Source: a virus. From it: 37,657 bases of DNA. Where the stretch lies: IMG/VR virus record IMGVR_UViG_3300025122_000060, positions 1 to 37,657 of that record. One strand, 5' to 3'. Below are positions 1-37,657 of this stretch, piece after piece. The position numbers and the translations under genes are program-made. The first letter of the stretch is position 1, and the number at the start of each line of letters is the position of its first letter. The notes under the pieces were generated by a model. It made no database searches and had not been told where the DNA came from. It saw only the letters and a program-made list of their open reading frames with translations.

Positions 1-182
1 AAAACGCCGTCAACCTCTATTTTCTCTTTTGGTTTCTGAGATTTATATATTTTTTTAATTTGTTGAAGATATTCTTTTTCTTTTTCCTGATCCCAATTTG
101 CTTTTGGGTTTTGAATCGCTTCATCACCATATTTTTCTTGAATGGCTTTTTCAACTTTAATAAGCCGATCAGGATCTTTCAT
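1..182 (-). CDS. Conserved phage hypothetical protein, N-terminal 60 residues only
   Basis: The reading frame starts at an ATG at 182-180 and stays open through base 1, so the gene runs off the left edge. The visible part begins MKDPDRLIKVEKAIQEKYG and continues as a charged, mostly helical stretch containing AIQNPKANW and many Lys/Glu residues. The ATG overlaps the TGA of the preceding gene as ATGA, which supports the start and suggests coupled translation. The N-terminus resembles a small protein family I associate with uncultured marine phages, but I know no function for it. Nothing catalytic or membrane-spanning is seen in this part. Confidence 0.75.
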   Translation of the reverse strand, partial: MKDPDRLIKVEKAIQEKYGDEAIQNPKANWDQEKEKEYLQQIKKIYKSQKPKEKIEVDGV

Positions 183-634
183 TTGGCAATCTCTGCTGCT
201 GCAAAAAATATAGCGATAGAAGCTGCCGCACCAACAGCAAATCCTATTGCAGTCCATAATGTATTATCTGAACCTTTGGCCAGTTTTCGAAGTGTCTCTA
301 TTTCTTCTTGTTGTGCAGTTACGATTAAATTATTTTTTCTTTTCTCTATTTCTAGTGCCGATTTTAATAAATCTGTTTCCCTCTTGCAATCAGCACTAAT
401 CAAATCTTTTTCATATTTTGATTGAACTTTACAGCGTTGTTTTTGTATTTCTTTTTCCGCTAATATTTTTGCGGTCGCAACTGGATCAAAAAGTGTTCCT
501 GCAAATGGGGCAGAATCCCCTTTGTTTAATATTGTAAACTTGCCAGTTGTACTTGTGGTTGTTTGAGCAAACGATACAGAACAAATAAAAATATTAAGAA
601 ATGTGATTAAGCTAATCGTTTTTATGAGGGACAT
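179..634 (-). CDS. Exported protein with C-terminal membrane segment (possible spanin partner)
   Basis: A 151-aa product. I place the start at the ATG 634-632 because GGAG lies 6 nt upstream; the frame can be extended to a TTG at 646, but that places the Shine-Dalgarno inside the gene. Residues 1-23 form a signal peptide (Lys, hydrophobic core, SVSFA before Gln24), so it should be exported. There follow a short segment with KGDSAPFAGTLFDP, a charged probable coiled coil (about 52-120) with Cys68 and Cys83, and a Gly/Ala-rich membrane helix (127-148). Its start overlaps the end of the upstream membrane-anchored coiled-coil gene by 23 nt. Overlapping genes for an inner-membrane coiled coil and an exported protein recall Rz/Rz1 spanins, but there is no convincing lipobox (IFIC is poor) and the C-terminal helix is atypical. 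Function is inferred, not shown. Confidence 0.8.
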   Translation of the reverse strand: MSLIKTISLITFLNIFICSVSFAQTTTSTTGKFTILNKGDSAPFAGTLFDPVATAKILAEKEIQKQRCKVQSKYEKDLISADCKRETDLLKSALEIEKRKNNLIVTAQQEEIETLRKLAKGSDNTLWTAIGFAVGAAASIAIFFAAAEIAK

Positions 635-998
635 ATTGAACTCCAAACTTTTCTGAAAGTTCTATTGCTAATGCATCAGGATCAGAATGAAATTTTTTAA
701 CAGTTTTTTTGATAATATCTTTTTGTCTGTTGCTAATTTCTTTATTCATTTTAGCATACTCTTGCTCTATTTTTTGAGTAGCTTTTTCATATTCTTTTTC
801 AATGCGCTCTTTTGCTTCTTGTTTTTCTATTTCTGCGTTTTCAATTGCAGTTTTTTGCTTATCATATGATTCTTTTTGGGCATCGATGATTTTTAATAAG
901 CTGCCGTTTCTGCCTTTTAAAACAATCGCTATAATAATAATCACTGGAATATACCAGTGGGTCTTGAGAAAAGCCCATATTTTTTTTAACACAATCAT
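612..998 (-). CDS. N-terminally anchored coiled-coil protein (Rz-like i-spanin candidate)
   Basis: A 128-aa product with a type II anchor layout: basic start (MIVLKK), a hydrophobic helix at about 14-28 rich in Ile, then a long Lys/Glu-rich coiled coil from about 38 to 100. The C-terminus carries SDPDALAIELSEKFGVQYV. This architecture (short cytoplasmic tail, one membrane helix, periplasmic coiled coil) is that of Rz-type inner-membrane spanins and of several phage membrane proteins of unknown role. It begins 3 nt after the upstream gene ends and overlaps the next gene, whose product is exported. A lysis role is plausible from layout and neighbours, but no endolysin is in view. Confidence 0.8.
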   Translation of the reverse strand: MIVLKKIWAFLKTHWYIPVIIIIAIVLKGRNGSLLKIIDAQKESYDKQKTAIENAEIEKQEAKERIEKEYEKATQKIEQEYAKMNKEISNRQKDIIKKTVKKFHSDPDALAIELSEKFGVQYVPHKND

Positions 999-1001
999 TT
1001 A

Positions 1002-1919
1002 TTAGTTTCTGTGGGCTGCTGTTGATTTTATTTGCACACCAACTCCAGATTTACTTCTTTTAAACAAGTATCTTTCTAAATATTGATTTGCAGTCATACC
1101 TATATAATCTTTCAAAGGTTCGCCTGGATCAGCTGTTCTCATCTCAGTAAAAGCTTCCTTAAAGTAAGCAAATAACGCTTTTTGATATTTGTTTGCAAGT
1201 TCTGAATCCATTCCTTGGAGCAAAGCTTCGTAATTATCATCTATATCATAATAATTGGCAATACCTGTTCTTTGATCGTCTGGAACTTGCTGGTCTGACA
1301 TGTTTATCAAAAATTTGGCTAGTTGGCCACTTTTGGAAGCAACGAGTCCAAAAAGCTGATTGACTGCTTCTTCCCCTAACTTTCCTGCTGCTACACCAGC
1401 GGCACCCCCAACTGCGAGTCCGCCAAAACCGCCAGTGGCGAGCCCTGCCGCTGTCCCCACACCAACACCAGCTCCAAGACCAACAATCCATTTGGCTGCT
1501 TTGCCAAATATTTTTTGCACAGATTTAGGATTTTGTTTTTGCCAAGTAGATAAAAAATCCGCAACTGTAGGATCAGAAGATTCTTCGTTTAAATTTTCTT
1601 TCAAAAAAGATTTTTTTTTAGAGATTTTTATAACAACTTCATTTTTTTTTAATCGAGATTTTTCTTTTCTTCCGCGATTTTTTGAGACTGGTTCGCACTG
1701 TAACTCATCATCTTCCACTCCATCAACATGATGAAGCTCTTGGCCATCGGGACATTCGCCTTGTTCTTTGTCGTGTTTTCTTTTGTCACGCTTCCTTTTG
1801 TTGCGTTCTTCTTGTTCTTTTGAACCAGGAGGATTATATTCTTTAGAATAATCACGAGGTGTTTTGGAATTTTTATTCCACTCACGCTCTGAAAGGATTT
1901 TTTTAATCTTGATCTTCAT
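1002..1919 (-). CDS. HNH-like motif plus glycine-zipper protein
   Basis: A 305-aa product with three visible parts. (1) A short basic N-terminus, MKIKIKKILSERE. (2) A very basic region (36-95) ending in an HNH-like element: Cys56, ELHHVDG at 61-67, then EPVSKNRGR at 76-84. This matches the pattern of small phage HNH-type proteins (basic Arg/Lys run, G-x-E-x-H-H-x-D-G, then N-R), although the last metal ligand of a canonical HNH is unclear. (3) A long hydrophobic Gly/Ala repeat (about 145-180) of glycine-zipper type, able to insert in membranes, followed by a helical C-terminal domain with YYDIDDNYEALLQGMD at 223-238. The start overlaps the upstream gene by 17 nt. Two A9 runs (minus strand) lie at 1612-1620 and 1642-1650. 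Whether it cuts DNA is unknown. Confidence 0.75.
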   Translation of the reverse strand: MKIKIKKILSEREWNKNSKTPRDYSKEYNPPGSKEQEERNKRKRDKRKHDKEQGECPDGQELHHVDGVEDDELQCEPVSKNRGRKEKSRLKKNEVVIKISKKKSFLKENLNEESSDPTVADFLSTWQKQNPKSVQKIFGKAAKWIVGLGAGVGVGTAAGLATGGFGGLAVGGAAGVAAGKLGEEAVNQLFGLVASKSGQLAKFLINMSDQQVPDDQRTGIANYYDIDDNYEALLQGMDSELANKYQKALFAYFKEAFTEMRTADPGEPLKDYIGMTANQYLERYLFKRSKSGVGVQIKSTAAHRN

Positions 1920-2478
1920 TTCCCGATTTTCCGCCTTCTCGGGCTCTTTGAACTTCTTTTTCTCTTTTTTCGCCCCAATCTAATGTTGCACCTGATGCTT
2001 TTCTTGTATCAGTACAGATTCTTGCTTTAGCAGTGTCTTTATCAACTCCCGGATCTGGTTCAACATCAACGTCTATCATACATTGGTGATATGTTTCATC
2101 TGCTTCAGTGGGAGATTGTGAAGGGCTAAAATGTAAATCATCTTCTTTTTCTTCTTCAAGATTTTCTCCACTAAGCTCTCTCATTTGACTTTCAAGCTCT
2201 TCAATTTTTTCTTCCATTCTATTTCTACGGCTTGTCATTTCAAAATATTCAGGAGTTGTGCGCAAATCCCTCAACTCATATTCTTTTTCAGGATAATCTG
2301 GCAAAGAATCAACTTCAGCTTCCCTCGCCTCAAGAGCATCCTCAATACGTTCAACTTCTAATTCAAGTCTTCCAATCTTTGCTTGAATCCCGGTAATATG
2401 TGCTTGCCGATCTTCCTTAAATAAAGCTTGGAACTCTTCTTTAATGATATGTTGAAGTCTTGATTTTGTTAGTTTCAT
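1903..2478 (-). CDS. Coiled-coil protein with MKLTK-type N-terminus
   Basis: A 191-aa product if started at the ATG 2478-2476, which overlaps the upstream TGA as ATGA. An in-frame ATG at 2499 would add seven residues but has no Shine-Dalgarno and loses the overlap. The N-terminus MKLTKSRLQHIIKEEF is an amphipathic basic helix that I recognise as a recurrent start in marine phage proteins. Two heptad-rich stretches (about 28-58 and 78-112) follow, then an acidic, Ser/Pro-containing linker, then a segment with YHQCMIDVDV and DTAKARICTDT (Cys133, Cys155), and a charged tail. No enzymatic motif is visible. Its place between two small membrane proteins and the HNH-like/glycine-zipper gene suggests it is made together with them. 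It could be a virion-internal or scaffold-associated protein; this is inference. Confidence 0.75.
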   Translation of the reverse strand: MKLTKSRLQHIIKEEFQALFKEDRQAHITGIQAKIGRLELEVERIEDALEAREAEVDSLPDYPEKEYELRDLRTTPEYFEMTSRRNRMEEKIEELESQMRELSGENLEEEKEDDLHFSPSQSPTEADETYHQCMIDVDVEPDPGVDKDTAKARICTDTRKASGATLDWGEKREKEVQRAREGGKSGNEDQD

Positions 2479-2666
2479 CTTATCGAACCGTGTTTCCATG
2501 CTGTTGCAATATCAGCAACCCCTTGTATTCCAATATAGCCGAGAGATACAGCAACCCATTGATCGCCAGATAATTGTCCTAAATATAAAAATAGGGTGGC
2601 GAGCCCGAAAACCGTAAATTTTCGAGACACCACCTTAGATAACGCTTTATCAACTACTGCCTTCAA
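2475..2666 (-). CDS. Small two-helix membrane protein (holin-like size)
   Basis: A 63-aa product starting at TTG (2666-2664). The start is forced: an in-frame TAA lies two codons upstream and there is no internal Met. AGGGG lies 7-8 nt upstream, and TTGA joins the start to the TGA of the preceding gene. After a basic N-terminus (residues 1-16) come two hydrophobic segments, about 17-33 and 36-54, joined by the turn QLSGDQW, with a short basic tail. Small phage proteins of this pattern (SRKF, GQLSGDQ, GIQGVADI) are common and often lie near lysis genes. Holin activity is possible but unproven. Confidence 0.75.
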   Translation of the reverse strand: MKAVVDKALSKVVSRKFTVFGLATLFLYLGQLSGDQWVAVSLGYIGIQGVADIATAWKHGSIR

Positions 2667-2890
2667 TCTTTACCCCTAAACAGTGTCAAAAGCACTATGA
2701 GAGAAAGCAAGCCAACAAAACCACTTGAACCAATGGAATTGATAAGCTTAACGACATTGCCAACAATGCCCATTCCGAAAATACCTGCTCCATAAATCAC
2801 TTCAACAAGGATTCCCAAAGCCAATAAATTCATAACTAAGCTGGTGATACCACCAACACCTTCATTTACTTTATCTAAAATATCTTTCAT
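2663..2890 (-). CDS. Small membrane protein, first gene of the left cluster
   Basis: A 75-aa product from an ATG at 2890-2888. A charged amphipathic start (MKDILDKVNEGVGG) leads to a hydrophobic stretch at about 14-45 and a second helix at about 57-71, ending in the basic tail FRGKD. It is the first gene after the SbcD/SbcC-like gene, and its Shine-Dalgarno (GGGAGG) sits in the loop of a perfect hairpin whose stem includes the first two bases of the start codon. It overlaps the next gene by 4 nt, so both small membrane proteins are probably made in a coupled way. Size and topology fit a holin or antiholin, but no diagnostic motif supports that. Confidence 0.75.
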   Translation of the reverse strand: MKDILDKVNEGVGGITSLVMNLLALGILVEVIYGAGIFGMGIVGNVVKLINSIGSSGFVGLLSLIVLLTLFRGKD

Positions 2891-2915
2891 ATCTACGCAC
2901 CTCCCGCGTAGATAT
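2889..2915 (-). promoter_or_regulatory. Hairpin presenting the Shine-Dalgarno in its loop
   Basis: On the minus strand, ATATCTACGC (2915-2906) pairs perfectly with GCGTAGATAT (2898-2889), enclosing the 7-nt loop GGGAGGT (2905-2899). The loop is the Shine-Dalgarno for the 75-aa gene, and the stem covers the A and T of its ATG. The structure fills almost the whole gap after the SbcD/SbcC-like stop codon. No T-run follows on either strand, so it is not an intrinsic terminator. It most likely tunes initiation or protects the 5' end of a processed mRNA. Confidence 0.7.
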
Positions 2916-2921
2916 AAATAG
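2914..2921 (+). repeat. Intergenic octamer ATAAATAG, copy 1
   Basis: Plus-strand ATAAATAG (preceded by T, so TATAAATAG). Together with the following bases it shares the 11-mer TAAATAGTCAG with the gap at 9173-9183. The other intergenic copies are at 7924-7931, 9172-9179 and 11292-11299. Confidence 0.5.
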
Positions 2922-2925
2922 TCAG

Positions 2926-5900
2926 CTACGCAACAACATTCGCATATCCATCCTTCTTTTCAATACTAATAATGGAATCGGCAGTATCTTTAAGGTTGTC
3001 CAAATGCGAAATAAGCATTACAGTTTTAAACACAGAAGTTGTAATATCTAGAATCCTTACAAAACCTTCCATACGTTCTTCATCTAAAGCTGTTCCTGGT
3101 TCATCCAGAACAAATATCTGAGATTTGGGTAATGAAGAAATGTTTGTAAAGGCTAAACGAATTGCCATCGCTGCGACTGTTTTCTCTGCTCCGCTTGCCA
3201 TTTCTAATGGACTTGCATCCCGATCAGGCTGTTGAATGTAAATATCAAGTCTGCTATCATCTGTTTCAAAATAAACTTGAAAATCAACAATGTTTGCAAG
3301 GATCTTTGAAATCTCACTGTTAATTGTGGGCAAACTTTTTTTAATAATATCATAAGCGATTCCATTTGAATGCATACACCTTCCATATAAATCATATGCT
3401 TCATAATCATTATTATAGTTTTTAAGATCTCTTTTCTTTTCTTCTAAACTTTCAATTTGTTGCTCAAGATAACCATGAGACTTATAAAGTTCAAGAAGGA
3501 AATCTTCACACCCTTTTAGCCGTTCTTTTGATCTTTGAAGAACAACTTCTTTTTCATTCCTTTGTTTTATAACTCCACCGAGATCTTCAATGACCTCTTT
3601 ATTTTCTTCATACAACTCTTCTTTTCGAGCAAAATCTTTTAACTCGTGTTTGATAATTGATTTGCGAGAATTTAAGTTTTCAATAAACAAATCATCAGCT
3701 GAAATATTGTTTTCAAGAGTTTTTGTCATTTCGACAAGCTCGTCAAACTTTTGAACTTGTTGATTAATCTTGTTTGGGTTGATTTCTTTAATGTTTGTTT
3801 TAATGCCAGTTAAAACTTCTTTGTTATTTTGAATCGAAAGTTCAACAATATCAATTTGATCTTTGGCCTCATAAGCTCCACAAATAAATTTGCAATGGGA
3901 GAACTCCGAGCCACACGGAACTTCATTAAGGAGAGAAACTTGTTTATTCTTGTTTTCTAAATCCTTTTCTTCCTGCAATATTTCTTCTAAAATCTTTTCT
4001 AAATCAACAGATAGGTTTTCATATGCAACCTTTTCAGTTCTCATCATTTCAATATCAAAGTTTTTTGCAAACTCTTTTGCTTTACGAACTTTGCGTTTAT
4101 TCTTTTTATTTTGTCTTTTCTTGTCTGTGATTTCTGTGCTAACAGCTAATAAGTTTTGTTCGCTCTTAGAAATAGATTCTCGCAACGATTTAACATCAAT
4201 AATTTCTGTTGGCGCTGAACTAATTCTAGATAACAGTTCAGTAATTTCTTTTTGGGTTAATATAATATCGCCACGAAGTGCTTCACATTCTGATTTTCTA
4301 TTATGTGTTAGACTTTCATTTTCAAAAAGTTCATCTTTAAACTTTTTTAACTCTTTATCGTGGTCTGTGTTTTCCAAAAGCTTAATTGCTGCTTTCGTTT
4401 CTGCTGCATCATCTTTGGCATTTTTAAACTTTTTATCAAAAAGCTCAAGGTCGAGAAACTTTGCAAGAATTTCTTTGCGCTTTGTCGAACCTTCATTAAT
4501 AAATGCTAATGACCCAAGCTGTGAAGACATCGAAGTCAAAAGAAAATCTTCAATCGTGCCAAAATATTTAACAATATTTTTATCTGTGTCTGCTCTTGTT
4601 AACCCATTTAATGATTTAGTTTCTCCAGTTATAATATCAACATATTCAAAATCTACCGTTGTTTTTGCTTCAACAGTTTCATTGCCCTTTAATCTCTTAA
4701 GATATTTTTCCATTCGTCTTCGGATTGTATAAATTTTGGTTCCACGCTTGATCTTAACCATTCCAGAGCCCTCAGTCTTATCGTTGTTGATAATATTGAG
4801 ATTCTTGCGAGAATTCTTTGAAATTGAGTTATAGATTGTGAACAATAACGAGTCAACAATACTTGACTTGCCTGAGAAGTTCTTTCCAAAAATCCCTATA
4901 ATGCCAGCAAAATTTGTGAAGTCAATGCGATTACCATTTCCATAGTTGAATAGATTATTCCACTCAAGCTCAAGGATTTCAAAGTCTGTATTACGATATG
5001 TCTCATCTGATTCCTCAACAATTTGTTTATATTTTCTATTGAGTTCCATAATCCGTTTTTCTAAATCTTTATTAATCTTATAGTCTTCAAGATATTCGCG
5101 AATTAATTTTTCCTGAACTGCAATATCTCTTAAGTTTTCTTTTTGAAATCCGTCTTCAAGATCAACATTATTTGTAAATGTTGCTTTATTGATTATTGAA
5201 ATTGATTCTGGTTTAAACTTCTTTTTCGCAACATCAACTGCCTTTTTAAGAGCTGTTACAGATAAACTATTTTCAACGATTAAACGAACACGAGCACCAT
5301 CAGGTAGAACAAGTTTTGGGATTTTTCCTTTTTCCGTTAAAGCAACAGAAATAAATGGCTTAGGGTTCGCAACTGAGATATGCTTAACTTTAAAGTTTTC
5401 TTTATCCTGAATATGCCAAAGCAAAAATCCCTTATCAAGAGTTTCACCAAAGTTTTGTTGAACTGTAGAACCAGCATAACGATAGCGACCTTCAAGATCC
5501 AGAGTTTGATTTGATTTGTGAATATCTCCAAGCATTGCATAATCAAATTTATTGAAAATATCTATTTCGTTCTCACCAACATCCATAACCCAATCGCTGT
5601 CGGTCATGCAACCGCTGATTGATCCATGATAAAGAGCAATGTTTATTTTATCTTCATTTGTTGGATCCATCCAGTTATCCTCATCAAACACACTCAAAAC
5701 ATTAAGGGCAAAATTATCATCAAGATGAACTTCGCCAGAGTTCTTTAATAGGTGAAGATTTGGATGGTTCAATGTATTTGCAATAGGCGATAAAGAATCT
5801 TGACGATTTGGATTTCTTAAGTTTCCATCGTGATTTCCAAGAATAATATAAGTCGGCGCTATGCTGGCCAGATTCTTAAAAAAATCTGAACACATTTGAA

Positions 5901-6069
5901 CAAACTCTGGCGAGATTTGTGTCTTTGTATGGCAAATATCGCCACAATGAATAATATAATCTACTCTTTCTTTTCTGAGAGTTTCATAGATTTTATTAAA
6001 AACTGTTCGATATTCTGTGTGGTATTTTAAATTGCGAATGTGGGTGTCCGCAATGTGGGCAAACTTCAT
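2926..6069 (-). CDS. sbcCD: Mre11/SbcD nuclease - Rad50/SbcC ATPase as a single chain
   Basis: A 1047-aa protein. Residues 1-340 are a calcineurin-like Mre11/SbcD nuclease: DTH at 8-10, CGD at 42-44, GNHD at 78-81, YHG at 147-149 and GDIH at 181-184 supply the two-metal ligands. From about 363 a Rad50/SbcC ATPase begins: Walker A GKNFSGKS at 395-402, long coiled coils (about 550-715 and 735-930), a Cys-containing hook (Cys719, Cys726, Cys730; PCGSEFSHCKFIC), signature MASGAEK at 957-963, Walker B FVLDEP, D-loop LDEE and H-loop His1022. T4 encodes these as two proteins, gp47 and gp46, for DNA-end resection in recombination-dependent replication; here one frame without a break encodes both. The gene has no Shine-Dalgarno and its ATG lies 8 nt after a TGCTATAAT box. 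Confidence 0.95.
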   Translation of the reverse strand: MKFAHIADTHIRNLKYHTEYRTVFNKIYETLRKERVDYIIHCGDICHTKTQISPEFVQMCSDFFKNLASIAPTYIILGNHDGNLRNPNRQDSLSPIANTLNHPNLHLLKNSGEVHLDDNFALNVLSVFDEDNWMDPTNEDKINIALYHGSISGCMTDSDWVMDVGENEIDIFNKFDYAMLGDIHKSNQTLDLEGRYRYAGSTVQQNFGETLDKGFLLWHIQDKENFKVKHISVANPKPFISVALTEKGKIPKLVLPDGARVRLIVENSLSVTALKKAVDVAKKKFKPESISIINKATFTNNVDLEDGFQKENLRDIAVQEKLIREYLEDYKINKDLEKRIMELNRKYKQIVEESDETYRNTDFEILELEWNNLFNYGNGNRIDFTNFAGIIGIFGKNFSGKSSIVDSLLFTIYNSISKNSRKNLNIINNDKTEGSGMVKIKRGTKIYTIRRRMEKYLKRLKGNETVEAKTTVDFEYVDIITGETKSLNGLTRADTDKNIVKYFGTIEDFLLTSMSSQLGSLAFINEGSTKRKEILAKFLDLELFDKKFKNAKDDAAETKAAIKLLENTDHDKELKKFKDELFENESLTHNRKSECEALRGDIILTQKEITELLSRISSAPTEIIDVKSLRESISKSEQNLLAVSTEITDKKRQNKKNKRKVRKAKEFAKNFDIEMMRTEKVAYENLSVDLEKILEEILQEEKDLENKNKQVSLLNEVPCGSEFSHCKFICGAYEAKDQIDIVELSIQNNKEVLTGIKTNIKEINPNKINQQVQKFDELVEMTKTLENNISADDLFIENLNSRKSIIKHELKDFARKEELYEENKEVIEDLGGVIKQRNEKEVVLQRSKERLKGCEDFLLELYKSHGYLEQQIESLEEKKRDLKNYNNDYEAYDLYGRCMHSNGIAYDIIKKSLPTINSEISKILANIVDFQVYFETDDSRLDIYIQQPDRDASPLEMASGAEKTVAAMAIRLAFTNISSLPKSQIFVLDEPGTALDEERMEGFVRILDITTSVFKTVMLISHLDNLKDTADSIISIEKKDGYANVVA

Positions 6070-6077
6070 CTAGGACT

Positions 6078-6086
6078 ATTATAGCA
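6078..6086 (-). promoter_or_regulatory. Extended -10 promoter box before the SbcD/SbcC-like gene
   Basis: The minus strand reads TTTATGCTATAATAG here, with TGC-TATAAT at 6086-6078. Only 8 nt (AGTCCTAG) separate TATAAT from the ATG, so a transcript from this box would start at or next to the start codon. No clear -35 hexamer is seen, as is usual for extended -10 promoters. The same 15-mer with one change (TTTATGGTATAATAG) precedes the 313-aa gene. Confidence 0.55.
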
Positions 6087-6102
6087 TAAAATGGAGAGAT
6101 TT

Positions 6103-6150
6103 TTAGTATGTTTTTAGAACATCACTCACTTGTTCTTTTGTTAATTTCAT
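6103..6150 (-). CDS. Possible 15-codon mini-ORF with MKLTK start
   Basis: In the 82-nt gap between the primase and the SbcD/SbcC-like gene, an ATG 1 nt after the primase TAA opens a frame encoding MKLTKEQVSDVLKTY and then stops. The first five residues equal the start of the coiled-coil protein at 2478. There is no Shine-Dalgarno, so it might be translated only by coupling from the primase gene. It could be a leader peptide, a remnant of a gene with this N-terminal tag, or chance. Confidence 0.25.
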   Translation of the reverse strand: MKLTKEQVSDVLKTY

Positions 6151-6151
6151 T

Positions 6152-7063
6152 TTAAAACGAAAGTTTCTCCAATAAATAATTGTCTAAAGAAACAAAAGCG
6201 GCAGTTTTCTTGCGAGTTTGGAACGTTTCCTTATCCATCTCTCCAATGTCTCCAAAACCCGAAGTATCCATCCTGTAACAATCCACGCCATATGATAGTA
6301 AAAGTTTGATTATCTTGTCTTCTTTTGCTTTCGCATCCGAATCCAATGCAATATATATCTTATCACACTTATCTACGATTTTTTGAAAAATATAGCTATT
6401 TTCACGCAGTGTAGAGCCAAGCAGTGGAATAGCATTACCAGCAACGATTGCATCAAACACACCCTCAACAATTGTGATATCTTTATTCCAATCTAAATAG
6501 AGTTCATTGAATATAAAATCTTTTTCTACTGGTGGATTACAATACTTTTGCCATTCGCCAGAAGTATATGAACGAGCAATAAAATAGTTTAAGTTTCCTT
6601 TCATATCAAATGAAGGAACTATAACTCTTTCTTTATATTTTCCATCTGGACAATATCCCATTTTCCACCAAACAAGATCATTCCGCAATATTCCACGAGT
6701 TTTAAGATATTGTCGAGCTGGGATTGATAAAGGATTTATTTCTTTTCCTGTTAAAGTTGTAAATTCTTCTGGAAGTGAAACTTCAATTATTTCTTTTTCG
6801 CACTCAACTTCAGAGAAATCAACAATGCCCATAAGAGTTTTCCATTGTTGTTTGTGTTCTGGTTTTCCATAAGAATAAACAAGTCTTCCAATATCTTTAC
6901 TTATATAATCACAAACCCAACACTTGAAAACATTTTTGTCAAAGTTTAAAGAAAGTTTCTTTTTATGATGTTTACACTTCGGGCAATAAAAAAGAAACTC
7001 ATCTTTTGATTTATAATATGAGCCAAGAAAATCTTCTACGATTCGGATTTTTCTTTGAGACAT
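6152..7063 (-). CDS. dnaG: DnaG-type DNA primase (zinc finger + TOPRIM)
   Basis: A 303-aa protein. An N-terminal zinc-binding motif CPKC (27-30) and CWVC (48-51) recognises template DNA in this family. The middle part has ARQYLKTRGI (116-125) and KERVIVPSFDMKGNL, typical of the DnaG catalytic core. The TOPRIM metal site is seen as IVEGVFDA (Glu200, Asp204) and IALDSDA (Asp241, Asp243). It is shorter than bacterial DnaG (about 580 aa) because there is no C-terminal helicase-binding domain; it resembles stand-alone phage primases. It should make RNA primers for lagging-strand synthesis with a phage helicase encoded elsewhere. Its start lies 28 nt inside the end of the RuvC-like gene, so the two are probably co-translated. 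Confidence 0.9.
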   Translation of the reverse strand: MSQRKIRIVEDFLGSYYKSKDEFLFYCPKCKHHKKKLSLNFDKNVFKCWVCDYISKDIGRLVYSYGKPEHKQQWKTLMGIVDFSEVECEKEIIEVSLPEEFTTLTGKEINPLSIPARQYLKTRGILRNDLVWWKMGYCPDGKYKERVIVPSFDMKGNLNYFIARSYTSGEWQKYCNPPVEKDFIFNELYLDWNKDITIVEGVFDAIVAGNAIPLLGSTLRENSYIFQKIVDKCDKIYIALDSDAKAKEDKIIKLLLSYGVDCYRMDTSGFGDIGEMDKETFQTRKKTAAFVSLDNYLLEKLSF

Positions 7064-7572
7064 GTTAAGCCTGCTCTTGCCATGACGATTGCGTCGGCTT
7101 GATCATAATATTGAGGTTTAGGATTTCCATGCTTTGTCCATTCTACTATAAAATTGGGTTCGTTGTCAAGCAAAAACTTTATAACTATTTCTTTAGCTTT
7201 TTTTCCCTTGGGTATGGTAATCCCGCACTTCTTTCTGGCCGAAATCGCTGGAATATATTTTGGTTCAATTCCGAATTCTTCAAAGCAAAGCCATGAAAGA
7301 ATACCATTAAACTTAATTAATGTTGAAATGGTGTGGGCTGAAGATTTTCCCATCATAAACATATTTAAAGCAGGTTCAATAAATATGTGATCAATTGCAT
7401 AACAATAAGAAATATCCTTAAGTCTTTCTCTACAATACATAATCTTTGAATAAAGATCGGGAAAAGTTGGTTTGTGTCTCAAATCCCAACTATCAACTTT
7501 AACCAAAGTTCCATCACCGTCAGCAATAGCAAAGCCGGTTATACTTGTAGAAATATCAAGACCAAGAATCAT
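7036..7572 (-). CDS. ruvC: RuvC-like Holliday-junction resolvase
   Basis: A 178-aa protein with an RNase H fold of the RuvC type. GLDISTSITGFAI (4-16) supplies Asp6, IFIEPAL (63-69) supplies Glu66, and QYYDQADAIVMA (154-165) supplies Asp157 and Asp160, the expected four-acid metal site. The length matches RuvC (about 170 aa). The role would be to cut four-way or branched junctions during recombination or before packaging. Its ATG overlaps the TGA of the 117-aa gene as ATGA, and its end overlaps the primase gene, so it sits in a replication/recombination operon. The exact structure it cuts cannot be told from the sequence. Confidence 0.9.
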   Translation of the reverse strand: MILGLDISTSITGFAIADGDGTLVKVDSWDLRHKPTFPDLYSKIMYCRERLKDISYCYAIDHIFIEPALNMFMMGKSSAHTISTLIKFNGILSWLCFEEFGIEPKYIPAISARKKCGITIPKGKKAKEIVIKFLLDNEPNFIVEWTKHGNPKPQYYDQADAIVMARAGLTCLKEKSES

Positions 7573-7922
7573 TCAACACCGATCTTTTCAAAACCTTTGT
7601 CACGTTGGATTGATAGTCCTTTAATCTGTCTTAACTCTGGCTTTAGGATTGTATTATAATAGTTTCTTGCATCAGAACCATGCGGTAAAACAAAACGTAT
7701 TGAATATTCTGCAACAAAAGATTGTTTGGATGTCGAAATCTCATCTTCCCTATATGCAGTTGTAACATTGGGAATAGCTCTCATAAATGCCATGACCTCC
7801 GTTCGATCAATCTCTTTAGCTTGAACAATGCTCATAATAAAATGGGCCAAATATTCATCTTGAACTTCTTGGTCGCGCTCATTAATATAATGCCGCCATT
7901 TTTCAAATTCATTTTTCATCAT
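7569..7922 (-). CDS. Small conserved phage protein, alpha-beta fold
   Basis: A 117-aa product beginning with two adjacent ATG codons (7922 and 7919). Residues 1-40 look helical, then RAIPNVTTAYR (48-58), FVAEYSIRFVLP (69-80) and YYNTILKPELRQIKGLSIQRD (part of 88-108) suggest an alternation of beta strand, strand and helix as in small ferredoxin-like folds. I recall similar small proteins (IPNVT, EYSIRFVLP, LKPELR) in uncultured phages, always without a function. No Shine-Dalgarno is present; the start lies 15 nt after a TGATATAAT box. It is translationally linked to the RuvC-like gene by ATGA, so a nucleic-acid-related role is a reasonable guess only. Confidence 0.8.
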   Translation of the reverse strand: MMKNEFEKWRHYINERDQEVQDEYLAHFIMSIVQAKEIDRTEVMAFMRAIPNVTTAYREDEISTSKQSFVAEYSIRFVLPHGSDARNYYNTILKPELRQIKGLSIQRDKGFEKIGVE

Positions 7923-7923
7923 T

Positions 7924-7931
7924 ATAAATAG
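7924..7931 (+). repeat. Intergenic octamer ATAAATAG, copy 2
   Basis: Plus-strand ATAAATAG (preceded by T) between the extended -10 box and the ATG of the 117-aa gene. On the coding strand it reads CTATTTAT. It belongs to the set at 2914, 9172 and 11292. Confidence 0.5.
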
Positions 7932-7937
7932 AATATT

Positions 7938-7946
7938 ATTATATCA
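7938..7946 (-). promoter_or_regulatory. Extended -10 promoter box before the 117-aa/RuvC/primase genes
   Basis: The minus strand reads TTTTTGATATAATAATA with TGA-TATAAT at 7946-7938. The TGA is also the stop codon of the 407-aa gene. The ATG lies 15 nt beyond TATAAT, which leaves little room for a leader, and no Shine-Dalgarno is seen. It probably starts a separate transcript for the recombination/primase unit. Confidence 0.5.
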
Positions 7947-9167
7947 AAAATCTAACTTTAATTTAAATGTAAAATCATCTATTTCTCTTTTACGAACAGG
8001 AGTTGCCAGTTTTGTGATTGCAATAAGATTTCTATTGCTATCATAGATTCCAATTTTACTTATAAATGTTGTCTTTTTAAAATCAGCACTTCCCGATGAG
8101 CCACTAAAACTACTTTTTGTTATATTTTTAATGTTAAGGAAAGGATTCTCTCTAAAAGCAAAAGAACTTGTATAAGCCATCATCGAACCAGATTGTCCAT
8201 GTTCTATAAAAGTAGGATTATTTGATTGATTCAATTTTCCTTTTGGTGCATGAGCCAGCATTGTAACATTTGGAACATAGTTAGTTCCACTAAAGGACAT
8301 TCCAAATCCTGAATATACAGCAGCAGAACCTGTTTCTCCAAAATAAACCCATCGCGGGTGATCTGCGCCGACTGAAGATTCATAAGTTTCTTGGTGAGCC
8401 GCGCCCGTGGCCTGTAAAACCCACGAACCCGTAAGCATAATAAGTCCATCATTATATAAAACAACGCCCGCCACTTTATCAGCATTTACTCCAGAACCTG
8501 TTACTCTCAAAACACCGTCTTTATAACGATCTGTAACTTCTTCTTGAGTTATTCCCGATATAAGAAACTTAAGAGAAACAGAGCCTTTTTGAATCGATGA
8601 TCCGTAAAAAATAGATGGAATGTCCAAGATTCGCATTTTTTGGCGACCTTTATCCCAACCCAAATCGTCGCCAATAGCCAGCGATGAGCTAAGAGCAAAA
8701 TGAGGACTATAAACATTATAGTTTTGAAGAACATTTTCTAATGCACCAAAATATGAACTTGAGCGTCGATTTTGCAATCCTGTTGGACTGTATCTATCTC
8801 TACTGGAACCACTCATAGTTGGATAATAAAATGATGAAATGGTGGCAGACATTGGATAAGAACCTGTTGTTGTGTCTCCATACTCTTGCTCATCATATGA
8901 TGCAGTTGTTATTGTTTTAAAGAATGCGTGATTGCTTGTTTTAGACGCAAATGAATATATTAAAAATGAATCATCTCGATTAACGTTATATTCATATAAA
9001 TTTACATACCCAACAGGAACTCCCGATGCAGTTGTTGAATATGTTCCTTGTCGATCAACTTCATTATTTCGATAAATGGAGCCTGTATAAATAAACAGAT
9101 CAACTTGTGGATGAGTTTTTAACCGATTATAAAAGATATCATTTCTGTCAAATTTATAAAATGGCAT
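7944..9167 (-). CDS. Structural protein, paralogue of the 373-aa neighbour
   Basis: A 407-aa, Ser/Gly/Tyr-rich, beta-strand-rich protein without membrane segments or enzyme motifs. Its C-terminal half aligns by eye with the upstream 373-aa product: SIQKGSVSLKF, VVLYNDGLIMLTGSW, VTMLAH, ENPF and finally GIYDSNRNLIAITKLATPV, ending in KLKLDF. The same order of motifs occurs in the 373-aa protein, so the two arose by duplication, with divergent N-terminal halves. Such proteins lie in the structural blocks of uncultured marine phages; I take it to be a tail or fibre-associated virion protein. The start ATG at 9167 has no Shine-Dalgarno in the 24-nt gap. Confidence 0.8.
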   Translation of the reverse strand: MPFYKFDRNDIFYNRLKTHPQVDLFIYTGSIYRNNEVDRQGTYSTTASGVPVGYVNLYEYNVNRDDSFLIYSFASKTSNHAFFKTITTASYDEQEYGDTTTGSYPMSATISSFYYPTMSGSSRDRYSPTGLQNRRSSSYFGALENVLQNYNVYSPHFALSSSLAIGDDLGWDKGRQKMRILDIPSIFYGSSIQKGSVSLKFLISGITQEEVTDRYKDGVLRVTGSGVNADKVAGVVLYNDGLIMLTGSWVLQATGAAHQETYESSVGADHPRWVYFGETGSAAVYSGFGMSFSGTNYVPNVTMLAHAPKGKLNQSNNPTFIEHGQSGSMMAYTSSFAFRENPFLNIKNITKSSFSGSSGSADFKKTTFISKIGIYDSNRNLIAITKLATPVRKREIDDFTFKLKLDF

Positions 9168-9171
9168 TGAT

Positions 9172-9179
9172 CTAAATAG
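9172..9179 (+). repeat. Intergenic octamer CTAAATAG, copy 3
   Basis: Plus-strand CTAAATAG in the gap between the two paralogous structural genes. It is part of TAAATAGTCAG (9173-9183), identical to 2915-2925 after the SbcD/SbcC-like gene. Confidence 0.45.
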
Positions 9180-9186
9180 TCAGACT

Positions 9187-9200
9187 GATTATTAATAATC
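9187..9200. repeat. Perfect 14-nt palindrome at a stop codon
   Basis: GATTATTAATAATC is its own reverse complement and spans the last codons and TAA of the 373-aa gene. Flanking GACT and AGTC could lengthen the stem with one bulged base. It is very AT-rich and has no T-run after it, so a terminator role is weak; it may be a protein site or chance. Confidence 0.35.
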
Positions 9201-10313
9201 AAGTCGGACGCGAACAGTCATTTCATTTGTAGGATCTTTTTTCAACGGCTCAGAAACTTTTGCAACAGCCAAAAGCTCATTGTCTGGAGAATATAAGCCA
9301 ACCGTTGTAAAATAAGCCACAGGCGAATCTAACTGATTGTTTTTAACTCGAATCTTACTTTCGCTTAAGTATGTTGGATTGGCGCTATAGTTAAACTCAT
9401 TGTTATTAACACGGCAGAAATAAATCGATGAATTTAATTCAGTTGTATTGTTAAAACTAAGATTATAAATCCTGTGTCTTAATGCATCACAACTTGCGGA
9501 AATCGAAGATCCGGTAAACTGAGCGTTCATAGTGGGTCCAGCAGCTGAACCAGTATTTGCTCCATGTCCAAGCATAATCATGCTTGAACTACCAGCATGT
9601 TGACGCTCCGAACCATATGTTTGGAAAATACCACCAGTAAGCACTGCTATACCAGCTTGATAAAAAATTAGTCCGACTTTTGTGTCTTCAGGCATTACAC
9701 TTCCGCTGCCATACAAAATTGAATATTCACCAGTAGGAGAGTTGACAAGATAACTGGAAGTTGCTTTAGTGTCAGTTATTGTAATAAGATCCCTGAAACT
9801 ATCTCCAATACTAGCAGTACCAAAACTTTTACTTGCTGCCAACTTAAGACTAAAAGAGCCTTTTTTAATTTCATCTTTTGTTAACAAGCGAGAAAAGTTT
9901 AAGAAATAGCATTCTTTTAGTTTTGTTCCGCCACTCGTTACATCGCCATCTTGGTCAAACTGCAAGATATTGCCAGAAGCATCATGTCCTTGAAGAACCG
10001 CTGCCATTTGATTATATATGTTAATCTTTTTTGAATTTTGGACGTTTGTGGATGCAGACAAGGACGAACCAGTAGAATATCCGCAAGTAACATCAATAAT
10101 ATGGTTTGCCGAAGAACTTAAATAAGGATAGTCATAAATACTCTGAAACATTCCATGTGAAAAGTTTTTAATATTTGGTTCGCTACCAAGAGCAATCGTT
10201 GCTCCACCATATGTTCCTGAAACAATCGATCCTGTTATTGGAATCGATTCGTGAAGAAGAGTGCGGGTGCTTGTTCTATCACCGTTATTTAAAGTTTTAA
10301 AGATTGTCGCCAT
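9192..10313 (-). CDS. Structural protein, first of two tandem paralogues
   Basis: A 373-aa, Ser/Gly/Thr-rich beta protein. Recognisable blocks are EIKKGSFSLKLA, KVGLIFYQAGIAVLTGGIF, SMIMLGHG, EFNYSANPTYL and the C-terminal GLYSPDNELLAVAKVSEPL, ending in RVRLDY. The same blocks recur in the 407-aa product of the next gene. The end block matches a family I associate with virion structural proteins of uncultured marine phages. The start has AAGGAA about 7 nt upstream. It follows the 313-aa structural gene by 17 nt and is likely co-transcribed with it. The exact place in the virion is unknown. Confidence 0.8.
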   Translation of the reverse strand: MATIFKTLNNGDRTSTRTLLHESIPITGSIVSGTYGGATIALGSEPNIKNFSHGMFQSIYDYPYLSSSANHIIDVTCGYSTGSSLSASTNVQNSKKINIYNQMAAVLQGHDASGNILQFDQDGDVTSGGTKLKECYFLNFSRLLTKDEIKKGSFSLKLAASKSFGTASIGDSFRDLITITDTKATSSYLVNSPTGEYSILYGSGSVMPEDTKVGLIFYQAGIAVLTGGIFQTYGSERQHAGSSSMIMLGHGANTGSAAGPTMNAQFTGSSISASCDALRHRIYNLSFNNTTELNSSIYFCRVNNNEFNYSANPTYLSESKIRVKNNQLDSPVAYFTTVGLYSPDNELLAVAKVSEPLKKDPTNEMTVRVRLDY

Positions 10314-10330
10314 TTGTTATTCCTTTTTTA

Positions 10331-11272
10331 TCAAGTAGGTACTTTCGCAAACCTTACTGGAACATCTAATCTATATCCAGTAGTTGCTCCCGTCACTCTT
10401 ACGATTGTATCAATATATTTTACAGCTTGCCCTGTGGGATTGCCAGTTGCACCACTCGCCCAAGAGTTACCTAGTCGATCAAACAAATAATCACTCGTAT
10501 TCAAATCTATTGAAGCAGCAATTGAAAACATCAATATGGTTCCACGAGGACCAGAAATAACCTGTTCTGGACTAAACTTTCTGGTTGATCGTTCAGTATT
10601 TGAACTAACAAAATTCCTGTCGGTAAGCGATAAGAAATAAGATGCAACATTATCGTCATCAATAAAAGAAACATCAGCTCTACCAACCTGAGAAGTGCTA
10701 GCTAGTGCAGGGCTTACGATTTGTCCAAGTCGATGATCCATTTCAATAATATATTGAGTTTCATTTAAATCTGCGGGGATTGTAAAGCTTGGAGAAACTT
10801 CCGTTGTATCAAGTCCTTGATCGACGCGAATAAATCCGCCATCGAGTGAAGCTCCGCGTATAACTCCATCATCATTTCCAAAACCGCCATCGGCATTTGC
10901 TTCTTCAGTATTTGCATCTACAGCTACAACAAAGCCTCCAATAGTCTGTTCTCTATGACCGCCACCAAGAGCATTTATTTTTAATACTGGCAAATATAAC
11001 AAATTATTTCTTGGGATAGAAACAAGTTTGCTATTCATAGTTGCAGTATTATTAGTAAAAGATTCTAAAACAGGAGTTTGCAAAATCTCTAAATCATAAT
11101 ATGCGCTTCCGCTTGCATGATCTTTGTTATAAAGTTCGTAGTTAATTTCGTCATCACCAAGTGCAAATTTTGTGATCTTAAAGGATCCATCTCCTTTAGC
11201 TAGCCGAAACCTTCCGGTATCAGTTAAAACTGCATCAAGAATAATGTCACCACTATTGTCTAAAAATCCCAT
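10331..11272 (-). CDS. Conserved virion protein with MGFLDNSGDIILDAVLTDTGR start
   Basis: A 313-aa product. The N-terminus (MGFLDNSGDIILDAVLTDTG, then LAKGDGSFKITKFALGDDEI) is a strongly conserved signature that I recognise from structural gene clusters of uncultured marine and other large phages, where no function is assigned. The rest is beta-rich with acidic Gly/Asp turns and no catalytic motif, signal peptide or membrane helix. The start has AGGAGAG 4-5 nt upstream. Just before it lies a TGGTATAAT box, so this gene appears to open a new transcription unit after the large structural block. It probably belongs to the tail or its accessory structures; that is inferred from neighbours. Confidence 0.8.
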   Translation of the reverse strand: MGFLDNSGDIILDAVLTDTGRFRLAKGDGSFKITKFALGDDEINYELYNKDHASGSAYYDLEILQTPVLESFTNNTATMNSKLVSIPRNNLLYLPVLKINALGGGHREQTIGGFVVAVDANTEEANADGGFGNDDGVIRGASLDGGFIRVDQGLDTTEVSPSFTIPADLNETQYIIEMDHRLGQIVSPALASTSQVGRADVSFIDDDNVASYFLSLTDRNFVSSNTERSTRKFSPEQVISGPRGTILMFSIAASIDLNTSDYLFDRLGNSWASGATGNPTGQAVKYIDTIVRVTGATTGYRLDVPVRFAKVPT

Positions 11273-11283
11273 TTATCTCTCCT

Positions 11284-11292
11284 ATTATACCA
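11284..11292 (-). promoter_or_regulatory. Extended -10 promoter box before the 313-aa gene
   Basis: In the 73-nt gap after the 1000-aa gene, the minus strand reads TTTATGGTATAATAG with TGG-TATAAT at 11292-11284. The ATG is 11 nt after TATAAT and the Shine-Dalgarno AGGAGAG begins 1-2 nt after it, so a start at the usual distance would leave the Shine-Dalgarno out of the mRNA. Either initiation is leaderless, or the box acts differently and read-through mRNA uses the Shine-Dalgarno. The rest of the gap is AT-rich with no hairpin. Confidence 0.5.
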
Positions 11293-11299
11293 TAAATAG
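11292..11299 (+). repeat. Intergenic octamer ATAAATAG, copy 4
   Basis: Plus-strand ATAAATAG, directly upstream of and touching the extended -10 box on the coding strand (CTATTTATGG then TATAAT). Confidence 0.5.
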
Positions 11300-11345
11300 T
11301 TTCAAAATTACTTATTTGTCCTATATTTTTGCTCACTTATTTTTA

Positions 11346-14300
11346 TCAACATATTTCCCCACCTGAACGTTTAATGTGCTCTGTTTTAAAATAAACATTA
11401 AAATCCATTTTTCTTCCTGTCTTTTTTGATGTCAATCTTATTTTAAATTTTTTGGGCTGTGCATCACCTGACCAAATTCCTTCATTTTGAGAAGTAAGTC
11501 CTAAAACGGGGGGATCTGATGAAAGACTAACAGTCGCCAAAGACGGTATTCGATTTCCTGTGGCTTGATCAATAAAACCACTTTCTACTTCGTTTAAAGC
11601 TGCTTGAGCAAACGTTGGTTTAATTTGAATAAACTTTTTGCATGATTTTGTTGGTGTTCGTGGATCTGGCGGTATTGGGGCTGGGAATGTTTCAATGTCC
11701 AACCACACTGTTCCATGATCATCGTGCATAGTAACTTCATATACAACTGTTGGGTTTGATATATTATTATGAACATCAACAGCTCTAAAAGTGTACCAAT
11801 ATTTTTTATTTGGTACAACATCATCGGTGAATGATGCTGATGATGCTTCTTTACAAGGGTTTGAAAAAAAGCTAGAACTATCAACTCTTTTATGAAAATT
11901 AAAATCTCTCCATGTAGTCGGTTTTGTATCGGTTCTCCATATTTCAAAGATTGTTACTGGGTCATCGCTTTTAAACTCAATTGGTGTAGCTCCACCCGAT
12001 GGTAATTTTTGATTTAACAAATATTTATCACGTAACTCATCATCAGTATTTGATAACGAAATAAATGGTGCTTTATAGTTACCAACATTTCCGTTAAAAA
12101 ACATAAGAATCTTATTGCTTATACCTCTATATGGGATTAAGTTAACATCTGGTGCAACCGGAGGTTTATCAATAACAACAGTATTGAAAGTAAACTGTGG
12201 GACTTCAAATAAAACAAGAGATGGTTCTGTAAAAACACAGATTTCCGCTTCATTCCAATTTAAGGCCGATGAAGGATCATTAGAAGTTATTTCTGGTGTC
12301 ATATTCCCAAGGTATGCTTCGGTAAACGTATTTGCATTAAATGTTCTATTAATAAATGTAATCCAATCGGATGCCAAAAAAGATCCATGCTGCATCGTGA
12401 AAATACTATCGGGTAACGATAAAGTGCCAAGGCCGCTATTCATCGCTCGAAGCTGTGCTTCAGTAAGAGGTTCAGTAGGAATTATACCACCTGACACGCC
12501 CGCGTCGTTCCATCCAAAATTGCCTTGGGGAGCGAGAGGATCGCTACCAGGCTGATCAGTTCCAGTACCAAAAACTAACTCACTAACGCTTACACCACCA
12601 GCTGCGGCGAGTTCTTCTAGTGTTAAAGGCGTGAATACGGTTTCTTGGCCAGGTGCAGGCCCAGTTCCAGGAGCAGCTATATCAAAAATGCGTGTTCTTG
12701 TTGTGTTGGGTTCTGCACACAATGGCATATTATTTATTTTATAGCGATATTTTGAACCAATAACAAGCTGATATGCAAAAACAGTATAAGAATATTCAAC
12801 ACCATAAATAACTTGTGTATCTATGTATTTTAATACATCAATTTCGCTTGAATTGGGTAGCCAAATATTTTGAAGAAATCGGCCATTCTTAGTTCTTTTC
12901 TCGATTCTGTAGAATAAAGTTTCTGAGTATGCTTGTTTGCCATCATATATTTCTTTGTATGTTCTTGCCAAAGGAGAACTAGCAGAATCTGGCCCTAAAA
13001 CTTTCTTTGCCATCCACTCTCTTAGAGCTTCTAAATCAGACGCCAAACTACTTGCAGAACACATATTATTTGCGGTATTAAGAATCTCTTCTAGTTCAGA
13101 AAGTGTTGGGCTAAATAACCACATCCAATCTTCGTCACCAGTAGAAGAAAGCAAAGTAGGAAGATCTATTAATGCTGCGGCGGCGGTGGTCATAAGGAAC
13201 TGACCAATATTCCAATATCTATAATAACCATCAGTCATGCCCCATAGAGTAGGATCAACTGCCGAGACTCTATCCATTTTCATCCAACGATTCCAGGGTC
13301 TTTCTCCATAAATTGGACCAGCAGCTTCCACTTCACTCGTTTTGGTCTTTCCTAGTTCAAATGGCCTGCCATGGCTATATCTTTCCACATAAATTTCTTT
13401 ATTTTCCATCACCTCACGTATTAATGATGCGCCCATTCGAGTTTTTCTAAAAGCATCTGCAAATTGAGTATTGTTGTCTGTATTGAAATCAATTTCAACA
13501 TACATTGGAAACATTCGTCGTTTTTCATTATGATCAAGCAAATATGCAATACTTGTCATTGGAACAACTAAATTATCAAACTGATTAAGAAATGGAAAAA
13601 TATTAAATAAGTTATCCCTCCAGGACGGACTTGTATCTGCACCAAAACCTGGTGCGGTATCTCCGAGTGTTTGACCGGCACCAAATGATTGTCCTGTAAC
13701 TTCAGAAGGATTTACAATAACAGGTGCCGGACGCAATCCAAGATCTCTTAAAACTTTTGCCCATTCTTCATGATATGAAAGTTTATCTAGTTCCCCTGTT
13801 TTTTCACCCTTAGAATTTACAACATCTATTAAAGTATCCTTTATTTTACCACCTAAAGTAATATGTTGGTAATAAACTCCAGATCCAGGAAAGGCATGAA
13901 GCAAACCAGCAACTATGGCTCCGGGATCTCTCATCATTTTATCTATCTCTGTCAGAAAAACATAAAGGTTTGGCAAAATTTCTTCAGGCAATGAAGATAA
14001 TATTCTTTCATAATCACGAATATAAAAGTTGTAGTTTGCATTATAATCAAAATATAATGAACTAAGTTCGTTTTTTTCTGCTACTGTTCCCAATAACTGT
14101 GGTTGTTCAATGTCAAAAGCATAATCAGAATAAATTACTTCTTCTAGTGGTGAGACATTTCCTGGGTCAACTAGCGTTTCGGGTGGTGTATGCACTCTTG
14201 GAGGAACAACGGAATGTTTCGGAAAAGAAATGTTGAGTCCCTCGATATCGATGGCCACTTTTCCTTCCGCCACGAGGTTTTTCGCGATTTTTGAACCGAG

Positions 14301-14348
14301 TTTTTTTACAATGCCTATTACATTAAGTGCTATTCTTGTTGATGCCAT
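11346..14348 (-). CDS. Large virion protein with fibronectin-III-like modules
   Basis: A 1000-aa product of the structural block. Two Ig/FN3-like parts can be seen: about 470-530, where YIDTQVIYGVEYSYTVFAY gives the typical Tyr-x-Tyr-x-Val strand, and about 725-880, with FEIWRTDTKPTTW, TDDVVPNKKYWYTFRAVD and NNISNPTVVYEV. FN3-like modules in phage virions usually decorate tails or fibres and may bind cell surfaces. The N-terminal 450 residues are helical and aromatic-rich and not recognised. There is no signal peptide. The start follows the 333-aa gene by 15 nt, with a weak AGAAGAG upstream. The C-terminus is basic, ending GGEIC. The family appears to be shared by uncultured marine phages; its position in the tail is unknown. 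Confidence 0.8.
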   Translation of the reverse strand: MASTRIALNVIGIVKKLGSKIAKNLVAEGKVAIDIEGLNISFPKHSVVPPRVHTPPETLVDPGNVSPLEEVIYSDYAFDIEQPQLLGTVAEKNELSSLYFDYNANYNFYIRDYERILSSLPEEILPNLYVFLTEIDKMMRDPGAIVAGLLHAFPGSGVYYQHITLGGKIKDTLIDVVNSKGEKTGELDKLSYHEEWAKVLRDLGLRPAPVIVNPSEVTGQSFGAGQTLGDTAPGFGADTSPSWRDNLFNIFPFLNQFDNLVVPMTSIAYLLDHNEKRRMFPMYVEIDFNTDNNTQFADAFRKTRMGASLIREVMENKEIYVERYSHGRPFELGKTKTSEVEAAGPIYGERPWNRWMKMDRVSAVDPTLWGMTDGYYRYWNIGQFLMTTAAAALIDLPTLLSSTGDEDWMWLFSPTLSELEEILNTANNMCSASSLASDLEALREWMAKKVLGPDSASSPLARTYKEIYDGKQAYSETLFYRIEKRTKNGRFLQNIWLPNSSEIDVLKYIDTQVIYGVEYSYTVFAYQLVIGSKYRYKINNMPLCAEPNTTRTRIFDIAAPGTGPAPGQETVFTPLTLEELAAAGGVSVSELVFGTGTDQPGSDPLAPQGNFGWNDAGVSGGIIPTEPLTEAQLRAMNSGLGTLSLPDSIFTMQHGSFLASDWITFINRTFNANTFTEAYLGNMTPEITSNDPSSALNWNEAEICVFTEPSLVLFEVPQFTFNTVVIDKPPVAPDVNLIPYRGISNKILMFFNGNVGNYKAPFISLSNTDDELRDKYLLNQKLPSGGATPIEFKSDDPVTIFEIWRTDTKPTTWRDFNFHKRVDSSSFFSNPCKEASSASFTDDVVPNKKYWYTFRAVDVHNNISNPTVVYEVTMHDDHGTVWLDIETFPAPIPPDPRTPTKSCKKFIQIKPTFAQAALNEVESGFIDQATGNRIPSLATVSLSSDPPVLGLTSQNEGIWSGDAQPKKFKIRLTSKKTGRKMDFNVYFKTEHIKRSGGEIC

Positions 14349-14363
14349 TTTATTGTTCTCTTC

Positions 14364-15365
14364 TCAGCTCTTGAGTTTCCACAAATCTTCCAATGACCCA
14401 GCTGCCCCTGCGGGCTTTTCACTCGACATTGGGCCTGGTTTTTCAAACGATGGACGTTTAGCGGGACGCCAATTGCGCCAATCAACTTTTATTGTGGGTG
14501 GTGCGCCCGGAGGACCAGGATGATTGTAAACTCGCTGACAAGGTTCAACATGCGCTCCTTGTACATTTCCAAATATAAATGGATTTGCTACAAGATAAAT
14601 TTCTTCCTTATAATGAACAGCAAAAGGATTATGGGTGTTAATACCAAATCTTGCTCCAATCGTTCCTTGTTTCCATTCTGGCTGTTCAAAATCAAGTGTA
14701 TTTAAATCTGTATCAACGCGAACAAGTTCAAATGGTAAAATCCTTCCCGGATCTCCGGTTGAATCACTTGGTAGCGACTCTGGATCATATTGCCCTTCAT
14801 AAACCAGAAGATTCCAAAATTGATCTGCTTTATATCTAAAAAGATCTAAAGGTCTTTCCCAATTCCCCCAAACGGGACTATGCGACGCGGCAGACTCCGC
14901 TACCCTATAATCTATAGGCACCTCTAAATATGGATTTGCATGTGCGGGCATTTCTCTTACCAAATCTCGACCATTGGTTGGAAATCTTTGAATAAATCTC
15001 GCATCGCTTCCTAATGGGCCACCTGGTCCAAAACCTAAAGTAATCATTTGATCTCGCCTTTGTAAAGCTTCTTCTACAATTAAATTACGGACAGGGCCAG
15101 GAGTGGGAACGGGGGCTCGTGGTGCCCTTGGCCATCGAGGAAAGGGATCAACAATTGTTGGCGGTGCGGTTTCCGTTGGTGTCCCTGGTTTTGTTAAAAT
15201 ATGAGTTCCTATTGTTGGTGCCGTGGGAGCTACTTCAAACTTTGGTAGTCCAAATGTTTCGGGCTCGGTACTAGTAGATTGAGTGCTTTGGGCGTCATTC
15301 GACAAAGCTCGCGCTGCGCTAGCTCGCGCCGCTGCGATGATTGCATCCATACTTACTGCTACCAT
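14364..15365 (-). CDS. Proline-rich structural protein
   Basis: A 333-aa product with an Ala-rich helical start (MDAIIAAARASAARAL), then a Pro/Thr-rich, probably extended segment (about 38-95) with many P-x-P steps, then a more ordered part (about 150-280) containing WNLLVYEGQYDPESLP and ILPFELVRVDTDLNTLDF, and a Pro/Gly-rich tail. Base composition is richer in G+C than in neighbouring genes, as expected from Pro/Ala/Gly codons. GGGGAG lies about 10 nt before the ATG. It fits snugly between the 1124-aa and 1000-aa structural genes (4- and 15-nt gaps), so it is most likely a virion component. No family is recognised. Confidence 0.75.
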   Translation of the reverse strand: MVAVSMDAIIAAARASAARALSNDAQSTQSTSTEPETFGLPKFEVAPTAPTIGTHILTKPGTPTETAPPTIVDPFPRWPRAPRAPVPTPGPVRNLIVEEALQRRDQMITLGFGPGGPLGSDARFIQRFPTNGRDLVREMPAHANPYLEVPIDYRVAESAASHSPVWGNWERPLDLFRYKADQFWNLLVYEGQYDPESLPSDSTGDPGRILPFELVRVDTDLNTLDFEQPEWKQGTIGARFGINTHNPFAVHYKEEIYLVANPFIFGNVQGAHVEPCQRVYNHPGPPGAPPTIKVDWRNWRPAKRPSFEKPGPMSSEKPAGAAGSLEDLWKLKS

Positions 15366-15369
15366 TTTT

Positions 15370-18300
15370 CTAGCTCCCCATTAAAATAAAGTATTCATCA
15401 TAAGTAGGCAACTCATAATCTTTACTTCTCTTAATATTTACCGCAGAATTCTCATAAGGAGTAAGTCTACAAAGCAAATTTTTTCCACTTGTTTGATTTA
15501 AAAGTGATTTAGTAACTGGTTTCCAAGCTGGCATTCCCAATTGAAAATCGTCTAATGTGGTTCCATCTTTTAGCTTCTTTCTTGTTGTATCAAAGTTGGT
15601 TAAAACTTCTATAATATCAATAGTACCAAACTTATATCTAAACGTGTCCTCATCATCCTTGCAAGGATTTTTTTCCAAAAAACAAATGACATCTTTTCTT
15701 AATGCTGTAGCTTGTTCTGCTGAAAATCCGTTTTCGTTAAACTTAAATAATAATTTTACAGAGTTTGGCAAAGATCTAAAAATACTAGAAGGGGTTTGAT
15801 TTGATTTTGAGGCTATAACTTTCTTTTTTATATTTGTCTCACAAAGACCAACATTAAAGTTATCAATATTACAACACAACGAATCAATATCTAAACCCAA
15901 TAAATCATCAAATATTGGTTTTGCTATACGATTTTGTTCAGACGTTTTACCCTTTCCTAAATCGTTATCAACATATTTTTCCGTGTTATCATTATCATCA
16001 TCACTTGATTTTACCGATTTCTCCTGTGGTTTCTTGGGCGTTGCGTCAGCATCTTCATTAACAACTACAACATTTTTATTGAGGCCAAAATATTCTGATG
16101 TACTATTTGCAAAATCTATATCATCATCTAACCCTAAGCAATCAATTATTTTTTGTTTTTCGGATTTATTCATTGGTTTATTATTGTTACTAAATTTAGG
16201 ATTAGTAACATTATTTGTGGCTTCATTCATTAAAGTCATAGCATATGATTTCCCAAGTATTTCATTATTAAGGTTCGTATTTAAATATTTAATACTTTTT
16301 CCAAGATTTTTAAAATCTCCAAAAAAAGCAATAACGCCTGGATTTTTGAGATTAACCGAACCCCATTTAGCTACCGAACTTATACTAATTTTTGTAGGAG
16401 TTACATATGAATACATCGAAGTAAAGACACTGTCTCCCTTGGTAACATTTCCAATACTTAAATCAGCATTTTCATTATTAAAAAGTTTTTTATTTTCAGC
16501 AGAAATAATCTCTTCGAACTCAGACCTTGAAACTTGTTTTAATCCTAATTTGTCTCCATTCGCCAAGTTTAAAAAGTTAAAACCAACATCAAATGGAATA
16601 TTCGAATCATAAGTTGTTTTAAACTGATGTCTTACGTGAAATATTGTAAGTTTCTTTCGATCACCACCCTCAATATGACTTTTATTAACATCAGCCTCAC
16701 CCGCGTCATCATCTTTTGATTTTAAACCTTTATAAAGTGCAGCAAAAGATGATATTTTATTCTGTAAAGCACTTATTAACTTGATAACTGCCAAAATACC
16801 TTCTGGGCTTCCGCAATGAGGAGAAATTATATTAGCCAAAGCTTTATATTTTGAAATAAAATCAATAGATTCTGATGAATAAAAACTTAAAACTTCAAAA
16901 TAATCGTTTAGAAATTTTGCGGCATTCCAATCCGAGCCATAAGAAAAACTATCGGAAAATTTATTTTTTAAAACATTAAAGTTTCTTGGAACATATTCAC
17001 CACGAACATATTGCTTCGAACGCTTTCCTTTTTTATTTTCCGATCTTACAACTTGTTCATTGGAGAAACCACCAGTATCTTCTTCGTGTTGTTTTTTACC
17101 ACTACGAGGTTTACGTTCTGATTTTTTTGAAGATTTTGATTTTTGGTTTTTCGCATAATCATCCGTATCATTTTTATGAGGATCGCCATAAGGATTTTTG
17201 ATTTCTGAAGGAAAATTTATAGCAGTGTTATAATATTCTCTTAAAGACAACATTGAAATATTCAAACTTTTAATATGAGATTCAAATATCTGTTCTGTTA
17301 TATCAAGCACATGAAGCTCAACTCTATATTGATAATATCCATCTGTTTTTGATTTGATTGTTGCGTCTATTCCACTGAAACATTGAACTCCTAAAAATCC
17401 GGACATATCCATATTTAAACGTTTTTGTTCTATAGAGCACCCTCTAATACTTTCTGGTTGACTATCATTACTATGTTTTACCGGATTTAATGTCGGACTA
17501 CCAAGTTTTTGATTGGCTGCTACAACTAACTCATCAATTTGATCAGGATCAGATTTTATCCATTGATCGCCTTCTTTTTTAACTCTTTGTCTATAAACTT
17601 TTAAAGATAATATCTGGGGTGGAAAACTTTTCAAAATCGTTTCATATGAAAAAGAATTTGAAAAGATTGAACTAAACAATGAAAACTTTTCCATTATTCT
17701 TCTCATATTTGCAAAAAACAAAAATCTCAAATCTCCATCATCATCTCTCGAAAAATAAATATCAGAAAAAAGATTATAAGGATCACAACGATTAAATGTG
17801 TCCTTATAAGGGTTCTCTATCATTTTTTTTGTTTTCGTTGCTGGGCATGGGCTTGTATCTTCTGTCATTGCTTGTTTATGAATATCAGCAAGCATTTCAA
17901 GTTCTCTATTATCAATAATATAAGTCTCTGGTATTAGATTGTGAGTATGCGTTTCAAGTGTTGACCCGTCAGTTGCTATGGGGGTTTCACTAGAAAAACT
18001 TCCATCTGCGTCAATAGTATGTTGATGAGAATAAGAAACCCCGTCTATATATTGCAATCCGCCTCTACGCGTTCCGGGTTGTGTTCGAGTGAACCCAGCA
18101 CTACCATCCTGAGCGACATGATGTGTATGTCTACTTTCATAAGTCGAAGAACTCTCATAAGATATATAGAAGCGAACATCACTGTTTTCAATTACTGGAA
18201 CTAGATTTAACAAACCAGTAAATTTTTGTTCTTCAGAATCTACAATTAAATTAACTCCCTCCATTTCGAGTTGATTGGTATATTCAGCAATATCTAACTC

Positions 18301-18744
18301 AATCCATGCCAGAAAAGATAAGTTTTGAGGAAATAAACGTGGATAGGAAGTTTGATGTCGTAGGTGATATTCTCCCCCGTTGTCAACCATATCGGTAAGA
18401 TTAAATCCAGAATCTACTCCATAAATTGTTTCTTTCTCAAATCCTTCAAACCTTTCAACCACATGTATTTTAATAAATTTTTTATATTTATTATTTATTA
18501 ATAAAGAGTTTTCATTACTACAAACTAAATCTTTGCAAGCTAAATCAACAATTACTTCTAGTGGCACACCTTCTGTGTCCTCCGAAGTTGAAGCAGGGAG
18601 TTCGGTAGGTTGCCCGTCTGCGTCTAGATAAACATCTTGTTGATCAGAGGGAATACCTCTTGATAATGTTATTTTAGGAATAGTAACTATGGGAAGCGTT
18701 CGCTCTGAAATGGAAGGAAGTGTTTTTTCTACATGATATGTCAT
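15370..18744 (-). CDS. Large virion protein with repeated H-x-H motifs
   Basis: An 1124-aa product. The first 280 residues are beta-rich and hold three His clusters in a row: RHTHHVAQDGSAGF (205-218), SHQHTIDADGSF (239-250) and ETHTHNL (264-270). H-x-H motifs bind iron in tail-tip proteins such as T4 gp12, and repeats of H-x-H followed by Asp-Gly occur in other phage structural proteins. The middle has a helical segment (MEKFSLFSSIFSNSFSYE), and a Lys/Ser-rich low-complexity linker (about 525-560) separates it from a further long region of mixed fold. The C-terminus ends YFILMGS. The ATG follows the TAA of the 386-aa gene with no gap; GAGG lies about 10 nt upstream. Probably a baseplate or tail protein, not otherwise recognised. 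Confidence 0.8.
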   Translation of the reverse strand: MTYHVEKTLPSISERTLPIVTIPKITLSRGIPSDQQDVYLDADGQPTELPASTSEDTEGVPLEVIVDLACKDLVCSNENSLLINNKYKKFIKIHVVERFEGFEKETIYGVDSGFNLTDMVDNGGEYHLRHQTSYPRLFPQNLSFLAWIELDIAEYTNQLEMEGVNLIVDSEEQKFTGLLNLVPVIENSDVRFYISYESSSTYESRHTHHVAQDGSAGFTRTQPGTRRGGLQYIDGVSYSHQHTIDADGSFSSETPIATDGSTLETHTHNLIPETYIIDNRELEMLADIHKQAMTEDTSPCPATKTKKMIENPYKDTFNRCDPYNLFSDIYFSRDDDGDLRFLFFANMRRIMEKFSLFSSIFSNSFSYETILKSFPPQILSLKVYRQRVKKEGDQWIKSDPDQIDELVVAANQKLGSPTLNPVKHSNDSQPESIRGCSIEQKRLNMDMSGFLGVQCFSGIDATIKSKTDGYYQYRVELHVLDITEQIFESHIKSLNISMLSLREYYNTAINFPSEIKNPYGDPHKNDTDDYAKNQKSKSSKKSERKPRSGKKQHEEDTGGFSNEQVVRSENKKGKRSKQYVRGEYVPRNFNVLKNKFSDSFSYGSDWNAAKFLNDYFEVLSFYSSESIDFISKYKALANIISPHCGSPEGILAVIKLISALQNKISSFAALYKGLKSKDDDAGEADVNKSHIEGGDRKKLTIFHVRHQFKTTYDSNIPFDVGFNFLNLANGDKLGLKQVSRSEFEEIISAENKKLFNNENADLSIGNVTKGDSVFTSMYSYVTPTKISISSVAKWGSVNLKNPGVIAFFGDFKNLGKSIKYLNTNLNNEILGKSYAMTLMNEATNNVTNPKFSNNNKPMNKSEKQKIIDCLGLDDDIDFANSTSEYFGLNKNVVVVNEDADATPKKPQEKSVKSSDDDNDNTEKYVDNDLGKGKTSEQNRIAKPIFDDLLGLDIDSLCCNIDNFNVGLCETNIKKKVIASKSNQTPSSIFRSLPNSVKLLFKFNENGFSAEQATALRKDVICFLEKNPCKDDEDTFRYKFGTIDIIEVLTNFDTTRKKLKDGTTLDDFQLGMPAWKPVTKSLLNQTSGKNLLCRLTPYENSAVNIKRSKDYELPTYDEYFILMGS

Positions 18745-19905
18745 TTAACAATCCTCAAGATCATCTTCAGTAACATCTGATCTATAATAATCTCTAGTAT
18801 CTTCTTTGTCTTGTTTGGCTATATCTTGACAATCTAACATCCTTGATGAAAAGATTCCTTGTGCTTTATCTTCTGGAAATAGTTTGCAAAGTGTTCTTGG
18901 ATCAATTTCATTATCCACCGATACATCAAAAAAATATTCAACAAAAGATTGATCAATACTATAATCATAGTTGGCTTCTGGAACGTCTAATAAAACATTA
19001 TCTCTTACATAAATTGGTGGTTTTTTGAAATACAATGGGATTAAATGTTCTTCAATAGCCCCAGCTCTATTTACAGAACCCGTTGTTACTTCGAATACTT
19101 CAACATCAAAGTTATCATTTTCAAATGGAGTATTTACTTCATCAATTTCTAAAACGATTGAATCTTCATATATTCTTATGTGGGTTCCATCATCAAAAGG
19201 AGTGGATGTATAACTATCTTCCCAAGCTTCCTTATCAACATAGTCCTCTCTTTGAACTTCAGATTTATAAGTTATTGGAACCATATTAAGTTGCGGAATA
19301 TTAACTATTTTATTGTCACCTTCTACTTTGTATGTGTATGAGCTAGTTATTCGTCCTTGTAAAACATTTACAGACCAAGCCGATTTTTTGTTGGTTCCTA
19401 AATCTGCACTTCCAATGGTATTAGAAGTGTTATAAAATTTTGTTGGAGATTGTTGAATAGTGGGATCGATACGAGTTTCGGGCCGCTGCCTACCACCTTG
19501 CATAGCTTGTTGCATTTCAGGATCAGAACCAAAATTTGAAAAACTCCCCTCAATATCAGCATCACCACCCAATGGATCGCGGTACAGTTCAGTATCTTCA
19601 GTAATAAACTGATGCTGATAACTCAATGATTCCTCAATGCCGGTAAAAACATATTGAGTTTCAAGACGCAGATCTTCTTTGATTCTGTCTTCAATCTCAT
19701 TTTGTGGTTCTTTTGCCCACGTAGAACCATCTCGATCTCCTGTATCATCGTTACTATTCGGTGCAGCATATTTTCGATCATAAATGACATCATCGTCAAA
19801 AAAAGCATAGTAAATTGGTCTAAAGGTGCCTTTTGATAATAAATATTTTCCATATTGAGTGAGTTGAATATCCATCACTCTTTCTTTTTTATTTAAAAAC
19901 TTCAT
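18745..19905 (-). CDS. Conserved virion protein with MKFLNKKERVMD start
   Basis: A 386-aa acidic product. Its N-terminus (MKFLNKKERVMDIQLTQYG, then KYLLSKGTFRPIYYAFFDDD) is a signature I recognise from structural clusters of uncultured marine phages; the function is not known. The rest includes a Gln/Thr-rich linker around 125-160 and beta-rich parts such as YKVEGDNKIVNIPQLNMVPI. It starts directly after the TAG of the 3019-aa gene and ends directly before the ATG of the 1124-aa gene, so the three are tightly coupled. GGGG lies about 11 nt upstream of the ATG. Its fixed place after the giant tail protein suggests that it contacts that protein in the baseplate or tail; this is inference. Confidence 0.8.
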   Translation of the reverse strand: MKFLNKKERVMDIQLTQYGKYLLSKGTFRPIYYAFFDDDVIYDRKYAAPNSNDDTGDRDGSTWAKEPQNEIEDRIKEDLRLETQYVFTGIEESLSYQHQFITEDTELYRDPLGGDADIEGSFSNFGSDPEMQQAMQGGRQRPETRIDPTIQQSPTKFYNTSNTIGSADLGTNKKSAWSVNVLQGRITSSYTYKVEGDNKIVNIPQLNMVPITYKSEVQREDYVDKEAWEDSYTSTPFDDGTHIRIYEDSIVLEIDEVNTPFENDNFDVEVFEVTTGSVNRAGAIEEHLIPLYFKKPPIYVRDNVLLDVPEANYDYSIDQSFVEYFFDVSVDNEIDPRTLCKLFPEDKAQGIFSSRMLDCQDIAKQDKEDTRDYYRSDVTEDDLEDC

Positions 19906-22900
19906 CTACGAACATTCCCCGCTAGTATTATCACTATCACGCCTTTCTTTAAATTCATTTTCAGTTTCAAGTTGTGCCAATTCAATCAAACTAAAGAAAT
20001 CATACGGCCAGTTATAACTATAATCAGGAGTTTTTCCTTCATTATTTTTAAAATTAAATTTAAACCTATCGTCATCTGATGAATCAGCAGTCATCTTAAA
20101 GTAATTAATCTCTGCCTTTCTTTTTATCTTAAAAACCATCCATTTAACGTCTTTTGGTATTCTTTTGCCACCAAAAAACTCCCATGGAGCCATTTCGTGT
20201 TTTACTTCAGCTGAATCTTTTTCAGCGGTCAAAGAAATCTTTGGCATAACTCCTTGCCAAATATCAGCAAGATCTTGTTTATCAAGAGTATGTTCAACGT
20301 CTAAAATATACATAATGAAAGGTTCTATATCTTCATACAAATCATAATTCATATTTGGCGGAACAACATATTTATCTAACTTAGTTACTAAATCAGAAAT
20401 CGATGTTTGTGTAACTGTTCCAGAGGGTTGGAACTCAAGTCCAGCTAATGGCTCATTACCATTCAAAACGTTTTGTTTTGTTGTTTCATATATTCGTCTT
20501 GAATCATGCTTATCTTGCCCAGCCAATGTAAAGAAATATCTATCATAAATTGGCTCCTCTATGCTCTTAGCATAAGAACTATCAGGGTTTGTGATTGGAT
20601 ATTCTAAATATGGTATTGCAACAAGAGCTTCAGATATTACTTTTCTGTCTGCAATTTCACCAACTTTTTGTTCCATTTGTTTAGATTTAAATCCACACGT
20701 TTGAACCAAAGAACCTGTATATCCTGTAGTTCCTTGACTATTTCCTGTTGGTAATGCTGGATATGTTTCTTCAAGTCCCATAAATAAACCTTGGCTTCCA
20801 GTGCAAAAATCGCCATATCCGGTCCACATCCCTCTAGGCATTTCATAAGAACCAGCTGTTATACAACTCCATTTATCTTTTGCAAAATTTAAAATAGGGG
20901 TTTCAAACTTAGGACTTATTACCCAAGCATCAAAAGAAGAATCTGAAGGATCTTTGGCGGAAACCGGAATATAACTTTTTTCTGATGTTGAATTTAAATT
21001 ATATTCAATTTGTTTTAATCTAGTTTTTCCTAGTAAGTTCAAAGAAGATGACACCATCATTGCTGTTTGAAATGCTGGTTTTGTTCTATTGTCTACAATA
21101 GTTCCGGCAGCAGTAATCTTTCTATTAAAAACATTTTCTAGTTCTGGATTGGAATAAGAAAGCGTTGCTTTAGATAATATTTTATTTAATGTTCCTGCGC
21201 CACCTTCAGTTCCATCTGCCACATATTTAACAGTTGCAATACTCTTTCCGTAAAAATAAGGTGGAGTATATGGAGCAGTGGTTGGATCTTGTGATACTCT
21301 ATATTTACCTTCTGAATCTCCGACCCAAAAACTTGAAGTATATAATACGTTTGGACCATACCATCTTCCTCTCCACTCAAGAGGTTGTGTATTATTGCGA
21401 CCACCCGGATCACTACCTGCCTCCATCGCAGTTCCGGCACCAAGAGCCCCATAACCCTCAAACATAACAGTTCGATTTGCACCGCTATTGGGCATTCTTA
21501 AAAACACATCCATGGTGTATAAGTTTCCAGATATAAATGTTGAAAATTCATTTTCGGGTTTTGAAGTGATCGTCGTAAAAGATTTATTTTTGAGGAAAAA
21601 GTTAGGAACCTCGGCAAAAAAGTTATTTGTTGCCATTTCAAATGTTGGTCTGATTTGACCATCCCAATCAAAAAATGGAAGTCGGCCATAGTTTCCAGTA
21701 GATCCGCCGACACCTTCAGCACCGACCTCACAAGTAATTAAAGCAATCTTAGATTCTCCATTTGATGAAGAAACTGGAATATGATCTTTGAACGCAAAAA
21801 GAGATTCAAATGGAATTCTATAGTTAGAACCCGACGCCAATGAACTGCCATAAAATATTCCGGTATCTCCAGCGTCAACAGATGATGAAATCACAGCAGT
21901 TAATGAACCAGTATAAACAGGCCAATCGACTGCGATGCCTGATTTTATAGTATTATAAACTATTCCAGGAGCAAAAAATGGTTGCATTAACGATTGAATG
22001 GCCAATGCGCCAGAAAGTTCAACACCATCAGTAGAGCCATTATTGGTTTTTATATCTCCGTTTGCCCAGTTAACACCACCAATATGATCCCCAACTGATT
22101 TTGATAAAATAGATCCAAGCTGCATACATCGAAGCATTGGATAAAATCCACTATAAGGTAATAGTTTTTTAACTACATTACACTTTAATGTAACTTTATT
22201 AAGAGCTGCGTCTGTTTCAAATTTTCCAAAATATTTTTGAAAATCAGTATTAGAATAATCTTTAAAGAAGTTTTCGTTTAATGGCCATTCTGATTCGCTA
22301 GTGCCTGCTGTTTGAGTTGCACTTGAAGTTATAGAAGCCCCATCAAGAGATAAAAATTTATTGTTGGATTCTCTAAAATCTCCACCATGATCATTTATAT
22401 AATAATCAATATTTTTTGAAATTCTAAACTCTGGTATGACCGTGTAGTTCTTTGCTATTGAACGAATATCTTGTGCATAATCTTCATAAGAATCAAACCA
22501 CGGATTCTTTTTGGCCAATAGATTTGTATGCCATTGGGGAGCATTCTCAGCGATTGGCGCTGACACATGAGGCCAGTGATACATTTGTGATGCTGTGGGA
22601 TATGTTGCATTACCATATATTAAAGCCGTATTTGATACGTCCGATGATGTAAAAAACATTGGTCCATGAATAGCTGATTTTGCCGAGTTCCATGGTGTTC
22701 GAACAAGTTCTCCTGAACGAGAAGAAACAATAGTAGCAACACAAAATTGATTTTGTTTCATTGTCTCAATAGGCCACACATTCGCTGCACCTACATCTGC
22801 GTACCCAAGAGAATTTAATGGCATTGGAGCGCCTGAGCTAGTTGATCGAATACGATCACTTAAGTTATCTCTCCAAAAAGTTCTTCGATTTAATACAGTT

Positions 22901-25900
22901 CGATCATAACCATTAACTCCAACTCCATCAACTTCTGCATAAGAAGTTCTTCCGCGCTGCTCTGCAATACCTGTATTGACATCACGAGGATAAACAACTT
23001 CTTTATAAGAAAACTTCTTAAGAATTGCCCTTGGAGCATCTACAAAAGATTTGTCGTATAACTGTCTTATTCTAGAATAGTTTTGATTATTGGCATCTTC
23101 TTTTTCATTAATCCCTAAAATATTATTAATTTGAGGATTAGCAAATGCTACAAGATTATTCCCAAAAGAGTGTCGAAGTGTAACACATTTTCCTAAAGAG
23201 TTAACATGTTCAATTGTTGTGTTCAGCGGCTTATATTTAAAAGTAACTGGTGGTTCAACCAAACTTGCAGTTACCACATGCTTATTAATAGAAAAATTAG
23301 TTCTTGACTTAAACGGTTGTAAAAACTTGACCACCGTCCCGGCGTCTTTTGTTCCGTCCCTACTTTGAACTACCGGGACTTTTCGAGAAAATAATTGTCC
23401 ATTTGCATAAAGACTTATAATATTATTGTTTTTTTGATATCTTGCAATAGGATTCTCTCCAACTCTAAGTTGTTTCCAAGAAGGGTATCCCCAAACACCA
23501 TTTCTATGAGTTATTATTCCATTAAAAACGTCAGCTTTTCCAGTATCGGCTTCCGAAGTACCTTCTACTATATTTGAATTCAAATAGGCAAGAATATTAT
23601 TTGTAGAAGGAAATCCAAGAAAACGTGTTGATGAAGTTAATGGTTCAAATATATTAATATTAAGACCAACAAAATCATTTGGAATAAAGTTACTAAGACC
23701 AGAGTTTCCTTGGACTGATGCTGAATAGTGTCCATAGTTCTGTATGCATTCAGCACCATATGCCGATCCAATAACGCTTTCTGATATAAACGATGGCATC
23801 GATGCTGTTCTGGAAGTTGATCCTGAAGGAATCGAGAAGTTTGAAACGTATTCAAATGTATCTGTAAAAGAGCCCGAAATAGACGCAGTTATCCAAGAAT
23901 ATTGATTTGCACTTCGTGGAATCGGACGATGAATATACCAGTTATCGTAATCAATACTTCGACTTAAAGTGCCTTCATAATCATTGTCGTAATATGCGCT
24001 TAATGCACCAACTATTTTTGAGTTTCTATTAATCTTATGATACGCCGCAATTGTATTATAGTTGTTCGCATTTGTAGCGTGATCTGCTGGAACAGTTCCA
24101 TCACCAGCTGCGCCGGTTGGATCAATACCAAACTGTCCAGCATTTTCTTTATACCAACCATGTAATGCATTTCTTACAATCAAGTTTCTATAATTTAATG
24201 TATTATAAACAGAATATTCTCCTGCATAAATGTCCATCACTCCGCGAGCCATTGTTTCTGGTCCGCCAGGAGCACTAAATCTTTGAACAATAATTGATTT
24301 TCCTGATCCTGTTAAATCATTTCTAGGAATAGCAAAGTCAACAATTCCAGAAACAAATGTTGAGGATGCGGTTGCTGGCGTGAAACCTTCATTCCTAACA
24401 AAAAATCTATTATTCTCTGATCGCCCAGCAGTTTGCAATATTTCATAATCATTTTGATAGTTTCCAACAACTGCCGATGAAGTTCCCCATTTGATATTAC
24501 GAATATTTAATGGACGTTTTGCATATTCATCTCTATAATATATTGCATTTGGATAACGTTGATTGCTGGCAAAAAGACCACCATTAGTAAACTGCACAAG
24601 ATATCCTGATCCACCAAAAGACATATATACAGATTCTGCTCTTGTTTTTATTGTATCATTGGAAGCTGTATTAATATTGGCATGACGGACTTGTCTTCCT
24701 CCAACATGCCTCTCGGTAAATGGACCCTGCATTGGAACTTCACCGATACCATAAGAATCATCATGATAGTTTGTGATTCTAGCATATTTAACGAAATTAA
24801 CAAATGGTTTTGGTGGAGATCCACTTATAAAACCTTGCAAAACATTATCTTTAAATTCATCAACGGAAGCACTATAAAGACTAAATCTTGCAAGCGAAGC
24901 ACCTTTTGATTTATCGTCAAAAGCATCAGAGGCAGCAGTATCTCTCAATGCAAAATCAATACGAGATTTTGCATTTGGTTTTTTTATATCATAACAAACA
25001 GTTTTAAATTGTATTCCACCAGAGTTAGGTATTTGAATTTTACGTCCACCACTCCATGGCCTTCTCAATTCGTTTTCTATATAATCTAGCTTCTTTTGAC
25101 TCTCAAAGTTAGAGCCTCCACGGATTGCCCTAGGATATTGTGATTTTATTAAAACAGGCGCATTCCAATATCTTCTATTATAAGCACTTAATGTTGAAGA
25201 ATGAATAAGTTGTCTATCTGCATCAACAGCGGCATCGCCCGAAGAAATATAATCTTTTCGATCTGCTAAATATTTCCACCACCAACAGTTTGTATTTTGT
25301 GATGGAGGCGAGAATGGCAATGCTGGCAGTGAAGCGCCCACACCCAAGTCCACTGCACCAGCCGACTTTGCGACTGTTTCAAGCTCATAGTTTCTCATTT
25401 CAAGTGTAGGATATTTGGTCCAATACTTATTTCTTTCCAAAACATGACTTTCGACCAATGTTCTTAACTTTTTAGAAAAATCTGCGGAAGCCGGGAATAA
25501 CTGAGTCACCATTTTAGAAATAGAATCATCTGCCCATCTATAATAATCTACAAACTTTTCAAAATCGATTGTATCATTCTTAATCCTGGAAAAATAAAGC
25601 TCTCGAAGTTTTTCAAGTTGTTTGTATTCCATTCGATAACGATTGACAGGCTCCCCAATCAAATTATTAAAATCTCGAATGGTTGCGAAAACTTTAATAA
25701 TTTCATCAGAAAGAATCGCATAAGGGCTTTTCTCAGCAGCAAAGTAATGTGATATTGGTCGCGTTTCTCTAGTGAAAAGAACGTCATCGTTCGAATCAAC
25801 AAGCTCAATCATATTATGACTGTTTAAAACATCTGGAGGAACTTGGCGGGCGACATTAACAAACTCACGACTTATAGAACCTGTATCAGATGCTGGAAAA

Positions 25901-28900
25901 TGATAACCTTTACCTGTATTTTTAATATCTGCAATAGGTGAAAGCCATCCATAAGAAAGGGCATAAGAACTTGAACTTTCTGCGGCAGATCCCGAAGAAA
26001 CATCATCAACAGAAAATTGACCAGCAGCATCAGATCCGGTTGTGGTTTCAAAATCCCAATGAAGTGCAAGAGTTTCCATTTCTGGAATTTGTTTTACCGA
26101 ATTTGCAAAATCTGGAACAACATGGGGATCAAGCGTAAAGCTTCCTGATTCTGTGATATATGCATTTTTATAAGGATTTTTTGTTCCAAAACTAGAAGGA
26201 TCTCGTGCATGTACTCTTAGTGTTTCATTATCAAGATAGTTCATCCAACAACGCAAAGAAGAAATCTTAGCGTCGGAATATTCTCTAAGAGCACCAGTAA
26301 AATCAGTTCGATGTGCTCCAACAAAAAATCTCTTTGAACCAGTCAAGAAATGATAGCCGTATGAAGCAGCTGTAGTCGAACTTGGTCGCGCAGTACCACT
26401 TGAAAATGTACCAGTAACTGTAAATTCATTTTGGATTGTATCTGATATTGCATTATATCCCGAGAATATAACTTCGTAGTTTGATCCGCTGGCGCTGCCT
26501 GTTACTATTCCACTTCCACTAACTGTATTAGCATAAGGCCAAGTGATTGGCTTTATTCGAACACTCAAGTTCCATCGACTATTATCATAAACATCATTAA
26601 ACAAGCTGCTTGTTAGTGTTGGAATGACACACGGAGCTGTTCCTGTAAGTTGAAAATGAGCCGAAGTTGAACCAGTTTTTGGTGTAATTGCCTGAACTTG
26701 AAAGTTTGCTACATCAGATCCCGCCCACGTAAAACTATCGGCATCACCAAAACCAACCTCATGAGCACCAAAAATAGAAGCTGTTAAGAAATCTTTAAAA
26801 TAATAGTTTCTTGAAGTTCTTCCAACAGGTTTGGGAAATATTGCTTCTACCTGATAGGTGTTGCCCCTATATCTCATTTCAGTTGAAGATGATAAATAAG
26901 AACGAGCATTGCGAGCATCTTCACTAGCAGTTTGTTGACAAACTGTTGCTCCTATTCTATTTTTTGCATTAAAATCCGCATATCTTTTTCTAATGATAGA
27001 AGATTCAAAGTTGTTTCTTATTAAATGTGTAGTATTGTTGCCATAAAGGTTTAATTTAACCAACCTTTCATCAATCCCATAACATCGAAGCATATTTCTA
27101 AAAGATTTTTCTGTTCCTTTAGATTTAAGAATAACGGGAAGATTATTATAGACATTTTGATATATTCTATTTTTAATTTCATCTAACTTTGTATTGAAGT
27201 TTCTAAGATCATCACGACTACCCAAGCTTTCCAATAAGGATGCATCAGCGAAAAGTTCTTCCATTTTAACACCCATGGATTCAACCAATCTATTTGTAAA
27301 TGGGTAAGGTTTAAAACTGCCACTAGTATATGCATTGTCTTTTATTCTCGGCAAAGAATCTATTTGTAGTTGCAACGTATCAAAATAACTACCAATAATC
27401 TGACACAGCTTAAGAAGAACTTCTCTATTGTTTTCTAAATCATCTTCACGAATCCAACCGGGAAGTGTGTGAAAAATAGAAGAGTTGTTATTAAAATCAT
27501 AATACTCTCCTTCATCCTTTTTTGTTTCTAAAGTTCCTGAAACTATTGGATGATCTGAATATAAAATCGGATCTTTGAACTCTGCCAAAGACGCACTACT
27601 TTCAACTATTGCAGATCCAGTTGAGCGAGATCCAACAGCATATCCTGTCCATACTCCATTTGAAACTCTACCAGAATAATCTAAAACTGTTTCATCAAGA
27701 GTATCTGTGCTGGAGGTGTTATAAATGCCTTCATTAAATTTATAATAAACTCCCAAGTCTACAGGATTACCGGGGCTATATTTTGCCGAACCTGTTCCTT
27801 CTCTGGAAAAATCGGTGTTAGTTCCACCGCCAACCTGTGTAAACCAATATTTACCAATCTCAGTTCCTGTTCTTGCTTTTTTCCAAAACCTAAGTTCATC
27901 AATCGAAGAAGTAAGAGAGCCACTAAATTGATCGGCTTGAGTTCCTAGTGTACCGCCTCCCGAAACTGGCGCAACAAGGGAACCAATTTGTCCGATCATT
28001 GCTCCGGTTAAAGCTCGAACAGTAGAGCCAGAAGTAACTGTGGTTTCTAAAGTTCCATTACGATAAAGTTTGCACTCCATTGCACTTCCAGTATTTTGAA
28101 GACTGATTGCATAGTGATTCCAACCACCCATAAGTGATGTGCTAGAGCTTACGCCAATCCCTGTTTCATTTAAAAATGCTCCAGATAAACGAGCTTTCGA
28201 AAACCCATCAGTTCCAGAAAGAAGTGTAACATTAAAAAATTGAAACAAAGAATCAGTTGGACCACCGCCAGATAATTCAACTCGGAATCGTCCATAATCA
28301 TCATTTCCCCAAGATGAACTGTTCCAAACATCAAAAATTACCTGTTTTCTTGATTGTGCTTCTATATCGAATGAAGATCTAGACATCCAAAACTCAAGAG
28401 TAATACCATAATTGCCACTAATCTCAAGATTAGATTCTTGTCGTGTACTTGCTTTATAAACATTTGCACCCGTAAAATTTAATGCTAATGTTCCTGTACC
28501 ATTATAGTTTGGCGAACGATGTGGTCCACCTTTAAAAAATATGCCTTCCTTAGTTGTAGAAGCATCATGATTAATATATCCTTTGTCATCAACTTGGGAC
28601 GCCGCACCAGCAGTTTTGCCTAGTTTTACATAACCTGTTGTTCGAGGATAAAGATTGTCAAATACATATTTATCTAAATAAGTTCCACTTAGTTCCCATT
28701 CAATCTTTTCTTTGAGAGAACCATCGTATGGATATTCACTATAAATATATCTATAAGAGTCTTCGTAATATTGTTTTGCTGAACCGTATCTGCAAAAGTT
28801 AGAAGCTGTAAGAAAATCTACATGAGGTACAAATCTTCTTTGATTTTCAAGTTGTTTTGCAACATAATCAGCTGATTCAACTTCTCTACCAACAGAATTA

Positions 28901-28965
28901 AGAGTGGCAGACGCAACAATCTTAGATGAAAAAGAATCTTTAAAATAATCTTTACTACTTGGCAT
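19906..28965 (-). CDS. 3019-aa tail/baseplate protein with two LamG-like domains
   Basis: One uninterrupted frame of 3019 codons. Residues about 165-385 form a LamG/concanavalin-A-like domain (YGITLEFWMSRS, WNHYAISLQ, SIDELRFWKKARTGTEIG). A helical part at about 500-640 (ENNREVLLKLCQIIGSYFD, LPVILKSKGTEKSFRNMLRC) resembles the phage tail protein I pattern of a KGT-x4-hydrophobic helix. A second LamG-like part ends near 925 (RFFVGAHRTDFTGALREYSD, SSLRCWMNYLDNETLRVH). Another helical part follows (about 1085-1200), then a very long Ser/Gly/Tyr-rich beta region. The C-terminus has VEHTLDKQDLADIWQGVMP and PDYSYNWPYDFFSL, shared, as I recall, by large proteins of uncultured phages. It should carry wedge-like and carbohydrate-binding functions in one chain. 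There is no clear Shine-Dalgarno in the 16-nt gap before its ATG. Confidence 0.85.
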   Translation of the reverse strand: MPSSKDYFKDSFSSKIVASATLNSVGREVESADYVAKQLENQRRFVPHVDFLTASNFCRYGSAKQYYEDSYRYIYSEYPYDGSLKEKIEWELSGTYLDKYVFDNLYPRTTGYVKLGKTAGAASQVDDKGYINHDASTTKEGIFFKGGPHRSPNYNGTGTLALNFTGANVYKASTRQESNLEISGNYGITLEFWMSRSSFDIEAQSRKQVIFDVWNSSSWGNDDYGRFRVELSGGGPTDSLFQFFNVTLLSGTDGFSKARLSGAFLNETGIGVSSSTSLMGGWNHYAISLQNTGSAMECKLYRNGTLETTVTSGSTVRALTGAMIGQIGSLVAPVSGGGTLGTQADQFSGSLTSSIDELRFWKKARTGTEIGKYWFTQVGGGTNTDFSREGTGSAKYSPGNPVDLGVYYKFNEGIYNTSSTDTLDETVLDYSGRVSNGVWTGYAVGSRSTGSAIVESSASLAEFKDPILYSDHPIVSGTLETKKDEGEYYDFNNNSSIFHTLPGWIREDDLENNREVLLKLCQIIGSYFDTLQLQIDSLPRIKDNAYTSGSFKPYPFTNRLVESMGVKMEELFADASLLESLGSRDDLRNFNTKLDEIKNRIYQNVYNNLPVILKSKGTEKSFRNMLRCYGIDERLVKLNLYGNNTTHLIRNNFESSIIRKRYADFNAKNRIGATVCQQTASEDARNARSYLSSSTEMRYRGNTYQVEAIFPKPVGRTSRNYYFKDFLTASIFGAHEVGFGDADSFTWAGSDVANFQVQAITPKTGSTSAHFQLTGTAPCVIPTLTSSLFNDVYDNSRWNLSVRIKPITWPYANTVSGSGIVTGSASGSNYEVIFSGYNAISDTIQNEFTVTGTFSSGTARPSSTTAASYGYHFLTGSKRFFVGAHRTDFTGALREYSDAKISSLRCWMNYLDNETLRVHARDPSSFGTKNPYKNAYITESGSFTLDPHVVPDFANSVKQIPEMETLALHWDFETTTGSDAAGQFSVDDVSSGSAAESSSSYALSYGWLSPIADIKNTGKGYHFPASDTGSISREFVNVARQVPPDVLNSHNMIELVDSNDDVLFTRETRPISHYFAAEKSPYAILSDEIIKVFATIRDFNNLIGEPVNRYRMEYKQLEKLRELYFSRIKNDTIDFEKFVDYYRWADDSISKMVTQLFPASADFSKKLRTLVESHVLERNKYWTKYPTLEMRNYELETVAKSAGAVDLGVGASLPALPFSPPSQNTNCWWWKYLADRKDYISSGDAAVDADRQLIHSSTLSAYNRRYWNAPVLIKSQYPRAIRGGSNFESQKKLDYIENELRRPWSGGRKIQIPNSGGIQFKTVCYDIKKPNAKSRIDFALRDTAASDAFDDKSKGASLARFSLYSASVDEFKDNVLQGFISGSPPKPFVNFVKYARITNYHDDSYGIGEVPMQGPFTERHVGGRQVRHANINTASNDTIKTRAESVYMSFGGSGYLVQFTNGGLFASNQRYPNAIYYRDEYAKRPLNIRNIKWGTSSAVVGNYQNDYEILQTAGRSENNRFFVRNEGFTPATASSTFVSGIVDFAIPRNDLTGSGKSIIVQRFSAPGGPETMARGVMDIYAGEYSVYNTLNYRNLIVRNALHGWYKENAGQFGIDPTGAAGDGTVPADHATNANNYNTIAAYHKINRNSKIVGALSAYYDNDYEGTLSRSIDYDNWYIHRPIPRSANQYSWITASISGSFTDTFEYVSNFSIPSGSTSRTASMPSFISESVIGSAYGAECIQNYGHYSASVQGNSGLSNFIPNDFVGLNINIFEPLTSSTRFLGFPSTNNILAYLNSNIVEGTSEADTGKADVFNGIITHRNGVWGYPSWKQLRVGENPIARYQKNNNIISLYANGQLFSRKVPVVQSRDGTKDAGTVVKFLQPFKSRTNFSINKHVVTASLVEPPVTFKYKPLNTTIEHVNSLGKCVTLRHSFGNNLVAFANPQINNILGINEKEDANNQNYSRIRQLYDKSFVDAPRAILKKFSYKEVVYPRDVNTGIAEQRGRTSYAEVDGVGVNGYDRTVLNRRTFWRDNLSDRIRSTSSGAPMPLNSLGYADVGAANVWPIETMKQNQFCVATIVSSRSGELVRTPWNSAKSAIHGPMFFTSSDVSNTALIYGNATYPTASQMYHWPHVSAPIAENAPQWHTNLLAKKNPWFDSYEDYAQDIRSIAKNYTVIPEFRISKNIDYYINDHGGDFRESNNKFLSLDGASITSSATQTAGTSESEWPLNENFFKDYSNTDFQKYFGKFETDAALNKVTLKCNVVKKLLPYSGFYPMLRCMQLGSILSKSVGDHIGGVNWANGDIKTNNGSTDGVELSGALAIQSLMQPFFAPGIVYNTIKSGIAVDWPVYTGSLTAVISSSVDAGDTGIFYGSSLASGSNYRIPFESLFAFKDHIPVSSSNGESKIALITCEVGAEGVGGSTGNYGRLPFFDWDGQIRPTFEMATNNFFAEVPNFFLKNKSFTTITSKPENEFSTFISGNLYTMDVFLRMPNSGANRTVMFEGYGALGAGTAMEAGSDPGGRNNTQPLEWRGRWYGPNVLYTSSFWVGDSEGKYRVSQDPTTAPYTPPYFYGKSIATVKYVADGTEGGAGTLNKILSKATLSYSNPELENVFNRKITAAGTIVDNRTKPAFQTAMMVSSSLNLLGKTRLKQIEYNLNSTSEKSYIPVSAKDPSDSSFDAWVISPKFETPILNFAKDKWSCITAGSYEMPRGMWTGYGDFCTGSQGLFMGLEETYPALPTGNSQGTTGYTGSLVQTCGFKSKQMEQKVGEIADRKVISEALVAIPYLEYPITNPDSSYAKSIEEPIYDRYFFTLAGQDKHDSRRIYETTKQNVLNGNEPLAGLEFQPSGTVTQTSISDLVTKLDKYVVPPNMNYDLYEDIEPFIMYILDVEHTLDKQDLADIWQGVMPKISLTAEKDSAEVKHEMAPWEFFGGKRIPKDVKWMVFKIKRKAEINYFKMTADSSDDDRFKFNFKNNEGKTPDYSYNWPYDFFSLIELAQLETENEFKERRDSDNTSGECS

Positions 28966-28981
28966 GACTTATCATTCTACT

Positions 28982-30616
28982 TCAAACATTAGAATTAGTT
29001 TTTTCTATTTTAAACTTAAAATCTTCAGTTTGCTCCTGATAACTGCCATTTAGATAATAACAAAATTTAACTCCGTAAGCATATCCAGGCTCCAACAACT
29101 TCATATCTAAATCAAAATAACTACCAGATACATCATAAGAAAGTCTTGTGTGATTTAAACTACCAGTTCCAAAGCCAACAACAACATGATTATCAACAAC
29201 CCTATAAATTTTAAAATAAGCATCCTCAACTATTGAAGTTTCAATTTCTGTTGATGCTTTAGTATAAATAGTTGGATTCCAGTTTCTTTGGCGAGTGAAC
29301 AATCTAAATCTAGCCAACTCCCTGGAGTGATACGAATCTTTAAGATTTGTAATTGTTGTTACATAATCGGGTACTACAAAATATGCTGGCGTATCAAATG
29401 TCTTTGGTTTTACCGTGCCGGTGTGATAATAAATTTTGTTTGATGTGTTTCCTTCACCAGCCGAAGCAGTCCACCACTTGTCATATACATATGTAGTGCC
29501 TGTTGCAATTGCCATTGAAGCAGAATAAATTCCAGTTGATACTTTACCTCCAGTTATTGCTTGATAAATACTATCGACATATGGCCAAGTTTGAACTCTT
29601 TCGCCAGTAGCATCTGATTGTGCATCATCTGACGCAGATGTATGCACGGTTACAAAAATTTTATCTGTAACAGTAGTAGCAAGATGAGCAAGATCTTTGA
29701 GCTGACCTCTTACATAGTTGTAAAGATAAAGAGTGTTTAAGTTATCAGCTGCACTTACATTAGAGCTTGAAAGCATAAAATCTCCTCGATGATCTTTTCT
29801 AGAAGAATTCCAACGAGCTTCAATAGCTGGTCGTTTAAAGAAATATTCACTACTTCTTGCTGAAAATCTTTTTGTATAGTAAGAACGTGCCGAACTGCTT
29901 TCTTGACTTGCTGTTAAATAAGCAATCACTCCATAGTTAGGAAAACCGGGATTTCCAGCTGGATTCTCTCCGCTTGTGCCAAGAATCCATTGTTCGACCA
30001 ATCCAGTAATATCAACGGATAAATCTTCTGTTCCATCTTCAAAAGAAGCAGAATAATTAAATTCGTTATATCTCGCTGATGCGCCTGCCGGTCCTGGAGC
30101 CATCCAAGATGCACTAAGAATACTTCCGCCTGTGGTTGTAACTTTGTTTCCGGCTTCATCTGCAACTGTCCAAATGGTGCCTGCTTTTCTTTTCTCCCAG
30201 TTAGAACCTGTTCCATCGTAAGTAAGATCTTTATAGTTATCTAAATCAACTCCAGAACCTTCTTCCCATGATTGTGAAAGAGGAGCAACAATTATCTTAA
30301 AGTTTCGAGGAAGTGTTTGATCGTGTCTAACATTATAAAGATTTAAGAAAAAGTTGACACTACCGCTAGCCGGAATATTCCCGTTTGTTCTATCTTTTTG
30401 AATATTTGAACCAGTTGTATCGGCTGTCAAAACTGGAAACTTTAAAAGAACTCTGCTTTTTTCAATTGATGCGCTGTTTGCCTGACCATAAATAGAAAAG
30501 ACTTCTAAACTATCAGCAGCCCCCATATTACTTCCAGTTGCTCGTGTTTGCATATCTGCTTCATAAGCATTTGTGATTGTGGTATCAGCAATGGATGTAT
30601 ATTTTTTAATAGACAT
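28982..30616 (-). CDS. Virion protein with DNRLRE-like domain
   Basis: A 544-aa product. Residues 1-270 follow the DNRLRE domain pattern: ADTTITNAYEADM (10-22), SRVLLKFPVL, LSQSWEEGSGVDL, then DLSVDITGLVEQWILG and a late FFKRPAIEARW. DNRLRE domains are beta-sandwich modules best known from secreted bacterial surface proteins. The C-terminal 270 residues form further beta-rich modules (ARFRLFTRQRNWNP, VVDNHVVVGFGTGS, DLDMKLLEPGYAYGVKF). Its ATG shares the A of the upstream TAA (TAATG), with AGAGG upstream. The first five residues (MSIKK) equal those of the preceding gene. Placed between a gp6-like wedge protein and the giant LamG protein, it is most likely a baseplate or fibre-attachment component. 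Confidence 0.8.
   Translation of the reverse strand: MSIKKYTSIADTTITNAYEADMQTRATGSNMGAADSLEVFSIYGQANSASIEKSRVLLKFPVLTADTTGSNIQKDRTNGNIPASGSVNFFLNLYNVRHDQTLPRNFKIIVAPLSQSWEEGSGVDLDNYKDLTYDGTGSNWEKRKAGTIWTVADEAGNKVTTTGGSILSASWMAPGPAGASARYNEFNYSASFEDGTEDLSVDITGLVEQWILGTSGENPAGNPGFPNYGVIAYLTASQESSSARSYYTKRFSARSSEYFFKRPAIEARWNSSRKDHRGDFMLSSSNVSAADNLNTLYLYNYVRGQLKDLAHLATTVTDKIFVTVHTSASDDAQSDATGERVQTWPYVDSIYQAITGGKVSTGIYSASMAIATGTTYVYDKWWTASAGEGNTSNKIYYHTGTVKPKTFDTPAYFVVPDYVTTITNLKDSYHSRELARFRLFTRQRNWNPTIYTKASTEIETSIVEDAYFKIYRVVDNHVVVGFGTGSLNHTRLSYDVSGSYFDLDMKLLEPGYAYGVKFCYYLNGSYQEQTEDFKFKIEKTNSNV
30602..30615. repeat. 14-nt direct repeat at gene starts, copy 1
   Basis: TTTTTTAATAGACA recurs exactly at 32401-32414. 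Both copies encode the N-terminal MSIKK of consecutive genes. A short exact match at two starts can come from common descent of the leader region or from chance in AT-rich DNA. Confidence 0.4.
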
Positions 30617-32415
30617 TATTTAATATTTCCTCTAATATCTTGAGCTGGAAATTTTACTTCCATAACAACATTATCTGGCACACTAATAAATCTTCCATCT
30701 GGTGATGTTGCTCTTTCTAAATTAAACCGAGTTAGTGAATAGGCATTTCCAAATTTCTGTTTAACTCTCACACTAACAGTATCTACTACACCGGGCACCC
30801 TATTAAGTAAACTATAAATATCGGTTATAGAGAACGATTCTCCAATTTCCATTTTTCTATCATAGTAATTTGCTAAAACGGATATAGCTCTATTTAAAAT
30901 TTCAAATTTATTGCTCTCTAAATCTCCAACAATAACAAAGTCGATTCCAATATTAACAATTTTTGCATCAATAATATCAACAGTGTCGTTAATCATTCTG
31001 CCTTGATTTAACCATGTTTTCAAGTTTTGCTTAACGGTAGAATTTGTTTCCTCTAGAGTGTTGGAATCAGATTCCGAAACAACATAAACATTTAGATTTC
31101 TCTTAAAAGAGTCAGGATCTCTAATAATATTTGCCCTTTTAACTGCTCCAAACTCAGGAGGCATGGCATAAATCATACTTTGGTAATCTCTTTCTGTTAC
31201 AGCTCTCCTTTGCGATGCAAAACTATCAGATATTCGAGTTTTTAATTCCCGTACCGAAGGTGAAGAAACATCACCATTTATTGGAGAAGCATTAGAAACT
31301 TCCAAAGAAGCAATAACATCACTTGCTTTAGCCGGTGTAATCAATGTAATATCTGTAAAATCCACAATAGGATCAACTATAGTGGTCAAAGATTGAGCAG
31401 CCACATTAACCTCGGGAGTTGTATTCGCTCGATAAACAACCGTTATCTCTGTGTTTGCTGGGGCTATACCTAAAGATGGAGTTCCAATCAAATTGGTTGG
31501 ATCAAACGAAAGTGATGAAATAAATTCCCTACCGTGGTAATTTACAATAGTTCTGCTTGGATCAGTTAATGGATCGGACGTTGTGTCTGTTGAATTACCA
31601 GCACCGAACTGTAAAAATACTGTATCCTCAAGTTGTTCTGCAATATATCTCCTTGGAACAATAAAGGGTTTTAAAGTCGAAGGAACATTTGCGCGATTTG
31701 TGTCGTAGTTTTTAACAGCCGAATATACTACGTCCTGCGAAAGATAATCAACCCTAAAATAGTTATTACCCTCAGAATCTGTTACAGAAAGAATTTCTGT
31801 TATATTCTGACCCTGAAGTTCTATTCTTAGAAACTTTTCAAAATCTCCAACAACTATTCTCTCGCTTCTTATTTCACCAGATAATACTTGACCACTAGCT
31901 TTAATAGCATAATGTGTTGCTAAACCTGTATTTGCATCTTCTCTTGCAATAACAACATGATTATCTGGATTTGCAAAATTAACGTCTTCGTTTAAGATAA
32001 ACCCAACACCACCTTGAGATGATAACAACGTTCCCTTTCTTAAAGTTGGGATATAAGTTGTGTCAACACCTAATCCAGCTGTCGTTCCAGGAACAATTAC
32101 AAAAAAATCTACAATACCAAAAGATGAAGGATTTCCTCTAAAGTTATATCCCAGTTGTCTTCCAAGCTTTAATACATTATTAAATTCTATTGCAGTATCT
32201 AAAAATGATTCATTTGCATTATAATCTACATAAAATGAAAGCATGTCTCCAATATATGAAACAGTGTCCAACATTAAAGAGCCAAAACCCGCTTCATTAA
32301 AATCCTTGTAAGTGCTAGGATAATACCTTTTGGCATACTGAACCAAGTCGCTTTTAATTGAATTAAAATCGCGAGATGTATAATTGATTGCAGGGTAATG
32401 TTTTTTAATAGACAA
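30616..32415 (-). CDS. gp6: Baseplate wedge protein, T4 gp6 / baseplate J-like
   Basis: A 599-aa product starting at TTG (32415-32413), with GAGGAAT upstream; an in-frame TAA a few codons before rules out a start further upstream, and the next residues SIKKHYPAINYTSRDFNSIK match the typical start of gp6-like proteins. DFNEAGFGSLMLDTVSYIGD (38-57) is the family hallmark. The J-like part includes KTRISDSFASQRRAVTERDY and FGAVKRANIIRDPDS, and the C-terminal domain has YYDRKMEIGESFSITDIYSL. In T4, gp6 forms the dimeric ring that holds baseplate wedges together, so this gene shows that the phage has a contractile tail. It directly follows the gp25-like gene, the usual neighbour. Confidence 0.93.
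   Translation of the reverse strand: MSIKKHYPAINYTSRDFNSIKSDLVQYAKRYYPSTYKDFNEAGFGSLMLDTVSYIGDMLSFYVDYNANESFLDTAIEFNNVLKLGRQLGYNFRGNPSSFGIVDFFVIVPGTTAGLGVDTTYIPTLRKGTLLSSQGGVGFILNEDVNFANPDNHVVIAREDANTGLATHYAIKASGQVLSGEIRSERIVVGDFEKFLRIELQGQNITEILSVTDSEGNNYFRVDYLSQDVVYSAVKNYDTNRANVPSTLKPFIVPRRYIAEQLEDTVFLQFGAGNSTDTTSDPLTDPSRTIVNYHGREFISSLSFDPTNLIGTPSLGIAPANTEITVVYRANTTPEVNVAAQSLTTIVDPIVDFTDITLITPAKASDVIASLEVSNASPINGDVSSPSVRELKTRISDSFASQRRAVTERDYQSMIYAMPPEFGAVKRANIIRDPDSFKRNLNVYVVSESDSNTLEETNSTVKQNLKTWLNQGRMINDTVDIIDAKIVNIGIDFVIVGDLESNKFEILNRAISVLANYYDRKMEIGESFSITDIYSLLNRVPGVVDTVSVRVKQKFGNAYSLTRFNLERATSPDGRFISVPDNVVMEVKFPAQDIRGNIK
32401..32414. repeat. 14-nt direct repeat at gene starts, copy 2
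   Basis: TTTTTTAATAGACA, identical to 30602-30615, at the start of the gp6-like gene. Confidence 0.4.
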
Positions 32416-32446
32416 TAGATATTCCTCTTTTTAAATAATTAGTAAA

Positions 32447-32830
32447 TCATACGCTTATTTCTAAAATGTCTGTCGTTTGTAAAGACGGAATGGCATATTT
32501 TATATGTATATTTAATGAATTATCTGCCCTTAAATCGTTTTCTGGATTGGGAAAAATATCAATCGACACTATTTGTACAAACGGCATATATTTTCTGGTT
32601 TGCACAGAAATCCGATCTATTATTGCTTCACGCAAATTATATGTGTCGTTTTCAAACAAAAAGTTTCTAAGACCAACTCCAAAATCTGGAATCATCATTC
32701 TTTCTCCCGGCGCAGTTAAAACTAAATTTTTAAAGTTTTGTCTAACTAAAGCTACACGATTTTTAATAAGTGTGTAAGCTCCATCAACTGTATTAATATT
32801 TAATGGTAATCTGGGTGTTAAACCTGCCAT
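32447..32830 (-). CDS. gp25: Baseplate wedge protein gp25/GPW-like
   Basis: A 127-aa product of the size expected for T4 gp25 and P2 gpW relatives. The hallmark LVLTAPGERMMIPDFGVGL (37-55) is followed by RNFLFE and an amphipathic helix (NLREAIIDRISVQTRKY), then strands ending IKYAIPSLQTTDILEISV. These proteins sit in the inner baseplate next to the tail tube/sheath start and help trigger sheath assembly. A strong AGGAGG precedes the ATG by 6-7 nt, inside the end of the upstream giant gene, with a 2-nt gap between genes. The gp6-like gene follows after 31 nt, which matches the conserved wedge gene order. Confidence 0.95.
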   Translation of the reverse strand: MAGLTPRLPLNINTVDGAYTLIKNRVALVRQNFKNLVLTAPGERMMIPDFGVGLRNFLFENDTYNLREAIIDRISVQTRKYMPFVQIVSIDIFPNPENDLRADNSLNIHIKYAIPSLQTTDILEISV

Positions 32831-32832
32831 TT

Positions 32833-35800
32833 TTATTCCTCCTCATCTTCTTCGCCCTCTCCTACATATGCTGATGTATCGATAGGTTCCGTATTACATG
32901 TAACAATATTTGTAAAATCCCTACCGCCGCCATCTCTTTCATTACATCGTTTACTATCTGTAGCATCGCGGTTGCTATCAGCTTCGAGCCAATCATAAAA
33001 ACCAAATGCATTTAAATAAAACATTCCTAATGGTGTTATCGGTGGACCAATACCAATACCAGCGGGCGGAATGCCAAAAAGATTTATTGGCAACAATGCC
33101 ATTGAAATTGGCAAAACTGGAATTTCTGGGATTCGGATACCACTACACCTTGTCGCATCAAACCCTCCCACAAAATCATTAGCTGCTCTTATGCCCGAGT
33201 TGGCAGCAAGTTGAATTTTTTTAGCAACAGCAATATTTGGATCAAAAGTCTCTGTCAAACCTTTCAAAATCATAAAAGGAAACTTTATTGCTAATGCCTT
33301 TAAATCAACACCAGGCGTTTGATTCATCCCATCGCTTCCGCCCATTTCTGCATTAGCCAAAGTTGCATTCTGTAACTCATCTTCATACAAATAATTTCCA
33401 CTATTAATCATTGCCATAAAAATTATTCTTAACGACTCTTTAGTATTATTAAATAATCCCGTCGTTTGTTCAAATGATGCCATATATGTCGCAATATACA
33501 TAGAAACTAAAGAAAACATTCTATCCACTGGAAACGCATATTTAAATACAAATTTAAATTCATCCGATTGTCTCATGTAGGTGCTTAGATTAGGAGCTGT
33601 TGGGTCTACAATTGCTGGACTGGTTGTTCGTGCTCCACTTAATCTCCCATCATATATCCACCGAAGTTTAGGTTTGGTTACTTGGAGAACAGGATGAGTA
33701 CGATTACCAATAAATTCTAAAATATTAGCCGTCATATCTAACTTTTCTTCAACACAAGATATTGGTATAGTTACATAATCAGACTCTACGAGTTCAGTCG
33801 CTAGCGGGCCGCCCGTATTAAACCAAGCTTTTTCTCTCATCAAATATGCCTTATCTCTCATAGCCCAGTTGGGTATAACAACAGTCTCGTTCGACACGAA
33901 GGGTGCAACTGCTGGAGGTATTGGGATATTAAATGTTTGTGAGCCTCCAAAACTCAGCTGTGATAATACTTTGTTAAATAATGCTGAAGCTGGATGTTCA
34001 CCATTTGGAGTACCAACACAAGTTAAGCGAAACCCTAAACTTACTTCTTCGAAAAGATCATTAAGATTAAACTTCCCCTTTAAAACCCTTTCAGGAACTT
34101 CTGGAGTTCTAAAAATTAAATCTTCTCCACATTCTTCTTCTGTGGCAACTGCTTCTATTAGTAAGGGTGTTCCAGGAAGTGTAAACTCTACATCACCAAT
34201 GCCTTTTATTCCAGAAAAATTATCAAATAACCATTCGGCAAAAAGATCAATATTTATTACATCTTTCTGCCATCCTGTACGATCATTTAATATCCTTATA
34301 ATTGCTTGTTCTGCGGCAGACGCACCACCGGCCCCAGGCCCTCCTCCAAATTTTCCTCTAAGGTCTACTCTGAGTTTTTGTGGAGACTTATCTTTAGTTT
34401 TTATATACATTTCATAAATAAGATTGCCGTTTCCTAAAAAGTGAGTAAGAGGTTTACCTGTATTTACACGAAGATTTTTTAATCCTCCAATAGCATCAAG
34501 TATCTCCTCTCTTCTTGTTTCTCTAGCTAATAAATCTTTCTTAAATTGTTCTTGTATATAAACTGCAATATCTTCAAGACCACCAAGAAAAGCAGGATAG
34601 TCTTTAAGATCTCTATGATCTTCAAAATCTGGAGATAGAAGCATAAATGCGGTGAGCTTACTTAACCACCAATCCAATTCCCAAAGTAGAAAATACGTTT
34701 GCATGTATGACATGTGACTAAAATTAGTACCATCAAAATAAGGCTCTCCGGTTTCTGGACTAATGGGGCCATATGTCACACCCCCAGCATTGTTGTAAGT
34801 TCTTAAACTCTTCATCTCTTCAAAAAGCGTATAAAATGATTTTCCTGCGTCCTGAACGATGCGTGCGCCCGCCGACCCTGCCCCCGGAAACGGCCACGAA
34901 ATCGTCCCTGGTGGGGTGCTTGGATTTAGAGGGGCACCCGGAAGCGCCCAAGGATTTTGAAAATTGGAACCTCGGTGGCCTATGCCGTGGGTAAATTGCT
35001 GGTTTGGTAATTCCCACTCAAGCTCATCAGATAACATTGGTATTGGAAAATCGCGGCTTTTTTCGTACTGGGACCACGCTCCTCCGGGAACGGTAAGTGG
35101 CCTTAAAAAAGGTGCCTGTAATGTTATTTGTTGTCCCGTAGGGAGATGGTGTGGGCGTGTGGCACTCCACGATTTTGGTCCAACAGGCCAGCCATCTTCA
35201 AGGTCTGTAAACCATCCTGCGCCATCGTAGTTATCCATTGAAAATGTACCATAAACACATGGTACTAAATATGGATTAGGAAGTTGAAGATTTTTAAGCC
35301 TAACTTTCACTTGATGGGCAAGAAATGTGAGAGTTGCTGCGCCCCACATCCTTCCGTTTGGAGCTGTCATTCTATCATTATGCTTTTCAACAACACTTTC
35401 TAGTTCTGCCACAGTCGGCAACTCTCGATTATTCCATCTTCCATTTAAGAAATCTTGTCCAACTTTGTCCAACTTTTTTCTTTCAGAATATGAAAGTGCC
35501 CAATGTATTCTATTACATTTAAATTGTCTTTTTATATTGAGATAAAGTTGTTCATCCGTCATTCCATGCCAGGATTCATAATAACGTTTATCCATTTCAA
35601 TAACAGCCGGTAAATTCTCAATCGTAGCATCAAATATATTAAACTGCATCATTGAAGGAACAAAAGAGTCTTTGGTAATGTCGTTAGTATCTGGAAACTG
35701 TGCATTAGAAGGCCACGGAAGCGCACTTTGCCGAACGGGACGATATTCGAACCATTTGAAGTAAGCGGCTGGGAGTGGATGTGTTCCGTTATACCTATGC

Positions 35801-37657
35801 CCAATTTTGGTGGCAGCATTTGTCTCTGCTGAAGCGTTCGGATCTAAATTTTGTCCACCCCATGCGCCAGCCCCTGGCGTTGTGCGAGCCAGAGTGTGAT
35901 ATGGTTCGCTCCATGGCGATGGATTCCAAAGCTTCTCTGGGCCTAAAAACGAAACAGGAGTATAAGCATATAATGATGATGGTAAATCTATAATGTTATA
36001 CATGCCCTCTTCTACAATTCTTCTTCGTTGGGGTTGGTTTCCGCGAGGACCACCACCGCCGCCGCCGCCACTTCCGGCAGCAGCTGGCCCGCGTTCCGGT
36101 GGTACATAATCGGGGTTTCGTCCACTGCCAACTCCCCGCGTTGCCGAGCGTTCGCCAAATTGTATCTCTCCATCGCGACTATAAAATCCCATACCGGGGT
36201 CCGCATATCGTCTATGTTCTGGTCTATCTTCATAGGAGTTCTTCCAGGGCCTCACGGCATCCCACAGCTGGGCACCGCCGCCTACGCCGCCATGCTCCAA
36301 CCTGCCGACATTCATATCGCTCCGACTGACGTACTTCTTACGTCCTTTGAACCTTGGTTGCCCATCATACAGGGGGAGCGTAATTCCGAGATTTTTGAAG
36401 CTCAACATGCTGTAGCGTGGAGTCATGCGACCGATTCGGTCGATGCCATCCGAATATAATTCTTGACGACTTCGTGGTACTTGACCTTGAGCACGGTATG
36501 TATAAGACCAAATATATTTATGAGTATCATAATCTGGCCTTGGAACAGTAAAAGACGAACCAGCATTTCCCGGCATAAGAACATTTGGTTCGTTAAATAA
36601 CTCAAACAATGTATAAACAGCATTTTTTTCAAAGTTTGAAATGTCTGTTCTCCAAAGACCGGGATTCTTTAAACCAGAACTTTGCCACTCACGATCATGA
36701 ATCCTTGGATTAAGAAGTTCATTGAACCAGGATGTTCTATCTTCAACATTCGACCCAGATAAAGGTAAAAGACGTTGTAATGCAGTATCGCGTGGAGAAC
36801 CTGGTGGTGCATGGTAAACTGTATTTGCTCGATCTTCTGTCGTAACAAGCCTAAAAAGAGGCTGCAAATCTTGTATTTCTTGCGAAGCTCCAGCAGCCAA
36901 CCCTGGTGCTGGTGCGCGGGATGGTTGACTCCATCCAAGTGGAAAAAGAGGTCCAGTCCCACCTATAGGAATGTTTGGGTTTGTTGATGTTGATTGTCCA
37001 GAAACGCTCCCAGCTGGTCCTGGTTGGGGTGGTAACGCTGACGGATAAGACCAATCAGGCCACAGTTCAGACGGGTAGCTCGGTAATGGCAAACCTTCAA
37101 ACTGCGCCTTTAATGTCCACCCCAAATCAAACGGACTATTTGGATAATTCGGCATGTTGCTAGAACCAAGATGATGAATAACATGCCCCAAAGTTATTAA
37201 TGAACCGGGCCATTGCATTCCTCGTCTTTTAGAAATATCATCTTCCGTGAGCCCTTGTGATATAAGCAAGTGTTCATAATTGTTAATATCAGATAATGCC
37301 TTAACATCCTTTAGTTTAAGTCTAAGTTCGCCTGGACCTTTGGCAACATCGTAAGTCGGGATAAACGTGTCGGAAACGACACTATCAATAGTATTATTGT
37401 GTGTCGTGTCTAATAAAACATCGACCTTTTTTATAACACTAAAAACTTCTTGTCTTATTAAATGTTCGAGAGCAACTTCTTGATTTGTTGTAAAGAATCG
37501 ATCATCATCTGGAGTTAAATTAGCTATTCTATTATAAGTTCTAAAACACTCTAATAGAAAATCATTTAAATACCTTTTATCACCGATTTCTTTCATCATT
37601 TTTGTTTTTATAAAACTGATCAAAGTTTGATCAACATCTGCCGGTCTTGTAAATTTA
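32833..37657 (-). CDS. Giant structural protein, 5' end beyond the window (at least 1607 aa)
   Basis: The frame is open to the right edge: eleven more codons (KFTRPADVDQT) precede the TTG at 37623 without a stop, so that TTG is probably an internal Leu and the true start lies outside. The N-terminal visible part is helical (YLNDFLLECFRTYNRI). A long middle part is rich in Pro, Gly, Trp and Tyr, with a seven-Gly run near residue 530 (nt about 36050), and is more GC-rich than the rest of the window. The C-terminal third has MDRMF-type helical segments, FPFMILKGLTETFDPNI, then IPPAGIGIGPPITPLGMFYL and an acidic tail EGEEDEEE. The place directly before gp25/gp6-like genes suggests a baseplate or tail-hub component. 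No known family can be named with confidence. Confidence 0.8.
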   Translation of the reverse strand, partial: KFTRPADVDQTLISFIKTKMMKEIGDKRYLNDFLLECFRTYNRIANLTPDDDRFFTTNQEVALEHLIRQEVFSVIKKVDVLLDTTHNNTIDSVVSDTFIPTYDVAKGPGELRLKLKDVKALSDINNYEHLLISQGLTEDDISKRRGMQWPGSLITLGHVIHHLGSSNMPNYPNSPFDLGWTLKAQFEGLPLPSYPSELWPDWSYPSALPPQPGPAGSVSGQSTSTNPNIPIGGTGPLFPLGWSQPSRAPAPGLAAGASQEIQDLQPLFRLVTTEDRANTVYHAPPGSPRDTALQRLLPLSGSNVEDRTSWFNELLNPRIHDREWQSSGLKNPGLWRTDISNFEKNAVYTLFELFNEPNVLMPGNAGSSFTVPRPDYDTHKYIWSYTYRAQGQVPRSRQELYSDGIDRIGRMTPRYSMLSFKNLGITLPLYDGQPRFKGRKKYVSRSDMNVGRLEHGGVGGGAQLWDAVRPWKNSYEDRPEHRRYADPGMGFYSRDGEIQFGERSATRGVGSGRNPDYVPPERGPAAAGSGGGGGGGPRGNQPQRRRIVEEGMYNIIDLPSSLYAYTPVSFLGPEKLWNPSPWSEPYHTLARTTPGAGAWGGQNLDPNASAETNAATKIGHRYNGTHPLPAAYFKWFEYRPVRQSALPWPSNAQFPDTNDITKDSFVPSMMQFNIFDATIENLPAVIEMDKRYYESWHGMTDEQLYLNIKRQFKCNRIHWALSYSERKKLDKVGQDFLNGRWNNRELPTVAELESVVEKHNDRMTAPNGRMWGAATLTFLAHQVKVRLKNLQLPNPYLVPCVYGTFSMDNYDGAGWFTDLEDGWPVGPKSWSATRPHHLPTGQQITLQAPFLRPLTVPGGAWSQYEKSRDFPIPMLSDELEWELPNQQFTHGIGHRGSNFQNPWALPGAPLNPSTPPGTISWPFPGAGSAGARIVQDAGKSFYTLFEEMKSLRTYNNAGGVTYGPISPETGEPYFDGTNFSHMSYMQTYFLLWELDWWLSKLTAFMLLSPDFEDHRDLKDYPAFLGGLEDIAVYIQEQFKKDLLARETRREEILDAIGGLKNLRVNTGKPLTHFLGNGNLIYEMYIKTKDKSPQKLRVDLRGKFGGGPGAGGASAAEQAIIRILNDRTGWQKDVINIDLFAEWLFDNFSGIKGIGDVEFTLPGTPLLIEAVATEEECGEDLIFRTPEVPERVLKGKFNLNDLFEEVSLGFRLTCVGTPNGEHPASALFNKVLSQLSFGGSQTFNIPIPPAVAPFVSNETVVIPNWAMRDKAYLMREKAWFNTGGPLATELVESDYVTIPISCVEEKLDMTANILEFIGNRTHPVLQVTKPKLRWIYDGRLSGARTTSPAIVDPTAPNLSTYMRQSDEFKFVFKYAFPVDRMFSLVSMYIATYMASFEQTTGLFNNTKESLRIIFMAMINSGNYLYEDELQNATLANAEMGGSDGMNQTPGVDLKALAIKFPFMILKGLTETFDPNIAVAKKIQLAANSGIRAANDFVGGFDATRCSGIRIPEIPVLPISMALLPINLFGIPPAGIGIGPPITPLGMFYLNAFGFYDWLEADSNRDATDSKRCNERDGGGRDFTNIVTCNTEPIDTSAYVGEGEEDEEE

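Follow-up and report, generated by a model that had tools for sequence, protein, structure and literature searches.

A tagged, modular protein of a T4-related marine myovirus as a probable head-internal cargo polyprotein

The window, which is the whole stretch of DNA analysed here (37,657 nucleotides), is a 37.7 kb virus fragment on which a T4-related myovirus encodes baseplate and further structural proteins; it lacks protease and capsid genes. The gene under study is open on the minus strand (1002-1919) and encodes 305 amino acids. The protein starts with MKIKIKKILSEREWNK and continues in a very basic, K/R/E-rich stretch, in which ELHHVDG and SKNRGRKEKSRLKK, with the residues SKNRGR, are present; C-terminal to it comes IKISKKKSFLKENLNEESS, after which a Gly/Ala zipper leads over to a helical tail. 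With the help of its relatives the protein can be divided into an N-terminal tag (MKIKIKKILSE, residues 1-11, positions 1887-1919), a basic HNH_3-derived module (residues 12-100, 1620-1886), an internal tag-like linker (IKISKKKSFLKENLNE, residues 97-112, 1584-1631) and a zipper plus helical C-terminal domain (residues 113-305, 1005-1583), all on the minus strand.

The neighbouring genes between 179 and 2890 are encoded on the same strand. The conserved downstream neighbour (612-998) is an Rz-like inner-membrane spanin, as indicated by phrog_312 (E 1e-5) and synteny, and a protein with a signal peptide and a C-terminal hydrophobic segment (179-646) lies, judged by synteny, in the position of a putative second spanin. 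On the other side, upstream of the module gene, lies the gene of a second tagged protein (MKLTKSRLQHIIKEEF..., 1903-2499); this partner is conserved and in L257 is even fused to the module, and together with its homologues (L154:57-455, L159:2651-2989) it shows an ICTDSRKEGGATLDWG-type tail. It is followed by a small conserved membrane protein, a putative holin (2475-2666), and by a second small membrane protein (2663-2890) which belongs to the same cassette. At 2926-6069 the counterparts of T4 gp47 and gp46, SbcD and SbcC, are apparently fused in one ORF of 1047 amino acids, which is also the case in L002-L022. Around the relatives of this fused gene and around the close relatives of the target the gene order is the same: SbcCD is followed by small membrane proteins, the tagged gene, the target and the Rz-like spanin; next comes a second spanin-like protein, and terminase and portal are encoded at a greater distance.

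The order holin-like gene, tagged gene, target, Rz-like gene and second spanin-like gene could be read as that of a lysis cassette, with the target as a lysis protein whose zipper domain would enter the membrane when infection ends. We regard this as very improbable, because zipper-less versions hold the same place in L140, L158 and L159. Moreover, in T4 (NC_000866, 65416-66997) ipII and ipIII are found beside the lysozyme gene e, and the tagged genes described here likewise lie in a lysis cassette; such a location therefore implies no lysis function.

The complete target, searched directly against viral contigs, phages and Pfam, gave no relative, and none was found in bacterial genomes or by scans for a hand-made C-terminal motif and for C-terminal relatives. 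A first weak C-terminal match (L024) was dropped, as the homology was unconvincing on inspection. A scan with the tag pattern MK[LIMF]TKxxLxxIIKEE yielded at least 120 loci, and a second pattern recovered the close clade of the target. The tag scan included L132, which opened the route to a widespread module family, and L140, in which the HNH module forms a stand-alone protein of 109 amino acids (E 6e-48); a hydrophobic protein with a tag is encoded separately behind it. The module stands alone in the close relatives L140, L158, L159 and L262, and is fused to unrelated C-terminal partners in L153, L154, L248, L259 and others. The tagged proteins at L140:4930-5463, at L153:1343-1813 and in the minus-strand module ORF of L248 contain hydrophobic hairpins, which we take to resemble the pre-toxin regions of polymorphic toxins; for the two proteins scanned no Pfam match supported this likeness.

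An earlier note on this DNA had called the motif in the basic region HNH-like. This is correct in the sense of a distant homology, since the family member L169 lies above the Pfam HNH_3 cut-off (5.9e-9) and keeps the full motif; the target itself stays below the cut-off, with no match to HNH_3 (PF13392), and so does L158 (0.044). Among 42 module homologues only H64 and N81 (1677-1679) are fully invariant. In 21 of them the position of the first His (63; H63-H64 are encoded at 1728-1733) is occupied by H, in 17 by S, in three by A and in one by T; D66/G67 are often absent, and nearly all of the sequences are without the central Asn block. The target keeps H63, H64 and N81, but it lacks the central Asn block and with it the complete HNH catalytic set of metal ligand, general-base His, central Asn and last His/Asn. 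A free variation of HHxDG, which the earlier note had named as the observation that would speak against its reading, is found in part: the first His varies and D66/G67 are often absent, but H64, like N81, is invariant.

In an alignment of L169 with I-HmuI (1u3e), which is weak (E 3.4), the matched residues of I-HmuI include D74-H75 and N87. From the spacing in L169, N81 presumably matches the metal-ligand Asn96 of I-HmuI. In comparison to Pfam HNH_3 and I-HmuI, His64 of the module would correspond to the catalytic His and Asn81, by spacing, to the metal-ligand Asn; the module differs from both in the deleted central Asn block and in the H/S/A/T at the first metal-ligand position. An AF2 model based on the module alignment places strands at 60-64 and 73-77 and a helix at 78-81, at low confidence (pLDDT 60), and Foldseek gave no match below 0.001 with this model; a single-sequence model was likewise of low confidence (pLDDT 43). 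We conclude that the module is HNH-derived, probably binds DNA and is most likely no ordinary nuclease. Nuclease activity is doubtful, because over the 42 homologues the first His is variable and D66/G67 are often absent, although the target, which keeps H63, H64 and N81, might still cut.

Homologous modules are also represented by phrog_6437 and phrog_4590, which include the small protein next to the terminase in P-SSP7 and related cyanopodoviruses. These proteins differ in being bare, with about 80 amino acids and no tag, and no gp21-like protease was found with them. In podoviruses the bare module gene stands beside the terminase and a true HNH gene; in cyanopodoviruses it lies between the small terminase and the true HNH gene and close to the large terminase, and in L169 the module is encoded directly upstream of the large terminase. 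These positions would suit an accessory of DNA packaging that cooperates with the terminase, so that the target would be a packaging factor and not injected cargo. For the target such a role is improbable, since in the clade of the window the module carries a tag, lies within the lysis cassette and occurs in fusions with further cargo-like domains.

The Gly/Ala zipper at about residues 137-186 contains nine GxxxG pairs, compared to 3.8 +/- 1.5 in shuffled sequences (p = 0.001), which goes beyond what composition explains. Its hydrophobicity is moderate: the best 19-residue Kyte-Doolittle mean is 1.46, compared to the 1.6 usual for a confident transmembrane helix. A match to a tail tape measure protein (phrog_167, 0.0024) was rejected, because the reversed sequence still matches (0.021) and shuffled ones do not, so that this match reflects Gly periodicity; a match to phi29 gp9 (0.0094) covers the same zipper region. 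Homologues of the zipper domain are found in L249 and in L257 (E = 5.6e-11), where it closes a 510-residue ORF in which the domain of the neighbouring gene and the module are present too. A profile built from the window, L257 and L249 retrieved L100 (E 3.8e-4), and with L100 added also L097, L107, L002-L004 and L018, all of which are stand-alone proteins with an ENW-type tag. The zipper domain would most likely act at or in a membrane, during or after ejection.

The earlier note had joined these parts in a single effector with a DNA-binding or DNA-cutting head and a membrane-inserting body, which we take as an undivided protein whose HNH head cuts DNA and is anchored by that body. Its single elements fared well: the zipper is real, the helical C-terminal domain is conserved, although in few relatives only (L257, L249 and the wider tagged family reached by a small profile), and the tag-like N-terminus is real as well and recurs in the same kind on the neighbouring gene. 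An undescribed protein with an HNH-related head, a zipper body and a tag, possibly with a role during DNA ejection, is probably what we have before us. The union of head and body in a single molecule, however, found no support. Zipper-less and HNH-less relatives, for which the note had proposed to search, both exist; the halves are exchangeable parts and a tag-like linker with [LI]xE separates them. In addition the central Asn block is missing and the first His is lost in half of the family. Although H63, H64 and N81 are kept in the target and the zipper enrichment is significant, we therefore consider the undivided effector highly unlikely, and an active nuclease with a membrane anchor is disfavoured by residue loss and domain swapping.

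T4 internal proteins carry N-terminal targeting propeptides of 10-19 residues, which gp21 removes at L/I-x-E (PMC9026906). T4 IPII and IPIII start with MKTYQEFIAEA. The target starts with MKIKIKKILSE followed by REW, that is, with a short N-terminal stretch ending in L/I-x-E, and we predict it to be a capsid-targeting propeptide cut by the prohead protease after E11. In the close clade [LI]xE is found just before a conserved W[NS]K segment in 14 out of 15 other distinct N-termini having that segment, while the rest of the tag diverges. The exception is L257, with MDE before W[NS]K and the module at an internal position; L260 and L261 start directly at the module and have no tag. A second tag class (MKLIMENWRxFLxE or MKxxxENW-type), which resembles the start of T4 IPII and IPIII, was collected without regard to the [LI]xE motif and shows it at residues 7-24 in 19 of 20 cases, compared to 42% of other MK ORFs. 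Because the pattern used to find the first tag class already contains IKE, only the second class and the clade of the target are independent tests. The tag was absent from all four cultured phages checked. No published report of these tags was found in the literature searched, by which their absence from the literature is not proven.

A protease of the gp21 family (PF03420) is encoded on 18 out of 18 long contigs, which were drawn from the set with fused modules, from the close relatives and, in nine cases, from the tag scan, and which include those of L153, L158 and L159; these counts depend on which contigs were long enough. Among the close relatives it is present in contigs G021, G030 and G031, and among contigs with fused modules in four out of six. 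In contrast, it was found in none of the 14 phages with only the bare module, some of which are fragments, and no protease was found with two N-extended modules on fragments (L197, L199). In L239 and L240 tagged genes flank the protease gene between the portal and major capsid genes, a place corresponding to that of gp68 and gp22 in T4.

The motif [LI]xE is also found at the junctions of the module. Upstream of it, [LIVM]xE occurs in 17 of 19 non-redundant extended ORFs, compared to 6.9 after shuffling and 5.3 in other segments of these proteins (p < 0.001), and the strict [LI]xE in 10 of 19, compared to 3.7 by shuffling (p 0.0004). Within 40 amino acids or less after the module the strict motif is present in 11 out of 12 non-redundant extended relatives, compared to 1.7 elsewhere (p < 0.001). 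The excess over shuffling (7.6, p = 0.017) is modest because the linkers are Glu-rich, and [LI]xE is a short motif that is common in Glu-rich proteins. In several relatives the internal tag is almost perfect, for example VIRITEEHVRQIIQEETEEVLQE in L265, and clear copies are also found in L253, L263 and L248; in the target this second tag is degenerate (IKISKKKSFLKENLNE followed by E), and a second cut is predicted there between LNE and E. One ORF (L079:42-1523) is tagged at its N-terminus and twice more internally, both internal tags being located in a repeated RSFMQKAGSFMTGKGFNEDITKEDIQK segment. In long ORFs at L132:1793-3685 and in L184, L192 and L201 the domains are separated by repeats of ESVNE or EGKLTE, and these ORFs look like processed core polyproteins.

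The tag might also be a docking signal to portal, scaffold or tail that is never cut, with the protein whole in the virion. The tags are predicted to be helical and the residues before [LI]xE are conserved too, as docking would have it. Nevertheless this is an unlikely explanation, since [LI]xE persists in tags that otherwise diverge and recurs at internal junctions, and since tag-bearing contigs encode the gp21-like protease.

We return to cleavage and propose, as a reading which we hold to be likely, that this T4-related marine myovirus carries the target inside its head as a cargo polyprotein, which its tag directs there, which the prohead protease cuts and which leaves the head together with the DNA at ejection. 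The N-terminal tag would bring the target into the prohead core, like the capsid-targeting sequences of the T4 internal proteins, and the gp21-like protease would cut it twice, behind LSE at residue 11 and behind LNE at residue 112. The cut cargo would then be ejected with the genome; the module would most likely bind DNA and the zipper part act at or in a membrane. T4 IPI, IPII, IPIII and Alt share with the proteins described here the short MK... N-terminus ending in [LI]xE, here a predicted propeptide, and the occurrence of similar tags on unrelated cargo; like T4, the phages of the tagged relatives encode a gp21-family protease, and tagged genes adjoin its gene. The present system differs in having more tags and several ORFs with at least two cargo units and internal tags, as polyproteins, and its targeting and cutting are predicted from sequence. 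In giant phages such as SPN3US and phiKZ a gp21-like protease processes head-internal ejection proteins, with cuts after Glu (PMC9026906). A head-internal position and cleavage after Glu are predicted here as well, although the motif in phiKZ is S/A-x-E and thereby different from the tags.

Whether T4-related marine phages possess in general a portable delivery system, in which tag families load unrelated proteins and polyprotein cargo is separated at internal tags by the prohead protease, seems to us an evenly balanced question. If they do, the injected proteome could be read from sequence. Little is known of what environmental phages inject in addition to DNA, and a head-cargo tag linked to a protease of known cut motif would allow predictions from metagenomic sequence that are testable by mass spectrometry. 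An HNH_3-derived domain, with two catalytic residues kept and others lost, would in this system have been recruited as a mobile cargo module.

Two further ORFs should be mentioned. The baseplate region of the window contains a structural ORF of 3019 amino acids (19906-28965). An ORF of 539 residues on the plus strand of L017, from position 13191 onward, contains MopE-like repeats of the CDGKDDDCD type; such repeats occur in Myxococcota and related bacteria, which is possibly a hint to the host.
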